From positions 62,001 through 126,000 of the forward strand of contig JACPVF010000009.1 in the NCBI GenBank assembly GCA_016191845.1: a stretch of DNA of 64,000 bases, in the 5' to 3' direction. The stretch is from Chloroflexota bacterium (GTDB lineage Bacteria > Chloroflexota > Anaerolineae > Anaerolineales > Villigracilaceae). The translations under genes and the position numbers were made by a program. Under the pieces are notes generated by a model. That model was not told the origin of the DNA. It saw only the letters and a program-made list of their open reading frames with translations, and ran no database searches. Positions 1 to 64,000 of the stretch are shown piece after piece; the stretch's first letter is position 1; the number at the start of each line of letters is the position of its first letter.

Positions 1-17
1 GGAGTATTGATGCAACT

Positions 18-46
18 CGCCCTTCGACTTCGCTACGCTCAGTGCG
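18..46. repeat. Dispersed short repeat, copy 1
   Basis: The core CGCCCTTCGACT followed by GCTCAG and GCG lies in non-coding DNA downstream of the ABC permease stop. Related copies occur near 4869-4918 and 29233-29284. The ends are partly complementary (CGCCCT against AGGGCG in the third copy), which suggests a REP-like small hairpin element. The first 49 bases of the window hold nothing else recognisable. Confidence 0.5.
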
Positions 47-49
47 ACT

Positions 50-790
50 CTAGGAGACATACTTCCACGGGCACAACCAGCGTTCGAGCCAGTCGACGAG
101 AAAGTACATGCCCAGGCCGAGCAGGCTCATGGCGATCACGCCTGCGTACATGGCGGGGTAATCGAACAATGTGCTTCCATTGTAATAGATGTAGTAGCCC
201 AATCCGTATTTGGTGGCGAACAACTCGGTGATGTACAGCACTGCCACCGTCGTGCCGATGGATTGACGAAGGGCGGTCAAAATCGCGGGCAGGCTGGCAG
301 GCAGGTACACAAAGCGGAACAGAGCGCGCCGTCCCGCGCCGAGGCTGCGCAGGCTTTGCAAAAGCTGAGGCGGGAGTCCCGCCGCCTGGTCACGTACCAG
401 CACGAGAATTTGAAAGAACAAAATCAAAAAGATAATGGCGATTTTAGCGACGTCGCCGATGCCCAAGAACAAAAACACGATGGGAACGAAGACTACTTTC
501 GGAATCGGATACAACAAATAGATGATGGGCGAGAAGATACGGTCCAGATTCTTCGAGCCGCCGATGATCAACCCAAGTGGAGCTGCCACCAGCACCGAAA
601 GCGCCATCCCTGCCGTGGCGCGCCACAGGCTGACCCCGAAGTGGATCAGCAATCCGTGGCGCAACTCCTCGAAGAAGACCAGCAACACTTGCCACGGCCC
701 AGGCAGGATGGGGCGATTCACCAGTACGGCCGCAACCTGCCAGACGACGAGCAATCCCAGCGCAGAGTAGAAGATGTCACGCCGTTTCAT
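50..790 (-). CDS. ABC transporter permease (NitT/TauT/SsuC type)
   Basis: Inner-membrane permease of a NitT/TauT-type importer, 246 aa, with about six hydrophobic segments. The BPD_transp_1 coupling loop is visible around LLQSLRSLGAGRRALFRFV, where the EAA-like helix contacts the ATPase. The start MKRRDIF is chosen because it overlaps the end of the ATPase gene (777-790), as expected for translational coupling; an in-frame ATG at 826 would lie deeper inside that gene. It is the last gene of the TetR-SBP-ATPase-permease operon. The substrate cannot be read from the sequence: sulfonates, nitrate, thiamine precursors and hydroxymethylpyrimidine are all transported by members of this family. Confidence 0.9.
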   Translation of the reverse strand: MKRRDIFYSALGLLVVWQVAAVLVNRPILPGPWQVLLVFFEELRHGLLIHFGVSLWRATAGMALSVLVAAPLGLIIGGSKNLDRIFSPIIYLLYPIPKVVFVPIVFLFLGIGDVAKIAIIFLILFFQILVLVRDQAAGLPPQLLQSLRSLGAGRRALFRFVYLPASLPAILTALRQSIGTTVAVLYITELFATKYGLGYYIYYNGSTLFDYPAMYAGVIAMSLLGLGMYFLVDWLERWLCPWKYVS

Positions 791-1544
791 GCCGCATTTC
801 CCGCCATAGCGTCTGGCATAGATCATGATAAGCCTGTGAACTGCGATAATCAGGCTGGCCTGCCTGCGGATTATCGAAGATGCGCGTGGCTTGATTGGGA
901 GCAGTATCCAGTAGCAATATTTTCTGCCCGAGCGCAGCGGCTTCTTCGATGGCGTGGGTGACCATGACCAGCGTCAGGTTTTGTTCCTTGCACAAAGAGA
1001 GCGTCAGGTTCTGCAGGTCTTCACGCGTGACCGCATCCAGTGACGAGAAGGGTTCGTCCATTAGCAATAGGTCAGGCTGGACTGCCAGCGTGCGCGCAAT
1101 CGCGGTGCGTTGACGTTGTCCGCCTGAGAGCTGCGTGGGGAACTTGTCTGCGACGGCGCTCAGCCCGAGGCGCTCCAGCCAGTATGGTACCTTGTTTTCG
1201 GCCTGAAAATTCTTTGGCGTGTGCTTGCCATCGGGGCCGTAGAAGTCACGCACCTGCAAGCCCAACTCCGCATTCTGTCGAACCGTAGCCCAGGGCAGCA
1301 ATCCGTAATCTTGCAGGATCAAGCCCGTGCGTGGACGGGGACGCAGCAGCGACTCGCCGTCGATCTCGATGCGTCCGCTGGTGGGGACGTGCAGTCCCGC
1401 CAGCAAATACAGCAGGCTGGTCTTGCCGCAGCCCGAGGAGCCGAGGATGGCCCACATCTCTCCGCGCTGCACCTGCCAGTTGAAGTCCTGGAAGAGCGGC
1501 GCGTGATGCGGGTAGCCAAAGGTGAGGTCGTGGGTGTAGATCAT
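777..1544 (-). CDS. ABC transporter ATP-binding protein (NitT/TauT type)
   Basis: Cytoplasmic ATPase subunit of the importer, 255 aa. Visible motifs are Walker A GSSGCGKT (residues 35-42), a Q-loop glutamine near 78, signature LSGGQRQR (139-146), Walker B LLLMDEP (159-165) and a switch histidine in MVTHAIEEA. The set is complete, so the protein should hydrolyse ATP. I start it at MIYTHDL rather than the upstream ATG at 1583, because the longer version runs through an intergenic inverted repeat and adds a Cys-rich tail not typical of the family. It is preceded by the lipoprotein and overlaps the permease. Confidence 0.92.
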   Translation of the reverse strand: MIYTHDLTFGYPHHAPLFQDFNWQVQRGEMWAILGSSGCGKTSLLYLLAGLHVPTSGRIEIDGESLLRPRPRTGLILQDYGLLPWATVRQNAELGLQVRDFYGPDGKHTPKNFQAENKVPYWLERLGLSAVADKFPTQLSGGQRQRTAIARTLAVQPDLLLMDEPFSSLDAVTREDLQNLTLSLCKEQNLTLVMVTHAIEEAAALGQKILLLDTAPNQATRIFDNPQAGQPDYRSSQAYHDLCQTLWREMRHETA

Positions 1545-1551
1545 GATGCAA

Positions 1552-1585
1552 AAGTGACAGCCACCGATGCAGGTGACTGTCACTT
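1552..1585 (-). promoter_or_regulatory. Inverted repeat between binding-protein and ATPase genes
   Basis: Perfect 9-bp arms AAGTGACAG (1552-1560) and CTGTCACTT (1577-1585) are separated by 16 nt. On the transcribed minus strand the hairpin is followed by a short TTTT. It sits exactly between the binding-protein stop and the ATPase start. This is the usual position for a stem that stabilises the upstream mRNA or partly terminates transcription, giving more binding protein than ATPase (inference). Confidence 0.5.
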
Positions 1586-1609
1586 GATTATAACGGGAAC
1601 AAACGTCGG

Positions 1610-2563
1610 CTAGGGCAGCAGGGAGCCGTTGACCGAGTCCGCGTAGGAGACGTCAGCGGCCAACATGCCTTTTTCCCTGGCCCAGGCCAGGGCATCGGTC
1701 CACTCCGTTTCGGTGGGGATGCCTGCGGCGGGGAAGGGCGGGACGGCGAACTTGCCGATCAGCGGCTCGGGCACGAGCTTCTGCTCGCTGAGCACCGAGT
1801 TGTATTTGGTCGGGTCGGCGTTGATCAGGTCCGTGGCTTCCTCGACAGCCGCCAGGAAAGCCTTGACCGCGTCGGCGTGCTCGTCGATGACCTGCTTGCG
1901 GAAGGAGATCACGCTGAAGCCGTATTGCGGATACTTCGAGTCGTCCACGACCTTGACCGCGCCCTGGGCGGCGGCCAGTGAGGCCAGCGGGTCGGGCAGC
2001 ACACCCGCCTTGAGTTCGCCTGAGGCCAGCAGCGACATGCGGTCGGGGATCTTCGGCACGGCGATGGTCTTGATCTCGTCCGCGCTCAGGCCTTCGGCTT
2101 GCAGAATGCGCTCGGTGGCGTATTCGATGACCGTGCCCTGCGAGACGCCGATCTCGACGCCCTTCAGGTCAGCAGGGACAGCGATTCCGCTCTGAGCCGA
2201 AGCCAGGATGAAGAAGTGGCCGTAGCCTTCGGTGGGACGCAGCGCGTAGCGCACGACCTGCATCTGGACCGCGTCCTTGTTGAACAGCATCACAGCCAGC
2301 GTCTCGTTGACCGTCCCGTCGGCCTGACCCGCCGCGAGGAGCTGGTCCCGCTCTGGAGCGGAGGCCACGGGCACGAACTCAACGTTGACGCCGTGTTTGG
2401 CGAACAGGCCTTCCTGCTGAGCCACGTACATCGGCAAAGTGTCGATGATGGGCAGGACGGCGATCTTGAGCGTGACGGTCTCGGCAGGTTTGGCAGCCGA
2501 GCAGGCCGAGAGCACCAGGCTCAAGATAAAAATAACGACGAACAAGGGACGAGCAATGCGCAT
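1610..2563 (-). CDS. ABC transporter substrate-binding lipoprotein (NitT/TauT, NMT1-like)
   Basis: Extracytoplasmic solute-binding protein, 317 aa. The N-terminus MRIARP leads into a hydrophobic stretch and lipobox LSACS, so it should be lipid-anchored. The fold signature of the NMT1/SsuA family is visible: LKIAVLPIIDTLPMYVAQQ, then KHGVNVEFV, then VEIGVSQGT. The start is fixed by a strong Shine-Dalgarno (AAAGGAGA) 8 nt upstream; the open frame extends 20 codons further but without an RBS. It is the first structural gene after the TetR regulator and precedes the ATPase. The ligand is unknown; the family includes sulfonate, nitrate and pyrimidine-precursor binders. Confidence 0.9.
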   Translation of the reverse strand: MRIARPLFVVIFILSLVLSACSAAKPAETVTLKIAVLPIIDTLPMYVAQQEGLFAKHGVNVEFVPVASAPERDQLLAAGQADGTVNETLAVMLFNKDAVQMQVVRYALRPTEGYGHFFILASAQSGIAVPADLKGVEIGVSQGTVIEYATERILQAEGLSADEIKTIAVPKIPDRMSLLASGELKAGVLPDPLASLAAAQGAVKVVDDSKYPQYGFSVISFRKQVIDEHADAVKAFLAAVEEATDLINADPTKYNSVLSEQKLVPEPLIGKFAVPPFPAAGIPTETEWTDALAWAREKGMLAADVSYADSVNGSLLP

Positions 2564-2631
2564 TCGTGATTCTCCTTTGGTGTTTATGTCGTTGCAAGGG
2601 TGGTGTTCTTCCATCCGAAGCAATCTCCTAA

Positions 2632-3273
2632 TTAGGATGAGGCTGCTTCGTTATCGCTCGCAGCGACACTGGGCAGTTTTTCCTCTGGCACGCCGATCGA
2701 GCGGGCCAGGATTTGACGTAGATAAGGCAGCGACTCTTCGAGCGGCGGTTCGCCTGTGTAGATCCAGTGGACGACAATCTCGTTCAACGCGCCGACCCAG
2801 GCGCGGGCGGAGATATCCGTCCGTTGGGCTGGGATGCTGCCATCCTCGACGGCGCGCTCCAGACGAGCCTGGATGATGCGCGTCAGACGGTCATTCAAGG
2901 CGCGGCGGCGCTCCTCGAAGACCGCCCCCAGCCCAACCGCCTGCACCAGTGCGACCTTGGCCAGCCCGCGATACTGGCTGAACAGCCCGAGGCTGGTGCG
3001 CAACGCGGCATCCATCTGGCCGAGTCCATGCGATTCTTTTTCCATGGCCTGGGTCAGGCGGCTTTCGAGCAGGTCCGCGAAGGTATCGCTCAGGGCGAGG
3101 AAGATATCCTGCTTGCTGGGGAAATAAAAATAGAAGGCGCCCTTGGATGTGTGCGACTCGCTGACGATGTCGTCCACCTTGGCGTCATGATAGCCCTTGG
3201 TGGCAAACACCTTCACCGCTGCTTCGAGGATGCGGGTGCGGGTTTCCTGGGTGGGGTCGTTGGGAGTAGTCAT
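2632..3273 (-). CDS. TetR/AcrR family transcriptional regulator
   Basis: A 213-aa repressor-type protein. The N-terminal TetR helix-turn-helix is clear: RTRILEAAVKVFATKGYHDAKVDDI, then the recognition region SKGAFYFYFPSKQDIF (about residues 13-60). The C-terminal half is a helical ligand-binding and dimer domain. It begins the operon containing the ABC importer, so it probably controls uptake of that substrate. A perfect 26-bp palindrome lies immediately upstream (3281-3306), within 8 bp of the start codon, as expected for autoregulation. No good Shine-Dalgarno is visible before the ATG. The inducer is unknown. Confidence 0.92.
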   Translation of the reverse strand: MTTPNDPTQETRTRILEAAVKVFATKGYHDAKVDDIVSESHTSKGAFYFYFPSKQDIFLALSDTFADLLESRLTQAMEKESHGLGQMDAALRTSLGLFSQYRGLAKVALVQAVGLGAVFEERRRALNDRLTRIIQARLERAVEDGSIPAQRTDISARAWVGALNEIVVHWIYTGEPPLEESLPYLRQILARSIGVPEEKLPSVAASDNEAASS

Positions 3274-3280
3274 AGGAATA

Positions 3281-3306
3281 CCGTAGACCGACTAGTCGGT
3301 CTACGG
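3281..3306. promoter_or_regulatory. Palindromic operator for the adjacent TetR regulator
   Basis: A perfect 26-bp palindrome with core ACCGACTAGTCGGT (3287-3300), directly upstream of the tetR-family start. Known TetR-family proteins bind palindromes of this type, and the 14-bp core resembles operators of several FadR/QacR-like members (established for the family). Assigning it to this regulator is inference from position. Confidence 0.85.
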
Positions 3307-3326
3307 CGGTGAAGAATATCACAACG

Positions 3327-3355
3327 AAAAATCCGCGTCAAGAAGGCGCGGATTT
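3327..3355 (-). terminator. Rho-independent terminator of the AT-rich lipoprotein gene
   Basis: Arms AAATCCGCG and CGCGGATTT with a 9-nt loop, ending on the minus strand in TTTTT. It lies just after the stop of the 3361-4716 gene. It is almost identical to the terminator at 4816-4847 on the other side of that gene. Confidence 0.85.
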
Positions 3356-3360
3356 GTGTG

Positions 3361-4716
3361 TCATGGTATTTCCCAATTCACCCAGCATAAAAATTCATTA
3401 TGTCCTTCTTTAGATAGGAAAATATTGTCATTTTGGTCTTCGGGTACTTCATAAATAATTCTGTTAACAAGATCGAGAATGTAACGTTTAGATATATAGT
3501 CTGGTGAAAGTAACCCTGGCACTACTTCAACAGGCGTTGCTGACCTTAAAAATGTCATTTCAACTAGGGCATATAATCCATCGAAGGACCAAATTATATT
3601 GTGTAATACTGTGATTCTTTTAGTTTCCTCAGGCAAACAGGGTTTATATAGCGTTTCCTTTTGCTCATCCCAAATATAAAGTGTAGATAACTCTCTATAC
3701 GAGTCTTTTGCATATCCTTCGGAAGCCAGGTATTTTCCATTGGGAGACCAGTTTGGAGATTCTGCCGCATCAAAAGACTTCCATTTATTAGATCGAGTCG
3801 CTTCGTATAGTTCAGCACTATTGAAGATATGCATTGGAGAGACAATACCTTCCAATGAGATGGAATAATAGTTACGAGTCCCAGTTTCATCATTGTAAAT
3901 GGTCGTTAGCATACTGGAATCTGGCTGCCAGGTCGGTATGGCGATGTTGATAAGGCTGGAGTTGTGGCGAGGACCGATCCATATGATTTTGCCCTTCTGC
4001 AAATCATATAAAGTAAACGCGCTGTCAGTTCCGCTTGATAGTGATCCGTACAAAGCATATTTCATATCAGAGCTGTATTGTAAGAACCAAATATCTTCAC
4101 TGGGTGCGAGTTTTGGGAGAAACACTTCGTTTCTTGTTGTCCTGCCTGTTGCAGGATCAAATATGTAATATATATTTTTGAATCCTTTGTCCTCTTGATA
4201 ATAGTTGATTTGATGATGGGGTTGTACCAGTAGAATATGCCCATCTGGTAAATATGTCTCAATCTTGAGATTTTCAATTGGCAAAGGAAAAGATTGAGTA
4301 CTCTCTTGAGAAATGATCAAAAGGTTATTCTCAGATATCAGAGTAGCCAATTTGCCATCAGGTGATTGATAGATTTCCCCAGTCTTTAATAGATAGGGAG
4401 AAAAATTTATAGACGTGTTCTGAAATTTATTTATCTCCCAGACAAATAAACCATTCGCTTGCTGATTTCCAGGTGCATAAGGAAAGTTCGCATAAAGAAG
4501 ACTGCCTTTAATATTGTTTCCTTCCAGCAAAGGTTTGACAGGCCAGCATGAAAAATCCTCTCGGGCGATGGGAGTATTTGGAGTATTGGTAGGTGTGGAG
4601 GCCACAGGAAAGATTGTCGCTGTCTGAGAGATACTTTGAGGCTGGCTGTTGCTGCATGAACTGCATAACCCTGCCAGGACTGTCAGGAAGATCAAGAGCT
4701 GTTTCCAGATTTTCAT
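3361..4716 (-). CDS. AT-rich beta-propeller-like lipoprotein of unknown function
   Basis: A 451-aa predicted exported protein. The start MKIWKQ leads into a hydrophobic signal and a Cys-containing lipobox region (LCSSCS), then a Ser/Thr/Pro linker (TPTNTPNTP). The body carries repeated TolB/WD-like motifs: SPDGKLATLIS, PDGHILLVQP, WQPDSSMLTT, WSPNGKYLASEG, WSFDGLYALVE. These suggest a beta-propeller of about six or seven blades. No enzymatic residues are recognisable. The gene is clearly more AT-rich than its neighbours and is bracketed by two near-identical terminators, so it looks like a late insertion. It could be a sensor or binding protein; function is not assigned. Confidence 0.8.
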   Translation of the reverse strand: MKIWKQLLIFLTVLAGLCSSCSNSQPQSISQTATIFPVASTPTNTPNTPIAREDFSCWPVKPLLEGNNIKGSLLYANFPYAPGNQQANGLFVWEINKFQNTSINFSPYLLKTGEIYQSPDGKLATLISENNLLIISQESTQSFPLPIENLKIETYLPDGHILLVQPHHQINYYQEDKGFKNIYYIFDPATGRTTRNEVFLPKLAPSEDIWFLQYSSDMKYALYGSLSSGTDSAFTLYDLQKGKIIWIGPRHNSSLINIAIPTWQPDSSMLTTIYNDETGTRNYYSISLEGIVSPMHIFNSAELYEATRSNKWKSFDAAESPNWSPNGKYLASEGYAKDSYRELSTLYIWDEQKETLYKPCLPEETKRITVLHNIIWSFDGLYALVEMTFLRSATPVEVVPGLLSPDYISKRYILDLVNRIIYEVPEDQNDNIFLSKEGHNEFLCWVNWEIP

Positions 4717-4815
4717 TTGAATGTTTCTCGATTCAATGTGCAAGAGGATAATTATCTTATCCGAAATTATTGTACATAGATGTTTTTGAGCTGAAAGTAG
4801 TTCCAAGGTGGAATG

Positions 4816-4847
4816 AAAAATCCGCGTTAGAAAGACGCGGATTTTTT
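4816..4847. terminator. Bidirectional terminator after the phosphatase gene
   Basis: Arms AAATCCGCG and CGCGGATTT around a 9-nt loop, with A/T tracts on both sides. On the minus strand it ends the cyclase-hydrolase-phosphatase operon, since TTTTTC follows the stem. It differs only in loop and flanks from the hairpin at 3327-3355. Confidence 0.85.
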
Positions 4848-4868
4848 GGCCCAAAAATTATTCTGTAT

Positions 4869-4918
4869 CGCGCTTCGACTTCGGGACGGAAGGGCATCGT
4901 CCCTCCGCTCAGCGCGAA
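4869..4918. repeat. Dispersed short repeat, copy 2
   Basis: Contains GCGCTTCGACTTCG and, after an insert, CCTCCGCTCAGCGCG, matching the two halves of the copies at 18-46 and 29233-29284. It sits between the terminator and the phosphatase stop, in otherwise non-coding sequence. Confidence 0.45.
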
Positions 4919-4936
4919 GTGACTGCGTAACGCGCG

Positions 4937-5485
4937 TCAAACAGAAGGAATAAACTTCAAATCCAGGTTCCACGAACCACTGGTTTCATCCCACTCGGCT
5001 TCCCAGGCGCCTGCGGGCGGCAGGGGGTTGGCGTGGTCGAATTTGCGTTTGAAATCGGTCAGCTTTTCATCGTCCATGCCGAGCTCTTTGAGCAGGACGG
5101 CGACGGGGCCGCCGTGGGTGACCAGGCCGATCGGTCCGATCTGTTGGCTTTCGGCTCGGGCTTCCTCCAGCATGGACAGCATGCGTTGCCCAACTTGTTG
5201 GGCGGCTTCCACTTCGCTGTGCCATTCGGCCAGACGAGGCTCTTCGAAGCAGGGGATCCTGGTCACGCCTGCGGCAATCTGCGCGGTGCGGGTCGTACGC
5301 TCGAACGGGCTGTGATAGAGCTTGACCACGCCCTGATCCTTGAGAAACGCGCCCAGGGCGGCGGCTTCCTTTTCGCCTTTGGGGGTGAGCGGCGGTCCAG
5401 GCGGGATAACGTACGGGATGTCGGTGCGGCTCCAATCGGGGGTGGCGTGGCGGATGAAATACAGTTTCAACGGGCTGCGATGCAT
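4937..5485 (-). CDS. Histidine phosphatase family protein (phosphoglycerate mutase-like)
   Basis: A 182-aa cytoplasmic phosphatase. The catalytic phospho-acceptor is in YFIRHATPD (His13). The second arginine motif is HSPFERTTRTAQ, the acid is in LAEWHSE, and the second catalytic histidine is in LVTHGGPV. All four elements of the branch-2 fold are present, so it should be active. Family members hydrolyse sugar phosphates, nucleotides or alpha-ribazole phosphate, and the substrate here is unknown. It is the last gene of a three-gene operon: its ATG overlaps the stop of the metallo-hydrolase gene (ATGA). That coupling with an adenylate cyclase suggests a nucleotide-related substrate (inference). 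Confidence 0.88.
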   Translation of the reverse strand: MHRSPLKLYFIRHATPDWSRTDIPYVIPPGPPLTPKGEKEAAALGAFLKDQGVVKLYHSPFERTTRTAQIAAGVTRIPCFEEPRLAEWHSEVEAAQQVGQRMLSMLEEARAESQQIGPIGLVTHGGPVAVLLKELGMDDEKLTDFKRKFDHANPLPPAGAWEAEWDETSGSWNLDLKFIPSV

Positions 5486-6267
5486 CAGAAATCGATCTCC
5501 ATTTTGTCGTACCCGATCTCCACGTTGGGGAAGATCGAGCGGACGGCTTCAAGGTTAGTGGAATAGCCGAGGCTTTCGATCGGGCTGGAGTGGATCAGCA
5601 CCAGACGTTTGACCTGCGCCTGGGCCGCAGCCTCCAACGCCGACGAGAGGTGGCTGTGGCCGATGTGCTCGGTCAGCACCGACAGATGGTCAGGGCCGTT
5701 GCATTCGTGCAAGAGCAGGTCCACGCCGCGGATGTGTTCGAGGTAGGCCGAGTCGGGGCGGGCAATGGTGTCGGTGATATAGGCCAGGGAGTGTCCAGGC
5801 CAATCGAGGCGATATCCCACGGTCTCACACTCCATCATGAAGTGGGTAAGGACACCGCCATTAGGCAGCGGCTCCTGCGCTTGCAAAGGGAGCCATTGAT
5901 AAGGCAAATAGGCGTGGATGGGTTGAACGAAGGCCAGTGTCTTTTCGTCCGCATGGATGCGGGTGCGTGGCAATGCCTCGTTGGCGCGCTGCACAAAGCC
6001 CGAAATATTGTCGGCGTCGAGTGTCTCGCCACCGTGCAGATAGTCCGCTGTGAGATAGGAGGCGAAGAGATAGACCAGCCCGCTGGTGTGATCGCCGTGG
6101 GCATGGCTGAGGTAGATATCCAGTTCAGGGTATTGAAGATACTTTGGCAGGTGATATGTGCCGCTGCCCGCGTCCAACATCACGCCGACCTCAGGCAGAA
6201 AGTAACAGGCGGTCTGCGCCGCATCCGTGGGGAGAAAGCCGCCTGTGCCCAGGAGCACGAGTTTCAT
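5485..6267 (-). CDS. Metallo-beta-lactamase-fold hydrolase (RNase Z/phosphodiesterase-like)
   Basis: A 260-aa cytoplasmic MBL-fold protein. The dinuclear metal signature SHAHGDH is at residues 54-60, with further ligands in YITDT, LLHECNG and HIGHSHL. The N-terminus MKLVLLGTGGFLP is typical of the RNase Z/class II-like branch. I use the internal ATG because it overlaps the cyclase stop codon (ATGA); the longer open frame is only read-through of the cyclase gene. Substrate is not determined. Relatives include tRNA 3' processing enzymes, arylsulfatases and cyclic-nucleotide phosphodiesterases. Coupling to an adenylate cyclase makes a cAMP phosphodiesterase role worth testing (inference). Confidence 0.85.
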   Translation of the reverse strand: MKLVLLGTGGFLPTDAAQTACYFLPEVGVMLDAGSGTYHLPKYLQYPELDIYLSHAHGDHTSGLVYLFASYLTADYLHGGETLDADNISGFVQRANEALPRTRIHADEKTLAFVQPIHAYLPYQWLPLQAQEPLPNGGVLTHFMMECETVGYRLDWPGHSLAYITDTIARPDSAYLEHIRGVDLLLHECNGPDHLSVLTEHIGHSHLSSALEAAAQAQVKRLVLIHSSPIESLGYSTNLEAVRSIFPNVEIGYDKMEIDF

Positions 6268-7535
6268 GTTGTTCTTCTTCCCATCAGCCAGTAGGTGGTC
6301 ATCTCGCCCCTGCCTTTGACGGTCAGCGGACCACGTTCTTCGAATCGGTACTCTTCGCGCAGACAGTGATACACCGCTTCGCTGACCTGAATCCTGCCTG
6401 GCAGGCCGTGTGATTCCATGCGGCTGGCGATGTTGACCGTGTCGCCCCACAGGTCGTAGATGAACTTTTTGCTGCCGACCACGCCTGCCACCAGCGGCCC
6501 GCAATGGATGCCGATGCGGATGTCAAAGGGCTGGCCGTCGGGGTCGCGGATCTCGGCCAGGGCGCTGCGCATCTCGAGCGCCATCTCGGCGATGACCCGC
6601 ACGTGGTCCGCGCGCGGAAGAGGCACGCCGCTGACCACCATGTAGGCATCTCCGATGGTCTTGATCTTTTCGAGGCTATATTTGTCGGCCAGACTATCGA
6701 AGCGCGAAAAGACCACGTTCAGTTTGGCGAGCACTTCCTCAGGCGGACGGCTGGAGGACCAGGGCGTGAAGTCCACGATATCGGCGAAGAGCACGCTGGC
6801 GCTCTCGAAGGAGTCCGCCACCAACTCTCCGCGTTTGAGGCGTTCGGCCACGGGCGGCGGCAGGATGTTGAGCAGCAGGTTCTCGGAACGGTAGCGCTCT
6901 TCGTCCAGCATCAGGCGCTGGATGAAGTCGCGCCGCATATAACGCTCGGCGTAGTAGGCACTGATCATCCCGATGACGTTGGTTAGGGCAAGGAAGGCCG
7001 CGCTCATCACGACCGTCAATAGGTTTCCCCGCATCACGAAGATGGAGATCGATACGTGAATGACGAACAGGGTCCAACCTGCGATGGAGGCGAACACGAA
7101 ACGCAGGCGCGCCAGGGTGTATCCGCTCAGGATGACCAGGATGACGCTGGTGGCGAAGAGCGGAAATCCCGCGCGGTCCACCACCACTTGCACCATCATC
7201 ACGCCCACACCTGCCACGATGATGCCCGCGCTGGTCATCCAGTCGAAGACGCGTTTATAGAATGAAAGATAAGAGCAGGCAAAGAGCAGCAGCAAAATGG
7301 GAACGAAGATCCCAAAACGGATGACCGCCAGTTTTGTCACCACCTGTGGCTCGCCGCCCAAATCGAGCAGATGAAAGATGACGTATGCGACGACCGCCGT
7401 CCAGATGGCGATGCGATGAATGCCCAATGCATGGGCGTAGTACTCGTCCTGAAAGACCTGTTCCAGCGCAGACGGGAATCGCATCTGCGTGAGGTAGGGT
7501 TTGAGTTGTTCGCGGAAGGAGGAGTCGACGGTCAT
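6264..7535 (-). CDS. Membrane class III adenylate cyclase
   Basis: A 423-aa integral membrane protein with about six transmembrane segments (roughly residues 45-195), then the class III cyclase domain (about 240-423). Metal-binding aspartates are visible in FADIVDFT (Asp252) and KTIGDAY (Asp296). The adenine-selecting Lys (EKIKTIGD) and Asp (YDLWGDTVN) are present, as are the Asn/Arg of VNIASRME, so ATP rather than GTP is predicted and the enzyme should work as a homodimer. The start MTVDSS is preferred over an ATG at 7577 because that one lies inside the upstream terminator. A TATAAT box 9 nt before the start implies a nearly leaderless mRNA. It is the first gene of a three-gene coupled operon. 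Confidence 0.9.
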   Translation of the reverse strand: MTVDSSFREQLKPYLTQMRFPSALEQVFQDEYYAHALGIHRIAIWTAVVAYVIFHLLDLGGEPQVVTKLAVIRFGIFVPILLLLFACSYLSFYKRVFDWMTSAGIIVAGVGVMMVQVVVDRAGFPLFATSVILVILSGYTLARLRFVFASIAGWTLFVIHVSISIFVMRGNLLTVVMSAAFLALTNVIGMISAYYAERYMRRDFIQRLMLDEERYRSENLLLNILPPPVAERLKRGELVADSFESASVLFADIVDFTPWSSSRPPEEVLAKLNVVFSRFDSLADKYSLEKIKTIGDAYMVVSGVPLPRADHVRVIAEMALEMRSALAEIRDPDGQPFDIRIGIHCGPLVAGVVGSKKFIYDLWGDTVNIASRMESHGLPGRIQVSEAVYHCLREEYRFEERGPLTVKGRGEMTTYWLMGRRTT

Positions 7536-7544
7536 GCGGGAGGG

Positions 7545-7550
7545 ATTATA
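7545..7550 (-). promoter_or_regulatory. -10 box giving a nearly leaderless cyclase mRNA
   Basis: TATAAT on the minus strand ends 9 nt before the cyclase ATG (7535). The -35 position falls in the T-tract of the upstream terminator. No Shine-Dalgarno lies between, so transcription should begin within about 3 nt of the start codon. Confidence 0.6.
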
Positions 7551-7567
7551 CCTGAGGCGCTTCCAGT

Positions 7568-7601
7568 AAAAAATCATCCCTTCGGTACAACCGAAGGGAT
7601 G
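7568..7601 (-). terminator. Rho-independent terminator of the LLM oxidoreductase gene
   Basis: A perfect 12-bp stem, CATCCCTTCGGT against ACCGAAGGGATG, with a 3-nt loop and a TTTTTT run on the minus strand. Confidence 0.92.
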
Positions 7602-7615
7602 TGTCTTGAACGATG

Positions 7616-8611
<996 letters not shown>

Positions 8612-8695
8612 AGAAAAATCCTCCAATTGGAATTTGATTGTTTTTGCGAAGGAAAAGGATGAGAGCGGTACATCACAAAGGGGATGGTATTTGTC

Positions 8696-8701
8696 ATTAT
8701 A
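8696..8701 (-). promoter_or_regulatory. -10 box of the LLM oxidoreductase gene
   Basis: TATAAT on the minus strand lies about 85 nt upstream of the GTG start. The -35 region is not convincing. The leader has no obvious hairpin or riboswitch. Confidence 0.45.
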
Positions 8702-8785
8702 CCTGTCTCGCTCGAAAACCGCTTCTCATTTGTCTGGATGAATCAGAAGGAATATCATCCAATTTGTTTGTGAACATTATCACTT

Positions 8786-8813
8786 TTTGCAACTATACAA
8801 CGTGGCCTATACT
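8786..8813 (+). promoter_or_regulatory. Sigma70-type promoter of the small Cys-rich gene
   Basis: TTTGCA (8786-8791), a 16-nt spacer and TATACT (8808-8813) lie 39 nt upstream of the ATG at 8853, in AT-rich intergenic DNA. Confidence 0.5.
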
Positions 8814-8852
8814 GATATCAACCTTAAGACTGGATCTCAACTGGAGAATCAT

Positions 8853-9074
8853 ATGACCAAGCAAACCGCCAAAGCGAAATCTCTGCCCGAATGTGACCTG
8901 CGGGACTGTCGGGTTGAGTCGGTGGGCATCGACGATCAGTTTGCCGAGTGCCTGATGGAGGGTCCCAACGATTGCGAATACGCACTGGCCTTCGGATATT
9001 GCTTCCTGTGCAAGCATCCGCACGTGAACGAGATGCTTCTCCGCTCGAAACAAGCCGAAGTACTTGCCGTGTGA
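8853..9074 (+). CDS. Small cysteine-rich protein, function unknown
   Basis: A 73-aa acidic protein with seven cysteines, arranged as ECDLRDC, FAEC, NDC and a C-terminal YCFLCKHPHVN that combines CxxC with nearby histidines. This pattern suggests a zinc or iron-sulfur site but fits no family I recognise. The ATG at 8853 is chosen for the GGAG 6 nt upstream; an earlier in-frame ATG (8787) overlaps the predicted promoter. The gene stands alone on the plus strand, with its own promoter and a strong bidirectional terminator, between two minus-strand genes. No signal peptide or membrane segment is visible. Confidence 0.7.
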   Translation: MTKQTAKAKSLPECDLRDCRVESVGIDDQFAECLMEGPNDCEYALAFGYCFLCKHPHVNEMLLRSKQAEVLAV

Positions 9075-9152
9075 TTTCGATCACACATTTTGAGTGGAAA
9101 ATTTATAAGGCAATTCGGTCTGGCAGATGCCAGGTTGTTTGTGTCTGAATCA

Positions 9153-9188
9153 AAAAAATCAGTCCCCGTGGTTGGGGACTGATTTTTT
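9153..9188. terminator. Bidirectional terminator between the small Cys-rich gene and the amidohydrolase
   Basis: Stem ATCAGTCCCC/GGGGACTGAT with a 6-nt loop, flanked by A7 and T6, so it can end both convergent genes. Confidence 0.93.
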
Positions 9189-9199
9189 GTTGATCCGAC

Positions 9200-10528
9200 T
9201 TACATTGCCTGCAATCTCTTCCACATCTGCGGAGCGAGTTCGCGCGCGCGGGCGGCGAGGCGTTCCTCGTCCATGGTGAGGATTTGCTTGTTCTTCATCA
9301 GGATCTGGCCACGGCAGACGGTGGTGTCGACGGGCGAATCGGTCATGCCGAAGATGAGGTGACCCAGGAAATTGTTCTCGTCCATGGGGGCGGGCGGGAT
9401 GTAGTCGAGGATGGCCATATCGGCGGGGCGGCCTTCGGCCAGTTCGCCGACGCGGATGCCAAACTGACGCTCCACGATGTCGGCGTTGTTCTTCAGGAGC
9501 ATTTGCGGCGCTTCCATGAAGGCCACGCGTGGATCCTTGTTGTCGAGACGGTGGAGCAGATAGGCGCAGCGCATCTGGGTGAGCATATCCGAGTTCATGC
9601 CGTCCGTGCCCAGGCCAGCCAGGATGCCCTTGCCGAGCAGCTTCAGCACCTTGGTCACGCCGACCGCGTTGTTCATGTTGGACTCGGGGTTGTGGACCAC
9701 GATCGTGTTCGTGGAGGCGATGGTGTCCATTTCGGCCTCGTCAATGTGGACGCAGTGCACGAAGATGGATTTCTCGCCCGTCAGGCCCAACTTGTGGAGG
9801 CGCTCCACGGTTGGGACGCCATACTTGTCGAGCGAGTCCTTGCGGTCCGCGGCATCCTCAGCGACGTGGATGTGACAGCCGACGCCCGCGTCCTTGGCAA
9901 TGCCAACGCATTTTGCGACCGTGTCATCATCCACGGTGAAGGAGGCATGCAGGCCCATCATGGCCGCGATCTGACCGTCGCCTTTGCCGACCTTCTTGAT
10001 GAAGCGTTCGTTCTCGCGGATGCCTTCGCCGTGCTCATTGCGGTCTGAGACTTCGTAGCACAGCGAAGCGCGCACGCCTGCCTGACGTACGGCGGTCTCG
10101 ATCACGTCAAGCGAGCCATCGCTGGCTGAGGGAGAGGCGTGATGGTCGATGATGGTGGTCGTGCCGTTGCGAATGCTTTCGATCAGGGGAATCTGCGCCG
10201 AAAGCAGAATGTCATCGCCGACGATGGCGCGGTCGACCTTCCACCATAGACGCTCGAGCACCTCCACGAAATTGGAGGCGGGTTCGCCAGGGATGAACAT
10301 GCCGCGCGCAAAGGTGGAGTAAAAGTGATGGTGCGTGCAGATGAAGCCAGGCAACACAACCTTGTTCGTGCAGTCGACCGAGTCGGCATGGGGGTATTTC
10401 TGCTTCATCTCGGCGGCGGTGCCGATCCCGACGATGGTTTCGCCTTCGGTGACGACCGCGCCGTTCCAGATGACGCGATTGTTCGGGCCGAGGGTAACAA
10501 CAATTCCGTTCTCAAATCTGGTTGCCAT
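9200..10528 (-). CDS. ssnA: SsnA-like amidohydrolase (putative aminohydrolase)
   Basis: A 442-aa metal-dependent hydrolase of the ATZ/TRZ/SsnA deaminase group. Metal ligands are visible: HxH in CTHHHFYSTFARG (His66, His68), a histidine in GLHASFTVD, HIHVAED, a histidine in FVHCVHIDE, and the catalytic aspartate in GLGTDGMN. The start is taken at MATRFENG because AAAGGA then sits 8 nt upstream; an ATG two codons earlier would be too close. It follows the DPD-like gene by about 20 nt in the same operon. In E. coli ssnA also sits beside a DPD-like gene (ygfK), which suggests purine or pyrimidine breakdown (inference). The substrate is not readable from sequence. Confidence 0.85.
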   Translation of the reverse strand: MATRFENGIVVTLGPNNRVIWNGAVVTEGETIVGIGTAAEMKQKYPHADSVDCTNKVVLPGFICTHHHFYSTFARGMFIPGEPASNFVEVLERLWWKVDRAIVGDDILLSAQIPLIESIRNGTTTIIDHHASPSASDGSLDVIETAVRQAGVRASLCYEVSDRNEHGEGIRENERFIKKVGKGDGQIAAMMGLHASFTVDDDTVAKCVGIAKDAGVGCHIHVAEDAADRKDSLDKYGVPTVERLHKLGLTGEKSIFVHCVHIDEAEMDTIASTNTIVVHNPESNMNNAVGVTKVLKLLGKGILAGLGTDGMNSDMLTQMRCAYLLHRLDNKDPRVAFMEAPQMLLKNNADIVERQFGIRVGELAEGRPADMAILDYIPPAPMDENNFLGHLIFGMTDSPVDTTVCRGQILMKNKQILTMDEERLAARARELAPQMWKRLQAM

Positions 10529-10546
10529 AGTCATGTCCTTTGGTTA

Positions 10547-13048
10547 TTAGTTTTCGACCAGTACTGCCAGTTCGGCAGGAGTGCGCTGACGCATGTGGAT
10601 GGCGCCTACGAAGCACTTCTTGGCGCAGATGGAACAGCCGATGCACCTGGCGGGATCAGAATGTGGGCGGCCCTGTTCATCCAACTCGATGGCCAGATAC
10701 GGGCAGCGCGCGCAGTTGCCGCAGGAGGTACATAGATTGTAGTCGAACTCAGAGAGTTTCTTCAACGGCGAGAGCGCCATGAAGTCGGTGATCGGGTGCG
10801 GTTGGGCGATGCCGATCAACTGTTGCATGTCCTGGATGCCGCGTTCCTGCATCAGGAAGGCCGTGCCCGACTCAAGCTCACGGATGATGCCGTAGCCTTC
10901 CTTGGTGGCGATGGTGCAGAACTGGACGGTCTTGACGCCCAGGGCCAGGAAGTCCATGGCGGCCTTGTAGTTCATGGGGCCGCCGTTGCCCGAGATGGCG
11001 ATGCCCTCAGGGACGGCGTTGGCAAGCGTCAGGTAGGAGATGGGAGTAACGCCGTCGCCGCTCATGCCGACGACCACGCCCTCTTCCCAGACCTTGCCCG
11101 TGGCGGGGCGGAAGCCCAGGGTGGGGAAGGAGTTGGCCAGCGTGATGCCCGCCTTCTTCTCGGGATACTTATCCAGCACGGTGCGGATGGCGCGCAGGAT
11201 CGGCACGATGGACGTGACAGCAGCCGTCAGCTTGAACAGCTTGGGGATGTTCGGGTCGCTGACTTCCATGACCCAGTCGATGATCTTGGCGGTCAGAGCC
11301 GCGTTCTGCGAGACGATGTCCCCTTCGGTGCCGTCGCCGCCCTGCGGGCAGGACAGCGAGTATTCGATGCCCATCACGCCCGAGGCTTCGAGCTTTTTGG
11401 TGTTGGACTGCCAGCCAGCCTTGTCGTGCTCATCGTTGCCTGTGACGGGTCCGCCCGTGGAGGCCATTGTCAGACGATCAGGCCATTCCTTGATCAGCTG
11501 CTCCACCTCGCGGCAGACGCGGTCGATGGGGTGGCCCGAGACGTTGTCCGAGTTGGCGTAGGTCAGCGGGCTGAAGGTGAACATGTACTCAGCGGGGATG
11601 TGGATCGGCACGTTGTCGAAGGCGGTCTTCATGATGCCACCCGCCCAGCCGTGTTCGTAGGCGATCTTCATCTGTTCGTAACCATCGGTCATGGGTGAAG
11701 CCGAAAGCAGATACGGCGACTTGATCGGACGGCCGAAGAAATCGGTGGCCAGCGAAACAGGCACGGGATTGTAACCAGGCAGTTCGTAATGCGACTTGGT
11801 GGCCTTCTTGAATTCAGGCTTGGGCTGCTGCTTGAGGAAAGCGTCGATCGCGAGCGCGGCGTTCTTGCCCGAAGCGACCGCTTCCACCACGGTGGTCGGA
11901 CCGTGCGCCACGTCGCCTGCGTAGAAGATGCCCGCAGCCTGTTCGCGCGCCATCGCGGAGCGCATGCCGATGGCCATGACCACGGCTTCGAAGCCCGCGC
12001 GCACGCCTTCGGTGCCTTCCACATCGCGGATGCTGGAAACCTTGAAGGCCTCGCCCTCAGGCAGGGTCACCTTCTTGGTTTCGATGCCCGTCACGGACTT
12101 GCCGTTGCTCAGGACCTTGGTGATGCGGATGCGGCCGTTGACCTCGACATCGTAGTCGATCAGTTCCTGACGCTCGATGGGCGTCAGCGGCATCTCGGAG
12201 AGCTTCTCCAGCATGAACAGCTCGACGTGTGATGCGCCGCGCTCGCGGGCGGTGATGACGCAGTCGACAGCGGTCGCGCCGCCGCCGATGACGGCCACAC
12301 GTCCCTTGAAGTTGAAGGCAGACTTGTTCGAAAGCAGGTCCACCATCTTGATGGTCAGGCCCTCATTCTCGACGCCCAACTCGATGGGCTTCCACAGACC
12401 CGTGGTGACACACACAGCCTGGTAGCCCTGCTTGAGCAATTGTTTGGGGTCCTCGACCTTGACGCCCGTCTTGGCATTGATCGTCCCAAGTGAGAGCAGG
12501 AACTCGATGTCGCTCTCGACCACGCTCTTGGCCAGGCGTTGATCGGGAATCAGGTTCATCATGCCGCCCAGTTTTTCGCGGCCTTCGAAGATGTCGACCG
12601 CGTAGCCCATCTGCGCCAGCGCGGCAGCCACGCCCAGACCCGCGGGTCCGCCACCGATGACTGCAACCTTCTTTCCGTTCGGCGCGGGGACCTCGAATTT
12701 GGGAATCCCGCCCAGTCGCTTGGCCGTCTCGACGATGGTGGCCTGGACCTTGGGGATGTTGATCGGGCCATCGAAGTCCTTGCGCGAGCAGGCCGCCATG
12801 CAGAAGCGGTCGGGGCAGACCAGACCGCACACGCCGCCGAGCGGATTGCAATGCATGATCTCGGCGGCCGAGCGTTTGAGGTCGGACGGGTTGCCGACGC
12901 GGGCCGCCATGATGAAGTCGAACGGCGAGCAGTTGACGGGGCAGGCCGCTTTGCAGGGCTTTTCCTCGCAGTACTCGCATCGCAGCAATTCCGTGTGGAG
13001 CTGCTTGCTGGTCATGATCTGGTCATCGATGTTGAGAGTTTTGTTCAT
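10547..13048 (-). CDS. Dihydropyrimidine dehydrogenase-like fusion (PreT-PreA in one chain)
   Basis: An 833-aa cytoplasmic multi-cofactor flavoprotein. Residues 1-110 hold N-terminal [4Fe-4S] cysteines (Cys24, 27, 32, 36, 40 and a second set near 67-87). Two nucleotide-binding motifs follow, GGGPAG (132-137, FAD) and GGGATA (255-260, NADPH). A PreA/DHOD-type FMN barrel runs from about 430 to 760, and two ferredoxin motifs (CTSCGNCARC, CIGCSICAKKC) lie at 773-812. This order matches eukaryotic DPD, whereas many bacteria split it into PreT and PreA. The active-site loop after LSCP (565-568) has Ser580 where DPD has its catalytic Cys. RBS GAGG lies upstream of MNKTLN, and the gene is upstream of the SsnA-like gene. 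The substrate may not be uracil or thymine. Confidence 0.85.
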   Translation of the reverse strand: MNKTLNIDDQIMTSKQLHTELLRCEYCEEKPCKAACPVNCSPFDFIMAARVGNPSDLKRSAAEIMHCNPLGGVCGLVCPDRFCMAACSRKDFDGPINIPKVQATIVETAKRLGGIPKFEVPAPNGKKVAVIGGGPAGLGVAAALAQMGYAVDIFEGREKLGGMMNLIPDQRLAKSVVESDIEFLLSLGTINAKTGVKVEDPKQLLKQGYQAVCVTTGLWKPIELGVENEGLTIKMVDLLSNKSAFNFKGRVAVIGGGATAVDCVITARERGASHVELFMLEKLSEMPLTPIERQELIDYDVEVNGRIRITKVLSNGKSVTGIETKKVTLPEGEAFKVSSIRDVEGTEGVRAGFEAVVMAIGMRSAMAREQAAGIFYAGDVAHGPTTVVEAVASGKNAALAIDAFLKQQPKPEFKKATKSHYELPGYNPVPVSLATDFFGRPIKSPYLLSASPMTDGYEQMKIAYEHGWAGGIMKTAFDNVPIHIPAEYMFTFSPLTYANSDNVSGHPIDRVCREVEQLIKEWPDRLTMASTGGPVTGNDEHDKAGWQSNTKKLEASGVMGIEYSLSCPQGGDGTEGDIVSQNAALTAKIIDWVMEVSDPNIPKLFKLTAAVTSIVPILRAIRTVLDKYPEKKAGITLANSFPTLGFRPATGKVWEEGVVVGMSGDGVTPISYLTLANAVPEGIAISGNGGPMNYKAAMDFLALGVKTVQFCTIATKEGYGIIRELESGTAFLMQERGIQDMQQLIGIAQPHPITDFMALSPLKKLSEFDYNLCTSCGNCARCPYLAIELDEQGRPHSDPARCIGCSICAKKCFVGAIHMRQRTPAELAVLVEN

Positions 13049-13203
13049 GGGACACCTCGTTCAAGTTGTATAGTCTAGTACCAAAAATCACAAATAATTG
13101 TATAAGATATGCCCCATCTTTTTCGAGTGGAAAAACTCCACATCCTTAAGTGAAAAGTCACATTAATTTGTCTATTTCTATTTATTTTTACGAATTAAAC
13201 CAG
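13049..13203 (-). promoter_or_regulatory. Promoter region of the DPD-like/SsnA operon
   Basis: AT-rich intergenic DNA. On the minus strand TTTGTG and TATACA lie about 16 nt apart roughly 30-55 nt upstream of the ATG at 13048, a plausible sigma70 promoter. No palindromic operator or riboswitch fold is apparent. Confidence 0.4.
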
Positions 13204-13239
13204 ACAACCCTCCGCCAAACTCGTTCGGCAGAGGGTTGT
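13204..13239 (-). terminator. Hairpin at the end of the F420 operon
   Basis: Arms ACAACCCTC and GAGGGTTGT with inner GCC/GGC pairing, 20 nt downstream of the cofC stop. The following minus-strand sequence (CTGGTTTAATT) is only weakly T-rich, so termination may be partial. Confidence 0.55.
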
Positions 13240-13258
13240 AGTTGGTTCGCTCGGGAAA

Positions 13259-13873
13259 TTATTTTAGGATACTGACCGTATCCATTTTGCGGATGAGTTC
13301 CAAATCCTCGGGCAGGTCCAGGTCGAGGCCGAGGGAGGGCAGTTCCACCACTTCAAGACGGGCGTCCGCCCGTCGTGCGCGCTCACAGTGACGTTCGAAT
13401 GAGTCGTCGCCGAAGTCGTATTCGATCAGGCCTGCGGGTGACATCAGCAGGGCGTTGGTCCCTTTTCGATGTCGGTCGGGGGCAATGACCACCACGGGCG
13501 GTTGACTGGCCTTGTCGAGCAGGGTCAACACATCCTCGCGGCTGAGCAAGGGCAGGTCGGCGGGCAGCACCAGCACACCGCGCGTGGCATACACCTTGGC
13601 CACCACGGTCGCACGCTGCAAGGCCGTGTTGAGGTGCGGTTGACCATCCTCCTGCACGGTGCGCGCGCCATGGTTGCGGGCGATGGTCAGCGCGTGCGGA
13701 TCGCGGCTCACCACCAGCACCTGTTCGATCTCCTTGAGGTTGGTCAGGGTATCGAGGGTATGCTCGAGCAGGGATTTGTTCAACTGCTCGCGTTCGTCTT
13801 CCGATAAAGTTCCAGCCAGGCGCGATTTTCCGCGCCGCAACGGTTTGACGGGGATGATGGCCCAGAGTGTCAT
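13259..13873 (-). CDS. cofC: 2-phospho-L-lactate/phosphoenolpyruvate guanylyltransferase
   Basis: A 204-aa nucleotidyltransferase of coenzyme F420 synthesis. It activates phospholactate or phosphoenolpyruvate with GTP, releasing pyrophosphate, and feeds the product to CofD. Family signatures are IIPVKPLRRGKSRLA at the N-terminus, LPADLPLL, DRHRKGTNALLMSP, FGDDSFERH and LDLDLPEDL. Length is normal. Its ATG overlaps the cofD stop (ATGA, 13870-13873), so the two are translationally coupled. It is the last gene of the long operon and is followed by a hairpin. The nitroreductase two genes upstream favours phosphoenolpyruvate as natural substrate (inference). Confidence 0.93.
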   Translation of the reverse strand: MTLWAIIPVKPLRRGKSRLAGTLSEDEREQLNKSLLEHTLDTLTNLKEIEQVLVVSRDPHALTIARNHGARTVQEDGQPHLNTALQRATVVAKVYATRGVLVLPADLPLLSREDVLTLLDKASQPPVVVIAPDRHRKGTNALLMSPAGLIEYDFGDDSFERHCERARRADARLEVVELPSLGLDLDLPEDLELIRKMDTVSILK

Positions 13874-14790
13874 GGCAGAGTCTCAATAAAGTGTAGCACG
13901 GCTCGAGCCAATGCGGCGCGATCTGTAAGGGATTTCATAAGTGTGTTGGTCACCAAAGTTGGGATTGGGATTTGAGGAGCCAGGTCGGCATCCACTTCAT
14001 CGAGCACAAAACCGCTCAACAGTCCGCGATAATGCTCGGACACGGCCAGCGCCGACGGCTGGATGCCCAGCTCGGTGTACATTTTGGCGGCGGGACCTTT
14101 GACGGTCTGCCCGCCGATGATGGGGGAGACAGCCACGATGGACCGTGGCATCTGGACCGTGGACCGTTGTAGGACTTTTAGGATCGGGTCCACACTGACC
14201 CAGGGATTGGACGGGCAGATGACGATGGCATCTGCCGACTGAATGGCCTCAACCACGCCTGGGGCGGGTTCCGCTTGATCGAGCCCGTCGAAGCGAAAGC
14301 CCTTGACCTGCGGCTCGCAGTGGCGGTGGACGAAGTATTCCTGAAACGCGAGGTCGCCCTGGTCCGTTTCGACGATGGTGCGCACGGGCTGGTTACTCAT
14401 CGGCAGGACGGTCACGTCCACGCCCCAGGCCTGACAGAAATCGCGCGTGACCTGTGAAAGCGACTGGCCTTCTCTGAGTCGACGCGTACGTTCGAGGTGC
14501 GTGCCGAGGTCCTGATCGCCGAGGTTGAACCAGTCGGGTCCGCCCAGGCGTTTGACGTTGGCAATGGCATTCCAACTTTCGTCCGCGCGGCCCCAGCCTG
14601 TCTCAAAGTTAGCGAGTCCAGCCAGCGTATAACAGACCGTGTCCAGGTCGGGCGAGATGGACAGACCGAGGTGTTCAAAGTCATCGCCCGTGTTGACGAT
14701 GACGGTCAGGTCTTGCGGGGGGAGGACTTGAGCGAGGCCGTGGGCGAGTTTCGCGCCGCCGACGCCGCCAGCGAGGGCAACAATTTTCAT
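13870..14790 (-). CDS. cofD: 2-phospho-L-lactate transferase (F420-0/dehydro-F420-0 synthase)
   Basis: A 306-aa enzyme that transfers the phospholactyl or enolpyruvyl phosphate group from the CofC product to FO. Motifs are the N-terminal ALAGGVGGAKLAHGL, VNTGDDFEHLGLSISPDLDTV, LGDQDLGTHLERTRRL, a central ICPSNPWVS and SPIIGGQTVKGPAAKM, all characteristic of CofD/FbiA. Length is normal and all conserved blocks are present. The start overlaps the nitroreductase stop (14787-14790) and the end overlaps cofC, so three genes are coupled in a row. FO synthase (cofG/cofH) is not in this window. Confidence 0.95.
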   Translation of the reverse strand: MKIVALAGGVGGAKLAHGLAQVLPPQDLTVIVNTGDDFEHLGLSISPDLDTVCYTLAGLANFETGWGRADESWNAIANVKRLGGPDWFNLGDQDLGTHLERTRRLREGQSLSQVTRDFCQAWGVDVTVLPMSNQPVRTIVETDQGDLAFQEYFVHRHCEPQVKGFRFDGLDQAEPAPGVVEAIQSADAIVICPSNPWVSVDPILKVLQRSTVQMPRSIVAVSPIIGGQTVKGPAAKMYTELGIQPSALAVSEHYRGLLSGFVLDEVDADLAPQIPIPTLVTNTLMKSLTDRAALARAVLHFIETLP

Positions 14791-15380
14791 CGGATGGCCA
14801 TCATATTTTGCAACGATTTAAACGATTTCTCTTTGGGTGCTTCATTTGGATGTCCAATGATTATCATCCCTTGAGGTTCCCAGTCCTTGGGTAAATCCAA
14901 CGCCGTGAGGGTCTCCGTCTGCGCGTACAACGGCCAGCAAATCCAATTTGCACCAAGTCCCTCTGCGTGGGCAGCGAGGAGGAGTTGCAATCCCGCCGCC
15001 GCCACGGATTGTGTGCCCATGATCGCTTCCTCGGGTGTATCCACGCGGACGTCGGTCACGTCGCGGCAGAGGACGATCAGGGCGGGTGCTTCGTCGATGC
15101 GGCGCAGGGAACGGGTCACACGCGCTTCGATCTCGGATTGGGGTGCACCCTCGGCTTGCATGTCCGCGCGCATCTTGGATGTGAGGGCCGCGCCGAGCCG
15201 CTGCCTGGCGGCGGGATCCTTGATCACCGCAAACCGCCACGGCTGACGATTGTGGGCTGAGGGGGCAAACGTCGCGGTGGCGAGCAGATCCTCGATAACG
15301 GAATCAGGCACGGGGTCCGCTTTGAAGCGGCGGATGGAGCGGCGGGAGCGCAGGAAGTCTCGCAGGTTAGTGTTCGTCAA
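14787..15380 (-). CDS. Nitroreductase family protein, candidate dehydro-F420-0 reductase
   Basis: A 197-aa FMN-binding nitroreductase. RSRRSIRRFKADPVPD and FAPSAHNRQPWRFAVI are the standard FMN phosphate and ring contacts; the region GLGANWICWP and the ending MIIIGHP complete the fold. In mycobacterial FbiB such a domain is fused behind CofE and reduces dehydro-F420-0 (established). Here it is a separate gene coupled to cofD by ATGA and co-transcribed with cofE, so the same role is the simplest reading (inference). General nitroreductase activity is the alternative. It overlaps the preceding PPOX-fold gene by 14 nt. Confidence 0.85.
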   Translation of the reverse strand: MTNTNLRDFLRSRRSIRRFKADPVPDSVIEDLLATATFAPSAHNRQPWRFAVIKDPAARQRLGAALTSKMRADMQAEGAPQSEIEARVTRSLRRIDEAPALIVLCRDVTDVRVDTPEEAIMGTQSVAAAGLQLLLAAHAEGLGANWICWPLYAQTETLTALDLPKDWEPQGMIIIGHPNEAPKEKSFKSLQNMMAIR

Positions 15381-15756
15381 AGTGGGTCGGCTTGATCTTG
15401 AAGATGATGCGCTTCTGTCCCTGGCGATAGGTCCAGGGTTTACTGTCGTATTTCAGCGAGAGTTTGTTGATGTGCTCGTCAGCGCCCTCGGTGGTGTGAC
15501 TCTCCACCACGCCGCGCACACCCAGGTAGCGATAGGGCGTGGCAGGGTCCTGAATGACCATGGCCACTTTGGGACGGGCCTTCATGTTGCGATCCTTGAT
15601 GCGGCCTTCGTTGGTGTTGACCAGGATATATTCGCCGTCGGTGTCGAACCAGATGGGCGTCACCTGCGGCGTGCCATCCGCGTTGGTGGTGGCAAGGAAG
15701 AGGAAGGCTTTGGTTTCTTCTTTGAATAGGTCGAGATATTTTTCGGGGAAATTCAT
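15367..15756 (-). CDS. PPOX class F420-dependent protein
   Basis: A 129-aa split-barrel protein of the pyridoxamine-5'-phosphate-oxidase-like superfamily, F420-binding subgroup. Recognisable blocks are AFLFLATTNADGTPQVTPIWF, EYILVNTNEGRIKDRNM, KVAMVIQDPATPYRYLGVRG and the C-terminal KRIIFKIKPTHF. Such proteins reduce or bind F420 with varied substrates such as quinones, biliverdin and fatty acids. Its position inside the F420 operon supports F420 over FMN. It overlaps the pyrophosphatase-like gene by 4 nt and the nitroreductase by 14 nt. The substrate is unknown. Confidence 0.85.
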   Translation of the reverse strand: MNFPEKYLDLFKEETKAFLFLATTNADGTPQVTPIWFDTDGEYILVNTNEGRIKDRNMKARPKVAMVIQDPATPYRYLGVRGVVESHTTEGADEHINKLSLKYDSKPWTYRQGQKRIIFKIKPTHFDEH

Positions 15757-16109
15757 GTGGACTCCAACGGATTTTTGACGAAGAGATAAGCCATGCCGTC
15801 GTCGTGGAAATCGGAAATGGTTCGCACATCATCTTCCGTACAACCCAGCAATAACTTGATCTCTGCGTCGCGTTTGAGTGTATCAAAGGTGCATAAGATT
15901 CCCGTTAGCACGCGGGAATTAAGTGAGCCCAACCATACATCGATGCCGCCGCCATCGGAGGCGGAGGTGCCTTCGAGGTAGCCATAATCCAGCGGATAGA
16001 TCAAGTCGGGCCAGTGGGGATGCGGCCTGCCTTTGGGGCGGTCGATGACGATGGGGGTGGATTCCGCCAAGTGGGCCATTTCCAGCCAGAAAGCGGAGTC
16101 TGGTCTCAT
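15753..16109 (-). CDS. Degenerate mini inorganic pyrophosphatase-like protein
   Basis: A 118-aa protein, shorter than family I pyrophosphatases (about 165-180 aa). The core is recognisable: DRPKGRPHPH, IYPLDYGYLEGT, SDGGGIDVWLGS and FDTLKRDAEIK. Compared with the E. coli enzyme, the aspartates equivalent to Asp65, Asp70, Asp97 and Asp102 seem present (Asp52, 57, 76, 81). Asp67 is replaced by Gly54 and Lys104 by Glu83, and the N-terminal Glu/Lys/Glu strand is missing. It may be a weak hydrolase for PPi released by CofC, or a non-catalytic derivative (inference). It is coupled by ATGA to both neighbours. Confidence 0.75.
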   Translation of the reverse strand: MRPDSAFWLEMAHLAESTPIVIDRPKGRPHPHWPDLIYPLDYGYLEGTSASDGGGIDVWLGSLNSRVLTGILCTFDTLKRDAEIKLLLGCTEDDVRTISDFHDDGMAYLFVKNPLEST

Positions 16110-17353
16110 GTCTTATCCGTGGGGTTGTGGCGCTCTTCCGACTTGAGCACTTCAAGGAAGGTTTTCACCACCTGTGGGTCAAATTGAGTGCCCGCGTGAT
16201 GGGTCAATTCGTGAATGGCCTCCTCGGCGCTGCGGGCGGGTTTGTAAATGCGTTCGTCAGTGATGGCGATATAGGCATCCACCACGGCAATGATGCGCGC
16301 GGAAAGCGGGATCTCCTCGCCGCGCAGATGGTCGGGATAGCCTGTGCCGTCGAACTTCTCTTGATGGGCGCGGATGACCTCAGCGATATCGGACAGGTCC
16401 TTGATGGCGGCAATGACTTTCTCGCCGATCTCTGGATGCCGCATCATCACCCGTCGTTCCTCGGGACTGAGCAGACCAGGCTTGTTGAGGATGTCATCTG
16501 GGATGCCGATCTTGCCGATGTCGTGCAGGATGGCCGACAGCCGCATGCGTTCCAATTGTTCTTCTTGATATCCCAATCGTCTGGCAGTTTCGACGGCCAA
16601 TATGGCGATGCGGTTGCTGTGATCACTTGTGTAATAGTCACGTACTTCGATCACGTTTGCCAGGGCTGTAACAATGTTGTTGTAGGTCAACTCCATGTTG
16701 CTGAGCGCCTGACTTAACTGATGGGTCTTGGCCTCGACTTCGCGGGTAAGGGACAGGCTCCACTTGCCGACGATCTCGGCAGCTTCTCCGCTGGCGTAGG
16801 TGGTGAGCGAGACCAGAATCAGCCCCAGGATGAAGTTGGATAACAGGATGCGCCCTTCCTGAGAGAAGTTGTAAATGGGGGCAAAGGCCAGGTTCCTGGC
16901 AGGAAGTATGCTCGTGAGTTCGAATACGGCCAGCAGGGCAAACAACACCGAGCAGATGGTAGCCATGACGCGCGTGGAGGTGCGGCTTTGAAAAACCAAT
17001 GCTGCAGTGAGGATCAGGATTAGATAGATTCCGAAACTTAGCGTAACAAATCCGCCCCCGAGATGCAGCCCCATTGTGGCAACGACCGCGGCCATGACCA
17101 GGCTGATCCAGGTGGAGACTCGCGGCCGCCCCAGCAGGACCATTCTGCGCTGCCAAAGCAGGACGCCAATGTCAGTGGCAGTGATGAGAATGGAGATGAC
17201 CGAGGCCGCAGTGGGACGAACTGCTTGAATGAGAAGAAGTGCCGTGAGGATGGCTGCATCTCCCGCCAGCCGAGTTCGTTGATACGCCAGCGCCCGCTCT
17301 GCAAGAGAGTGGCTTGCCCAGGTAGCGCGTAAGGCGGATCGTGCGGGTTCCAT
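16106..17353 (-). CDS. Membrane HD-GYP domain phosphodiesterase
   Basis: A 415-aa protein. The N-terminal half has about six hydrophobic segments (residues 30-195), then a short coiled linker and an HD-GYP domain. Catalytic elements are intact: HDIGKIGIPDD, HPEIGEKV, and the GYP signature in HQEKFDGTGYP, followed by DAYIAIT. Members degrade cyclic-di-GMP to GMP (established). The start MEPARSALRA at 17353 gives a 37-nt gap to cofE; the frame is open upstream but would overlap cofE. No clear Shine-Dalgarno is seen. Its presence within an F420 operon is unexplained. Confidence 0.85.
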   Translation of the reverse strand: MEPARSALRATWASHSLAERALAYQRTRLAGDAAILTALLLIQAVRPTAASVISILITATDIGVLLWQRRMVLLGRPRVSTWISLVMAAVVATMGLHLGGGFVTLSFGIYLILILTAALVFQSRTSTRVMATICSVLFALLAVFELTSILPARNLAFAPIYNFSQEGRILLSNFILGLILVSLTTYASGEAAEIVGKWSLSLTREVEAKTHQLSQALSNMELTYNNIVTALANVIEVRDYYTSDHSNRIAILAVETARRLGYQEEQLERMRLSAILHDIGKIGIPDDILNKPGLLSPEERRVMMRHPEIGEKVIAAIKDLSDIAEVIRAHQEKFDGTGYPDHLRGEEIPLSARIIAVVDAYIAITDERIYKPARSAEEAIHELTHHAGTQFDPQVVKTFLEVLKSEERHNPTDKT

Positions 17354-17390
17354 GGAGAGTCTTATGAGAATTATACTTCTGCTGTTGGGT

Positions 17391-18185
17391 TTATCGGAAC
17401 ATGTCCTGTTCTTTGGGGCGAATGAGTTCCTTGAGCGCGCCTTCGCGCAGCGGATAGGGGAATCCGCGTACATGAACAGCGGGAGTTCCTTCAGCAGCCT
17501 GGCCCATCATCAGCGAAGCGGCGGCGGCCAGCTCGTCGGCGGCGCCCACCTGAGTGACACGCAGGGTGTAGCCAAACAGGTCGGGCTGCCCGCGCAGGTC
17601 CACGAGGCCAGGCATCCCCGCCAGACCGATGGTCACGCCGACAGTCCCGTTACGCCAGGCGCGGCCATGTGAGTCGATGATCAGCACGCCGACTTCCACA
17701 CCAGCCTTGGCTTTGATTTGCGCTCGAATCTCGGCGGCAGTATGGTCAGGGTCCTCGGGCAACAAAAGGACGTATTCATCGGCCCGTTCCACGGGACCTT
17801 CTCCCAGCGGGGAAACGTTGGAATGGTCGATGCCTGCATTGGCGCACACAAAGCCGAGGTTATGTTCCACGATGACTGCGCCGACACGCACACGCAACAC
17901 CTCGCGGCTTTCGCGCAACATTAACTCGACTACACGCGGATCCTTCTCCGCTTGAGTTGCGATCTCGAATGCACGCGGACTGGGGGTCACAGTCGCCAAA
18001 TCCACCATGCGGCCTTCGGCCTTGCTGACGATTTTCTGCGCCAGCACGAGGATGTCCCCGTTTTGCAGACTCAGGCCTGACGCGCGGAGAGAGGCGAAAA
18101 GGATATCCGCCAGGTTGTCACCCTGGCGGATGAGAGGAATGTCTTGAAGGGAAGTAAGGGTAAGCGGAGACACGGTTTTATTCAC
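17391..18185 (-). CDS. cofE: Coenzyme F420-0:L-glutamate ligase
   Basis: A 264-aa GTP-dependent ligase that adds gamma-linked glutamates to F420-0. Diagnostic blocks are GDILVLAQKIVSKAEGR, CANAGIDHSNV, LLPEDPDHTAAEIR, IIDSHGRAWRNGTVGVTIGLAG and DLFGYTLRVTQV. Length matches free-standing archaeal-type CofE, with no fused FbiB C-terminal domain; the nitroreductase is encoded separately at 14787-15380. It is transcribed with npdG upstream and the HD-GYP gene downstream. Confidence 0.95.
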   Translation of the reverse strand: MNKTVSPLTLTSLQDIPLIRQGDNLADILFASLRASGLSLQNGDILVLAQKIVSKAEGRMVDLATVTPSPRAFEIATQAEKDPRVVELMLRESREVLRVRVGAVIVEHNLGFVCANAGIDHSNVSPLGEGPVERADEYVLLLPEDPDHTAAEIRAQIKAKAGVEVGVLIIDSHGRAWRNGTVGVTIGLAGMPGLVDLRGQPDLFGYTLRVTQVGAADELAAAASLMMGQAAEGTPAVHVRGFPYPLREGALKELIRPKEQDMFR

Positions 18186-18195
18186 AAGAGAGGGC

Positions 18196-18223
18196 GCGCA
18201 GACTCCTCATGTGAAATCTGCGC
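18196..18223 (-). other. Intergenic hairpin between the F420:NADP reductase and cofE genes
   Basis: Arms GCGCAGA (18196-18202) and TCTGCGC (18217-18223) with a 14-nt loop, not followed by a T-run. It is more likely a processing or stabilising stem than a terminator. Confidence 0.4.
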
Positions 18224-18232
18224 AATCCATGA

Positions 18233-18907
18233 TTACTTCTTCACGCCCGTAATCTTGATGCCTGCATGTGTGCTGCCATATTTCTTATTGATGCCGATCA
18301 GCACACTGGTCAGGCCTTCGACGACGACCGAGTTCTCGATGGGACCCGCGTCCCAGCCCGTCAGCCCCGCCGCTTCAACCAGTTTGATCGCCTCGGCGCG
18401 GACCTCGGGGCCTGTTCCTGTGACGAGGACATCGCATTCGACATCCCCGCCTTCGAGCAGGTGTTCGTGTGAGATGTTCTGGAAGGCGGCGGCCACCTGT
18501 GCGCCTTCGCCGAGAATTTCCCTGGCTTCCTGCGCCGCGGACCCCGCGGGCGGCATCTGCACCTTGGCCACCTTCGGCGGGACGAGTGGTACCGTCACGT
18601 CAATCAGGATTTTTCCCTTCACTGCCTCTTTCACCGCTTCGAGCGTATCGCGGTGTGCGGAATAGGGCACGGTCAGCACGACGATGTCGGCTTTTTGTGC
18701 GGCGGTGGGGTTATCCAGCCCTTCGACCGATCCGCTGCCGCCCAGCATGGACAGCACATCTGCAGCGGCGGCCTGGGCCTTTTCTGCGGCGCGTGAGCCG
18801 ATCAGCACGCGATAACCCGCCTTGGCCCAGCGATAGACCAGTCCCTTGCCTTCCTTGCCTGTCCCGCCGAGCACGGCGATGGATAAAAGAATGGGTGAGT
18901 CAGTCAT
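18233..18907 (-). CDS. npdG: F420-dependent NADP reductase (F420H2:NADP oxidoreductase)
   Basis: A 224-aa Rossmann enzyme that exchanges hydride between NADPH and coenzyme F420. LSIAVLGGTGKEGKGLVYRWAK is the nucleotide-binding motif, and LIGSRAAEKA contains the Ser/Arg pair that selects NADPH. DIVVLTVPYSAH and AFQNISHEHL are typical of the NpdG family. The protein contains no transmembrane segment. Gaps of 47 nt separate it from both neighbours in the operon. It links the cofactor made by the surrounding genes to the NADPH pool and so to the F420-dependent oxidoreductases in the window. Confidence 0.93.
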   Translation of the reverse strand: MTDSPILLSIAVLGGTGKEGKGLVYRWAKAGYRVLIGSRAAEKAQAAAADVLSMLGGSGSVEGLDNPTAAQKADIVVLTVPYSAHRDTLEAVKEAVKGKILIDVTVPLVPPKVAKVQMPPAGSAAQEAREILGEGAQVAAAFQNISHEHLLEGGDVECDVLVTGTGPEVRAEAIKLVEAAGLTGWDAGPIENSVVVEGLTSVLIGINKKYGSTHAGIKITGVKK

Positions 18908-18954
18908 GTGAACCTCTCGCTATTCGGAATCAAAATAACAAAGTGATGCGCGGG

Positions 18955-20292
18955 TCAAAATTGCGCGTTGTATCGTTTCCAGGTTTTGACGGCGGCCTCG
19001 CGGGCTTTGGCGGCGATCTCGGCTTCATCGAGCGTGAGCAGTTCACGGTCTCTCATCAGCACCCTGCCGTGGATGATGGTGGTCGTGACCATGCCACCCT
19101 GAAAGCCAAAAAGGATATGCCAGGGCAGATTGTCAGCGGTGAGCGGTGTGGTGGCGTGATACTCTACGAAGATCAGGTCGGCATAGCCGCCAGGGACGAT
19201 CTGCCCGAGCGGGGCATCGGAAAAGAAGACATTGGCAAGTGCAGCGTTGTTGTAGACCGCCATCTGGACCACATCATTGCCGTTCATGCGGCGCGGATCG
19301 CGATGCTCGTTCTTTTGCAACAAGGAAGCGGCCTTCCATTCATCCCACATCGGGTGGGAAAAGCCATCGTTGCCAAGACAGACGCGCATGCCCATTTTGA
19401 GCATCTCTTCGACCTTTGCCACGCCGACGCCGTTGTTCATGTTCGAGCGTGGCTGATGGGTCACCCAGGTGCCCGTCTCGGCCAGTTGGTCCATCTCGTA
19501 CTCGTCCACGTGAACGGCGTGCGCGATGATGGTCCGCTGGCCGAGGATGTCGTGCTTGTTCAGCCAGTCTATGGGCCAGGCGGCGCCGAGGTCATTCTCG
19601 AACATGGCGTAGCCGTCATCCTGCGATTCGCTTACGTGGATGTGAAATCCCGTCCCGTCGGGGGCGGCGGCGCGGGATTCCTCCAGGGTGGCGGTCGAAA
19701 GCGTGAGCGGGGCATGCAGGCCGAAGGTCCCAGCCAGGAGCGGACCCTTGGTCCTTTTGAGGAAACGCACATTTTCGGCGATCCCCGCACGAGCTTTGTC
19801 CTTTCCGTCGCGGTCGGTGACCTCATAGCACAGCACGGCGCGCAGGCCTGCCTGCTCGACAACTTCGGCGATGATGTCGAGCGAGCCGTCGATGAAGTTG
19901 GGCGAGGCATGGTAGTCGAAGAGCGTGGTGGTGCCATATTTGACGGCATCCACCAGACAGGTCAATGCCGAGTAACGGATGCCATCCTCGTCGAGCGATT
20001 TGTCGAGCGGCCACCACAGACCTTCGAGGATCTGCTTGAACTCCTGCGGCGGGTTGCCAGGGACGGCCAGTCCGCGCGCAAATGCGCCATAGAAATGTGT
20101 GTGGGCACAGATGTTGCCAGGCATGACGAGCTGTCCGTGTGCGTTGAGTTTTTCTTCGTCGGGGTATCGGGCGAGCAGGTCCGCTTCGGGGCCGATCTCA
20201 CGAACAAGAGCGCCCTCGATGTGGAGGGCGTATTTTTCGTACAGGCGGTTGGGAGAACCCCAGGTGATCAGGGTGGCGTTGGTGATCAGCAT
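18955..20292 (-). CDS. Second SsnA-like amidohydrolase, inside the F420 operon
   Basis: A 445-aa paralogue of the enzyme at 9200-10528. Metal ligands are intact: CAHTHFYGAFARG (His64, His66), GLHAPLTL, HIHVSES, HAVHVDE and the aspartate in LGNDGF. Shared blocks such as SNMNNGVGV, the Asp-Tyr-His-Ala-Ser-Pro segment and the C-terminal KTWKRY show common descent. It starts 1 nt after the NACHT gene stop and precedes the F420 reductase. Family chemistry is hydrolytic deamination of heterocycles (established). A role in a pyrimidine or deazaflavin intermediate is only a hypothesis from gene order. Confidence 0.83.
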   Translation of the reverse strand: MLITNATLITWGSPNRLYEKYALHIEGALVREIGPEADLLARYPDEEKLNAHGQLVMPGNICAHTHFYGAFARGLAVPGNPPQEFKQILEGLWWPLDKSLDEDGIRYSALTCLVDAVKYGTTTLFDYHASPNFIDGSLDIIAEVVEQAGLRAVLCYEVTDRDGKDKARAGIAENVRFLKRTKGPLLAGTFGLHAPLTLSTATLEESRAAAPDGTGFHIHVSESQDDGYAMFENDLGAAWPIDWLNKHDILGQRTIIAHAVHVDEYEMDQLAETGTWVTHQPRSNMNNGVGVAKVEEMLKMGMRVCLGNDGFSHPMWDEWKAASLLQKNEHRDPRRMNGNDVVQMAVYNNAALANVFFSDAPLGQIVPGGYADLIFVEYHATTPLTADNLPWHILFGFQGGMVTTTIIHGRVLMRDRELLTLDEAEIAAKAREAAVKTWKRYNAQF

Positions 20293-20293
20293 G

Positions 20294-22852
20294 TCATTCG
20301 ATGCCGAACTGGGACGGGTGTGGCAGCCTGATACCCGAGGCGGCGATCTCCATCAGGGTATGATAGACCGATTCACGCAGTTCGGGGTCGTCCTTATACA
20401 TGGCATGATACAGCTGGGTGATGACACCCTCGGTGGGAGTCTGCCTGAGGTAGGGCAGGCTGGCGAGACGAGCATCGTGATCTTCGCTCTTGAGGGCGCC
20501 AATGAGGATATCGGTGGCGGGTGCGCCTGGCGAGATGCCCACGCCCTGTTTGCCAGCAAACTCGATCAGCCACGGCGTCTCGGACGGGGCAGGCAGGACG
20601 CGTGGCACACGCGTGACAGCATGCGTCTTGGTCTCGAGCACTTGCGCGGCCGAGTTGCGCACCACCCATTCCTTGTCCTGGATCTGGACGCTCTTGAGCA
20701 GATCCTCAGCCCAGGGCTCGTCCACACGGCCCAGACCGTACACCACGGCACGGCGCAGGAGGATGTCTTCCAGGGTAACGCCTTCCCTCAGCATGGAATG
20801 GCCCTCGCCTGGATCGTTAGCCAACGCCTCGGCGGCCGCACGCCGCAGAGACTCGTCTCCGCCAAGCAGGATCTGGGCCACGACTTCAAGCGACTCGTTG
20901 GTCCCGATGGAGACCAACGCCAAGCAGGCAGCCTGACGGGCCAGCAAACTGGGGGCGCCCAGCAAATCCTCCAAAGCGCGGACAGCTTTCTGGTCTTGCA
21001 AAGCACCGCTGCCAATGGCGCACACTTGCACCAACTCAAAGGAAGTGGTGGTGATGAACTGTCGGAACAGGGCGGACGCACCAGAGTCGCCGCTGAGCAC
21101 AAAGGCGGCCACGATCTGTCCGCGCAGGGAGAGGGGCAGGCCGTCGATTTGCAGTAGCTTGACCAGCGCCCCCATCAACTTTCCGCGCCAGGGCGCTTCG
21201 CGCGGGGCATCTTTCAGCCAGCGGGCGGCCGTCAACAGCGGACGGTGCATCGGCAGGCGTGACCATTCGATCATCGCGTCCACCAATTTCGAAACGTCGC
21301 CATGCGCAGCCAGATAGTGCAGCGACACCGTCTTGCCGACCCAATCGGGCTGGTTGACGACCTTCTCGCTGGAGGCTTTCATGTCACTCAAAGCGCGTCC
21401 CGCCAGGAAACCTTCGATGATCGGGTGTACGAAGCGCATGCGGCTGTTGAGGTGCTGGGCCAGCAACCCGCTGGAAGCCATCTTGCTGAGCAGACCAAAA
21501 GTCGGCGCGGCAGGCTGGGCGGATTTCTGCGCCTTCTTGTCCTTGCTCTTGGTTTCTTCGGTATCCTCGGTGGGGAGCTCGATATCCGTGGGGCGTTCGA
21601 GCAGCCCTTCGACGACGGTTGGTGTCTCGTCCTCGGGGACCTCGAAGTGGCTGACCCATTCGCGGGCCTTGCGCGGATCGAACACAGGCTGGGCGTTCAG
21701 CACCACCTGCATGGCGAGAGTCTCCAGCGCAGCGGGCGGCGTATTGGCGGGGGCCAGGCGGCGGATGTGACCGTTGATGGCATCCTGTACCTTGGGCCCG
21801 CGCAGGTCGCCTGCATACGCGCCCCACACCTTGAGGGTCAGCTCGAACGGACTGAGATTGTTGTTGCCCATGCCCAACCAGTTATTGAGCAGGAGCGGGT
21901 CCACCTGCTCGGGACCCGCCTGGGCCCAGGCTTCCATGCTGACATACTTCGACCACAACTCGCCCCAGGCTTCGATGAAGGTCTGGATGCGGCGCGGGGA
22001 CCAGGTCATCATGGCGAGCGGGGCAAAGCCCAAACCGACCAGCCCACCCAGAGTCTCGAACGAACCTGTCGTCACCACGCGGATTGTGGGATGGGCTTGC
22101 AAGAGCGACTTGAGATAGTCCACCACCGTGGCCTGTCCCTCGGCGGTCAATTCATCGAAACCATCGAGCAGCAGCAGGACACGTCCATCGCGGAAGGCCT
22201 GCTGGACGAAACCAGAGATGCGCGGCAGGTCGAAGACGGGCGCGGTGGAATCCACCACGTCGATGATCGGGTTAAGGATATCCTTGCCCTCGAGGGGCAG
22301 CTTCAGGTCTGCGACATGGATAAGGAAGGGGATGTGTTCCTGGAGGTCGCCCAGTTTCGGATCGCGGTTGGCAGCCAAACTGGCGAGGTAAGCCAGCGCC
22401 ACGGACTTGCCCGTACCCGGCAGGCCCGTCAGTACCAGGTTACGTCCGCCCGAGAGGGCCAGCGGCAGGGTCAGCGTGGGGGCGCGGAAGAAGGCTGCCA
22501 GTTCGGGCCAGGTGGGCAGGTAGGGCAGAGTCTGGGTGACGACATCCTCAGCGGCGGGGACGGAGCCAGGTTCCACGATGGGCGGAGGGGCCATCAGCAG
22601 CGGCTCCTGCAGGATCTCATCCAGCGCGAAGAGCGGTGCCGCAAGGTGCATACCCTGGGCGCGCCGCAGCGTGATGCGGCGGTGATTCTCCTCCACGCCG
22701 CTGGAGCGGCGGGCTTGATTCTCCTCGCGCTGCGCGCGCAGGTTGTCCATCAGCTCGCGCCACAAGGGGCGCGCCCTGCCCATCAACCACCAGAAGACAC
22801 TGGCGGCGACGAACCCAACGAGGAAGGAAAGCAGGTCAATGGAGAAGGGCAT
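20294..22852 (-). CDS. Membrane-anchored NACHT NTPase with HEAT-like repeats
   Basis: An 852-aa STAND-type protein. One N-terminal transmembrane helix (about residues 6-24) is followed by a basic, charged stretch. The NACHT domain has Walker A GLPGTGKS (143-150) and the diagnostic extended Walker B LLLLDGFDEL (226-235). A low-complexity Glu/Lys segment near 440-480 precedes helical repeats resembling HEAT units (about 560-850). The start MPFSID lies 2 nt after the zinc-ribbon gene stop; the longer frame would be antisense-like overlap. STAND proteins are signal switches that oligomerise on ligand binding. No effector domain is recognisable, and its ligand and role in this operon are unknown. 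Confidence 0.82.
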   Translation of the reverse strand: MPFSIDLLSFLVGFVAASVFWWLMGRARPLWRELMDNLRAQREENQARRSSGVEENHRRITLRRAQGMHLAAPLFALDEILQEPLLMAPPPIVEPGSVPAAEDVVTQTLPYLPTWPELAAFFRAPTLTLPLALSGGRNLVLTGLPGTGKSVALAYLASLAANRDPKLGDLQEHIPFLIHVADLKLPLEGKDILNPIIDVVDSTAPVFDLPRISGFVQQAFRDGRVLLLLDGFDELTAEGQATVVDYLKSLLQAHPTIRVVTTGSFETLGGLVGLGFAPLAMMTWSPRRIQTFIEAWGELWSKYVSMEAWAQAGPEQVDPLLLNNWLGMGNNNLSPFELTLKVWGAYAGDLRGPKVQDAINGHIRRLAPANTPPAALETLAMQVVLNAQPVFDPRKAREWVSHFEVPEDETPTVVEGLLERPTDIELPTEDTEETKSKDKKAQKSAQPAAPTFGLLSKMASSGLLAQHLNSRMRFVHPIIEGFLAGRALSDMKASSEKVVNQPDWVGKTVSLHYLAAHGDVSKLVDAMIEWSRLPMHRPLLTAARWLKDAPREAPWRGKLMGALVKLLQIDGLPLSLRGQIVAAFVLSGDSGASALFRQFITTTSFELVQVCAIGSGALQDQKAVRALEDLLGAPSLLARQAACLALVSIGTNESLEVVAQILLGGDESLRRAAAEALANDPGEGHSMLREGVTLEDILLRRAVVYGLGRVDEPWAEDLLKSVQIQDKEWVVRNSAAQVLETKTHAVTRVPRVLPAPSETPWLIEFAGKQGVGISPGAPATDILIGALKSEDHDARLASLPYLRQTPTEGVITQLYHAMYKDDPELRESVYHTLMEIAASGIRLPHPSQFGIE

Positions 22853-22854
22853 GG

Positions 22855-23556
22855 TCAGTTGGCGTAGAGAATGCGTCCGCAGGACGAACAATGAGTGATC
22901 TGGGTGGTGGAGCGTGCACTTTGCTGAAGCGCAGCAGTGACGGGGGTGCCGCAAGCCGAGCAAGTGTTGTCGGTCACTTCGGCCACCGCGATGCCACGTC
23001 GCTGCTGACGCAGGCGTTCGTAGAGTTCGCGGCTTGGGGCGGGGATGTCATTGGCGGCGGCCTGTCGTTCCACTTGCAGGCGCTCGACCTTTTTGGACAA
23101 GCTGGCTTGCTCACCGATTAACAGACTGTGCTCACTGCCACGGCGGGATTGCAACTCGGTCAGGGCTGACTCCGCGTGCTGCAGGGCGGCTTGCGCCGTC
23201 TCGGCTGCCAGCATGGACTCCAGTTGACGTTCCTCCAGGGTGGAGAGGAATCGCTTCAAGGCGGCGATGTCGCTTTGGAGGTCCTGTAATTCCTTGGGAT
23301 TGTGAACCCGTCCGCCGTACAGGCTGCTCTCGGCCTGTTCGATCTTGACCTGCTGGGACTGGACGGCTGCTTCCGCTTCTCGCAAGGATTTCTCCGCCCG
23401 GGCATCTTCCGCCTTCGCCGCCTCGACCTGGTCCAGCACCGCGCGAAGTTCGCTGTCGTTGCCGAGTGTCTGTTGGATGACGTTCAGGCGGGCCAGGGTC
23501 TGGTCCATCTGACGGTCCACCTGTTGGAGGCGAAAGAGTCCAAGTGCGGCGCTCAT
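22855..23556 (-). CDS. Coiled-coil protein with C4-type zinc ribbon (DUF164/CT398-like)
   Basis: A 233-aa protein. A long antiparallel coiled coil (about residues 10-180, rich in Glu, Gln, Ala and Leu) contains the conserved turn GGRVHNPKELQDLQ. The C-terminal ribbon has two CxxC pairs, CSACG and CSSCGRILY. This architecture is the widespread DUF164 family, whose biochemical role is poorly defined. It is the first gene of the 11-gene F420 run. TATAAT ends 6 nt before its ATG, predicting a leaderless mRNA. The NACHT gene follows 2 nt after its stop, so the pair is likely co-translated. Confidence 0.85.
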   Translation of the reverse strand: MSAALGLFRLQQVDRQMDQTLARLNVIQQTLGNDSELRAVLDQVEAAKAEDARAEKSLREAEAAVQSQQVKIEQAESSLYGGRVHNPKELQDLQSDIAALKRFLSTLEERQLESMLAAETAQAALQHAESALTELQSRRGSEHSLLIGEQASLSKKVERLQVERQAAANDIPAPSRELYERLRQQRRGIAVAEVTDNTCSACGTPVTAALQQSARSTTQITHCSSCGRILYAN

Positions 23557-23562
23557 ATCTTG

Positions 23563-23568
23563 ATTATA
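23563..23568 (-). promoter_or_regulatory. -10 box of the F420 operon (leaderless start)
   Basis: TATAAT on the minus strand, then 6 nt, then ATG. Transcription about 7 nt after the box would start at the A of the start codon. The upstream side is the terminator of the hydrolase gene. Confidence 0.6.
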
Positions 23569-23575
23569 AAAGAGA

Positions 23576-23600
23576 AACCCGTTTTCGGTGAAAACGGGTT
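23576..23600 (-). terminator. Terminator of the beta-lactamase-fold hydrolase gene
   Basis: Perfect 10-bp stem AACCCGTTTT/AAAACGGGTT with a 5-nt loop, followed on the minus strand by TCTCTTTTA. Confidence 0.85.
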
Positions 23601-23607
23601 CGATTTG

Positions 23608-25101
23608 TTATTGGGTTGGAAGGTTGTAGAAGTTGTACACCACTTGTGCCAGGTTGGCGAACATGGCGTTGGCGTCGTCGAAGACCACCTGCACGGGATG
23701 ATAGGCATAGATGGAAAGCACGAAGTTCCCGCCCGGGGTATACACGATGCCCGCATCGCTGACGTTCTTCATGTAGCCCGTGGTGACGTCCACCACCCAG
23801 CCGTGCTTGTGTGCCACCAACGTGCCTTCGGGCACGCCCGCTTCGATCAGCACGCCGATCTTGTCGGTGGCAAGATAATCGATGATTTGCTGGCAGGTCT
23901 TCTGGTTCATCTTGTCTGGGAAGGCAGCCACCAGCGCACCGCCACCCGTCTGGGCGCACTGATACACGTCCACCAGCAGCATCCCCATATCTGCGGGGGT
24001 GGTCTGGTTATACGGATCGGGATCGGTGTTGATATCCACACGCGAATTGGCGGGAGTATTGAAGCGCTGGAGCAGGGGGGAGCCTGGGGCGAAGAATCCC
24101 GCCAGGAAGGTGTTCTCCAACCCGACGGTCTTCATGAAATCCGAGACCACCAGCGGACCGAAGTTCGGGTCCAATTGCGCCATAAGCGCATCCGAGGGCG
24201 GGTTCTCGGATTTCTTGATCATGTTCACGATGATGGCGTTGACGTTGTCGCTGACGGGCACATCGCCGTTCTTGATGAAGTACGAGACCAGGATGGGAAT
24301 CTTGATGGTGCTCGATGCAGTGAAGGCAATGTCGGGTTCCACGGGAACGGCTTGACCCGCGTCGAGCGCGAAATGGATCTCCTGTCCCGTTTGAAGGTCG
24401 GTCAGGAACAGACCGATCAGGCCATCGAACTCGGTGGCCTTGATGTACTGTTCCAACAGGAGTTGCAGGTTCTCCATCGTCGGGCGTGCAACTGCATTCT
24501 GGTTGTACGAGAGCGAGACCGTGCGATTGGTGGGTGAGCGCAGGGCGTCCTCGATCAGCACTACGGCGCGTTCCACATCCAGCACCTGCCCCGGGGTGCC
24601 CGCCGTGAATCCCAGCCCGTCGGGACGGGGTTGGGGTGGCGCGGGCGGCTGGTCATAGCGCGGCGCGATCTCGTTCTGCAGGTAGGCGCGCAGGCGCTGT
24701 TCCTCGATGGTGGCGCGCAAAGGGACCGTCACGACGGCGGCTTGACGATTCCACAGGTAATCCCAGAACCCTGACCAGAATGGTCCGCCCGTGCGGGCCA
24801 GGTCGGCGGCGGCCATCATGCTGTCGATGTCCAGGTTGAAACCGACCAGTTCGGGGTCGATTTGAATGACAGAGCCCGCATATTGGGCTTCGACAGGGTT
24901 GGTGTAGACTTCCAGCAGGCGCTGCGACGCCTCGGCTGGATTCAGTCCGCCGACGGGAACGCCTGCGATGGTCATGCCAGGGGGGTAGCTGTTGCGCTGT
25001 CGGCTGAATCCCACCAGGGACGTGACCGCCAGCACCACGGCGGCGATGATCAGCAGGATCGAACCGCCCCGCAGGATGACGTTGGTGTTGCGGCTTCTCA
25101 C
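23608..25101 (-). CDS. Secreted serine hydrolase: PG-binding (VanW-N type) plus class A beta-lactamase-like domain
   Basis: A 497-aa membrane-anchored extracytoplasmic protein. An N-terminal transmembrane helix is followed by a putative peptidoglycan-binding segment (YPPGMTIAGVPVGGLNPAEA, typical of PF12229). The C-terminal half is a serine beta-lactamase fold with SxxK in ASSTIKIP, a SEN motif in KKSENPPSD in the SDN position, and KHG in AHKHGWVVD. It may be a beta-lactamase or a cell-wall hydrolase or carboxypeptidase; the Glu166 equivalent cannot be assigned confidently. The GTG at 25101 is chosen because GGAGG lies 4 nt upstream; the longer frame runs into the divergent promoter region. 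Confidence 0.82.
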   Translation of the reverse strand: MRSRNTNVILRGGSILLIIAAVVLAVTSLVGFSRQRNSYPPGMTIAGVPVGGLNPAEASQRLLEVYTNPVEAQYAGSVIQIDPELVGFNLDIDSMMAAADLARTGGPFWSGFWDYLWNRQAAVVTVPLRATIEEQRLRAYLQNEIAPRYDQPPAPPQPRPDGLGFTAGTPGQVLDVERAVVLIEDALRSPTNRTVSLSYNQNAVARPTMENLQLLLEQYIKATEFDGLIGLFLTDLQTGQEIHFALDAGQAVPVEPDIAFTASSTIKIPILVSYFIKNGDVPVSDNVNAIIVNMIKKSENPPSDALMAQLDPNFGPLVVSDFMKTVGLENTFLAGFFAPGSPLLQRFNTPANSRVDINTDPDPYNQTTPADMGMLLVDVYQCAQTGGGALVAAFPDKMNQKTCQQIIDYLATDKIGVLIEAGVPEGTLVAHKHGWVVDVTTGYMKNVSDAGIVYTPGGNFVLSIYAYHPVQVVFDDANAMFANLAQVVYNFYNLPTQ

Positions 25102-25164
25102 GTAACCTCCATTAAAGGTGACGAAAATCACTGAAAAGTATAACATAATCAACCCGGGCACTTG

Positions 25165-25173
25165 TGCTAGAAT
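25165..25173 (+). promoter_or_regulatory. Extended -10 promoter of proline dehydrogenase
   Basis: TGCTAGAAT is an extended -10 motif 76 nt upstream of the ATG at 25250. The -35 is weak. A GCCGC/GCGGC inverted repeat (25201-25218) lies in the leader. Confidence 0.4.
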
Positions 25174-25249
25174 AGTTTTGTCGAATCCGCAACGCTGTTG
25201 GCCGCCCATGCATGCGGCTGGGGCGTAATCCATTCTTGAAAGGGAACCC

Positions 25250-26209
25250 ATGCTTCGTTCCTTTTTGATCTACCTCTCCAAAGCCGCCTGGGCGCAGAAC
25301 ATCTTCACTCATTGGTCGTTCGCGTGGAAGACCGTCTCGCGTTTTGTGGCGGGTACCGAACTGTCGGATGCCATCCGCGCCGTCAAGGAACTCAACGACC
25401 GCGGCATCAACGCCACCCTCGACAACCTGGGCGAGCACACCAGCACGCCCGAGGAGGCGCAGGACTCCACCGATCGCATCCTGGCCACCATTGACGCCAT
25501 CGCCGACGCGAACGTCCGCTCGAACGTCTCCATCAAGTTGACCCAGATCGGCCTCGGCCTGGACGAGAGCGTATGCGCCCAGAACCTGGAACGCATCCTG
25601 GCCCGCGGCAAGGCCCGCAACGTCTTCGTGCGTATCGACATGGAAGACACCCCCTACACCGACAAAACCCTCGACCTGCTGTACGCCATGCGCGAAAAAG
25701 GCTACCTCAACACGGGCACGGTCTTGCAATCGTACTTGTACCGCACCGAAGCGGACACGCGCCGCCTCGTGTCGGACGGTGTCACCATCCGCATGGTCAA
25801 GGGCGCATACCAGGAACCCGAGGACAAGGCCTTCCCGAAGAAGGCTGACGTGGATGCAAACTTCGACCTGCTGGCCAAGATCATGCTCGACGGTGAACTG
25901 GCGGCGGGCGCGCCCAAGCTGAGCGCCGACGGCCGCTTCCCGCCCATCCCCGCCTTCGGCACCCACGACGAGAAACGTATCCTGTTTGCGAAACAGTACG
26001 CCGAGAAGATCGGTCTGCCCAAGGATGCGCTCGAATTCCAGATGCTGTATGGCATCCGCCGCGATTTGCAGGAGAACCTGGCCAAGGAAGGTTATCCCGT
26101 GCGGGTGTATGTTCCGTATGGTACGCATTGGTATCCATACTTCATGCGCCGCATGGCCGAGCGCCCCGCCAATTTGTGGTTCATCATATCGAACTTCTTT
26201 AGAAAATAA
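25250..26209 (+). CDS. Proline dehydrogenase (PRODH family)
   Basis: A 319-aa FAD-dependent TIM-barrel enzyme oxidising proline to pyrroline-5-carboxylate. Conserved elements are ATLDNLGEHT, VSIKLTQIGL, RIDMEDT, IRMVKGAYQEP (the lysine and arginine near FAD), AFGTHDEKR, EFQMLYGIRRDLQ and the substrate-binding YGTHWYPYFMRRMAERP. It is monofunctional; the aldehyde dehydrogenase partner is not in the window. RBS AAAGGG precedes the ATG. It is divergent from the beta-lactamase-fold gene and ends at a strong terminator. Confidence 0.93.
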   Translation: MLRSFLIYLSKAAWAQNIFTHWSFAWKTVSRFVAGTELSDAIRAVKELNDRGINATLDNLGEHTSTPEEAQDSTDRILATIDAIADANVRSNVSIKLTQIGLGLDESVCAQNLERILARGKARNVFVRIDMEDTPYTDKTLDLLYAMREKGYLNTGTVLQSYLYRTEADTRRLVSDGVTIRMVKGAYQEPEDKAFPKKADVDANFDLLAKIMLDGELAAGAPKLSADGRFPPIPAFGTHDEKRILFAKQYAEKIGLPKDALEFQMLYGIRRDLQENLAKEGYPVRVYVPYGTHWYPYFMRRMAERPANLWFIISNFFRK

Positions 26210-26229
26210 AATTCCCAGTCAGACCGCAG

Positions 26230-26262
26230 CAGCGCAAGAGGCACTCTTGCGCTGTTTTTTTT
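26230..26262 (+). terminator. Terminator of proline dehydrogenase
   Basis: Perfect 11-bp stem CAGCGCAAGAG/CTCTTGCGCTG with a 3-nt loop, followed by eight T. Confidence 0.96.
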
Positions 26263-26278
26263 ATGGTAAAACAGGCAC

Positions 26279-27001
26279 ATGGCTGAATTTCCGCTTGCTC
26301 TTGTAACGGGGGCCGCGCACCGACTAGGCAGGGCCTTTGCCCTTTCCTTGGCGCGCCAGGGATATGCCATCCTGCTTCATTATCACCAGGAGATGCAGGG
26401 CGCCTACGATACGGCCGAGGAAATCCGCGCTTTAAACCGTCCCGTTTTCCTCCAGCCCGCGGACCTGACCCAGCCCGAGGGGATTCACGCGCTCCTCAAC
26501 CTGCTGGACGAGGTTCCGCACCCGCTCAAGGTGCTGGTCAACTCTGCGGCTGTGATGGAACGTACCGACGTTCCATCCCTGACCGCCGAGGCCTGGGACT
26601 CGGCCCTCGACCTGAACCTGCGTGCGCCCTTTCTGCTGGCTCAGGCTGCTGCCCAACGCATGACCGAGGGCGGGCTGATCGTCAATGTGACGGATGTGGC
26701 CGCGCAGAAAGCCTGGTCGGCCTTCCCCGCCTACACGGTCAGCAAAGCCGCCCTCGAGTCGTTGACCAAAGTCCTGGCGCGTGCGCTTGCGCCGACGATC
26801 CGCGTCAACGCCATCGCACCTGGACTGGTGCTGCACTCGGACGTGGTCACGAGCGAGCAGTGGGATGCCCTGGTCGCGCGCCTGCCGATGAAGCGCGCCG
26901 CCAGCCTGGACGAGGTCACCGCCGCGCTGGAGTACCTGCTTAAGAATGAATATGTCACGGGCCAGACCCTGGTCGTGGACGGGGGCTACTCGCTGATTTG
27001 A
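26279..27001 (+). CDS. Short-chain dehydrogenase/reductase (pteridine reductase-like)
   Basis: A 240-aa NAD(P)-dependent Rossmann oxidoreductase. The cofactor motif is VTGAAHRLGRAFA (TGxxxRxGxA, as in FolM/PTR1-type enzymes rather than the classical TGxxxGxG), followed by HYH; NSAAVMERTD is the NAG-like element. Catalytic Tyr and Lys are in YTVSK, with NVTDVA upstream, and APGLV and VVDGGYS close the fold. It lies only 17 nt after the PRODH terminator with no clear Shine-Dalgarno, so a leaderless start is possible (TAAAAC 6 nt upstream). It is followed by its own terminator. Pterin reduction is a family-based guess. Confidence 0.87.
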   Translation: MAEFPLALVTGAAHRLGRAFALSLARQGYAILLHYHQEMQGAYDTAEEIRALNRPVFLQPADLTQPEGIHALLNLLDEVPHPLKVLVNSAAVMERTDVPSLTAEAWDSALDLNLRAPFLLAQAAAQRMTEGGLIVNVTDVAAQKAWSAFPAYTVSKAALESLTKVLARALAPTIRVNAIAPGLVLHSDVVTSEQWDALVARLPMKRAASLDEVTAALEYLLKNEYVTGQTLVVDGGYSLI

Positions 27002-27011
27002 TTTACAATCA

Positions 27012-27049
27012 GACCCCAAAGGTTTACAAGACCTTTAGGGTCTTTGTTT
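27012..27049 (+). terminator. Terminator of the SDR gene
   Basis: Stem GACCCcAAAGGT/ACCTTTaGGGTC with one symmetrical mismatch, followed by TCTTTGTTT. Confidence 0.85.
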
Positions 27050-27083
27050 AATAATGTGACAGATTGCCTAAGGAGAGAATTTT

Positions 27084-27560
27084 ATGTCCGAGACCGCTGA
27101 ACTGGCTGAGAAATTGAAATCGGAAGGCGAGCGCATGGTTGCGTTCTTTTCCGCCTTGGATAACGATCAATGGCAGGCCGAAGTGTATACCGAAGGCACT
27201 ACCTGGACTATTCGCAACGTGTTGTCGCATTACGTCACCTCCGAACGTGGACTGGTCCGACTCTTCGAACAGATCCGCCAGGGCGGGGGCGGCGTCACCG
27301 ACGAATTTTCCATTGACCGCTACAACGCATCCCAGCAGGAGAAGACTCGCGAGTTGCCTCCCGCCGAACTGCTCGAACAGTACAAGGCCGTCCGCGCGGA
27401 GTCGATCACCTGGGTGCAGGGACTGAAAGACGAGGAACTGGAGATCCAAGGCCGCCACCCTTTCCTGGGCCAGACGGTCATCCGCGAGATGGTCAGGATG
27501 TTGTACATGCATAATCAATTGCATTACCGCGATGTGAAACGGGCCTTGTCGAATCGATAG
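27084..27560 (+). CDS. DinB family protein
   Basis: A 158-aa four-helix-bundle protein of the DinB/YfiT-like superfamily, whose members bind a metal through three histidines. Candidate ligands are in VLSHYVTSE and the C-terminal HNQLHYRDVKR. Family members are thiol-dependent (for example mycothiol or bacillithiol) transferases or isomerases, and the thiol partner here is unknown. RBS AAGGAGAG lies 5 nt before the ATG. The next gene starts 8 nt after the stop, so the two are probably co-transcribed. Confidence 0.82.
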   Translation: MSETAELAEKLKSEGERMVAFFSALDNDQWQAEVYTEGTTWTIRNVLSHYVTSERGLVRLFEQIRQGGGGVTDEFSIDRYNASQQEKTRELPPAELLEQYKAVRAESITWVQGLKDEELEIQGRHPFLGQTVIREMVRMLYMHNQLHYRDVKRALSNR

Positions 27561-27567
27561 GAGGAAT

Positions 27568-28119
27568 ATGAGCGAGTCGCATTTTTCAACTACAGAACCG
27601 TTGAAGGTGGGTTCTGGCATGTCAGTAACAATCGATGATCGCTCCGATACGATGATAATCGCTGTCGATCCGCGTTATTGGATGAATGGACTCTGGATTT
27701 TCTTCTCAATTCTTTTGGGTTGCTTTCTTGCTTTCTTTGACGATTCGTTTCGTTCTTTTGGTTGGACCCTATATGGACTTGCCATCCTTGGGATTTTTCT
27801 TTATCAGTTCTACCAAAATAGAAGTGTGTATTGTGTGATCGATAAGCTTAATCAGGTTGTAACTTATTCTCGCGGCGGAATTTTGAACTCCACTTTCAAT
27901 GAAGAAAAATTCAGATTTGCTATGGCCGATATCAAGCGAATAGACACAAAACGATATACTGGCCGTGGGCGGGATACGTTTCAGATATTCCTTGTTCTGG
28001 ATGAAGGCAAGCGGTTGGACATTTCTGGAGGGAATTTGTCCTTTTCTGAGTGCCAGACAAATACCGAGATGGTCCGAAAATTCATTAATCCTGACTTATC
28101 CGTAAAAGCGATAGACTAA
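27568..28119 (+). CDS. AT-rich two-helix membrane protein with PH-like domain
   Basis: A 183-aa protein of unknown function. Two adjacent transmembrane helices (about residues 42-82, WIFFSILLGCFLAFF and LYGLAILGIFLYQFY) are followed by a cytoplasmic beta-rich domain (VYCVIDKLNQVVTY to the end) resembling a bacterial PH-like fold. RBS GGAGG lies 4 nt before the ATG. Base composition is visibly more AT-rich than both neighbours, suggesting separate ancestry even though it sits tightly between DinB and the aminotransferase. Confidence 0.75.
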   Translation: MSESHFSTTEPLKVGSGMSVTIDDRSDTMIIAVDPRYWMNGLWIFFSILLGCFLAFFDDSFRSFGWTLYGLAILGIFLYQFYQNRSVYCVIDKLNQVVTYSRGGILNSTFNEEKFRFAMADIKRIDTKRYTGRGRDTFQIFLVLDEGKRLDISGGNLSFSECQTNTEMVRKFINPDLSVKAID

Positions 28120-28120
28120 T

Positions 28121-29227
28121 ATGAAACTTCCTCCCTTTAAACTCGAACGTTACTTTGCCAAATACGAATTCAACACCGAGTACCTGCTGTGCTCCTCGGA
28201 TTGCGAATCGATGTCCATTGCGGACCTGCTGTCCCTTGAACCCGGTGCGGATGAACGCTTCCAGCAGACCTGGCTGGGCTACACCGAGTCGCAAGGCGAC
28301 CCGAAGCTGCGTCAGGCCATCTGTGGACTGTACGAGACCATGCAGCCCGAGCAGGTTCTGGTCCATGCAGGCGCACAGGAAGCGATCTTTGTCTTCATGC
28401 ACGCCGTGCTGGAGCAGGGCGACCACATCATTGTCCATTCGCCTGGTTATCAATCGCTGGCCGAGATTGCCCGTTCCATCGGCTGTGACGTCAGCCCGTG
28501 GATGGCGCGCGAGGAGAACGGCTGGGCGCTTGACCTCGATGAACTGCGTCACCTGATGCGAACCAACACCAAAGCCATCGTGGTCAACACGCCGCACAAC
28601 CCGACAGGTTATCTCATGCCGCGTGTAGACTTCGAGGCGCTCAACCGCTTTGCGCAGGAAAATAATCTGCTGCTCTTCTCGGACGAGGTCTACCGCGAGT
28701 CGGAATATGACCCCTCCCTGCGCCTGCCCGCCGCCTGTGACCTGGGTCCGCATGCCGTGTCGCTGGGTGTGACCTCCAAGACCTACGGCTTGGCGGGACT
28801 GCGCATTGGCTGGGTCGCTACGCGGAATCAGGATGTGGTTCAGCGCATGGCCGCGCTTAAGGACTACACCACCATCTGCAATTCAGCCCCCAGTGAGTTC
28901 CTGGCAGAACTGGCCTTGCGCCATCGCGAGAAGTTGATCGAGCGCAACCTGGACATCATCCGCGCCAACTTGGCCGCCATCGACGACCTCTTCGCCCGTC
29001 GCGCGGACCTCTTCCGCTGGGTTTGCCCGCAGGCGGGTTCAATGGGCTTCCCTCGCCTCGTCAAAGGAGACGTGGAAGATTTCTGCGATCGCCTCGTGCG
29101 CGAAGCGGGCGTGTTGCTCCTGCCAGGCTCCGTCTATGACGACCGTCACAACCATTTCCGCCTCGGCCTGGGCCGCAAGAACCTGCCCGAAGCCGTCGCC
29201 CGACTGGAAGCGTTTCTCAAGAATTAA
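28121..29227 (+). CDS. PLP-dependent class I/II aminotransferase
   Basis: A 368-aa fold-type I aminotransferase. VLVHAGAQEAIF and PGYQSLAEI belong to the cofactor-binding domain, NTPHNPTGY carries the conserved Asn, FSDEVYRE the Asp and Tyr contacts, and the Schiff-base lysine is in VTSKTYGLAGLRIGW. The C-terminal arginine that binds the substrate carboxylate is in HFRLGLGR. The amino donor cannot be inferred. The ATG lies 1 nt after the preceding stop. Confidence 0.9.
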   Translation: MKLPPFKLERYFAKYEFNTEYLLCSSDCESMSIADLLSLEPGADERFQQTWLGYTESQGDPKLRQAICGLYETMQPEQVLVHAGAQEAIFVFMHAVLEQGDHIIVHSPGYQSLAEIARSIGCDVSPWMAREENGWALDLDELRHLMRTNTKAIVVNTPHNPTGYLMPRVDFEALNRFAQENNLLLFSDEVYRESEYDPSLRLPAACDLGPHAVSLGVTSKTYGLAGLRIGWVATRNQDVVQRMAALKDYTTICNSAPSEFLAELALRHREKLIERNLDIIRANLAAIDDLFARRADLFRWVCPQAGSMGFPRLVKGDVEDFCDRLVREAGVLLLPGSVYDDRHNHFRLGLGRKNLPEAVARLEAFLKN

Positions 29228-29232
29228 TCCAA

Positions 29233-29284
29233 GCGCCCTTCGACTGCGGCTTCGCAACAAACGCTCAGCCTCCGCTCAGGGCGA
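29233..29284. repeat. Dispersed short repeat, copy 3
   Basis: Begins GCGCCCTTCGACTGCGGCTTCG and ends with CTCCGCTCAGGGCG, with CGCCCT/AGGGCG at the ends able to pair. It fills most of the 77-nt gap between the aminotransferase and UbiA-like genes. Related sequences are at 18-46 and 4869-4918. Confidence 0.5.
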
Positions 29285-29304
29285 TCTGCCCATTCCCAAT
29301 TCTT

Positions 29305-30174
29305 ATGACCCTCCTTCGCCTTACCCGCCCTCTCTACCTTGCCTTTGCTGCGCTGACTTATGTCCTTGGCGTCAGCCTGGCCAATTATCTCGCCATCCCC
29401 TTCGTCCCCATCGCTTTCTGGATGGGGCTGGTCGGTGTGATCCTGACCCAGGCAGCCTTTTCGCTGTTGGCTGAAGTCTTCCGTCCGAACAGCGATCCGC
29501 TCCAGCCCGAAGAGACCTTTGCCCAGCGCAAATCCCTGCGCGACTCGATGTTATCCCTTTCCCTAGGAGCGCTGGCTGTGCTGGCTGTGATCTGTTTTGC
29601 GCTGTACAGCCAGGGACGTCTCTCGCCGCAGGCCTTCCTCTTTCTAGGATTGTCGCTGTTATTGGTTTTGCTTTACGGTGTCCCTCCCATGCGGCTGGTC
29701 AGCCGTGGGTTCGGGGAAACAGCCCTTGCCATCCAGCTGGGATTCGTTTTCCCATCGCTGGGATTCCTCCTGCAAGCAGGGGAGTTGCATCGATTGTTGG
29801 GATTGGTGACTTTCCCGTTGACTGCCCTCGGTCTGGCATGCCTGATCGCTCTCAGTTTCCCTTCCTATGCACAGGACCGCAAGTATGGCCGTCGCACCCT
29901 GTTGGTTTCCATCGGTTGGGAGCGGGCCATTCCCTTGCATAACATCCTGTCCCTGGCGGCTTACTTTCTCTTCCTGGCGGCGGTCTTCTTCAACTTCTCG
30001 TTTTCGCTCATTTGGCCCGCCCTGTTGACTTTGCCTTTCGCACTTTTACAAATCTATCTATTGCGCAATATCGCCCAGGGCGGCAAACCCACCTGGACGC
30101 CGCTGACCATCAATGCGATCGCGATCTATGGGCTGACGGTTTATTTCCTCATTTGGACCTTTTGGCTGAGGTAA
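29305..30174 (+). CDS. UbiA-like prenyltransferase family membrane protein
   Basis: A 289-aa polytopic membrane protein with about eight or nine helices, beginning LLRLTRPLYLAFAALTYVLG as in UbiA/MenA enzymes. The second conserved loop (YAQDRKYGRRTLLV) resembles the usual D...G..TL motif. The first aspartate-rich motif NxxxDxxxD is not intact: the equivalent loop reads AEVFRPNSDPL. Either a divergent prenyltransferase or a member that has lost diphosphate/Mg binding is possible. It is 1 nt upstream of moeA, but no functional link is known. Confidence 0.72.
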   Translation: MTLLRLTRPLYLAFAALTYVLGVSLANYLAIPFVPIAFWMGLVGVILTQAAFSLLAEVFRPNSDPLQPEETFAQRKSLRDSMLSLSLGALAVLAVICFALYSQGRLSPQAFLFLGLSLLLVLLYGVPPMRLVSRGFGETALAIQLGFVFPSLGFLLQAGELHRLLGLVTFPLTALGLACLIALSFPSYAQDRKYGRRTLLVSIGWERAIPLHNILSLAAYFLFLAAVFFNFSFSLIWPALLTLPFALLQIYLLRNIAQGGKPTWTPLTINAIAIYGLTVYFLIWTFWLR

Positions 30175-30175
30175 C

Positions 30176-31417
30176 ATGCCCGAATTCCTGACCCTGCTTC
30201 CCCCTGAGGAAGCCCGCGCCCTGTTGTTATCTCACCTTTCCGCGCCCTTGCCTGATTCCGTCCTGGTGGACGTTTCCTCGTCCCTGGGTCGTGTCTGCGC
30301 CGAGGATGTGCGCGCTCCGCATCCGCTGCCCGAGTTCCCGCGCTCCACCGTGGACGGCTTCGCCGTCCGCGCGCGCGATACCTTCGGCGCAAGTGACTCG
30401 CTGCCCGCGTACCTGTCGCTGATCGGCGAAGTGCCGATGGGGGGCGCGCCGCAATTCGAGGTTGGGGCGGGACAGTGCGCGATCCTCCATACGGGCGGCA
30501 TGTTGCCTCCGGGTGCAGACGCAGTGGTGATGCTCGAATACACCCAGCACGCCCGCGAAGGCGAGATGGAGATTCAGCGTGCCGTGGCGGCAGGGGAGAA
30601 CGTCATCCGCGTGGGCGAGGATGTGGCCGCCGAAACGGTCATCCTGCCCAAGGGGCGGAGAATGCGTCCTGCCGAGGTGGGCGGACTCATGGCGCTGGGA
30701 ATCCTCTCTTTGCGCGTAGCCAAGTCTCCGAAGGTTGGTCTGCTCTCGACAGGCGATGAGGTGGTGGACCCATCCCAGACGCCGCAACCAGGTCAGGTGC
30801 GCGACGTCAACTCCTACACGCTCTCGGCGCTGATCGAACGGGCAGGTGGGGAGCCGATCCGCTATGGGATCGTCGGTGATCAGTTCGAGGCGCTCGAAGC
30901 GGCGGCGCGAAGGGCCCTGGCCGAATGCGACGCGGTCCTCGTCACGGCAGGGTCATCGGCCTCGACGCGCGACATGACCGCCGAGGTCATCTCGCAGTTG
31001 GGAGAGCCCGGCGTGCTGGTACACGGCATCAACACCAAACCAGGCAAGCCCACCATTCTGGGGGCGTGCGGTGGCAAGGCGGTCATCGGTTTGCCAGGCA
31101 ACCCCGTCAGCGCGCTGGTCAATGGATACCTGTTCGTCGTGCCTGTGATCGAGAAGCTGCTGGGCGAAACTCCCAGGCCGCAGGCCACCGTCCGCGCGCA
31201 GCTGACGGTCAACCTGCCCTCCCAGGCGGGCCGCGAGGATTGGTGGCCCGTGAAACTGGTTGGTCGGGAATCGGGAGTCGGGGGATGGGAGGCGGAACCC
31301 ATCTTCGGCAAGAGCAATCTAATCTTCAATCTGGTCCAAGCTGATGGTCTGTTGCGCATCTCCCCTGACGCCACGGGGCTTTCGGCTGGGGAAGCGGTTG
31401 AGGTCGTCCTTCTATGA
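30176..31417 (+). CDS. moeA: Molybdopterin molybdenumtransferase MoeA
   Basis: A 413-aa enzyme that inserts molybdate into adenylated molybdopterin. Domains are in normal order: ALGRV-like N-terminus, FPRSTVDGFAVRA, LHTGGMLPPGADAVVMLEYT, LPKGRRMRPAEVGGLMALG, then the MoCF_biosynth domain with LLSTGDEV and GLPGNPVSALV, and a C-terminal beta domain. Length is normal, so this is the likely housekeeping MoeA; a second, fused MoeA lies at 43093. It is followed by a bidirectional terminator shared with the pilin gene. Confidence 0.95.
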   Translation: MPEFLTLLPPEEARALLLSHLSAPLPDSVLVDVSSSLGRVCAEDVRAPHPLPEFPRSTVDGFAVRARDTFGASDSLPAYLSLIGEVPMGGAPQFEVGAGQCAILHTGGMLPPGADAVVMLEYTQHAREGEMEIQRAVAAGENVIRVGEDVAAETVILPKGRRMRPAEVGGLMALGILSLRVAKSPKVGLLSTGDEVVDPSQTPQPGQVRDVNSYTLSALIERAGGEPIRYGIVGDQFEALEAAARRALAECDAVLVTAGSSASTRDMTAEVISQLGEPGVLVHGINTKPGKPTILGACGGKAVIGLPGNPVSALVNGYLFVVPVIEKLLGETPRPQATVRAQLTVNLPSQAGREDWWPVKLVGRESGVGGWEAEPIFGKSNLIFNLVQADGLLRISPDATGLSAGEAVEVVLL

Positions 31418-31423
31418 CGGAAT

Positions 31424-31460
31424 AAAAAACGTCCGTCAGCATGCCGACGGGCGTTTTTTT
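31424..31460. terminator. Bidirectional terminator between moeA and the Flp pilin gene
   Basis: Stem AACGTCCGTC pairing with GACGGgCGTT around an 8-nt loop, flanked by A6 and T8. Confidence 0.93.
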
Positions 31461-31471
31461 TGCTTGCCAGG

Positions 31472-31627
31472 CTACATCGAGCCGAGGCTGGAGTTAATCT
31501 GGCTGAACACGTTGCCGATCATCGGGCCGAGGATCATAAGCGCAGCGATGACAACAATGGCAACCAAAACAAGGATCAGCGCATATTCGACCAGGCCCTG
31601 GCCTTTCTCTTTGGGGACGAATAACAT
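31472..31627 (-). CDS. Flp/Fap-type class IVb pilin (51 aa)
   Basis: A small gene, easily missed. The protein starts MLFVPKEKG and continues with the processing-site pattern GQGLVEYALILVLVAIVV, where the Gly before LVEYALI and the +5 Glu match prepilin peptidase and assembly requirements of Flp pilins. It ends with a short polar tail (NVFSQINSSLGSM). AAAGGAGG lies 9 nt upstream and a strong promoter further up. No tad/cpa secretion genes or prepilin peptidase are nearby, so the assembly machinery must be elsewhere. It is convergent with moeA across a shared terminator. Confidence 0.9.
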   Translation of the reverse strand: MLFVPKEKGQGLVEYALILVLVAIVVIAALMILGPMIGNVFSQINSSLGSM

Positions 31628-31684
31628 TAAAGGGTGCCTCCTTTCTTCAAGATTTTCTAAAGTGAAAACTGCGATGCCAAATTC

Positions 31685-31712
31685 ATTATAGTGGGTTTGA
31701 AAGTTTCGTCAA
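31685..31712 (-). promoter_or_regulatory. Strong sigma70-type promoter of the Flp pilin gene
   Basis: On the minus strand TTGACG, a 16-nt spacer and TATAAT, about 58 nt upstream of the pilin ATG. Ten of twelve or more consensus positions match, consistent with high expression of a structural pilin. Confidence 0.75.
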
Positions 31713-31731
31713 ACGACGGCTTGGGGGTACT

Positions 31732-32139
31732 TTAATCCCACTGATGGCCGCAGTAGCGGCAGGTGTATTTGTGCTTTGGAACGGGTTCCCCCTCGGCCTC
31801 AGCCCGCTTCTTGCGCCAATTGTCGATCAGAGACTCGAACCAGTCCAGATAGAACAGGAGGAAGCCTGCCAGATATCCGCCCGCGATGAAGATTTGGAAA
31901 ATCGGTTGATGGGTGTAGGGCTGCATCCAGCCGAAAAGGAAAACGGCTTCCTTCTGGCTCGGATGTTCGGCCACCATGCTGACCATCCCAAGGAAGGTTC
32001 CCAAGACCGCATAGGCAAACAACCCCAGAGCGAAGATGATTTTGAGAAGCTCCCCAAAACTCCTGGGGCGCAGGGAAATCACACTTTCCCCACAGACGGG
32101 GCAGGCGGGTGGCTGATAGGGTTTTGCGTTGCCGAACAT
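31732..32139 (-). CDS. Small two-helix membrane protein with split zinc-ribbon cysteines
   Basis: A 135-aa protein. An N-terminal CPVCGES pair and a C-terminal CRYCGHQW pair could form one four-Cys zinc site. Between them are two membrane helices (about residues 35-58 and 80-97), with the loop containing WMQPYTHQP. The start MFGNAKPY is supported by GAGGAG upstream; the much longer open frame is antisense to its neighbour. It is preceded by the hypothetical gene at 32157 with a 17-nt gap. Function unknown. Confidence 0.72.
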   Translation of the reverse strand: MFGNAKPYQPPACPVCGESVISLRPRSFGELLKIIFALGLFAYAVLGTFLGMVSMVAEHPSQKEAVFLFGWMQPYTHQPIFQIFIAGGYLAGFLLFYLDWFESLIDNWRKKRAEAEGEPVPKHKYTCRYCGHQWD

Positions 32140-32156
32140 TTTACTCCTCGTTCCGT

Positions 32157-32753
32157 TCAATCTTGTACGGGGCCGATCCAGGTCTCTGCAAAGGCCAGGA
32201 AGGCGGAACTCAGGGACCTTCCCTCCGCGGATTGGGCAACCTGTATTTCTCCCTCGATTTCTTTTCCATTCAAGCGGATGCGGCCAACGCCGCAGGGGCA
32301 GATGACCGTCGTCAGGTCGTATGCGACCTCTCCCGCGGGGAAGTGCGGCCAGACTATTTGTTTGCGATCCAACACGTTCCTCCACTCCGCCTCGACCCTT
32401 GTCTCTGACGACTGGCAGGTCGCCAGGTAGCGTTCTCCATCGTAGGTGTGACCGCATTCGGCTTCGATGTAAGCCAACTCATCAATGAGCACCCCCTGAA
32501 ATTCAGGAAAATAACGCGTCAACCGTTGGATTAGCACCTCGGCTAATGCGCGATTATCGGTGAAGATGCCCCCATGCTGCAGTTCGGCCGACTCGGACAA
32601 CCATAGCACCAGGGCGTGCCCGATCCCGTGCAAACTATCGGTGCAAAGCCAATAGCTGACGATGGCCGTCACCTGCTCTGTTCCTGGGGTGTACAGGGTC
32701 ATGCCAGGGTTCTCGCCACAAAAGAAGACAGGGCGTTTGATCTCGGTGCTCAT
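32157..32753 (-). CDS. Hypothetical protein, 198 aa
   Basis: No family is recognised. The protein is soluble, with no signal peptide or membrane segment. A Cys/His-containing C-terminal stretch (VICPCGVGRIRLNG) and a central DELAYIEAECGHTYDGERY region are the most distinctive parts. GAGG lies upstream of MSTEIKRP. It is likely co-transcribed with the membrane zinc-ribbon gene that follows 17 nt downstream. Confidence 0.65.
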   Translation of the reverse strand: MSTEIKRPVFFCGENPGMTLYTPGTEQVTAIVSYWLCTDSLHGIGHALVLWLSESAELQHGGIFTDNRALAEVLIQRLTRYFPEFQGVLIDELAYIEAECGHTYDGERYLATCQSSETRVEAEWRNVLDRKQIVWPHFPAGEVAYDLTTVICPCGVGRIRLNGKEIEGEIQVAQSAEGRSLSSAFLAFAETWIGPVQD

Positions 32754-32799
32754 GGTTGCCTCGTGATTCCTGATGCCAAATCTGGCTCAAGAATACAGG

Positions 32800-32828
32800 A
32801 AAAGAACCCCTAGAGCAAGGGCTTTTCT
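32800..32828 (-). terminator. Probable weak terminator of the DUF4352-like gene
   Basis: GAAAAG/CTTTTC and CCC/GGG pairings with a 9-nt loop, followed on the minus strand by TTCTTTTCC. The stem has an internal mismatch. Confidence 0.4.
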
Positions 32829-32878
32829 TCGTGTGGAATAAATCTTTGTCCCGCCTATATGACTGACCCCGCCTGGGT

Positions 32879-33391
32879 CTAATCGGCCCCGACTTTGAAC
32901 GTGATCTGCGGCAGATCGAGGAATTGGAACTTATACTCCTGCCCGATATTTTCTTCCTTGACCGTGAAGACCAGGGTGAATTTCATGGTGTCGCTCTGGT
33001 CGTTCGAGTAGGTGACTTTGCTGCCCAGGTTATAGAATACGCCAAATCCGCTGCCGATATTGGTGAATTTTTCGCCTGCGCTATCCGTGAGGACCAACGT
33101 ATCCCCGTTGATGAAGGTCTCCTGAGATGGGTCCAGGTTGCGGAACTCAGCATCCACGAGCAGGAAGGTGTATCCGCTGTTGGGGGTGTAGGTGTTGTTG
33201 CTGGAACCTGTCAGCCTGCTTTCTTCACGCGGATTGCTGATCGTGACCTCCCACTTGTCATTGGAAACGGGCGCTCCCAACCCTGGGGCGGATTCTCCCA
33301 CCGAGAGAAACGAAACCGCCTTGCATGCCAACATGGATCCCGCCAGAATCAACCAGACCGCGCCGTACCAAAGCCTGCGCTGCGTATGCAT
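32879..33391 (-). CDS. DUF4352-like immunoglobulin-fold lipoprotein
   Basis: A 170-aa exported lipoprotein. A signal peptide ending LAC gives the lipidated cysteine near residue 23. The mature part has the pattern of DUF4352/telokin-like domains: KWEVTISNP, then GYTFLLVDAEFRNLDPSQETF, LVLTDSAGEKF and a final FTVKEENIGQEYKFQF. Such domains are common in Gram-positive and Chloroflexi surface lipoproteins and have no defined biochemical role. GGAGAA lies upstream of the ATG. Confidence 0.75.
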   Translation of the reverse strand: MHTQRRLWYGAVWLILAGSMLACKAVSFLSVGESAPGLGAPVSNDKWEVTISNPREESRLTGSSNNTYTPNSGYTFLLVDAEFRNLDPSQETFINGDTLVLTDSAGEKFTNIGSGFGVFYNLGSKVTYSNDQSDTMKFTLVFTVKEENIGQEYKFQFLDLPQITFKVGAD

Positions 33392-33521
33392 GTGTGCTTC
33401 TCCTTTTCATCCGAGCCCGCCCGACGCCCCGCCTGAACTCAGTCACACTATAGCAAATTCCCCGTCTGTTTTCAATTGGGAAGGTTGCATCAAGAGTTTT
33501 ATTTTCTCAAAAGTCGCAAAT

Positions 33522-33553
33522 AACAAACAGCCTGAGCCCTCAGGCTGTTTGTT
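33522..33553 (-). terminator. Terminator of the SUMF1-type lipoprotein gene
   Basis: Perfect 15-bp arms AACAAACAGCCTGAG and CTCAGGCTGTTTGTT separated by 2 nt, ending in a T-rich strand. Confidence 0.9.
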
Positions 33554-33572
33554 AAACGACCAATACAAAATA

Positions 33573-34577
33573 TTACGGCTTGAGGCTTTGCGCGCACCGG
33601 AAACCGATGCCCACGCCAACTGTAGCGGGTTCTTCTGGAAGGAGTCGGGCGGTTGTCCTCTCCATGCCGCAGAAGTAGCAGTCCCATTCCTCACCGCGGA
33701 CGACTTTCTTGTCTCCCGTATCTGGCCCAAAGGGGTTGGAACTCGGAGAAGTCTGATAATACGTCTCGTTGTACCAGTCATGCACCCATTCTGCTGCGTT
33801 GCCCGCCATGTCGAACAGACCGTAGAAGCTGGCGCCCGCAGGATAGGAGCCGACCTCGGTCGTATCCCCGACATAGTTGTTGATGTTGGTCAGGGTCTTG
33901 TCTGGGGTGTTATTGCCCCAGGGGTAGGTGCGGTTGTCGGTCCCTTTGGCTGCATTTTCCCATTCCGCTTCTGTGGGCAGGCGGCGGTCTGCCCAGGAAC
34001 AATAGGCATCCGCGCCAAACCACGACACCATCACGACGGGATGGTTTTCGTAGCCTGGTGCGACGGAGAATTTCGTGCCGTCCCAGGCAATGCGATCGGC
34101 CCATTTGTCGGTACAGGTGGAGCACGTCAGGAGGTAGAGCGTGTTGTCGCCCGATTTCACGGATTTCATGAAGTCGTCGGGCGTGATCGTGAATTGGGCG
34201 ATGTTGTCGTTGAGGAATTTCGCGAACATCTGGTTGGTCACTTCGGTTTTGTCGATCCAATAGGCATCCAAGGTGACCTGGTGCGCGGGCCGTTCATCCG
34301 CATATAACTTGCTTCCCATGGTGAACTCGCCCGCTGGAATGAAGACCATCTCCATGCCGTCTTTTTCGGAGGTCATTGTCGAACCCAGGGATGGAGTTGG
34401 TGTGGGTGTGAGCGTGGGAGTCGGTTCTGGCGTGTTGGTGGCTGTCGGGGGGATGGGCGTGTCGGTCGGCGGTAGAGGAGTGGCTGTCGGTGGTGTCGAG
34501 GGGGAGGATGCTCCGCAGGCGCTCAATATAAACGCGATTGCCATCAAGATCACCAGGGCTGCCTTTTTCATGTCCAT
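33573..34577 (-). CDS. Lipoprotein with formylglycine-generating-enzyme-like (SUMF1) domain
   Basis: A 334-aa exported lipoprotein. The lipobox ILSAC follows a hydrophobic signal, then a long Thr/Pro linker (repeats of PTATPLPPT type) places a SUMF1/C-type-lectin-like domain outside the membrane. Typical blocks are GMEMVFIPAGEFTMGS, ERPAHQVTLDAYWIDKTEVTN, NHPVVMVSWFGADAYCSWADRRLPTEAEWE and NAAEWVHDWY. The C-terminal GFRCA retains one cysteine, but the CxxxC-type oxidase pair of true formylglycine enzymes is not evident, so a binding role is more likely. GGAG lies 5 nt before MDMKKAAL. Confidence 0.82.
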   Translation of the reverse strand: MDMKKAALVILMAIAFILSACGASSPSTPPTATPLPPTDTPIPPTATNTPEPTPTLTPTPTPSLGSTMTSEKDGMEMVFIPAGEFTMGSKLYADERPAHQVTLDAYWIDKTEVTNQMFAKFLNDNIAQFTITPDDFMKSVKSGDNTLYLLTCSTCTDKWADRIAWDGTKFSVAPGYENHPVVMVSWFGADAYCSWADRRLPTEAEWENAAKGTDNRTYPWGNNTPDKTLTNINNYVGDTTEVGSYPAGASFYGLFDMAGNAAEWVHDWYNETYYQTSPSSNPFGPDTGDKKVVRGEEWDCYFCGMERTTARLLPEEPATVGVGIGFRCAQSLKP

Positions 34578-34667
34578 CTTTTCTCCTTTTTTGAGAACGG
34601 CACTGACCGTGGGCACGGGCTTTCTTATATATTTCCCAACGGTTTTGTTCCGAAAAACAGCATCTTT

Positions 34668-34696
34668 ACTATACGTCAGTCATTTTTCTTTTGCAA
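34668..34696 (-). promoter_or_regulatory. Sigma70-type promoter of the SUMF1-type lipoprotein gene
   Basis: On the minus strand TTGCAA, a 17-nt spacer and TATAGT, about 90 nt upstream of the ATG at 34577. The divergent gene at 34767 has TATAAT at 34729-34734. Confidence 0.65.
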
Positions 34697-34766
34697 CGCC
34701 CAAAACCCAAACTCTTTTATTCATCCAGTATAATTATTTCCCCTCCCACATCCCAAGGAACCCAAC

Positions 34767-35951
34767 ATGTCCTTTCACAACAAAATCGACGAATGGATCC
34801 AGGAAGCCGAGGCACGCCCCGAGTCCGCGCTGACGATCGTCAAACTGATCGCCAAACGTCTGCGCGAGCTGACCGAGCGCAACGAGGCCCTGCTGGCGGA
34901 GAACATCGCGTTGGAGAACGGCACGCGCGTCGACGAATACCGCAAGCGCATCGCCCACCTGGAGTATCAACTGGACCTGCTCAAGCGGCGCTTCAACGCC
35001 GACGAGGAAGACCTGCGCGTCGATGTCGCGGCCCGAACAGGAGAAACGTCCACCACTACCAGCCTGCTGGTCTACAACGCGCGCGGCAAATTCTTCCGCG
35101 TCGAGCTAAGCGACGAAATCAGCGAGATTGGCCAGATCCAGGGCGGGCTGTCTGTCGAGATGGAGCCGCCGCGCTTCCTGGCGGTGCCGTCGAACGGCGA
35201 GGTGCTGCTGCTGTTCAGCTCGGGGCGCGTCAGCACCTATGCGGTCAGCAACCTGCCACGTGCCGAAGCGGGAGGCGCATGGACCTGGGAGCAGGCGTCC
35301 ATGCCCGACGAGCCACGCGCAGGCGAGACCCTCTCCTGTGTCGCGCCCATCGACGCGCTGCCGTTGTCTGATTTCTTCCTGCAGGTCAGCCGACGCGGCT
35401 ACGTCAAAAAGACCATGACCTCGATGGTGCAGTCGATTCTCAGCAATCATTACCTGGGCAAGGGCGCCATGCAAAAATCCGACCAGCCCTTCGACCTGAC
35501 CCTGACCCGCAAAACGGACCGCTTTGCCCTCGTCACCTACGAGGGTCATCTGCTTGGCCTGGACGTGGACGACCTGTCGTATACGGTCGAGGGGCGCATC
35601 CGCTTGACGGCCACCGATTACGTGGTCGGCTCGTTCCTGATGCGCCCCGACGAGTCGCTGCTGTGCGTCACGCAGGCGGGCAAGGTCGTCGTGCGCGAAC
35701 AGAAGGAGATCGAGATCTCCAAGTCTCCGCTGGCCAAGGGACAGCCGCTCATCCCGCCTTCGCGGCTGGGTCAAGGCGTGCGCTTCATGGGCGCGGTGGC
35801 GGCGCGGGATGCCGACAAGATCGCGGTGCTCGACGCTGAGGGCAGGATCCGACTCCACATAGCGGAATCCATGCGAGGGGCGGGAACGGTCGAAGCTCAG
35901 GGGCTGGTCCTGTCCATTGGGCGGATCCCCAGCGAAGGCGGCAGGCCATGA
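34767..35951 (+). CDS. Coiled-coil protein with GyrA C-terminal-like beta-pinwheel
   Basis: A 394-aa protein. Residues 1-80 form a coiled coil (KLIAKRLRELTERNEALLAEN and EYRKRIAHLEYQLDLLKRRF). The remainder contains repeated blade motifs like those of the gyrase A/ParC C-terminal DNA-wrapping domain: LLVYNARGKFFRVELSD, SRRGYVKKTMTSMV, ALVTYEGHLLGL, LLCVTQAGKVVVREQKEI. The topoisomerase catalytic domains are absent and the GyrA-box is not evident, so it is not a gyrase. It could wrap or sense DNA, or be a protein-binding propeller. Its stop overlaps the ATG of the Hsp70-like gene (ATGA). Confidence 0.75.
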   Translation: MSFHNKIDEWIQEAEARPESALTIVKLIAKRLRELTERNEALLAENIALENGTRVDEYRKRIAHLEYQLDLLKRRFNADEEDLRVDVAARTGETSTTTSLLVYNARGKFFRVELSDEISEIGQIQGGLSVEMEPPRFLAVPSNGEVLLLFSSGRVSTYAVSNLPRAEAGGAWTWEQASMPDEPRAGETLSCVAPIDALPLSDFFLQVSRRGYVKKTMTSMVQSILSNHYLGKGAMQKSDQPFDLTLTRKTDRFALVTYEGHLLGLDVDDLSYTVEGRIRLTATDYVVGSFLMRPDESLLCVTQAGKVVVREQKEIEISKSPLAKGQPLIPPSRLGQGVRFMGAVAARDADKIAVLDAEGRIRLHIAESMRGAGTVEAQGLVLSIGRIPSEGGRP

Positions 35952-37273
35952 GCCTCAAGGTCGGCATCGATTTCGGCACCTCCAACTCGGGCGTGGCGGT
36001 CTACGATGGACAGCACGTGCGGCTGCTGCCCGTCGACCCGAAGAACGTCCTGCCCGAGGTCATCAAGACCGTGCTGTACATCACGCGCGATTATCGCTGC
36101 TACGTGGGGCAGGAAGCGGTCGAGACCTATTACCGCGACAACGTCAACCGTCAGCGGCGCTACGTGAAGCAATGGGCAGGCGAGATCGATGTATACGGCG
36201 CGGACATGCACTACGTGCGCGATATTTACGTCTACGTGGACGAGCTTCAGCCTGGGCGCCTGTTGCAATATCTCAAGACGGCGCTGCGGCGCGACGGCTA
36301 CCAGGGCACCAAGATCTTCGAGCGCTTCTTCAGCGTGGGCGACCTGGCCAAGATCTACCTGGCCATGCTCAAGCGCCGCGCCGAGTCGGTACTGGGCGAG
36401 CCAATCCAGGCGGTGACCTTGGGGCGGCCCGTCAAATTCTCCGAGTCGCCTGAACTGGACCTCAAGGCGCAAGAGACCTTGCGCCAGGCCGCGCTCGAAG
36501 CGGGTTTCAAGCATGTAGATTTTGAGTTGGAGCCAATCGCTGCCGCACTGGATTACGAACAGACCCTCACGAAACCGCAGAACGCGATCATTTTCGACTT
36601 TGGCGGTGGCACGCTCGATATTGCCGTCATGCGCCTGGGCGATCCGCGCCAGCGGGAGGTCTATGCCAGCGGCGGTGTAGACATCGCGGGCAGCGACTTC
36701 GACCGCACCATCATCGAAAAACGCATGCTGCCGCATTTTGGTGATGGACAGGTGAAGCATCACCCCGAGATCGCGGAGATGGTCCACGCCGTGCCCGATT
36801 GGATGGCTCTGCCCGAGTTGGGTACGCCCGTCAACCGCAACATCCTCGAAAAGGCCATCCAGGCCAAGATCGCGCCCGTGCGCTTGAAGGCCCTGGAAGG
36901 ACTCATCTACAACGACCTGGCCTTCACCTTCTACAACCGTGTGGAGGCCGCCAAGATCGCCCTTTCGGATGCGGGCGCGACCATCATCAACATGGAAGAC
37001 AAGGACATCGCGCTGTGGGAGTTGTACACGCGCCACCAGTTCGAGAGCGACATCCAGCACTATGTGGCCGACGTGGAGAAGGTGCTGCTCGACACGGTGG
37101 CACGCTCAGGGCTGGAACCAGGTCAGATCGATGCAGTGGTCAAGACGGGCGGCTCGTCGAACATCCCGTTGTTCACAGCCATGCTGGCACGCCTCTTTGG
37201 CCAAGGGAAGGTCAAGGCGTCCAACGCATTCAGCAGCGTGGTGGCAGGCCTGGCGATCAAGGCGGGCAGGTAA
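35948..37273 (+). CDS. YegD-like Hsp70 family ATPase without substrate-binding domain
   Basis: A 441-aa actin/Hsp70-fold protein. Phosphate motif 1 is GIDFGTSNSGVAVYDG, the connecting segment LEPIAAALDYE, phosphate motif 2 FDFGGGTLDIAVM, and the adenosine motif VKTGGSSNIPLF. Length covers only the nucleotide-binding domain, as in E. coli YegD, so it lacks the usual peptide-binding and lid regions. It is translationally coupled to the coiled-coil/pinwheel protein, which may act as its client or adaptor (inference). Confidence 0.87.
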   Translation: MSLKVGIDFGTSNSGVAVYDGQHVRLLPVDPKNVLPEVIKTVLYITRDYRCYVGQEAVETYYRDNVNRQRRYVKQWAGEIDVYGADMHYVRDIYVYVDELQPGRLLQYLKTALRRDGYQGTKIFERFFSVGDLAKIYLAMLKRRAESVLGEPIQAVTLGRPVKFSESPELDLKAQETLRQAALEAGFKHVDFELEPIAAALDYEQTLTKPQNAIIFDFGGGTLDIAVMRLGDPRQREVYASGGVDIAGSDFDRTIIEKRMLPHFGDGQVKHHPEIAEMVHAVPDWMALPELGTPVNRNILEKAIQAKIAPVRLKALEGLIYNDLAFTFYNRVEAAKIALSDAGATIINMEDKDIALWELYTRHQFESDIQHYVADVEKVLLDTVARSGLEPGQIDAVVKTGGSSNIPLFTAMLARLFGQGKVKASNAFSSVVAGLAIKAGR

Positions 37274-37411
37274 ACTTCGTCTTGTACTTAGGACTTGTGT
37301 ATATCTTGTAAGTTTCTCCTTTTTCTTGTATGCTTGAACTGTTTTGAACCACCGTGGTGCGCGGAGGGCCGCCACAGCGGGTGGAATTTTCATTTTTCAG
37401 GAATCAAGCTC

Positions 37412-37792
37412 ATGCCGTACACAATCCACTATAACGAAGAAATGCACCTGCTCGAAATGAAACACCAGGGGAAACTCGTCTTTGGGGACTCGATCACCTT
37501 GACCAATGAAATGCTAAAGATGGCCAGAGACAGGAATTGTCATCGCGTCTTGAGCGACTACCGCGAGACGACCCTGGCCTTGTCCACGCTGGAGATCTAC
37601 AAGATGCCACGCGTTATCCACGAGGCAGCCATTGCCGAGGGAGCGGATGCACGTCGATTCAAACGCGCGCTCGTGGCTGGGAAAGGATCCCAGTCCCTGC
37701 GTTTCTTCGAGATCATGAGTCACGATCTTGGGCATATTGCCAAGGTCTTCTTTAACATCGATGAAGCCCGGGTGTGGCTCTTGCAGGATTGA
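37412..37792 (+). CDS. SpoIIAA-like/STAS-type small protein
   Basis: A 126-aa protein starting MPYTIHYNEE. The order of strands and helices (LLEMKHQGKLVFGDSI, NCHRVLSDYRETTLALSTLEIYKMP, RFKRALVAGKGSQSLRFFEIM, DEARVWLLQ) resembles SpoIIAA-like domains used as binding modules. No catalytic residue is recognised. The open frame extends upstream without a start signal, and the ATG at 37412 has a weak AGGAA. The 138 bases between the Hsp70 gene and this one show no clear promoter or gene. Confidence 0.65.
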   Translation: MPYTIHYNEEMHLLEMKHQGKLVFGDSITLTNEMLKMARDRNCHRVLSDYRETTLALSTLEIYKMPRVIHEAAIAEGADARRFKRALVAGKGSQSLRFFEIMSHDLGHIAKVFFNIDEARVWLLQD

Positions 37793-37824
37793 TCTCTTTC
37801 CTGCGACCTACATCATGATGCCTG

Positions 37825-37862
37825 AAAAAGAGACAGCCACTTGAAAGTGGCTGTCTCTTTTT
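37825..37862. terminator. Bidirectional terminator
   Basis: Perfect stem AGAGACAGCCACTT/AAGTGGCTGTCTCT with a 2-nt loop, flanked by A5 and T5. It ends the SpoIIAA-like gene and also lies downstream of the minus-strand SLH remnant. Confidence 0.95.
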
Positions 37863-37876
37863 ACGACAAGGTCAAT

Positions 37877-37987
37877 CTACGGTAAGCTAAACGCCCTGAC
37901 GAGGAAGACGGCCATCTGGTCACGGGTGACGGGTGTGGAGGGACAGTAGTTGGGCGGGCAGGTGAAACATCCACCCGTAATGTCCGC
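37877..37987 (-). pseudogene. 3' remnant of an SLH-domain (surface-layer) protein gene
   Basis: The minus strand encodes, in frame to a TAG stop, about 36 residues ending DQMAVFLVRAFSLP, preceded by GGCFTCPPNYCPSTPVTR. This matches the typical C-terminus of SLH-domain proteins (YCPxxPVTRxQMAVFLxRA). Upstream the frame runs into antisense of the dehydratase gene, so the 5' part is missing. The remnant begins about 10 nt after the dehydratase stop, which suggests that a deletion or rearrangement joined the two. Confidence 0.75.
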
Positions 37988-37998
37988 CTGTATTTCCT

Positions 37999-38940
37999 CT
38001 ACCACGGCAGTTTTCCCAAATCCACGTTCCCACCGCTGAGGATCACACCGACCTTTAGACCCGTCAAATCGGTCTTGCGCTCCCACAGCACACCGACCGC
38101 CACGGCCGACGACGGCTCGATGACAATCTTGGCGCGTTCCCACACGAACTTCATGGCCGCGACGATGCCCGCCTCGCTGACCGTGACGATCTGCTCCACG
38201 TTCTCGCGGATGATGGGAAAGGTCAGCGTGCCGAGCGAGGTCAGCAGGCCGTCGGCGATGGTCTTGGGATTCTCGGAGGGGAGGATGCGGCCCGCCTGCA
38301 GGGAGCGGTAGGCGTCGTCGGCGTTTTCAGGTTCGCCTGCGATGACGCGTACCTGCGGGGCCACACCCTTGATCGTGAGACTGGTCCCGCTCAACAAGCC
38401 GCCGCCGCCCACGGGGGTGATGACCACGTCCAGGTCGGGGACATCTGCTAATAATTCCAGCGCTGCTGTGCCTTGTCCTGCGATGACGCGCTCGTCATTG
38501 TATGGATGGACCACTTCCGCGCCCGTCTCCTCCACGATGTGCGCCAGCGTCGACTCGCGTGCCGCCAGGGTCGGCTCACAGAAGGTGATGCGCCCGCCGT
38601 AGCCCGCCACCGCGTCCTTCTTGACCTGTGGGGCGTTGCTCGGCATGACGATATAGGCAGGGATGCCGCGCATGCGTGCCGCCAAGGCCAGCGCCTGGGC
38701 ATGGTTGCCCGAGGAATGGGTGGCCACGCCGCGCGCCGCCTGCTCGTCGGTCAGCGAGTAAACAGCATTGCACGCGCCGCGGAATTTGAACGCGCCGACC
38801 TTCTGTAAATTTTCGCATTTCAGGAAGACCTGCGCCCCGACCTGTTCATCGAGACTCTGACAGGTGAGGACAGGCGTGCGGTGCGCGTACGGGCGGATGC
38901 GTTCCGCCGCGGCGCGAATGTCGGCAAGGGTGGGGGACAT
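37999..38940 (-). CDS. PLP-dependent threonine/serine dehydratase or serine racemase
   Basis: A 313-aa fold-type II PLP enzyme. The cofactor lysine is in GAFKFRGA, the phosphate loop is GGGGLLSG, SSGNHAQALA is the substrate-binding loop, and LSGGNVD contacts the pyridine nitrogen. At this length it lacks the C-terminal regulatory ACT domain of IlvA, matching catabolic threonine dehydratase, serine racemase and hydroxyaspartate ammonia-lyase, which cannot be separated by eye. It lies downstream of modB with a 60-nt gap. Confidence 0.88.
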   Translation of the reverse strand: MSPTLADIRAAAERIRPYAHRTPVLTCQSLDEQVGAQVFLKCENLQKVGAFKFRGACNAVYSLTDEQAARGVATHSSGNHAQALALAARMRGIPAYIVMPSNAPQVKKDAVAGYGGRITFCEPTLAARESTLAHIVEETGAEVVHPYNDERVIAGQGTAALELLADVPDLDVVITPVGGGGLLSGTSLTIKGVAPQVRVIAGEPENADDAYRSLQAGRILPSENPKTIADGLLTSLGTLTFPIIRENVEQIVTVSEAGIVAAMKFVWERAKIVIEPSSAVAVGVLWERKTDLTGLKVGVILSGGNVDLGKLPW

Positions 38941-39000
38941 GGGAACGGCTCCTCGAAGTGGAATATCTCCATGATACTACGCCGCCCATCCGGGTGGGGG

Positions 39001-39816
39001 TCACCGATGGGTTTTGTCTAATTTCCTCGTAACCGCCAGAATCAGGATCGATACCCCCACCAATACCACCGAGAGAGCGATGGCTACCCCCAGATCGCGC
39101 TCGAAGCCGAGGTAGATGGCCAGCGGCATGGTCTGGGTGACACCCTCCAGATTGCCCGCGAACATGATCGTCGCACCAAATTCACCCAGGGCGCGCGTCC
39201 AGGTGAGGATGGCTCCGCTGACCAGCGAGCGTCCCGCCAACGGGAACATCACTTCGCGGAACAGCTGCCACTGGTCGGCGCCTTCCACGTGAGCGGCCTC
39301 TTCCAGCTGTACATCAATCTCGTTGAAACCGATCCGCGCTGCACGGACGTATAACGGTGCGGACACGAACAATTGCGCAATGACCACAGCCGCCGTGGTG
39401 AACGGCAGTTGAATCCCCAACTCGTTCAACGCCGCCCCGAAGAGTCCGCGCCTGCCAAAGGCCACCAACAAGGCCAGGCCTGCCACCGAAGGCGGCAGGA
39501 TGACGGGCAGGTCGATCAGGGTCGTTGCCCAGGATTTGAACGGGAAGTGCCAGCGCGCCAACATGTAGGCCAATGGAGTGCCCAATGCGACCGTGACCGC
39601 CACAGTCAGCAGGCTGGTGACCAGGCTCAGGCGCAGCGCCTCCAACGCCGAAGGTGACAGGGCCTGCGCAAAGAAGTCTGCATTGAGGGCACGCCCGAAC
39701 AGGGCCAGCAGGGGCAGGCCCAACAGGGTCAACAAGACGAGACTGGGGAGGATGAAGAGCCAGTCCCGAGTCCCGTTGTTGGCGATGTGTTCGAAGAGAC
39801 GCCGCAGGCCAGGCAT
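39001..39816 (-). CDS. modB: Molybdate ABC transporter permease
   Basis: A 271-aa inner-membrane permease with about six helices. The region LPVILPPSVAGLALL and the coupling loop EEAAHVEGADQWQLFREVMFPLAGRS, with TRALGEFGATIMFAG after it, are typical of ModB. It starts 1 nt after the modA stop. No ATPase gene (modC) follows; the next gene is a dehydratase, so the transporter must use an ATPase encoded elsewhere, or the locus is incomplete. Confidence 0.9.
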   Translation of the reverse strand: MPGLRRLFEHIANNGTRDWLFILPSLVLLTLLGLPLLALFGRALNADFFAQALSPSALEALRLSLVTSLLTVAVTVALGTPLAYMLARWHFPFKSWATTLIDLPVILPPSVAGLALLVAFGRRGLFGAALNELGIQLPFTTAAVVIAQLFVSAPLYVRAARIGFNEIDVQLEEAAHVEGADQWQLFREVMFPLAGRSLVSGAILTWTRALGEFGATIMFAGNLEGVTQTMPLAIYLGFERDLGVAIALSVVLVGVSILILAVTRKLDKTHR

Positions 39817-39817
39817 G

Positions 39818-40675
39818 CTACTGGATCGGGCTGAAGCCCCACTTCGCCAGAATATCCTGACCCTCGGGCGAGAGTACGTAGGCGATGAACTCAGCGGCCA
39901 GTTCGGGCTGCGGAGCCTGGGTCAGCGCGGCGATGGGATACTTGGCGATCACGTTGAGTTCAGCGGGAATCTCGATGGTCTTCAACTCGGGCGCGGCAAC
40001 GGCGTCGGACACGTACACGATGCCCGCGTCCGCTTCGCCCAGTTGGACTTTGGCAACCACCTGCTTGACGTCATTCTCGTTCGAGACCACGTTCGCCAGC
40101 ACCTTCGCGCCGAAGTCCGAGCCAAAGACGGGATCCTGGCTCATCTTGTCGAGGATCTGGCGGGCGTACTTGCCAGCGGGGACAGTGTCTGCGGCCAGCA
40201 CCACCTTGACGCCCGAGCGGGCCAGGTCTTGCAGCGACACGAGGCCTGCGGGATTGTTTGCGGGCAGGATGACCAGCAACTTGTTGGTCAGGAAGTCCTG
40301 GGCGACCCCATCCTGAACCAGCCCCGCCTTGATGGCGTTGTCCATCTCGGTGTGGTTGGCCGAGGCGAACACGTCTGCCGACGCACCCTCTTCGAGCTGG
40401 GTGCGGAGAGTCTGTGAGCCCGCAAAGTTGAAGGTCACCATCACCCCAGGATGTGCGGTCTCGAAGTTCGCGCCGATCTCGGTGAAGGCATCCTTCAGCG
40501 AGGCAGCTGCGAAGACGGTCAATGTGCGCGGTTCGGGCGTGGCGGTGGGAGGAACGGCCATGGCTGTCTCGGTGGAAGCGGAAGGCTGCGTTGGTGCGTC
40601 GGTCGGCGTAGCGACAGGGGCGCAGCCCGCGGCGAGCAGGGCAAACAGGAATAGAAGGGACAACAAACGTTTCAT
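39818..40675 (-). CDS. modA: Molybdate ABC transporter substrate-binding lipoprotein (ModA, copy 1)
   Basis: A 285-aa lipoprotein. The lipobox LLAAGC follows the signal, then a Thr/Pro/Ala linker. The ModA core is RTLTVFAAASLKDAFTEIG, FNFAGSQTLRTQLEEGASADVFASAN, LAADTVPAGKYARQIL and EADAGIVYVSDAV, which carry the Ser, Ala and Tyr oxyanion contacts of the family. GAGG precedes the ATG. A CCGCCT/AGGCGG hairpin lies in the 71-nt gap after the second modA and may set their ratio. Confidence 0.92.
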   Translation of the reverse strand: MKRLLSLLFLFALLAAGCAPVATPTDAPTQPSASTETAMAVPPTATPEPRTLTVFAAASLKDAFTEIGANFETAHPGVMVTFNFAGSQTLRTQLEEGASADVFASANHTEMDNAIKAGLVQDGVAQDFLTNKLLVILPANNPAGLVSLQDLARSGVKVVLAADTVPAGKYARQILDKMSQDPVFGSDFGAKVLANVVSNENDVKQVVAKVQLGEADAGIVYVSDAVAAPELKTIEIPAELNVIAKYPIAALTQAPQPELAAEFIAYVLSPEGQDILAKWGFSPIQ

Positions 40676-40746
40676 TCAGGTACCTCGATATATGGAATGA
40701 TGACCCCGCCTTTTTATGAAGAGGCGGATTTCGTCAAAGGAGGAAA

Positions 40747-41556
40747 TCAACGTGCCGCGCCAAACTTCCAACTCGAGAGGATGTTCTGTCCGTCGCTGGA
40801 GAAGACGAAATCCACGAATTGCTGGGCCAGGTCGGCGTTGGGGGACTGGGTCAACGCTGCGATGGTGAATTCCGCCAGGACGTTGGCATCGTCGGGGATG
40901 GGTAAGGTGACCAGGCTGGGCGCGGTAATCAAGTCTGAAAAGTACACAATGCCCGCATCTGCCTCACCCGATTTCACCCTGTCCACAACCAGGCGGACGT
41001 TCTCTTCGTTGAAGGCCGCGTTGGTGATGATTTTCTGGTTGAACCCGTCGCCATACGTGGCATTCAGATTCTTGAGCATGATGCGGGTGTACTTTCCCGC
41101 AGGATCCGTCTCGGCGGGCAGGGACAACTTGAGGCCAGGCGCGGCCAACTCATCGATGGACTGGATGTTTGCAGGGTTCCCAGGCGGCAGGATCACCACC
41201 ATTTTGTCGGTGACAAAGGCCCGCTGCACAGCATTCTTATTTACCATCAACGCGGCCACCAGGGCGGTCATCTCGCGGACGCTGGCCGAGGCAAACACGT
41301 CGGCTCCGCCGCTTTGGATGATCTGATTGCGCAGGGTCTGTGTGCCGCCGAATTGGAATTTGACCGTCACACCCGGGTTGGCCTCCTCGAAGCGGGGGCC
41401 GATCTCGGTGAAGGCCTCGGTCAACGCGCTGTCGGCGAAGACTGTCAGCGTGCGCGGCTGGACCGTGGCGGTGGCTGTCGGCGCGGGCGTGGAGGCAGGG
41501 GTGCATCCCACCATAAGGATGGACAGCGCAAACAGAACCGATAAAATTTTCTTCAT
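40747..41556 (-). CDS. modA: Molybdate-type substrate-binding lipoprotein (ModA, copy 2)
   Basis: A 269-aa paralogue of copy 1. It has lipobox LMVGC and the core RTLTVFADSALTEAFTEIG, FQFGGTQTLRNQIIQSGGADVFASAS, LPAETDPAGKYTRIML and EADAGIVYFSDLI. The first serine-containing contact differs: AAASLKD in copy 1 is ADSALTE here, so oxyanion preference (molybdate or tungstate) may differ (inference). Its ATG overlaps the padR stop (ATGA). It was probably produced by tandem duplication. Confidence 0.88.
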   Translation of the reverse strand: MKKILSVLFALSILMVGCTPASTPAPTATATVQPRTLTVFADSALTEAFTEIGPRFEEANPGVTVKFQFGGTQTLRNQIIQSGGADVFASASVREMTALVAALMVNKNAVQRAFVTDKMVVILPPGNPANIQSIDELAAPGLKLSLPAETDPAGKYTRIMLKNLNATYGDGFNQKIITNAAFNEENVRLVVDRVKSGEADAGIVYFSDLITAPSLVTLPIPDDANVLAEFTIAALTQSPNADLAQQFVDFVFSSDGQNILSSWKFGAAR

Positions 41557-42092
41557 GCAGGGACCTCGATTTGAAATTTGGTTTTGATCTCATCCAGCCA
41601 TTTGCAGATGAGATGTATTTGACGCAGGCGCAAGTCCAGGCTGAGGCGGTTGTACTCCTGCTCGGGCGGCAGGTGCGCTAACAGGTCGGTGAGGCGTTGG
41701 ATGCTGGCCTGCACCTGGTCGAATTGTGCGATGTAGATATCCGCCATCTTTTCGGGTTCGTTTTTCTGGGCGAAGTACAGTCGTGTGAGGAATTCCAGGC
41801 GGATCGAACGCGCGTTGCTGGCCGCGCCGCCATCCAGCCATTCCTGAAAGCGGCGGCGCCCCTGGGAGGTAAGTTGCAGCTTCTGGCGGGCGGGCAGCTT
41901 GTCCTGTTCCACCGTGTGCGATTTGATGTCCCCGCGCGCTTCGAGGCGTTTGAGGATGGCATAGGCCTGGCTCTGGCTCAAGTGCCATACATGACCCAGA
42001 TCTGTGACCAGGCGTTGGTGCAGGTCGTAGCCGTGGCTTGGGCCTTCGGCCAGCAATCCCAACAATGCAAATTCAGGAGAGAGGTTGCTCAT
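41553..42092 (-). CDS. PadR family transcriptional regulator
   Basis: A 179-aa winged-helix repressor. The PadR domain is visible as FALLGLLAEGPSHGYDLHQRL, HLSQSQAYAILKRLEARGDI and the wing KLQLTSQGRRRFQEWL. The C-terminal half is helical, as in the Vir_act_alpha_C type. It heads the mod operon, and a perfect 9-bp inverted repeat lies just upstream. This replaces the usual ModE-type control, so it may respond to molybdate status or another ligand (inference). Confidence 0.9.
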   Translation of the reverse strand: MSNLSPEFALLGLLAEGPSHGYDLHQRLVTDLGHVWHLSQSQAYAILKRLEARGDIKSHTVEQDKLPARQKLQLTSQGRRRFQEWLDGGAASNARSIRLEFLTRLYFAQKNEPEKMADIYIAQFDQVQASIQRLTDLLAHLPPEQEYNRLSLDLRLRQIHLICKWLDEIKTKFQIEVPA

Positions 42093-42105
42093 CGGAATAG
42101 CCTCA

Positions 42106-42128
42106 ATATACTCACCCGATGAGTATAT
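42106..42128. promoter_or_regulatory. Palindromic operator of the PadR-mod operon
   Basis: Arms ATATACTCA (42106-42114) and TGAGTATAT (42120-42128) with a 5-nt centre, 14 nt upstream of the padR start. Symmetry and position fit autoregulation. It lies about 50 nt upstream of the divergent methyltransferase promoter. Confidence 0.85.
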
Positions 42129-42157
42129 CAGCCTCCGCTGCAGGCAGCAAGCCCTTT

Positions 42158-42186
42158 TTGCCCGCCTGCTTGTTTTTGACTATAAT
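42158..42186 (+). promoter_or_regulatory. Promoter of the homocysteine methyltransferase gene (leaderless start)
   Basis: TTGCCC, a 17-nt spacer and TATAAT (42181-42186), then 6 nt to the ATG at 42193. The expected transcription start coincides with the start codon and no Shine-Dalgarno exists. Confidence 0.7.
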
Positions 42187-42192
42187 GCCTGT

Positions 42193-43086
42193 ATGGATTT
42201 TCTCACCCGACTTGCCCAACCCACCCCGATCCTGCTCGATGGCGCGACAGGCACCGAACTGCACCGCCGCGGCGTGGATACGGGTCTCCCGCTCTGGTCT
42301 GCCAATGCCCTTCTCAGTGACGAAGGCGCGCGTGTGCTCAAGGAGATTCATCTCGACTATCTGCGCGCAGGCGCGGAGATTCTCACCACCAATACCTTCC
42401 GCACCCATCGCCGCGCCCTGGCTCCTGCAGGCTACGCCGACCGCACCCTCGATCTGACCCGCCGCGCCGTGGAGATTGCCCGCGAGGCGATCCGCGAGTT
42501 CGGTTCGCCCGAGCCGCGTTTCGTGGCGGGCTCCATTTCCACGCTGGAAGATTGTTACCAGCCCATGCTTGTCCCACCCGATGACCAGCTGCGAGCCGAA
42601 CATAGCGAGCGGGTCCATCACCTGGTCGAGTGCGGCGTGGACCTGATCCTGATCGAGACCATGAACACCATCCGTGAGGCGGTCATCGCCGCCAAACTGG
42701 CGATGGTCACAGGCACGCCCGTCGTCGTCAGCTTTGTGTGCGACCCAATGGGCAATATCCTCTCGGGAGAAAGCCTGACCGATGCGGCGCGCGAATTGCT
42801 GCCACTGGGTATCGCAGCGATCGGTGTCAATTGCGGGCCGACGCCCTACCTGTCCGCGCCGTTGGAGGAATTGCGTGCAGCCTGTCCACCCAACTTCCCG
42901 TTGATCGCCTATGGCAATATCGGCTATGCGGATGAAAAGGTTGGTTGGGTTAACACCGACGCGGAGGCTCCCGAGATCTATTGCCGGCATGCTTCGCATT
43001 GGCCCGCCAAGATCGTAGGCGGTTGCTGCGGAACCACGCCTGCACACATCCAACAACTTCAATCTGCCTTGCTCTCATCTTTTTGA
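42193..43086 (+). CDS. Homocysteine S-methyltransferase family protein
   Basis: A 297-aa TIM-barrel methyltransferase. PILLDGATGTELHRRG, TTNTFRTHRRAL, AGSISTLEDCY, LIETMNTIREA and IGVNCGP are family blocks. The zinc ligands are Cys in GVNCGP and the double Cys in VGGCCGTTPAHI, all present. It probably methylates homocysteine or a related thiol or selenol from S-methylmethionine or another donor. The true start is MDFLTRLAQ, directly after the promoter; the open frame extends upstream through the operator and is not coding. moeA-PBP follows 6 nt after the stop. Confidence 0.9.
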   Translation: MDFLTRLAQPTPILLDGATGTELHRRGVDTGLPLWSANALLSDEGARVLKEIHLDYLRAGAEILTTNTFRTHRRALAPAGYADRTLDLTRRAVEIAREAIREFGSPEPRFVAGSISTLEDCYQPMLVPPDDQLRAEHSERVHHLVECGVDLILIETMNTIREAVIAAKLAMVTGTPVVVSFVCDPMGNILSGESLTDAARELLPLGIAAIGVNCGPTPYLSAPLEELRAACPPNFPLIAYGNIGYADEKVGWVNTDAEAPEIYCRHASHWPAKIVGGCCGTTPAHIQQLQSALLSSF

Positions 43087-43092
43087 GTCGCT

Positions 43093-45060
43093 ATGTCCGT
43101 TTACCTCCACGATATCCCGCTCGCTCAGGCCCAGGCGCGTTTCCGACAAGCTCTAGAGGAGGCGGGACTCTGGCGCGTGCTTGGCGCGGAAATCCTTCCC
43201 CTGGACGAGGATCTGCTCGACCGCGTGCTGGCGGACCCTGTATGGGCAAAGGTCTCTTCACCGAATTACCATGCCTCAGCCATGGATGGCTTTGCCGTAT
43301 GCGCCAAAGACACCGAAGGTGCGGGACCCTCGGACCCGATCACGCTGCAGGTCGGACCCTCATCAGCCCGTTACCTTGATACGGGCGATGCCCTGCCCGC
43401 CGAGTTTGATTCCGTCATCCCCATCGAGAACGTCGAGGCGCTGGACGATGCGGGCCGAGCCACTGAATCGATTCGCAAGCCCGCTTTCGTCCGCATCCGC
43501 GCAGCCGTAGCTCCGTGGAGTCATGTCCGCCCGTTGGGCGAGGATATCATTGCCACGCAACTCGTCCTGCCTGCAGGGCATGTGCTGCGCCCCGCCGACC
43601 TGGGTGCAATTGCTGCTTCAGGCCATACTGAAGTGAAAGTGGCGCGCAGGCCGCGTGTGGCCATCCTGCCGACGGGCAGTGAGTTGGTCCCGCTCGGCAG
43701 CGAGTTGAGGCCGGGCGACATCCTCGAGTACAACTCGCTGGTCCTGGCGGCGCAGGTCAAAGCCACGGGTGCGCAACCGACCCGTTACCCGATCACCATC
43801 GATAACTTCGATTTGATTTGTGAACGTGTGAAGGAAGCCGCCCAGGAGCATGACCTGATCCTGTTGAACGCAGGGTCCTCGGCGGGTGCGGAGGATTTCT
43901 CTGCCAAGGTGGTGGAGACGCTTGGAACGCTGTATGTGCATGGCGTGGCTGTGCGACCCGGGCATCCTGTCATTTTGGGGACGGTGACGCGCGGCGATTC
44001 ATCCGTCGTTCCCATTATCGGTGTGCCTGGTTATCCCGTCTCGGCCGCGTTGACGGTGGATATCTTTGTCGAGCCGATCCTGGCCCAATGGCGGGGGCGC
44101 CGTCCACTGGCGCTGTACGAGGAACAGGCTACGCTCACGCGCAAGATCGTCTCACCGCCCGGTGACGATGATTACGTGCGCGTGGCAGTGGGGCGGGTGG
44201 GACAGAAATTACTGGCTGCGCCTCTTTCGCGCGGTGCAGGAGTCATCACTTCATTGGTCCGCGCAGATGGGCTGGTGGTGATCCCCCGCGGCGAACAAGG
44301 CGCGGAGGCGGGCCAGCCTGTGCATGTGCGCCTGTACCGCACGCCCTCCGAGTTGGACCGTACCATTTTCTGCATCGGCTCCCATGATGTGATCCTTGAT
44401 CTGTTGGCTCAATACCTGTCCAACCATGACCGCCGCTTTGTCTCGGCCAATGTCGGCTCGCAAGGCGGACTGGTGGCCTTGCGGCGCGGCGAGGCCCATC
44501 TGGCGGGATCCCATCTGCTCGATCCCGAAACGGGTGAGTACAACGTGTCTTATCTCAAACAATACCTGCCTGATATACCTGTCAAACTGGTGACGCTGGT
44601 GGGCCGCGAGCAGGGCTTGCTGGTGAGGCGGGGTAACCCGAAGGGCATCAAAGGCCTGGGTGACCTGACCCGCCCCGAGGTCCAGTTTGTGAACCGCCAG
44701 CGGGGGGCGGGCACGCGCATCCTGTTGGATTATCATCTGAACAGATTGGGGATAGTCGCCGAAACCGTCCTCGGCTACAATCAAGAAGAATATACCCATC
44801 TGGGTGTGGCGGCGGCGGTAGCCTCGGGCCGCGCGGATTGCGGCCTGGGTATTCCCGCCGCAGCGCAGGCTCTCGACTTGGATTTTGTGCCGCTATTCAA
44901 CGAGCGATACGACCTGGTCATTCCAACCGCCTACGCTGAAAGTGATCTACTTGCACCCCTTTTTGCGGTGCTGGCCGACCCGGCCTTTCGACAATCGGTG
45001 GCGGCCTTGCCAGGTTATGATGTTACCCGCATGGGAAATTTAGTTTTGGAGGCTTTATGA
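43093..45060 (+). CDS. moeA: MoeA fused to a periplasmic-binding-protein-like (LysR substrate-type) domain
   Basis: A 655-aa two-domain protein. Residues 1-410 are MoeA (HASAMDGFAV, DTGDALPAEFDSVIPIEN, LPAGHVLRPADLGAIAASG, LPTGSELVPLG, GVPGYPVSAAL). Residues about 415-655 match the PBP-like domain found fused to some MoeA proteins (IGSHDVILDLL, GSQGGLVALRRGEAHLAG, FVNRQRGAGTRILLDYHL, AAAVASGRADCGLG). No signal peptide is present, so the binding domain is cytosolic and may sense molybdate or a molybdopterin ligand (inference). Its stop overlaps the response regulator start. Confidence 0.92.
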   Translation: MSVYLHDIPLAQAQARFRQALEEAGLWRVLGAEILPLDEDLLDRVLADPVWAKVSSPNYHASAMDGFAVCAKDTEGAGPSDPITLQVGPSSARYLDTGDALPAEFDSVIPIENVEALDDAGRATESIRKPAFVRIRAAVAPWSHVRPLGEDIIATQLVLPAGHVLRPADLGAIAASGHTEVKVARRPRVAILPTGSELVPLGSELRPGDILEYNSLVLAAQVKATGAQPTRYPITIDNFDLICERVKEAAQEHDLILLNAGSSAGAEDFSAKVVETLGTLYVHGVAVRPGHPVILGTVTRGDSSVVPIIGVPGYPVSAALTVDIFVEPILAQWRGRRPLALYEEQATLTRKIVSPPGDDDYVRVAVGRVGQKLLAAPLSRGAGVITSLVRADGLVVIPRGEQGAEAGQPVHVRLYRTPSELDRTIFCIGSHDVILDLLAQYLSNHDRRFVSANVGSQGGLVALRRGEAHLAGSHLLDPETGEYNVSYLKQYLPDIPVKLVTLVGREQGLLVRRGNPKGIKGLGDLTRPEVQFVNRQRGAGTRILLDYHLNRLGIVAETVLGYNQEEYTHLGVAAAVASGRADCGLGIPAAAQALDLDFVPLFNERYDLVIPTAYAESDLLAPLFAVLADPAFRQSVAALPGYDVTRMGNLVLEAL

Positions 45061-45422
45061 AGCAAGCACTTGTTATTGATGATAATCGAAACACCGCCGA
45101 TGCCCTCCATCAAATGTTGAGCGTGTTGGGCGTGCCTGCGCGCACGGCGTATGGTTCCAGCCCTGCCATTGCGTTGTTAAAGAGCGGCGCCCCTGGGATC
45201 ATTTTGCTGGACATCAACATGCCCGGTGTGGACGGGACCGAGATCCTGTCCTACGTCAAACGCGAACCGCGCCTTTCGGCAGTACCCGTCATCGTCATCA
45301 CCTCCGATGACCAACCCGAGACCCGTCAGCGGGTGTTGAAGGGCGGGGCGTTGACCATTTTGATCAAGCCCGTCACCATCGATGCACTGGAAGGTGCGTT
45401 GAGGAAAGCTGGTATCCTATAA
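45057..45422 (+). CDS. Single-domain response regulator
   Basis: A 121-aa receiver domain with no output domain. The acidic pair is in VIDDNRN, the phospho-acceptor Asp is in LLDINMPG, Thr/Ser in IVITSDD and the invariant Lys in ILIKPVT. It overlaps the MoeA-PBP stop by 4 nt (ATGA). No histidine kinase is adjacent. It could relay to an HD-GYP or other partner elsewhere. It ends in a strong terminator. Confidence 0.9.
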   Translation: MKQALVIDDNRNTADALHQMLSVLGVPARTAYGSSPAIALLKSGAPGIILLDINMPGVDGTEILSYVKREPRLSAVPVIVITSDDQPETRQRVLKGGALTILIKPVTIDALEGALRKAGIL

Positions 45423-45427
45423 ACCCG

Positions 45428-45459
45428 AAGGCCGCTGGAGCGCTCCAGCGGCCTTTTTT
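45428..45459 (+). terminator. Terminator of the moeA-PBP/response regulator operon
   Basis: Perfect 13-bp-arm stem AGGCCGCTGGAGC/GCTCCAGCGGCCT followed by T6. The last T residues also form the start of the next promoter's -35 box. Confidence 0.95.
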
Positions 45460-45486
45460 GACATTCGGCATGGGGGATTGTATAAT
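45458..45486 (+). promoter_or_regulatory. Perfect consensus sigma70 promoter of the cytochrome c gene
   Basis: TTGACA (45458-45463), a 17-nt spacer and TATAAT (45481-45486): every consensus position is met. The -35 box shares two T with the terminator T-run. The leader of about 30 nt contains a GA-rich Shine-Dalgarno (AGAGAGAG). Confidence 0.9.
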
Positions 45487-45521
45487 CCGCTCCTGCGTTC
45501 CAGTTTTCACAAGAGAGAGCC

Positions 45522-45935
45522 ATGCGAAACACGATTCTTCTGATTGTCCTTCTGACAGGCCTGCTTGCGGCTTGCAGCACATCGCAGTCCACTCAAAATG
45601 CTGATCCCTCTGTGGCAGTGACGGTCACCGTCCCGCCTGAATACTCAGGGTTGACGAATCCTCTTGGCGCGGATGCGGCTGAGGCGGGGGCAAAGGTCTT
45701 TGCCACCAATTGTGCTTCCTGTCATGGCGAAACGGGACATGGGGATGGCCCCGTGGCTACTTCCCTGACGCCCCGTCCCGCCAATCTGGCGAATTTACAG
45801 GCCACATCTTCGGACGATTACCTGTTCTGGCGCATCAGCACGGGCCGGTCGGGTACGGCCATGGTCGGCTGGAAGGGCATCCTTGCGGACGAACAGATCT
45901 GGCAGGTGGTCACCTTCCTGCGTACATTGAAATAG
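45522..45935 (+). CDS. Lipid-anchored cytochrome c
   Basis: A 137-aa exported c-type cytochrome. The lipobox LLAAC follows the signal peptide. The single heme site is CASCH, and the methionine sixth ligand is probably in GTAMVGWKG. The C-terminal helix (DEQIWQVVTFLRTLK) is typical of class I cytochromes. It is the first gene of the oxidase region and the likely electron donor to the caa3 oxidase (inference). Confidence 0.9.
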   Translation: MRNTILLIVLLTGLLAACSTSQSTQNADPSVAVTVTVPPEYSGLTNPLGADAAEAGAKVFATNCASCHGETGHGDGPVATSLTPRPANLANLQATSSDDYLFWRISTGRSGTAMVGWKGILADEQIWQVVTFLRTLK

Positions 45936-45971
45936 GCGGGTGGAAAACTTCCGTACGGCGGGCAGTGCGGG

Positions 45972-45977
45972 TATAAT
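45972..45977 (+). promoter_or_regulatory. -10 box of the peroxiredoxin gene
   Basis: TATAAT 30 nt upstream of the GTG start; the -35 (TTCCGT at 17-nt spacing) is poor. Confidence 0.5.
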
Positions 45978-46007
45978 GCGCTCCGACCAAAGCTCGAGGA
46001 GGAGCCT

Positions 46008-46466
46008 GTGCCCATTTCTGCTGGGATTCCCGCGCCCGATTTTGAACTCTTAGACGATCAGAACCAGACCCGACGTCTGGCCGATTTCCGCGGCCAACGC
46101 GTGGTGTTATATTTCTATCCCAAGGACGATACGCCTGGTTGCACCAAGGAAGCCTGTAATTTCCGCGACGATTACTCCGCCTACGAACAAGCAGGCATCA
46201 CCATCCTGGGTATCAGCCCCGATTCGGTCGAGTCGCACCAAAAGTTCAAGGCCAAGTTCCAACTGCCGTTTGCGTTGTTGGCGGACGAGGGTCACAAAGT
46301 CTGTGATGCTTATGAGACCTGGGGCCCCAAGAAATTCATGGGTAAGGCCTATGAGGGTGTGTTGCGGACGACCTTCCTGATCGGCCCAGATGGGATGATC
46401 GTGCGCGTCTTTGAGAACGTCCGCCCCGCTGAGCACAGCGTCGAAGTTCTGGCCGCCTTCCAGTAG
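46008..46466 (+). CDS. bcp: Thioredoxin-dependent peroxiredoxin (BCP type)
   Basis: A 152-aa cytoplasmic peroxidase. The peroxidatic Cys is in YPKDDTPGCTKEACNFRDD, with the second Cys five residues on, as in alpha-helical 2-Cys BCP/PrxQ enzymes. GISPDS and FLIGPDG are conserved. The start is GTG at 46008, given by GAGGAGGAG 4 nt upstream. It reduces H2O2 and organic peroxides, fitting its place between respiratory genes. Confidence 0.93.
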   Translation: MPISAGIPAPDFELLDDQNQTRRLADFRGQRVVLYFYPKDDTPGCTKEACNFRDDYSAYEQAGITILGISPDSVESHQKFKAKFQLPFALLADEGHKVCDAYETWGPKKFMGKAYEGVLRTTFLIGPDGMIVRVFENVRPAEHSVEVLAAFQ

Positions 46467-46516
46467 GGGGGATGTCGAAAGTCAAAAAATTGATATGATT
46501 TTTGTGCTCAAAAAAC

Positions 46517-46545
46517 GTGACAAATTGTCTAAAATTTGGTAAATT
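46517..46545 (+). promoter_or_regulatory. Promoter of the caa3 oxidase operon with a palindrome over the -35
   Basis: GTGACA, a 17-nt spacer and TAAATT, 85 nt before the ctaC ATG. An 11-bp palindrome GACAAATTGTC (46519-46529) overlaps the -35 box and could bind a regulator. Confidence 0.6.
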
Positions 46546-46629
46546 ACAGCCTGGTACGCGCAGCCCTGCGGGGGGACTGTCGCGGACGTTATTTTTCCGC
46601 TGTGGAACACATTTTTCAGGAGAGTGTGT

Positions 46630-47646
46630 ATGCGACACTATGTAATTGTTGGCATCCTGGTCATCGTCGCGGCCGTGGGCACGTACGCGGGCCTGCATGC
46701 GGTGGGTCTGATGCCCGTCGAGGCCAGCGCGCAAGCGGCCCCGATCGATTGGCTCTGGAACCTGGAAGTTATCACCATATCCTTTTTGTTCGCCCTGATC
46801 ATTGTACCGATGGTGTACAGCCTGGTCGTTTTTCGCAGGAAGAAGGGCGATAACACGGATGCCGAGCACATCGAAGGCAATACCACCCTCGAGATCGCCT
46901 GGACTATCATCCCGTTGATCGTCGTGGTCATTTTCGCATACCTGGGCGCGTATTCGCTTGGCGAAACCCGCCGCGTGGACCCGAACGCGATGGTCATCAA
47001 GGTGACGGGCTTCCAGTGGGGCTGGCAGTTCGAATATCCCGCCTATGGCGGATTCAAATCCGACAAGTTGTACCTGCCTGCCGACAAGCAGGTGGTGTTG
47101 CAATTACAGGCCCTGGATGTGATCCATTCGTTCTGGGTGCCTGAGTTCCGTGTGAAGCAGGACCTGGTGCCTGGCCGCATCACGGAATACCGCATCACGC
47201 CGAGCCTGATCGGGGAATACAAGGTGCGCTGCGCCGAGATCTGCGGCACGTCGCATGCTTATATGGAAGCGCCTGTGGTGGTGGTGGACCAGGCTGCGTT
47301 CGATACCTGGGCCAAGGACCAGCAGGTGGCTGCCGCCCAGGCGGAAGCCAATGCCACGCCCGAGCAGAAGGGCGAGAAGCTCTATCAGACCTACTGCAAG
47401 GCCTGCCACTCGATCAACGGCACGGCGGGGAACGGTCCCACCTGGTTGGGGTTGTTTGGCCACGAGGTGGAACTGGCCGACGGGACGTCTGTCACCGCGG
47501 ACGAAGCCTACCTGACGCAGTCCATCAAGGAGCCGCAATCGCAAGTGGTGCAGGGATACAGCCCGATGGCCTTTAATCCCGCCGCTGTGGGCATCGGCGA
47601 TGCTGAGATCGGTTACCTCATCGCGTATATCAAGACGCTGAAATAA
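46630..47646 (+). CDS. ctaC: Cytochrome c oxidase subunit II with fused cytochrome c (caa3 type)
   Basis: A 338-aa membrane protein. Two N-terminal transmembrane hairpin helices (about residues 5-25 and 48-70, a second pair to 110) are followed by the cupredoxin CuA domain: WGWQFEYP, VIHSFWVPEF, and the CuA site CAEICGTSHAYM. A C-terminal cytochrome c follows (CKACH heme site, Met in YSPMAF). CuA plus heme c defines a caa3-type oxidase accepting electrons from cytochrome c. The ATG at 46630 is supported by AGGAG; the GTG two codons earlier is inside that spacing. Confidence 0.95.
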   Translation: MRHYVIVGILVIVAAVGTYAGLHAVGLMPVEASAQAAPIDWLWNLEVITISFLFALIIVPMVYSLVVFRRKKGDNTDAEHIEGNTTLEIAWTIIPLIVVVIFAYLGAYSLGETRRVDPNAMVIKVTGFQWGWQFEYPAYGGFKSDKLYLPADKQVVLQLQALDVIHSFWVPEFRVKQDLVPGRITEYRITPSLIGEYKVRCAEICGTSHAYMEAPVVVVDQAAFDTWAKDQQVAAAQAEANATPEQKGEKLYQTYCKACHSINGTAGNGPTWLGLFGHEVELADGTSVTADEAYLTQSIKEPQSQVVQGYSPMAFNPAAVGIGDAEIGYLIAYIKTLK

Positions 47647-47662
47647 TCGTGGAGGAATCAAG

Positions 47663-49705
<2,043 letters not shown>

Positions 49706-49718
49706 AGGGTAGGGCTCG

Positions 49719-50486
49719 ATGACACACACACAAGACAAATCCACCGCCATGCGCCAGGGTGTACTGATCTTTGTTTACCTGGCCGTGTTGACGGTGCTGG
49801 AATATTTCATTGCGGTTGCCTTCGATGCCGTGCCCCTGCTGATCGTGGTGGCGCTGGTCAAGGCGGGGTTGGTGGTGTACTACTACATGCACATCTACCG
49901 CCTCAGTGAGGACGATGGTTCCGATCAGCATTCCCACGCCTACAAGACGGGCACGAACCGCATCGGTCTGTGGCTGTTCCTGCTCTCGGACGCCTTCGTC
50001 TTCGGCGGCCTGATGGTGGCGCGCGTCAACCTGTTGGGCATGACCCGCCCGCACCTGAATCAGCTCCTTGGCCTGGGTGTGACAGCCGTCCTGCTGATCT
50101 CGTCCTTCTTCATGAACCGTGGTGAGACCGCCATGTCGCATGGAGACCGCAAGGGCTTTCTGCTCAACACTTCCATCACCCTGGTGTTGGCGCTGGCCTT
50201 CCTTCTGGGCGTAGTGGCTGTGGAATGGCCGACTGCCGCCCACGAGGGTCTCACCCCCAGTTCAGGTACGGCGGGCGCCGTCTTCTACATGATGACGGGC
50301 ATGCACGCCTTCCATGTGTTGACGGGCGTCCTGTTCCTGATCATCATCCTCCGCAACGGCGCGCGCGGCGTGTACTCCGCCGAGAAGCATTGGGCTGTGG
50401 AGGCCGCCGCCGTCTACTGGCACTTCGTGGACGTGGTCTGGATCTTCTTCTATCCTGCGCTGTACCTGATCGGGAAGGTCCTGTAG
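49719..50486 (+). CDS. ctaE: Fused cytochrome c oxidase subunits IV and III
   Basis: A 255-aa membrane protein. The first about 65 residues are a bacterial subunit IV module (GVLIFVYLAVLTVLEYFIA, then KAGLVVYYYMHIYRL), normally a separate gene (ctaF). From about residue 78 the subunit III fold begins: IGLWLFLLSDAFVFGGL, LLGLGVTAVLLISSFFMN, TGMHAFHVLTGVLFL, and YWHFVDVVWIFFYPALYL. Both conserved parts appear complete, so it is a true fusion. GGGTAGGG lies upstream of the ATG. Confidence 0.9.
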   Translation: MTHTQDKSTAMRQGVLIFVYLAVLTVLEYFIAVAFDAVPLLIVVALVKAGLVVYYYMHIYRLSEDDGSDQHSHAYKTGTNRIGLWLFLLSDAFVFGGLMVARVNLLGMTRPHLNQLLGLGVTAVLLISSFFMNRGETAMSHGDRKGFLLNTSITLVLALAFLLGVVAVEWPTAAHEGLTPSSGTAGAVFYMMTGMHAFHVLTGVLFLIIILRNGARGVYSAEKHWAVEAAAVYWHFVDVVWIFFYPALYLIGKVL

Positions 50487-50527
50487 CAGGCCGCTTCGGT
50501 TCGATAACTGAAAGATGGTATGATGTC

Positions 50528-50558
50528 GGGGCGGCCAACAGGTCGCCCCGCTTTTTTC
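50528..50558 (+). terminator. Terminator between ctaE and sco
   Basis: Stem GGGGCG/CGCCCC with a 10-nt loop, followed by GCTTTTTT. A TATGAT box just upstream (50517-50522) means the stem could also be at the 5' end of a separate sco transcript. Confidence 0.75.
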
Positions 50559-50570
50559 GGAGGTCATTGC

Positions 50571-51173
50571 ATGGATCGTAAGGTGATTTGGGTTGGACTC
50601 GGTTCGCTGGTCGTCATCCTGGTGGGAATTCTGCTGGCTTATCTGTTTGCAAAACCGCCCAGTTTCCTTGGCACAACGTACGAACCCCTGCCTGCGCCCG
50701 AGATCGACATCCCGCTGGCGGATGGGACGCAGTTCCGTTTAAGCGACCATAAGGGACAGGTGATCCTGCTCTTCTTCGGTTACACCTCCTGTCCAGACGT
50801 ATGCCCGACCACGCTGTCCAACCTCAAACTGGTGATGAACGAACTGGGCGCGGATGCCGAGCGGGTGCAGGTGCTCTTCGTCACCATGGACCCCGACCGT
50901 GACACGCCCGCCCGTACGCAGGATTATGCCAGCCGCTTCTACCCGACCTTCCTTGGCCTCTCGGGTCCCATCGAACAATTGGGCAAGGTCTGGGGCGATT
51001 ATGGCGCGTATCGTGAACTCGGACCGAAGGACGAGAACGGCAATTACGCCGTGACCCATTCCTCGCGCCTGACCGTCATCGACACACATGGGAATCTGCG
51101 GCTGTCCTTCAATTTCGACTCCCGCTGGCAGGATATTCTGCACGACGTGCGCCTGCTGCTGGCCGAGAAGTAA
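50571..51173 (+). CDS. SCO1/SenC-type copper chaperone
   Basis: A 200-aa membrane-anchored thioredoxin-fold protein. An N-terminal helix (WVGLGSLVVILVGILLAYLF) anchors it outside. The copper-binding motif is TSCPDVCP, with the distal histidine in AVTHSSRL. It delivers or reduces copper for the CuA site of subunit II. GGAGG sits 7 nt before MDRKVIW; the longer frame includes the terminator and is not used. Confidence 0.92.
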   Translation: MDRKVIWVGLGSLVVILVGILLAYLFAKPPSFLGTTYEPLPAPEIDIPLADGTQFRLSDHKGQVILLFFGYTSCPDVCPTTLSNLKLVMNELGADAERVQVLFVTMDPDRDTPARTQDYASRFYPTFLGLSGPIEQLGKVWGDYGAYRELGPKDENGNYAVTHSSRLTVIDTHGNLRLSFNFDSRWQDILHDVRLLLAEK

Positions 51174-51206
51174 GGATTTTTTTCGTTCCAAAGGAAAGGT
51201 GTCTTC

Positions 51207-51710
51207 ATGTCTCGCAGCGCGATCTTCAAGCGCATCTCGATTTCTCTGTTGCTCGGATTTGCCCTGGCGGCCGTGATGAGTGAGGCCGCCTTCCAGTTGT
51301 TCAAACGTGAAAACCGCGAACCCACCCGCATCGAGTTGGTCATCCCCGCGGGGACGGCGGAACGCGTGGCCCAAGGGGAAGCGCTGCCTGGCCTGCCCCA
51401 GGACATGACCTTCGTGGTCGGCGACACGCTGGCCGTGGTCAACCAGGATAGCGTCGACCATCAGCTGGGTCCGTTGTGGGTGCCTGCGGGGACGACCGCC
51501 ACCATGAACCTGTCGAGCGAGGAGAGCTACGCGCTGGAATGTTCCTTCCAGCCGACCAAGTATTTCGGCCTGGATGTCCATCAGCCCGTGACGTGGGGGA
51601 CGCGCCTCTCGGGCGTCTTTTTCGCGGGCTTCCCGCTGGCGGGGATCTTCGCCGTGTACAGCATTCTGCTGGGCGGTGATAAAAAGAAGAAGCAGGAGGC
51701 GGCCGCGTGA
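51207..51710 (+). CDS. Membrane-bound cupredoxin-like protein in the oxidase cluster
   Basis: A 167-aa protein with one N-terminal helix (about residues 10-27) and one C-terminal helix (about 133-155, FFAGFPLAGIFAVYSILL). Between them is a cupredoxin-like domain with potential copper ligands: His in SVDHQLGPLWVPAG, Cys in ALECSFQPTKYFGLDVH and the final His. The charged C-tail is KKKKQEAAA. Position between sco and SURF1 suggests copper delivery or oxidase assembly (inference). Its stop overlaps the SURF1 GTG start. Confidence 0.75.
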   Translation: MSRSAIFKRISISLLLGFALAAVMSEAAFQLFKRENREPTRIELVIPAGTAERVAQGEALPGLPQDMTFVVGDTLAVVNQDSVDHQLGPLWVPAGTTATMNLSSEESYALECSFQPTKYFGLDVHQPVTWGTRLSGVFFAGFPLAGIFAVYSILLGGDKKKKQEAAA

Positions 51711-52453
51711 AAACCCTGCGCGCCATGTTCTCCCGCAAGTGGATTCTTACGACCCTGTTCGTCTTCGCGGGCACGGCCCTGTGCGTGCGGCTGGGCATCT
51801 GGCAGTTGGACCGCCTGCATCAGCGGCGGACGGACAACGCTCATTACCTGTCGGCGCGCGCCATGCCGCCCCTGGAATTGACGGACGCGACGAGCGAAGA
51901 CCTGACCACCCAGGAGTATCGCGACGTAACTGCGCGCGGTACCTATGACTTCGAGCATCAGGTGGCGCTGCGCAACCAGGACCTGGATGGTGTGCTGGGC
52001 TATTACCTGATCACGCCGTTGGTGTTGAGCGACGGCTCGGCAGTGCTGGTCGAGCGCGGATTCATCCCCGCGGAGGGCAACACCGCGCCCGCCGACTGGC
52101 GCAAGTACGATGAGCCAGGCGAGGTCACCGTCAGCGGAATCCTCCACCTGGGGCAAACGGAACCAGGCTTCTGGGCGGCCTCCGATCCGCCGCCTGTCGA
52201 GGGGCAGAAACTCGATTTTTGGGTGATCGTCAACATCCCGCGCATCCAACTCCAGGTCCCGTATCGCCTGTTGCCCGTGTTCATCCAGCCGAACATGGAT
52301 TCGGCCGACACGACCCCGCCCATCGCCTATCAGGCGCAATACGAGGTGACCGAGGGACCGCACCTGGGGTATGCGGGCCAGTGGTTTACCTTTGCCACGC
52401 TGTTGTTCTTCGGATATCCGCTCTTCTATCTGCCGAGGCAGGAGCACTCATGA
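51707..52453 (+). CDS. SURF1 family oxidase assembly protein
   Basis: A 248-aa protein with transmembrane helices at both ends (KWILTTLFVFAGTALCVRLGIWQ and FATLLFFGYPLFYLP). The SURF1 signatures are LGIWQLDRLHQRR near the N-terminus, YRDVTARGTYD, a VERGFIP segment and a proline-rich central loop. It helps insert heme a into subunit I (established). It starts with GTG in a GTGA overlap and ends in an ATGA overlap with the CtaB fusion. Confidence 0.9.
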   Translation: MKTLRAMFSRKWILTTLFVFAGTALCVRLGIWQLDRLHQRRTDNAHYLSARAMPPLELTDATSEDLTTQEYRDVTARGTYDFEHQVALRNQDLDGVLGYYLITPLVLSDGSAVLVERGFIPAEGNTAPADWRKYDEPGEVTVSGILHLGQTEPGFWAASDPPPVEGQKLDFWVIVNIPRIQLQVPYRLLPVFIQPNMDSADTTPPIAYQAQYEVTEGPHLGYAGQWFTFATLLFFGYPLFYLPRQEHS

Positions 52454-53766
52454 AATACTCGCTGCGTTCTTCTTTTGCCCGCCAAACCCTGATCCTCTTT
52501 TTCCTCGTCCTGTTGCTGACTCTTCTGGGGCGCGCCGTGACCCTGACGGGTGCGGCCGCCTATTGCCAGGGTTGGCCCGTCTGCATGCCCACTCATCCCG
52601 TGGGCTGGCTGCAACTGGTGCATCGCCTGGCGGTTGTCCTGGCTTCGATCCAGATGGCCTGGGTGATGCGCAAGGCCTGGCGCGAACAGCGTGAGAACAC
52701 GCTGCTGCTGCCGATGACCACGGTGCTGGGCGTGCTGTTCTTCGGGCAGGCATTGATCGGCTCATTGGAAGTGACCCATGGCCTGGCGCGACATCTGGCC
52801 GTGCTGCACGGGCTGACGGCGGTCTCGTTGTGGTTCGCGTTGCTCGGCCTGACCCTGGTGGCAGGCGTCCAAGCCGTGGATCCTGTATCTATCCCCGTTT
52901 TGGATGCGCGTCAACGCCTGAAGGATTTCTTCGCACTCTCCAAGCCGTTGATCGTGGCGCTGCTGCTGGTAACCACTTACGCGGGGCTGGTGGCAGGCGG
53001 CAAACAGTGGCCGTCCTTCCAGCTTGGCTTCTGGACCCTGCTGGGTGGCGCGTTGGCGGCGGGTGGCTCCTCGGCGTTGAACCAGTATATCGACCGCGAA
53101 CTGGACAAGAACATGCAACGCACGGCCAAACGTCCGCTGGCCTCCGAGCGGCTGACGGCCGCCGAGGGACTGGCCTTTGGCCTGGCCCTGTGCCTGACCA
53201 GTTATTACGTGCTGGCGGGATTCGTCAACCTGCTGGCGGCGCTGCTCTCGCTGGCGGGCATCTTCTATTACGTGTTCTTCTACAGCGTGTGGTTGAAGAA
53301 GGCCACCGTGCAAAACATCGTGATCGGGGGCGGGGCGGGGGCCATCCCGCCGATGGTGGGCTGGGCGGCTGCCACGGGGCGGCTGGACCTGGCCGCGCTG
53401 ATCCTGTTCGGCATCGTCTTCATGTGGACCCCGCCACACTTCTGGGCGCTGGCCATCGTCCGCCAGAAGGATTACGCGCGCGCGGGCGTGCCGATGCTGC
53501 CCGTGGTGCGCGGCGAAGAGGAGACCCGCCGCCAGATCCTGATCTACACCTTTGCGCTGGTGGCGGTGACCCTGCTGCTGCCACTCTTCAACCTGACGGG
53601 AACGATCTACCTGATCTCCGCGCTCCTGTTGGGACTCTCGCTGCTCTACACCGCCTGGCGCGTGTGGAAAGTGCCTGGCAACAAGGTGGCCTGGACGATG
53701 TACCGCTGGTCGAGCATGTACCTGGCGTTCATCTTCCTGGCGCTGATGCTGGATGCGGTGTTGTAG
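52450..53766 (+). CDS. ctaB: Fusion of a CtaA-like half domain with heme o synthase (CtaB)
   Basis: A 438-aa polytopic protein. Residues about 1-145 carry four helices resembling one half of heme a synthase (LGRAVTLTGAAAYCQGWPVCMP, LQLVHRLAVVLAS, GQALIGSLEVTHGLARHLAVLHG), including paired Cys and His residues. From about 150 the farnesyltransferase begins: LKDFFALSKPLIVALLLVTT, SSALNQYIDRELDKNMQRTAKRP with the Asp motif, and MWTPPHFWALA. CtaB makes heme o. The CtaA half could bind heme or act with a partner. The ATG overlaps the SURF1 stop. Confidence 0.88.
   Translation: MKYSLRSSFARQTLILFFLVLLLTLLGRAVTLTGAAAYCQGWPVCMPTHPVGWLQLVHRLAVVLASIQMAWVMRKAWREQRENTLLLPMTTVLGVLFFGQALIGSLEVTHGLARHLAVLHGLTAVSLWFALLGLTLVAGVQAVDPVSIPVLDARQRLKDFFALSKPLIVALLLVTTYAGLVAGGKQWPSFQLGFWTLLGGALAAGGSSALNQYIDRELDKNMQRTAKRPLASERLTAAEGLAFGLALCLTSYYVLAGFVNLLAALLSLAGIFYYVFFYSVWLKKATVQNIVIGGGAGAIPPMVGWAAATGRLDLAALILFGIVFMWTPPHFWALAIVRQKDYARAGVPMLPVVRGEEETRRQILIYTFALVAVTLLLPLFNLTGTIYLISALLLGLSLLYTAWRVWKVPGNKVAWTMYRWSSMYLAFIFLALMLDAVL
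53636..53766 (+). repeat. Source segment of a local duplication (ctaB 3' end)
   Basis: This segment, from CTGCTCTACACC to the ctaB stop, is partly repeated at 53964-54078 and, in a shorter form, at 54433-54480. The copies share CTCTACACC, TGGCCTGGAC and GCTGGATGCGGTG before the stop. Confidence 0.7.
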
Positions 53767-53816
53767 AGTGGGACGCGGACGAGCGCGGAATACGCGGATT
53801 TTTGTCAGGTTTTTTT

Positions 53817-53886
53817 GAACCGCAAAGCACGCTAAGAGCGCAAAGAGAACAAAGGTTTTCTTCGCGTCCTTTGCGTGCTCTGCGGT
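53817..53886. repeat. Long imperfect palindrome, GAACCGCAAAG-type repeat
   Basis: Left arm starts GAACCGCAAAGCACGC and the right arm ends GCGTGCTCTGCGGT, giving a stem of about 30 bp with mismatches. Sequences of this kind are frequent intergenic repeats in environmental bacteria (established in general, family not named here). It lies in the non-coding gap after ctaB. Confidence 0.65.
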
Positions 53887-53911
53887 AAATTTTGGCTCCT
53901 GAGTAAAATGA

Positions 53912-53944
53912 AGAGACCCTGGAATTTTTCCAGAGCCTCTTTTG
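53912..53944. terminator. Terminator-like hairpin after ctaB
   Basis: AGAG and CCTGGAA pair with TTCCAG and CTCT, followed by TTTT. It is the first T-flanked hairpin downstream of the oxidase cluster. Confidence 0.65.
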
Positions 53945-53963
53945 ATTTGCGCGTAGACAACTG

Positions 53964-54078
53964 TGCTTGCTGCTCTACACCACCTGGCGTGTATGGAAGG
54001 TGCCTGGGGACAAGGTGGCCTGGACCACGAACATGTATTTGGCGGCTCCTGGCGTTGATGCTGGATGCGGTGGTGTAG
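53964..54078 (+). pseudogene. Decayed copy of the ctaB 3' end
   Basis: Closely matches ctaB 53636-53766 from CTGCTCTACACC through GTGCCTGG.GACAAGGTGGCCTGGAC to the stop, but about 20 nt are missing in the middle and the frame is broken. No start codon or RBS is present. Together with 54433-54480 it shows repeated local duplication of this end. Confidence 0.75.
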
Positions 54079-54143
54079 TGAAAATGCGGATGAACGCTAA
54101 GGCGTTTTGACGTTTATATGATTCACTGTTGAGTCCAGAATCG

Positions 54144-54175
54144 AAAAAGGTCTTGGAGGACAACCAAGGCCTTTT
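54144..54175. terminator. Bidirectional terminator-like hairpin
   Basis: AAAAAGG and CTTGG pair with CCAAG and CCTTTTT. It lies just downstream of the minus-strand gene at 54206. Confidence 0.8.
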
Positions 54176-54205
54176 TGTATGATGTTTTAATGTCTAAAAT
54201 AAAGC

Positions 54206-54394
54206 TCAAATCCCGATTTTTTTATTAAACCAAATAAGTATGTTGACTGCAATCATTATGAAAACCAGGTAAATTATTGGCTGATTGGCAAAATTTGGAA
54301 AATAGGAAAACAAATATTCACTAAAATATCGGCCGACAAAAAAACAGATAATAATTTCGACAATATTTATAAGTAGTTTATTTTTTCTCTGCAT
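54206..54394 (-). CDS. Small two-helix membrane protein A (duplicated family)
   Basis: A 62-aa AT-rich gene. Two hydrophobic helices (IVEIIICFFVGRYFSEYLFSY and IYLVFIMIAVNILIWF) are separated by NFANQP, with a basic N-terminus (MQRKNK) and tail NKKIGI. It is homologous in protein and DNA to the gene at 54551-54751. No family or function is recognised. A GATACT box lies 5 nt before the ATG, so a leaderless start is possible. Confidence 0.6.
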   Translation of the reverse strand: MQRKNKLLINIVEIIICFFVGRYFSEYLFSYFPNFANQPIIYLVFIMIAVNILIWFNKKIGI

Positions 54395-54432
54395 TTTATA
54401 GTATCCTACTTCAGCCTATTGGATATGTCTAA

Positions 54433-54480
54433 TTTCTGGCGTTGATGCTAGATGCTGTGTTGTAAGCTAGGACGTGGACG
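54433..54480 (+). pseudogene. Shorter decayed copy of the ctaB 3' end
   Basis: CTGGCGTTGATGCTAGATGCTGTGTTGTAA corresponds to the last codons and stop of ctaB, and the following GGACGTGGACG matches GGACGCGGACG after the real ctaB stop. It lies between the two duplicated small membrane protein genes. Confidence 0.7.
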
Positions 54481-54550
54481 GGGAAGTTCATAATCTTTTC
54501 AATGGCATAACAAATGGACTGGTGGCGGTCGCAGTGCCACCAGAACTAAG

Positions 54551-54751
54551 TCATTCAATCCCAATTTTTTTATTGAGCCAAGTAAACAGGCTAACTGTAA
54601 AAACTATTACAACTAAATAAGTTAAGAAATTGTTAGCCCATGTCGGGGAAAGGGAAAATATAAACTCATAAAGATAATGGCCAAGCATAAAACTGATAAT
54701 GACCTCCGCAGCATATATCAGTATTCTGAAGTTTTTGCTTTTATGCTTCAT
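54551..54751 (-). CDS. Small two-helix membrane protein B (paralogue of A)
   Basis: A 66-aa paralogue of 54206-54394. It shares a basic start (MKHKSK), helix 1 (AAEVIISFMLGHYLYEFIFS), linker PTWANNF, helix 2 (YLVVIVFTVSLFTWL) and the same tail NKKIGIE. Both genes are downstream neighbours of a ctaB-tail copy, so the duplicated unit contains both. Function unknown; small hydrophobic proteins can be toxins, immunity or accessory subunits, but nothing here decides this. Confidence 0.62.
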   Translation of the reverse strand: MKHKSKNFRILIYAAEVIISFMLGHYLYEFIFSLSPTWANNFLTYLVVIVFTVSLFTWLNKKIGIE

Positions 54752-54787
54752 GATGTTGTTTATTCTTGTGCTTCAAGGTGTTTTGCT

Positions 54788-55045
54788 TTATTTTTCATTA
54801 TTGGTTAGGTTTGTTGTCGGTTTTCTTTTTTTGGATATTGTCATGTAGACGAAGACAAGGACAACTGCAATAATTGCTCCTATCACCATCAAAATAAATA
54901 TCATCCTTAAATCATGGACTTCTTTCTTGAATATTTCGCCAATATCCAGCCTCTCTGAAAAATAAAGGCGGATACCGTCGATAATAAAGATCAGAAATAC
55001 AAATGAAAGGCTTGCGATTATTTCCAGGTTTAGGTTTTTCTTCAT
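54788..55045 (-). CDS. Small AT-rich two-helix membrane protein C
   Basis: An 85-aa protein with helices at about residues 8-28 (IIASLSFVFLIFIIDGI) and 48-69 (MIFILMVIGAIIAVVLVFVYM) and a basic C-terminus (SKKRKPTTNL). It is not obviously related to the pair next to it, but shares their AT-rich composition. Only 36 nt separate it from gene B, so they may be co-transcribed. No family is recognised. Confidence 0.6.
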   Translation of the reverse strand: MKKNLNLEIIASLSFVFLIFIIDGIRLYFSERLDIGEIFKKEVHDLRMIFILMVIGAIIAVVLVFVYMTISKKRKPTTNLTNNEK

Positions 55046-55115
55046 TTAAAACCTCTCCACATTTTCAGAGCAGATGTTGTTCCAAATTGGCGGAATAATC
55101 AAGCGGTTCACTGTC

Positions 55116-56528
55116 TCAGGGGTGGATAAGAATCACCGCCTGCTTATCCTCAAATTCCACTTTCCAACCATTACTTTTCAATACCTCAATGATCGGCCAG
55201 TCGGGTTCGAGGAGGACCGTTTTCACGTCCCATTGATCGAGCAGGGATAAGGCATTCTTGTCTGCATTGACCACAGCGTGCCACTGGTTCAGCAGGTCGT
55301 CGCCGTACAGGTCGGCGCGGCCGTCGATGAAGACGGGGGTTTCGGGCAGAGTCCACAGCAGGTAGCCGCCCCAGTTGTAGGAGTTGAACAGCCTGCCTTC
55401 GGGATGATGGGTTTGCATCCACTGCACCGCGGCGACGGGATAGTTCTTGTCCACGCGCTCGGGCTGGGAGATGAGGAACAGGTTCCCCAGCACGGCCAGC
55501 GAGAGGACGACGATCAATGTGCCATTGAGGATGGACGTCAGACGCGGGTCCAGGTCTTTTACGGGGTGGCTCTCCCTGCGCGGCAGACTTTCGATGAAGG
55601 CCTGAATCCACTCGCTGAGCAAAGGCGCGGCGGTGATGGCGAACAGCGCGATGTTACGCTGAGCCACAAAGGTCAGATAAGCAAAGCCCAATACCTTGAA
55701 GACCTGCGGCCAATTCAGCGGCTTCTTCGCGAAGGGCGCGGCCAGCATCAGCAGGAACAACATCCACAACAGCGGATGAAAGTCCACGCGGTGGAAATCG
55801 GGTGAGAGCCATTCCTGGATCTGCAGCGAGACATTCACCTGCTGGAAGGGCAGCCGCCAGAGGGCGAGTCCGTTCGGGTTCAGGCCGACGGCCAGGGCGG
55901 AGAGGGCGGTCCAGCCCAGCAGATGCAGGGCCTGCCGCTGAAGCGGAATCCGCTCTTCGGGCTGGAAAAAGGACTGGACGAAGAGTCCCGCGGTGTGCGC
56001 CGCCAGCAGCAGGAATCCCCAGATCCAGCCGCCATGCAGGTTGGCCCACAACGCGAAGAACGGGATCAGCACCCACTGCCTGCGCGAAGAGCGAATCAGC
56101 CACAAGTCGAGCAGGGCCACGAGGAAGAAGGACAGGATCTGCGGGCGTGGACCCCAGATGGGCGCGGCGGTGACCACGGCCAGCAGCAGGATGAAACTAT
56201 CGACGAAGGGATTGCCCTTGAGGTTTTTTGAAACGACGTGAAAGGTCAGCGCGCCGAGCAGGGCCACGAAAGCCGCCAACGCAAAGTACTTTCTGAGGCT
56301 ATAAAGCCCATATAATAGGAGTTCGGACAGCCAGAAGGCATTGACCCACGGCGCGCCCGCGCGGGTGTAGCTGAAGATGTCGGTCAGCAGGATGCTTTTC
56401 TGCGTCCACATCTCCTGGCCTGCACGCAGATGCCACCACAAGTCGGCGTCGATGGGCGTGCGGCTGAACAGGAAAGCCGTGAGCAGAAAGGTGAGCGCAG
56501 TCAGTAGGCGTTGGATGTCTGATTTCAT
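55116..56528 (-). CDS. Membrane glycosyltransferase-like protein (GT-C type)
   Basis: A 470-aa polytopic protein with about ten helices. The first extracytoplasmic loop has PIDADLWWHLRAGQEMW, an Asp-containing motif typical of GT-C or oligosaccharyl-type enzymes that use polyprenyl-linked sugars. The soluble C-terminal part (YPVAAVQWMQTHHPEGRLFNSYNWGGYLLW and PVFIDGRADLYGDD) is common in this family. The acceptor is unknown. The ATG at 56528 is 9 nt from the divergent gene start; a likely extended -10 (TGCTACAAT) lies inside that opposing gene. Confidence 0.75.
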   Translation of the reverse strand: MKSDIQRLLTALTFLLTAFLFSRTPIDADLWWHLRAGQEMWTQKSILLTDIFSYTRAGAPWVNAFWLSELLLYGLYSLRKYFALAAFVALLGALTFHVVSKNLKGNPFVDSFILLLAVVTAAPIWGPRPQILSFFLVALLDLWLIRSSRRQWVLIPFFALWANLHGGWIWGFLLLAAHTAGLFVQSFFQPEERIPLQRQALHLLGWTALSALAVGLNPNGLALWRLPFQQVNVSLQIQEWLSPDFHRVDFHPLLWMLFLLMLAAPFAKKPLNWPQVFKVLGFAYLTFVAQRNIALFAITAAPLLSEWIQAFIESLPRRESHPVKDLDPRLTSILNGTLIVVLSLAVLGNLFLISQPERVDKNYPVAAVQWMQTHHPEGRLFNSYNWGGYLLWTLPETPVFIDGRADLYGDDLLNQWHAVVNADKNALSLLDQWDVKTVLLEPDWPIIEVLKSNGWKVEFEDKQAVILIHP

Positions 56529-56537
56529 GGAGGCCTG

Positions 56538-57467
56538 TTGAAGGAATTTTCCCGTGCACAAAAGTTGAGTTGGATTGCGGCCCTGGGTGCAGCACTGGGG
56601 CTGATTGTAGCATCTTTCCGCCTGCCTGGCGGCGATGACCTGTATCGGTATTACCTGCCCTTCACGCAAGGTTGTTTCGACTGCGGTTACGTTCCGTACT
56701 TCGCGCAATGGGTTCTCGCGCCGTTGCGCCTGCTGCCGAGTTATCCGCTGGCCTGGCCACTCTGGACGACGCTCAGTGTGGCGGGCTTTCTGGCGCTGGC
56801 CTACGTCACCGAGGTCAACCCGTTCCTGCTGATGATCTCTTTCCCGATGCTGGGACAGGTCTGGCTGGGTCAGGTGGACGTATTGGTGGCGCTGGGGTTG
56901 GTGATCTTCCTGTTTGGGAAGAATCCGTACCTGCGCGGAGTCGGTCTGATTCTAGCCCTGACCAAACCCCAGTTGACAGGCTTGCCGATTCTGTTCGGCC
57001 TGCTGCTGGAATCCCCAAGCCTGTGGCCTCGACTGTTGGCTGCTCCCGTTTTGACGGCGATCCTCAGTCTGTTCGTCTACGGTTTCGACTGGCCCCTGCG
57101 CTGGATCGCTAATTCCACGGCAGGGTTGCCCGTCCACGTCTGGCGGTTGGCGGGCATGGACGTCTGGCGTTTCGGCATCTTCCTTGCGCCGCTGCCGTTG
57201 TTCTTCCGCGAGAAACGTCAGCGCCTACTTTCAGGCCTGTTGGTCTCGACGCTGGCGACCCCATTCTTCGGCGTGTACTCGTACGTGCTCTTCCTGCTGT
57301 TCGAGGTCAACTGGTGGACAGTGCTGCTCTCTTATGCCTGGCTGCTGGGATTCTTCTTCTGGCGAGAGGAGGCCATGCGTCTGGCCTGGGTGCTGCCCGT
57401 GGGGATGTTGATTGCAATGTTTATGTCGCTGCGAGGGCGCAGAGCGCCCGAAGCAATCTCCCAATAA
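56538..57467 (+). CDS. Membrane protein, GT87/DUF2029-like glycosyltransferase candidate
   Basis: A 309-aa polytopic protein with about eight helices. The early loop GGDDLYRYYLPF has the Asp-rich motif seen in GT87-type mannosyltransferases, and LTKPQLTGLPILFGLLLE fits the family. It is shorter than typical members (about 400 aa). The TTG at 56538 is chosen because GGAGG lies 4 nt upstream. A GCACCTG/CAGGTGC hairpin follows at 57490-57512 without a T-run. Confidence 0.65.
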   Translation: MKEFSRAQKLSWIAALGAALGLIVASFRLPGGDDLYRYYLPFTQGCFDCGYVPYFAQWVLAPLRLLPSYPLAWPLWTTLSVAGFLALAYVTEVNPFLLMISFPMLGQVWLGQVDVLVALGLVIFLFGKNPYLRGVGLILALTKPQLTGLPILFGLLLESPSLWPRLLAAPVLTAILSLFVYGFDWPLRWIANSTAGLPVHVWRLAGMDVWRFGIFLAPLPLFFREKRQRLLSGLLVSTLATPFFGVYSYVLFLLFEVNWWTVLLSYAWLLGFFFWREEAMRLAWVLPVGMLIAMFMSLRGRRAPEAISQ

Positions 57468-57559
57468 CCTGAGATTGCTCACCTGCACTGCACCTGCGGT
57501 TTGTTCAGGTGCAAGTGTCGTCGTCGCGGCGCTCCTTCTCGCAATGACATAATAAAAAA

Positions 57560-57586
57560 GTGGCGCGGAAGGAACTTCCGCGCCAC
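57560..57586 (-). terminator. Terminator of rpoD
   Basis: Perfect 11-bp stem GTGGCGCGGAA/TTCCGCGCCAC with a 5-nt loop, followed on the minus strand by T6. Confidence 0.95.
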
Positions 57587-57603
57587 AGTTGTTTTATTTC
57601 GTT

Positions 57604-58815
57604 TTACTCGCCCAAGTAATCACGCAGTTTTCTGCGGATGGACGGGTGGCGCAGGCGGCTGAGCGCCTGGGCTTCGATCTGACGCACGCGTTCGCGCGTG
57701 ACGCCCATCTTGCGGCCAACCTCTTCGAGCGTGTAGGCCTGTCCGTCCAGCAGACCATAGCGGAGCTGCAGGATGCGCACTTCGCGCGGGGGCAGGCCGT
57801 TCAGCACTTCGCCGAGATGCTCGCGCAACAAGTTGTAAGTGGCCGAGTCATCGGGCGGGGGAGCCTCATCGTCCTCGATGAAGTCGCCGAGGACCGAATC
57901 CTCTTCATCGTCAGTCGGCGTCTCCAGCGAGAGCGGGCGGCGCGCCACCTGGATCATGTTCTCGACCTTCTTGGGCGGGACATCCAGCGCGACGGCCAGT
58001 TCCTCGACGGAAGGCTCGCGGCCCAGACGTTGAGTCAATTGATGCTGAACGCGCAACAGCTTGTTGATCTGATCGCCCATGTGCACGGGCACGCGGATTG
58101 TGCGTCCCTGGTCGGCGATGGCGCGGGTCACGGCCTGACGAATCCACCAGGTGGCATACGTAGAGAACTTATGTCCGCGGCGATAGTCGAACTTCTTGGT
58201 GGCGCGGATCAAGCCGATATTGCCTTCCTGAATCAGATCGAGGAAGGGCACGCCGCGTCCCATATATTTCTTGGCTACCGAGATCACGAGGCGCGAGTTG
58301 GCTGTGATGAGATGTTCACGAGCAGCCCAGCCGTCCTCGATCAACTTGCGGAGCTCGGTGCGGCGGCGCGGGTTGACGTTGCCGTGCGCAAGTTCCTCGC
58401 GGGCCATGCGTCCGCGCTCGATGCGCTGGGCCAGGGCCACTTCTTCCGAGGCGGTCAACAACGGCACGCGGCTGACCTCTTTCAGGTACAGGCCGATGGT
58501 GTCGTCGGTATCGATGTTGGCGAGGTAATCGTCGATATTGAGATCGGGCTCGGGCTCGGCTTCGATCTCTTCCACCGCAACCAGTTCATCCTCGGTGGGT
58601 TCGTTGGTGAGGGTATCTTCCACGAAGGGGATGCCCGCGCTCAAGAGCGCAGAGAATGCCTCTTCCAGTTGCTCCACGTCCTGTTCGGCCTCGGGAAAGA
58701 AGTGCAGGATATCGTCCAGCGTTACAAAGGACTTTTGCCGCCCTAATTCGATCAATCGCGCAATGGCGGAGAACTCTTCTTCCTCATCCACGATAAGTAT
58801 TTTATCTACATCCAT
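57604..58815 (-). CDS. rpoD: Primary RNA polymerase sigma factor (RpoD/SigA)
   Basis: A 403-aa sigma70 protein. A short acidic N-terminal region is followed by region 1.2 (TIGLYLKEVSRVPLLTASEE), region 2 (NSRLVISVAKKYMGRGVPFLDLIQEGN and FSTYATWWIRQAVTRAI, the -10 reading helix), region 3 and region 4 (LPPREVRILQLRYGL, TLEEVGRKMGVTRERVRQIEAQALSRLR) ending RDYLGE. Region 1.1 is very small, as in many non-proteobacterial SigA proteins. The start MDVDK is favoured over a TTG four codons earlier. Upstream on the same strand is the Gld-type operon. Confidence 0.93.
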   Translation of the reverse strand: MDVDKILIVDEEEEFSAIARLIELGRQKSFVTLDDILHFFPEAEQDVEQLEEAFSALLSAGIPFVEDTLTNEPTEDELVAVEEIEAEPEPDLNIDDYLANIDTDDTIGLYLKEVSRVPLLTASEEVALAQRIERGRMAREELAHGNVNPRRRTELRKLIEDGWAAREHLITANSRLVISVAKKYMGRGVPFLDLIQEGNIGLIRATKKFDYRRGHKFSTYATWWIRQAVTRAIADQGRTIRVPVHMGDQINKLLRVQHQLTQRLGREPSVEELAVALDVPPKKVENMIQVARRPLSLETPTDDEEDSVLGDFIEDDEAPPPDDSATYNLLREHLGEVLNGLPPREVRILQLRYGLLDGQAYTLEEVGRKMGVTRERVRQIEAQALSRLRHPSIRRKLRDYLGE

Positions 58816-58899
58816 TCTGCCATCCAAACTTTGAATTTGTTTTCAGAATACACAGTTTAAGGGCAAAAAGCAATACCCTTACAAAACTCTCGATGATTT

Positions 58900-58931
58900 G
58901 TAATGTGATTGTTTTACGAGGTTCACATTAC
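58900..58931 (-). other. Hairpin overlapping the DUF4340 stop codon
   Basis: Arms GTAATGTGA (58900-58908) and TCACATTAC (58923-58931) with a 14-nt loop, overlapping the TAA of the DUF4340 gene. No T-run follows, so it is likely a 3'-end stabiliser or inefficient terminator before rpoD. Confidence 0.45.
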
Positions 58932-59527
58932 GGATATGGAGTGACCGCCTCAGGGGTGAGCGTCACTGGAAGCGGCGACGGTGTGGGCGTAACCTGATAG
59001 GGTGGATTATCAGCCATCAGGATCAAGCCTTCGATGGAAGACAAGTCCACAATCAGCAGGCGCTCCCCGTCGAAGCGGGTGTAGTATCCCGAATCGGAAG
59101 GCGTCTTGTCTCCGATCTCGAGGATGTGCTTCGCGCCACTCTTCAGGTAGACCGTCAGCACGTAGGCGGGCGGATCCAGCCCGAGGTCGGAGGGAGTGAG
59201 CCCTTCGACCTCTTTGACGTAGCGCATGCTTGTCAGTGTGGTGAGCACCGCCCCGACGTCGCCCTGGCTGGCCAATCCGCCGAAAGGCAGGACCACCTCC
59301 CACTGGCCCTGCATGTTGAGTGCCACTTCCACCGCGCCGCCTGAAGTAGTCTCCAGACGGATGCGGTTGGGATCGCCCTCGGCAGGGTCCAGCAGGTATC
59401 GAGTCGGCAGGGTCGGGAAGGATTTCGCCTCTTCCCTGATGACTTGCTCATCCTGCCGCAGGTAGATCATGACACCAGCTACCAGCACCACCAGGAACAC
59501 CAACAACCAAGTGGAGCGACGCAGCAT
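58928..59527 (-). CDS. DUF4340 domain protein of a Gld-type ABC system
   Basis: A 199-aa protein with one N-terminal transmembrane helix (STWLLVFLVVLVAGVMIYL) and an exported beta-rich DUF4340 domain. Typical features are a repeated LDP/GLDPPAYVLTV element and SGYYTRFDGERLLIVDLSS. It ends in a Thr/Pro tail. DUF4340 genes regularly follow GldG-type genes, and here the GldG gene stops directly at the start of this one. Function is unknown beyond presumed assembly with the ABC complex. Confidence 0.85.
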   Translation of the reverse strand: MLRRSTWLLVFLVVLVAGVMIYLRQDEQVIREEAKSFPTLPTRYLLDPAEGDPNRIRLETTSGGAVEVALNMQGQWEVVLPFGGLASQGDVGAVLTTLTSMRYVKEVEGLTPSDLGLDPPAYVLTVYLKSGAKHILEIGDKTPSDSGYYTRFDGERLLIVDLSSIEGLILMADNPPYQVTPTPSPLPVTLTPEAVTPYP

Positions 59528-61129
59528 TTAGCCCCTCCTGCGACGCGTGAACCAGCTCACGCCGCCTGCGATCACGATCAGGCCAGGCAGGATGAAGACC
59601 GACAAGAACAGGATCAACAACCAGGTGGCGGGGCTGATCACCTTGAGGGTGCGTTCCGTGCTGTTGTAGGGCGTGAGGGTGATCTGATTTTCCTGCGCGG
59701 CAGCCCAGTCCACGGCGTTGATGAAGAAGTCACCGTTGCCGTACTTGTCGAAGTTGATATCGAGGAAGAAGGACGAGTTGCCAAAGACAACCACACGGCC
59801 GCGATTGGCGCTGGTTTCGCCCGCCATGCCCAGACTGAGCGGACCGAGCAAGTCGGCGCCCTGGTCGAACTGGACGCGCGTCCCTTGCAGGTTGGTAAAG
59901 TCGGTCTCGCCCCACGAGTCCGTGGTGGTCTGCGCCAGTGAGGTGACGGTCACACCTTCGGGAGCGGTCGCCAGGGACAGGCTGCGCGTGTTGGGCAGGA
60001 TGGCCACCTGGTTCATGCTGCGCATACCGCGCGTAATGGGATGGTCGGTCGAAAGGCGCGTGACCGCGTTCAACTCGTTACCACTGTTGGTCAGGTCGAT
60101 GACGATGTCGTTATCGAGCACGATACCCCAGTCGGTCTTGAGATAGTCAGCCAGGGGATCGGGGGAATTACCGAATTGGGTGATCGGGGTCGGGTCCTCG
60201 GCGACGACCAGTCCACCGCCGTTCGCGACGAATTTCTTGAGCAGGTCCACTTCCTGTGCGGAGACGGGTTTGAGCGGCCCCGCGATGATAATGGCCAGCG
60301 CATCGTCGGGAATTTTGTTTTCGGTCAGCAGGTTGAGCGATTGGACCGTATAATTCTTGCCTTCGAGTGCAGCCTTGGCCACGCTCAAGGCGACGTCGCC
60401 TGTGGCGGTGATATCAGCTTCGCCGTGTCCGCTCAGGAAGTACACCACACGCGTGCCTGGGTGGACCAGGCGGTTCAGCGCGCGTACCAGCTCGGTCTCG
60501 TCGGCATAGGAAGCCACTTCCTTGCGGTCACCCAGGGTGAGCAGGATCTTGCCGTCGCCTGTGATGCCCGCATCGCGGACCGTGATGGGATCTGAGTCGG
60601 GGTCGGCAAAACGGAAGTCGAATTTGCCATTGCTGTTTGCCTTGAAGTTGGTCAATATTTCACTGGCCTGTGAAGTGGAGGCATTGGCCGTGAAGTAAGC
60701 CGTGGCTTCCACCTTCTCGGGCAGGCTGGCCAGCAATTGCAGGGTCTCGGGAGCGAGGGTGTGAGACTTGTTCGCGGTCATATCCGCCACGGTGATGGGG
60801 TTTTGGAACGCCAACAAGTTGACCATCACAATAATGCCGAGCAGGGCGACTAGCAGGATCAGCGAGTTCGAGCCGTAACGCGCCTGGCGTCCCGAGAGGA
60901 AGCGGCGGACCTGGTCAGGCTGAAGGATCCCATACAGGCTGATACCGATGCCAATGAAGGCTACGCTGAACCAGAGGCCCTGTTTCCACGGTTCGATGTT
61001 CTTCGGCGTGAACCAACCAAGGACGTTCAATCCCAACATCAGGGCAATGACCACGGCGGCGATACAGGCCACCAGTGCCACGCCCACCGCGATCAGGGCA
61101 TAGATGCGGACGTTCTTCTTGTCAGCCAT
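59528..61129 (-). CDS. GldG-like ABC transporter auxiliary protein
   Basis: A 533-aa membrane protein. Three or four N-terminal helices (to about residue 110) precede a large extracytoplasmic ABC_transp_aux/GldG domain (AFQNPITVADMTANKSHTLAPETLQLL, TRVVYFLSGHGEADI, FVANGGGLVVAEDPTP, RVVVFGNSSFF), and a C-terminal helix precedes a basic RRRRG end. The ATG at 61129 overlaps the GldF stop (TAATG) with GGAGG 8 nt upstream. It is part of a four-gene exporter-like system with ATPase, permease and DUF4340. Confidence 0.88.
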   Translation of the reverse strand: MADKKNVRIYALIAVGVALVACIAAVVIALMLGLNVLGWFTPKNIEPWKQGLWFSVAFIGIGISLYGILQPDQVRRFLSGRQARYGSNSLILLVALLGIIVMVNLLAFQNPITVADMTANKSHTLAPETLQLLASLPEKVEATAYFTANASTSQASEILTNFKANSNGKFDFRFADPDSDPITVRDAGITGDGKILLTLGDRKEVASYADETELVRALNRLVHPGTRVVYFLSGHGEADITATGDVALSVAKAALEGKNYTVQSLNLLTENKIPDDALAIIIAGPLKPVSAQEVDLLKKFVANGGGLVVAEDPTPITQFGNSPDPLADYLKTDWGIVLDNDIVIDLTNSGNELNAVTRLSTDHPITRGMRSMNQVAILPNTRSLSLATAPEGVTVTSLAQTTTDSWGETDFTNLQGTRVQFDQGADLLGPLSLGMAGETSANRGRVVVFGNSSFFLDINFDKYGNGDFFINAVDWAAAQENQITLTPYNSTERTLKVISPATWLLILFLSVFILPGLIVIAGGVSWFTRRRRG

Positions 61130-61890
61130 TAGCGCCACCTCCGCATCTCGACCGCCGTGGTGCCCACGAACAGGCCCAGCACGGTCAGGCTTACGTAATA
61201 CACGATGTCCGACAACATGATCTTGCCCATGTTGAAGGTATCGTAGAAGTGGGACTTCATGTCAAGATACTGGAAGAGGTTCGTCCCGCCCTGGACGAGG
61301 CCTGCAGGGAAACCGACCATCCACCACATGAAGATGAAGGCGGCCATGGTCAGGAAGAAAGCCGCGATCTGGTTGCTGAACATCGATGAGATGCCGACGC
61401 CCATGCCGAGGAAGGCTGCCGCCACGAACATGATACCCAGGTACGAGGAGATCAACTGCTTCGGGTCCAGGCCGTTGTTGATCTGGAAGGTCAGCATGAG
61501 GGGGAAGACCAGGGTCAGGGCTGCGATGGTGAGGATGAACAGGAAGGCGCCCAGCCACTTGCCCACGATCAGCTCCCAATCGCGGACGGGGGCGGTCAGC
61601 AGCAGTTCCATGGTGCCCATGCGAGTCTCATCCGAGACGAGGCGCATGGTCAGCGCGGGAACGGAGAAGACCAATAGGAAGGCCAGATTGCCCGTGATGG
61701 GCGAGTTATCGGGGGCGGTAGCAGGTGCACCGAAGGCCTGCATCTGCATGGCCTGATCGATCGAACTGCGGACGACGATGGCAAAGATGATGCCCAACAC
61801 CAGCATGATCATGAACATGACCACATAGGCGATGGGACTGTTGAAATACTGGTTATATTCGCGCTTGGCGATGGTCCATATGGTTTTCAT
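61129..61890 (-). CDS. ABC transporter permease (GldF-like)
   Basis: A 253-aa ABC2-type permease with six hydrophobic segments. The ABC-2 core is visible as RLVSDETRMGTMELLLTAPVRDWELIVGKWLGAF. It starts in an ATGA overlap with the ATPase gene and its stop overlaps the GldG-like start. In Bacteroidetes the homologues serve gliding; in non-gliding phyla the role is undetermined. Confidence 0.9.
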   Translation of the reverse strand: MKTIWTIAKREYNQYFNSPIAYVVMFMIMLVLGIIFAIVVRSSIDQAMQMQAFGAPATAPDNSPITGNLAFLLVFSVPALTMRLVSDETRMGTMELLLTAPVRDWELIVGKWLGAFLFILTIAALTLVFPLMLTFQINNGLDPKQLISSYLGIMFVAAAFLGMGVGISSMFSNQIAAFFLTMAAFIFMWWMVGFPAGLVQGGTNLFQYLDMKSHFYDTFNMGKIMLSDIVYYVSLTVLGLFVGTTAVEMRRWR

Positions 61891-62825
61891 TTGGCACCTT
61901 GCTCGGGATTGCGCTCGGTATTGGTCAACTCAAGGAAGATCTCTTCCAGGCTCATGCCCAGCGGACGCATTTCCAGCAGGTCATAGCCTTCGCTGATGAC
62001 GGCCTTGGCCACCTCGGGGCGGATATCCTGCCCGGGCGCGAACTGGAACTCGACCAGGCCTTCCTCTTTGACGTCCACGCTTTGCACGCCCTTGACCTTC
62101 TCGATCACGAAGGGCAGATCGTCGGTCTCGCCGCGCACGCGCAGCATCACGCGTTCCGCGCCCAACAGGCGGGCCTGTAGTTTCTCGGGCGTGTCCTCGG
62201 CCACGATGCGGCCCTTGTTGATGATGAGCACGCGGTCACAGATGTTCTGGGCCTCGCTCAGAATGTGTGTGGAAAGCAGGACAGTGCGTTCCTTGCCGAT
62301 CTCGCGGATCAGCTTGCGGACCTCCACCACCTGGCCTGGGTCGAGGCCGATGGTCGGCTCGTCGAGGATCAGGACCTCGGGGCGGTGCAGCAGCGCCTGG
62401 GCCAATCCCACGCGTTGGCGCATGCCTTTGGACAGGTTGTGGATCATCCCGTCGGCGCGGTCAGCCAGCCCGACCTTTTCCAACACCTCATCCACGCGGT
62501 CTTCCACGTCGGGCAGGTGACGCAGGTCACCCATGTACTTGAGGTATTCGAAGACCGACATGTCGGTGTACAGCGGGACGGTTTCAGGGAGATATCCCAC
62601 GCGGCGGCGTGCCTCGAGGGATTCCTCAACCACGTCGTAGCCCGCCACGATGGCTTCGCCATCGGTGGGGGGCATGTACCCAGTAAGGATGCGCATGGTG
62701 GTGGTTTTACCTGCACCGTTCGGCCCAAGGAACCCGAGAATTTCTCCCTGTTGGGCGTCGAAGGTGATTTGATCCACCGCCCGTCGGCTTCCATAATCCT
62801 TGGTGAGACCGTTGACTCGAATCAT
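61887..62825 (-). CDS. ABC transporter ATP-binding protein (GldA-like)
   Basis: A 312-aa ATPase. Walker A is GPNGAGKTTT, the signature is LSKGMRQRVGLAQ (LSKGM replaces LSGGQ, common in this exporter family), Walker B is VLILDEPTIGLDP, and the H-loop is STHILSEAQ. A C-terminal DUF4162-like extension follows. AAGGAGA lies 7 nt before MIRVNG; ten further in-frame codons upstream lack an RBS. It is the first gene of the Gld-type operon. Confidence 0.93.
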   Translation of the reverse strand: MIRVNGLTKDYGSRRAVDQITFDAQQGEILGFLGPNGAGKTTTMRILTGYMPPTDGEAIVAGYDVVEESLEARRRVGYLPETVPLYTDMSVFEYLKYMGDLRHLPDVEDRVDEVLEKVGLADRADGMIHNLSKGMRQRVGLAQALLHRPEVLILDEPTIGLDPGQVVEVRKLIREIGKERTVLLSTHILSEAQNICDRVLIINKGRIVAEDTPEKLQARLLGAERVMLRVRGETDDLPFVIEKVKGVQSVDVKEEGLVEFQFAPGQDIRPEVAKAVISEGYDLLEMRPLGMSLEEIFLELTNTERNPEQGAK

Positions 62826-62854
62826 TGGCTCTCCTTGATAAGAAGATATTGACA

Positions 62855-62891
62855 CAAAAACGGCACACCAGCCAATGGCGGGCCGTGCCGT
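62855..62891 (-). promoter_or_regulatory. Attenuator-like hairpin in the leader of the Gld-type operon
   Basis: Stem ACGGCAC/GTGCCGT with inner GC pairs, followed on the minus strand by T5. It lies between the promoter at 62909-62937 and the start at 62825, so it is in the transcribed leader rather than after a gene. Confidence 0.7.
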
Positions 62892-62908
62892 AGGTTAGAC
62901 CGAAAATT

Positions 62909-62937
62909 ACTATACAAAATTTGTGACGTGAAGTCAA
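62909..62937 (-). promoter_or_regulatory. Strong sigma70-type promoter of the Gld-type operon
   Basis: On the minus strand TTGACT, exactly 17 nt, and TATAGT. Ten of twelve consensus positions match. Confidence 0.85.
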
Positions 62938-62986
62938 GCAGGTTGTGAAATTCTAATCAAACACTAATCTCAAGCAAGAGTTTGAC

Positions 62987-63505
62987 TCAAAGCAACTGTG
63001 TGGACAGGAACCACAACGCAAGTCCGCCCATGCAGAGCAGGGCCAGCAACATGACCGCCAGGATACCGAAGCGCAGCCCCGTCTGCTCGGGCTCGAGGTT
63101 GGGCGCGGACGGGGAAACGGGGATGGCTGTGGACTGGGAAAAGGTCGGCTCAGACGGGGGCAGGCTGGAGGTCGAGGCGGGCGCGGAGGGCAGGCCTATC
63201 GATGCGATCCGCTCGGCGAAGTCGGGGATGCCGTTGTGGTCCTTATCCCATTGGCCCATGACCTTTTCGTATTTTTCGCGCGCTTCGGGAGGCAACTGGT
63301 CGATATGTTCATAGGCCTGCCCATTGAAGACAATGCGGGCGTTCGTTGCCTGGGCATTGATTGTGCCCTCGAAGAGATCAGGCACGCCGTTCTGGTTCTT
63401 GTCGGCCAGCACTTGCATGACCGACTCGTATGCCTGGCGGACGTTGGGCGGCATCTGCTCCAGGCTGTCATAGGTCTTGCCGTTGAAGGTGATCTTTTGC
63501 TCCAT
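62987..63505 (-). CDS. Tail-anchored protein with two Ca-binding-like repeats
   Basis: A 172-aa protein with no signal peptide. Two similar units of about 45 residues (residues 4-47 and 57-100) each begin with an FNG(K/Q)xY segment, continue with QMPP/QLPP and end in a calcium-loop-like DKNQNGVPDLFE or DKDHNGIPDFAE. A Ser/Pro-rich linker follows, and a single C-terminal helix (GILAVMLLALLCMGGLALWFL) could anchor the tail. The DxNxNG loops resemble dockerin/thrombospondin type-3 motifs. GAGGA lies upstream of the ATG. Function unknown. Confidence 0.7.
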   Translation of the reverse strand: MEQKITFNGKTYDSLEQMPPNVRQAYESVMQVLADKNQNGVPDLFEGTINAQATNARIVFNGQAYEHIDQLPPEAREKYEKVMGQWDKDHNGIPDFAERIASIGLPSAPASTSSLPPSEPTFSQSTAIPVSPSAPNLEPEQTGLRFGILAVMLLALLCMGGLALWFLSTQLL

Positions 63506-63549
63506 GGGGTCCTCGCTTGGTTAGTTGAATTTTACCGCTTGTTGTGCGA

Positions 63550-63555
63550 CTATAA
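63550..63555 (+). promoter_or_regulatory. -10 box of the AlaX-type gene
   Basis: TATAAT with TTGAAT 19 nt upstream, 26 nt before the ATG at 63581. It is in the divergent region with the tail-anchored protein gene. Confidence 0.55.
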
Positions 63556-63580
63556 TAGTAAAAATTCGCCCTGGAGGAAC

Positions 63581-64000
63581 GATGACCGACCTGCTGTACC
63601 AAACTGATGCGACCCTGCGCGAGTTCGATGCACGCGTGATTGCCGTGGACCCCGAAGCGCGTACTGTGACTTTGGACCGTTCCGCCTTCTACCCGGGCGG
63701 AGGCGGCCAGCCCTGTGACTTTGGCGTGCTGCGTGTGGACGGGGTGGATTACCCCGTGGGCAAGGTCAAGAAGCAGGGCGAGGATGTGCTGCACTTCCTC
63801 GGTGGGACGGCGCCGCTGCCTGCGGCGGGCGCGTCTGCGCACGGGACTCTGGATTGGGAGCGGCGCTATCAGTTGATGCGTACCCACACTGCGCTGCATA
63901 TCCTGTGCGGGACGGTCTTCCGCGATTATGGTGCGCTGGTGACGGGCGGCGACATGGAGCCACTCAAGGGTCGTATGGACTTCGAGTTCGAGACCATGCG
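63581..64000 (+). CDS. AlaX-type alanyl-tRNA editing protein (partial, runs off the window)
   Basis: The first 140 codons of a trans-editing factor that hydrolyses mischarged Ser- or Gly-tRNA(Ala). SAFYPGGGGQPCDFG is the signature of the AlaRS second additional domain, and RYQLMRTHTALHIL carries the HxxxH zinc site of the editing domain. There is no aminoacylation domain before it, so it is not AlaRS. GGAGG lies 5 nt before MTDLLYQ. The 3' end lies beyond base 64000. Confidence 0.88.

Follow-up and report, generated by a model that had tools for sequence, protein, structure and literature searches.

A possible, previously undescribed Hsp70 machine in Chloroflexota: a GyrA-type beta-pinwheel paired with, or fused to, an ATPase-only YegD-like Hsp70

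A shortened Hsp70 engine, encoded beside or fused to a gyrase-related beta-pinwheel, points to a kind of Hsp70 machine that is as yet undescribed. The gene pair is found in a 64,000-nt stretch of DNA, referred to here as the window, which covers positions 62,001-126,000 of the forward strand of contig JACPVF010000009.1 (assembly GCA_016191845.1) from a Chloroflexota bacterium (GTDB lineage Chloroflexota; Anaerolineae; Anaerolineales; Villigracilaceae). Its two genes encode a pinwheel protein, P0001, and a YegD-like Hsp70, P0002. With a confidence only just above even, we read them as a single split pinwheel-Hsp70, in which the pinwheel would act as the client module, held via N-terminal helices and gated by ATP. 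It is an even call whether such proteins make up an Hsp70 class of their own, whose peptide-binding domain would have given way to a gyrase-derived pinwheel; the class would include both fused and split members, the latter joined via a purpose-made N-terminal docking helix, and would hold its client in a propeller-shaped grip powered by ATP. The initial annotation knew of no described system combining the two modules, and the literature searched likewise contained no pairing of a GyrA-type pinwheel with an Hsp70. Work on Hsp70s has been built on one coupling, that of the ATPase domain to the peptide-binding domain. If the reading is correct, an Hsp70 that naturally works with a different client module, provided both in cis and in trans, would reveal the extent to which the ATPase engine can be re-tooled, would give access to the YegD-like Hsp70s, which are little described, and would place a gyrase pinwheel in a role outside the topoisomerases.

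The two proteins of the pair

P0001 (394 aa; 34767..35951, + strand) consists of N-terminal helices followed by a GyrA/ParC-type six-bladed beta-pinwheel at residues 97-390 (35055..35936, + strand). Its phmmer match to the topoisomerase IV CTD (PDB 1wp5) has an E value of 3.5e-11, and a profile of 13 family members (A1, with L023, which is cut by a contig end, left out) finds 13 PDB sequences at E values of up to 1, all of them GyrA or topoisomerase IV and the best at 1.7e-15. The AlphaFold2 model (pLDDT 77.3, pTM 0.72) is of a pinwheel and not of an unrelated fold. All 20 Foldseek matches at E <= 0.001 are GyrA/ParC chains, and residues 97-388 of the model superpose on 1suu with a Z score of 26.2 and an rmsd of 2.9 over 270 residues; VIA-align rows 1 and 3, with rmsd values of 27-29, were left out of this comparison. 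Against the gyrA model (TIGR01063) the protein scores 23.3 bits, where the cut-off is 877, and it matches only from model position 543 onward. The breakage-reunion catalytic domain is absent, and 394 residues leave no room for topoisomerase domains. The profile, the model and the length of the protein thus bear out the initial view of GyrA-CTD-like blades that lack these domains.

Since the host encodes two complete proteins of the GyrA/ParC family, matching positions 2-798 and 1-796 of the 800 in the gyrA model, the idea of a split gyrase, in which P0001 would supply the tail that a truncated GyrA lacks, was rejected. A GyrA-type CTD also exists as a free protein in Borrelia, where Gac is made naturally from inside gyrA and binds DNA (PMC10127594). 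P0001, in contrast to Gac, has a gene of its own, which has diverged; the protein carries an N-terminal helical segment and is partnered by an Hsp70. The gene lies on contig C6, outside gyrA, the host GyrA/ParC-family genes being on C5 and C8.

The gene for P0002 (441 aa; 35948..37273, + strand) shares four nucleotides with that for P0001, the stop and start codons overlapping as ATGA (35948..35951, + strand), which suggests translational coupling; both frames are as they were initially annotated. P0002 matches the Pfam HSP70 family at an E value of 1.5e-25 (89.9 bits, cut-off 20.6). It aligns full-length, over residues 5-439, with NCBIfam PRK11678, the YegD family, but its 167.3 bits fall below the cut-off of 331, and it is therefore called YegD-like rather than the YegD-type protein of the initial annotation; its linked pinwheel partner is a further difference from that family. 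The accompanying claim that only the ATPase domain is present stands: no substrate-binding domain is seen, as the HSP70 profile matches of the genome search stop at position 373 of 599, where P0002 ends. The best 50 Foldseek matches listed for P0002 are Hsp70-family chains or complexes. The ATPase domain is highly conserved among the pair Hsp70s, and equivalents of DnaK D8, T11, E171, D194, T199 and D201 are present in all 32 of them; the position of K70 is occupied by K in 26, R in four and Q in two. An HSP70 protein without a peptide-binding domain is likewise part of a gene cluster in the GAP1-N2 GTPase systems (PMC7159879). Those clusters are built around GTPases and include HSP70 and GrpE genes; the word gyrase is absent from the main text of the report.

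Linkage and natural fusions

Linkage of the pinwheel and Hsp70 genes is seen at 32 of 35 loci and persists to 36% identity, so that the association reaches beyond close relatives, and the -4 (ATGA-type) junction is found in 17 of the 32 related linked loci. The two genes of the pair turn up in the same nine genomes among 61 sampled relatives, and in the same six in a phylum sample of 400, although these two samples overlap, as do the loci counted for linkage. Nothing in Pfam matches P0001 above any gathering cut-off, as might be expected of a decayed GyrA fragment that adjoins an Hsp70 gene by chance, but this explanation is contradicted by linkage over such a wide divergence, by the open frames, by the co-occurrence and by the fusions described below, and we regard it as extremely improbable. 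Only a more distant YegD-like Hsp70 is carried by 38 of the 400 genomes (in 36 of them with frames of 438-557 aa). No pinwheel gene lies beside it in the nine of these 38 genomes that were looked at, and this type of Hsp70 therefore does not always need one.

The strongest support for a propeller working with an Hsp70 ATPase, as initially proposed, comes from relatives in which both modules are naturally fused. In the f20 sister clade a fusion tail is found in 41 of 118 genomes searched, all of one family, and in each of the 30 loci fetched the Hsp70 and a GyrA-type pinwheel share one frame, some frames being cut by contig ends. Four further loci (L178, L179, L189 and L191) also have an Hsp70 and a tail in one frame. 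Complete fusions are about 770-825 aa in length, and their pinwheel occupies the position where Hsp70s carry the substrate-binding domain; in one fused frame the Hsp70 models match within residues 2-442 and the gyrA match lies at 518-750. Judged by their own sequences the tails are GyrA CTD-like, with matches to PDB GyrA of 1.7e-17 for tail profile A2 and 1.5e-9 for A3. A2 was built without three of the 28 long f20 tails (L150, L153 and L176), a set that does not include the shorter tails of the incomplete fusions L154 and L174. Scanned over the phylum sample, A2 finds 30 of 400 genomes at E <= 1e-12, and the 12 loci fetched from these comprise two fusions and ten matches to the GyrA CTD profile without an Hsp70.

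In a tree of ATPase domains, restricted to rows of at least 330 aligned positions and with identical sequences dropped, the pair and f20-fusion domains are sister clades with support of 98/94, on a grouping that joins long branches. In the pinwheel tree the pair, the fusions, and GyrA/ParC plus a solo GyrA-box family form three groups that meet at one node, and the pinwheel may therefore have been recruited independently.

DNA-wrapping features of the pinwheel

The fold of P0001 is that of a DNA-wrapping domain. The pinwheel might accordingly still bind DNA, by wrapping or bending it, with the Hsp70 ATPase loading, releasing or remodeling it there as a nucleoid-associated machine, a possibility that we consider unlikely but do take seriously. 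The GyrA box is absent from all 13 members of the P0001 family (the window family), in both its exact and its relaxed form; among controls, one of ten GyrA proteins has the exact and seven of ten the relaxed motif, and the solo family, whose members are clear GyrA tails, has the relaxed motif in 7/7. The positions of gyrase wrapping arginines R612, R766 and R817 are basic in none of the 13 window-family members, and that of R667 in none (MAFFT alignment) or four (HMMER), whereas GyrA proteins of the phylum keep 612, 667, 712, 716 and 766 in 10/10 and 817 in 9/10. The solo family also has no exact arginine at 612, 667, 766 and 817 (6/6 members), and the exact test is therefore not decisive.

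When a basic residue is allowed within two places (HMMER), positions 612, 667, 712 and 716 score 1/7, 2/12, 0/11 and 0/11 in the window family against 7/7, 5/7, 4/7 and 1/7 in the solo family. This sets the two families apart at 612, 667 and 712 but scarcely at 716; it does not do so at 766, where 10 of 11 aligned window-family members have a basic residue at this distance. Several basic blade residues also speak for DNA binding, with R154, K214 and K215 of P0001 kept in 13/13, as do the more basic fusions: the R667, R712 and R766 positions are K/R in 13, 17 and 24 of 25 f20 tails, and all four A3 tails have K/R at the positions of R667 and R766. On the other side, the net charge of the window-family pinwheel is -1 to -11 in 13/13. 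CTDs of the ten GyrA controls have charges between -3 and +6; among ten second paralogues, those of the five that could be matched lie between +3 and +28, and the remaining five gave no match. Charge is by itself a weak argument against DNA binding. Of the two kinds of binding initially proposed, to DNA or to protein, gyrase-style wrapping of DNA appears on these sequence comparisons to be disfavored in the window family, in a test that the control family weakens. What P0001 has in common with the GyrA/topoisomerase IV A CTD (PF03989, TIGR01063) is fold and remote sequence homology, but it is mildly acidic, lacks the box and is linked to an Hsp70, and most of the wrapping arginines were not found in it.

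Docking helices and a proposed split machine

The N-terminal segment of P0001 (residues 1-75; 34767..34991, + strand) is the most conserved part of the family, 27 of its 75 positions being invariant among the 13 members, compared with 36 of the 294 pinwheel positions, and is a putative Hsp70-docking or dimerization module. AlphaFold2 predicts helices at residues 3-16, 18-50 and 53-75, in agreement with the helical part of the coiled coil initially annotated, but with a block pLDDT of about 55-70 the coiled coil itself is only partly borne out. Given this low model confidence, the case for docking rests on conservation and on one orphan copy. That copy, L063, is the only one to have no linked Hsp70 even though the DNA is intact and continues after the gene; it is placed inside the pair clade of the pinwheel tree, no close Hsp70 was seen in its genome, and it has no counterpart of P0001 residues 1-53. 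No counterpart of the segment is visible in the fusions either, and the profile alignment of the P0001 family with the f20 tails begins only at position 67. The Hsp70 would probably dock through the N-terminal helices.

In the split machine that we propose, the GyrA-CTD-derived pinwheel would fill the place of the substrate-binding domain that the YegD-like ATPase domain lacks. Relatives have it covalently attached behind the ATPase domain, in cis, while in the window lineage it would be supplied in trans, probably held by the conserved helices, which would also fix the stoichiometry. ATP binding and hydrolysis by the Hsp70 would then switch the grip of the pinwheel on its client, most likely a protein and perhaps one associated with DNA. 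A conserved helical N-terminus next to a highly conserved ATPase domain, together with the gene coupling and co-occurrence, would equally suit a P0001 that is mainly a co-chaperone, such as an exchange factor of the GrpE kind or a regulator of the ATPase, with the pinwheel as a scaffold and the Hsp70 acting on something else. The cis-fused pinwheels, which show no counterpart of the N-terminal segment, better fit a client-binding position, and the Pfam matches listed (E values of up to 1) do not include GrpE; we judge the co-chaperone role improbable.

Homology to both GyrA and ParC tails, in a host with complete proteins of this family, could also mean that the pinwheel mimics such a tail and joins the Hsp70 in chaperoning or regulating gyrase or topoisomerase IV. 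The title of one Foldseek match, 4mn4, mentions the MukB-topoisomerase IV interaction, and in one genome (G043, locus L025) the pair has a ParC-type gene about 6 kb away on its own strand. This gene is, against such a partnership, the only GyrA/ParC gene in the 43 pair loci scanned, and after the pair itself the commonest neighbor families occur in only 11, 10 and 10 of 34 loci; we hold a topoisomerase partnership to be very unlikely. A larger conserved operon is rejected on the same counts.

Origins in defense systems or phages were also rejected on the databases scanned: PADLOC gave only PbeC, at an E value of 0.047 to P0001, no PHROGs match to P0001 had an E value below 0.02, and IMG/VR yielded no relative for profiles A1 or A2. 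Plasmid sequences contained no relative of P0001 or of the L157 fusion tail. The commonest extra neighbor families of the pair are, by eye, trp genes, and some loci have aro and trp genes close to the pair.

The pinwheel gene and its Hsp70 partner

The pair consists of two genes on the forward strand, the first of which (34767-35951) encodes P0001, a pinwheel or propeller protein of 394 aa, and the second (35948-37273) P0002, a YegD-like Hsp70 of 441 aa. The two overlap, as the initial annotation had it, at an ATGA that is common to the P0001 stop codon and the P0002 start codon. No Pfam family passes its gathering cut-off for P0001; NCBIfam returns gyrA (E 1.4e-5, model positions 543-769 of 800), and the PDB returns 1wp5, the topoisomerase IV C-terminal domain (E 3.5e-11). 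The profile of 13 P0001-family members retrieves 13 PDB sequences at E up to 1, every one GyrA or topoisomerase IV. The AlphaFold2 model (pLDDT 77.3, pTM 0.72) contains, by our reading of the strand list, six blades, with a closing last strand at 381-387. Foldseek finds 20 matches to it at E <= 0.001, all of them GyrA/ParC chains, and VIA-align places residues 97-388 onto 1suu with a Z of 26.2 and an rmsd of 2.9 over 270 residues. Structure prediction thus bears out the gyrase-A-tail-like pinwheel that had been proposed. Residues 3-75 are modeled as helices at low confidence, and 27 of the 75 positions in residues 1-75 are invariant among the 13 family members, as against 36 of 294 in the pinwheel.

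P0002 matches Pfam HSP70 (E 1.5e-25), whose profile, in a search of the whole genome, is matched no further than position 373 of 599; the protein terminates where the ATPase domain ends. PRK11678, which we take to be the YegD family, aligns to residues 5-439 with a score of about half the model cut-off, so that P0002 is YegD-like rather than YegD. The earlier description of an ATPase-only Hsp70 stands. The P0002 model (pLDDT 71.7, weak over the first 130 residues) matches Hsp70-family chains or complexes throughout the best 50 structural matches. In what we take to be the DnaK numbering of the ATPase positions, equivalents of D8, T11, E171, D194, T199 and D201 are present in 32/32 pair Hsp70s, and the K70 position holds K in 26, R in 4 and Q in 2.

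A pattern scan of 84,980 genomes located P0001 relatives at 35 loci, although relatives without the N-terminal helices would escape it, as the patterns were taken from them. The named relatives are Chloroflexota, Chloroflexi, Anaerolineales or Anaerolineae, one being Anaerolinea sp. An Hsp70 lies immediately downstream on the same strand at 32 of the 35 loci, of which 17 show a -4 junction. Propeller identity among them falls as low as 36% and Hsp70 identity stays at 63% or above; the linkage therefore extends beyond close relatives. At the unlinked loci, the sequence ends inside the propeller gene (L054), only about the first 65 propeller residues are present near the end of the sequence (L065), or there is no adjoining Hsp70 (L063). 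Among 61 relatives, the propeller (E <= 3.2e-80) occurs in 9 and a close Hsp70 (>= 65% identity) in the same 9, on separate contigs in one (G032); two other genomes have distant Hsp70s only (37-40% identity), and in 7 further ones the propeller query matches weakly (E 1.6e-8 to 3.8e-4), mostly in frames of 821-933 aa, a GyrA-like length. In an overlapping sample of 400 phylum genomes, the propeller (E <= 1e-12) is found in 6 and an Hsp70 of >= 69% identity in the same 6, with YegD-like Hsp70s at 32-42% identity in 38 further genomes. The most frequent other neighbor family reaches at most 11/34 pair loci. The pair is a real, conserved two-gene unit.

A GyrA/ParC gene lies near the pair at 1 of 43 pair loci, which partly repeat the same genomes: a ParC-type gene (L025:14746-15999, 53% to the host's second paralogue) on the pair's strand, ~6 kb away, in one genome. 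By eye from translations, aromatic amino acid genes (aro, trp) lie on the opposite strand near the pair at four loci (L034, L035, L037, L043). In the window, also by eye, the preceding, divergent gene on the opposite strand (33573-34616) encodes a putative lipoprotein whose domain resembles the formylglycine-generating enzyme (SUMF1), and the next downstream frame, to 37792, is on the pair's strand and could be co-transcribed with it. A molybdate and molybdenum-cofactor theme, read by eye, surrounds the pair (30176-31417, 39001-39816, 39818-40675, 40747-41556 and 43093-45060), with two MoeA-like proteins, one ModB-like permease and two tandem ModA-like binding proteins. P0001 was detected once in the 4.6-Mb host genome.

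Fusions of Hsp70 and pinwheel in one frame

Three distant Hsp70s have frames near 800 aa (766 at L080, 791 at L137 and 825 at L147). A tail-only search of 118 genomes around one long-frame Hsp70 found the tail in 41 (E <= 1.1e-16), every one in genome family f20, to which 52 of the 118 belong. Hsp70 and tail share a frame at 30/30 fetched f20 loci, at L178 and L179 (family f10; 2/101 genomes) and at the divergent L189 and L191, some fusion frames being interrupted by contig ends. The profile of f20 tails (A2, from 25 of 28 long tails) matches GyrA CTDs at E 1.7e-17, and that of four divergent tails (A3) at E 1.5e-9. Single ORFs match both parts; in L157, for example, PRK11678 covers 128-442, DnaK matches from residue 2 onward and gyrA covers 518-750, and for L178 alone, no gyrA model matched at E 0.01. 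The fusion tails can therefore be recognised as GyrA-type pinwheels in their own right. Compared with the P0001-family profile (A1), A2 gives E 9.7e-10 and A3 E 2.8e-6 (probability 88), and A2 against A3 gives E 2.7e-20. The A2-A1 alignment starts at A1 position 67, so that nothing in the fusions visibly corresponds to the first part of P0001. The second, divergent kind of fusion (L189:2547-4880, L191:2541-4907, L178:211-2511, L179:135-2462) has basic tails (pI 8.6-9.6) and another branch in the ATPase tree; both kinds occur in genome G482, at L159 and at L191.

When 92 ATPase domains are placed in a tree, those of the 32 pairs form one clade (100/100) and those of 27 f20 fusions another (100/100). 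These are sisters (98/94), at a join where, the tool warns, long branches meet. The four other fusions group together in a different part of the tree, and the 27 Hsp70s that carry no fused tail fall outside the pair-f20 group. In the pinwheel tree, pairs, fusions and GyrA/ParC/solo proteins (solo being GyrA-type tails without Hsp70) are three groups joined at one node, so that a single pinwheel capture is neither supported nor excluded. The unpaired copy at L063 (2591-3730), without family residues 1-53, sits within the pair clade; no close Hsp70 was found in its genome (best P0002 match 2.8e-10, the rest weaker), a single case with genome completeness not given.

The Hsp70 engine would drive a pinwheel rather than a peptide-binding domain, acting in cis in the fusions; the window pair would work in trans, with the conserved N-terminal helices of P0001 as the likely dock. 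Beyond the observed folds, linkage, fusions and ATPase residues, P0001 and P0002 would form a complex, with gating by ATP and a client. We did not meet this architecture in the searches made, and its function is putative; the pairing was not found among the titles and abstract openings listed in a literature search that most subscription journals lay beyond. YegD is hardly described in the searched literature, one paper terming yegD presumably an HSP70 chaperone gene. Gac is described as a free GyrA CTD (PMC10127594).

Pinwheels and DNA binding

In S. Typhi GyrA, DNA binding requires R667 and R716, with contributions from R612, R712, R766 and R817 (PMC7210945). Ten phylum GyrA have R at 612, 667, 712, 716 and 766 in 10/10 and at 817 in 9/10, with one gap; the E. 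coli reference chain has C at 716. No window-family member (0/13) is basic at 612, 766 or 817; at 667 the count is 0/13 (MAFFT) or 4/13 (HMMER), and 712 and 716 fall in an alignment gap (MAFFT), 712 being basic in 0/13 by HMMER. Six solo GyrA-box proteins with clear GyrA tails likewise have no R/K at 612, 667, 766 and 817 (MAFFT), which counts against the arginine-position test. With a two-place tolerance, under which some members are unaligned, basic residues at 612/667/712/716/766/817 occur in 1/7, 2/12, 0/11, 0/11, 10/11 and 0/1 of the window family, in 7, 5, 4, 1, 7 and 5 of 7 solo proteins, and at all six positions in GyrA controls.

Neither the exact nor the relaxed GyrA box occurs in any window-family member (0/13), A2 tail (0/25) or A3 tail (0/4), as against 1/10 exact and 7/10 relaxed in GyrA and 7/7 relaxed in solo proteins. 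In B. subtilis gyrase, the box is reported to be required for bending and wrapping but dispensable for binding (PMC3510516). The window-family pinwheel is mildly acidic (net -1 to -11, 13/13). The f20 tails are more basic, with K/R at 667, 712 and 766 in 13/25, 17/25 and 24/25, and the fusions may therefore bind DNA, even should the window family not.

The solo tails are a separate family of 343-384 aa (L182:5469-6614, L183:5604-6674, L184:5717-6763, L185:5483-6637, L186:5558-6610, L187:5615-6661, L190:5851-6882). No Hsp70 (E < 1e-15) was found in the fetched stretches around them. They carry a GyrA-box-like motif (e.g., RQRRSGMGV) behind a short N-terminal helix, and both members scanned pass the PF03989 cut-off.
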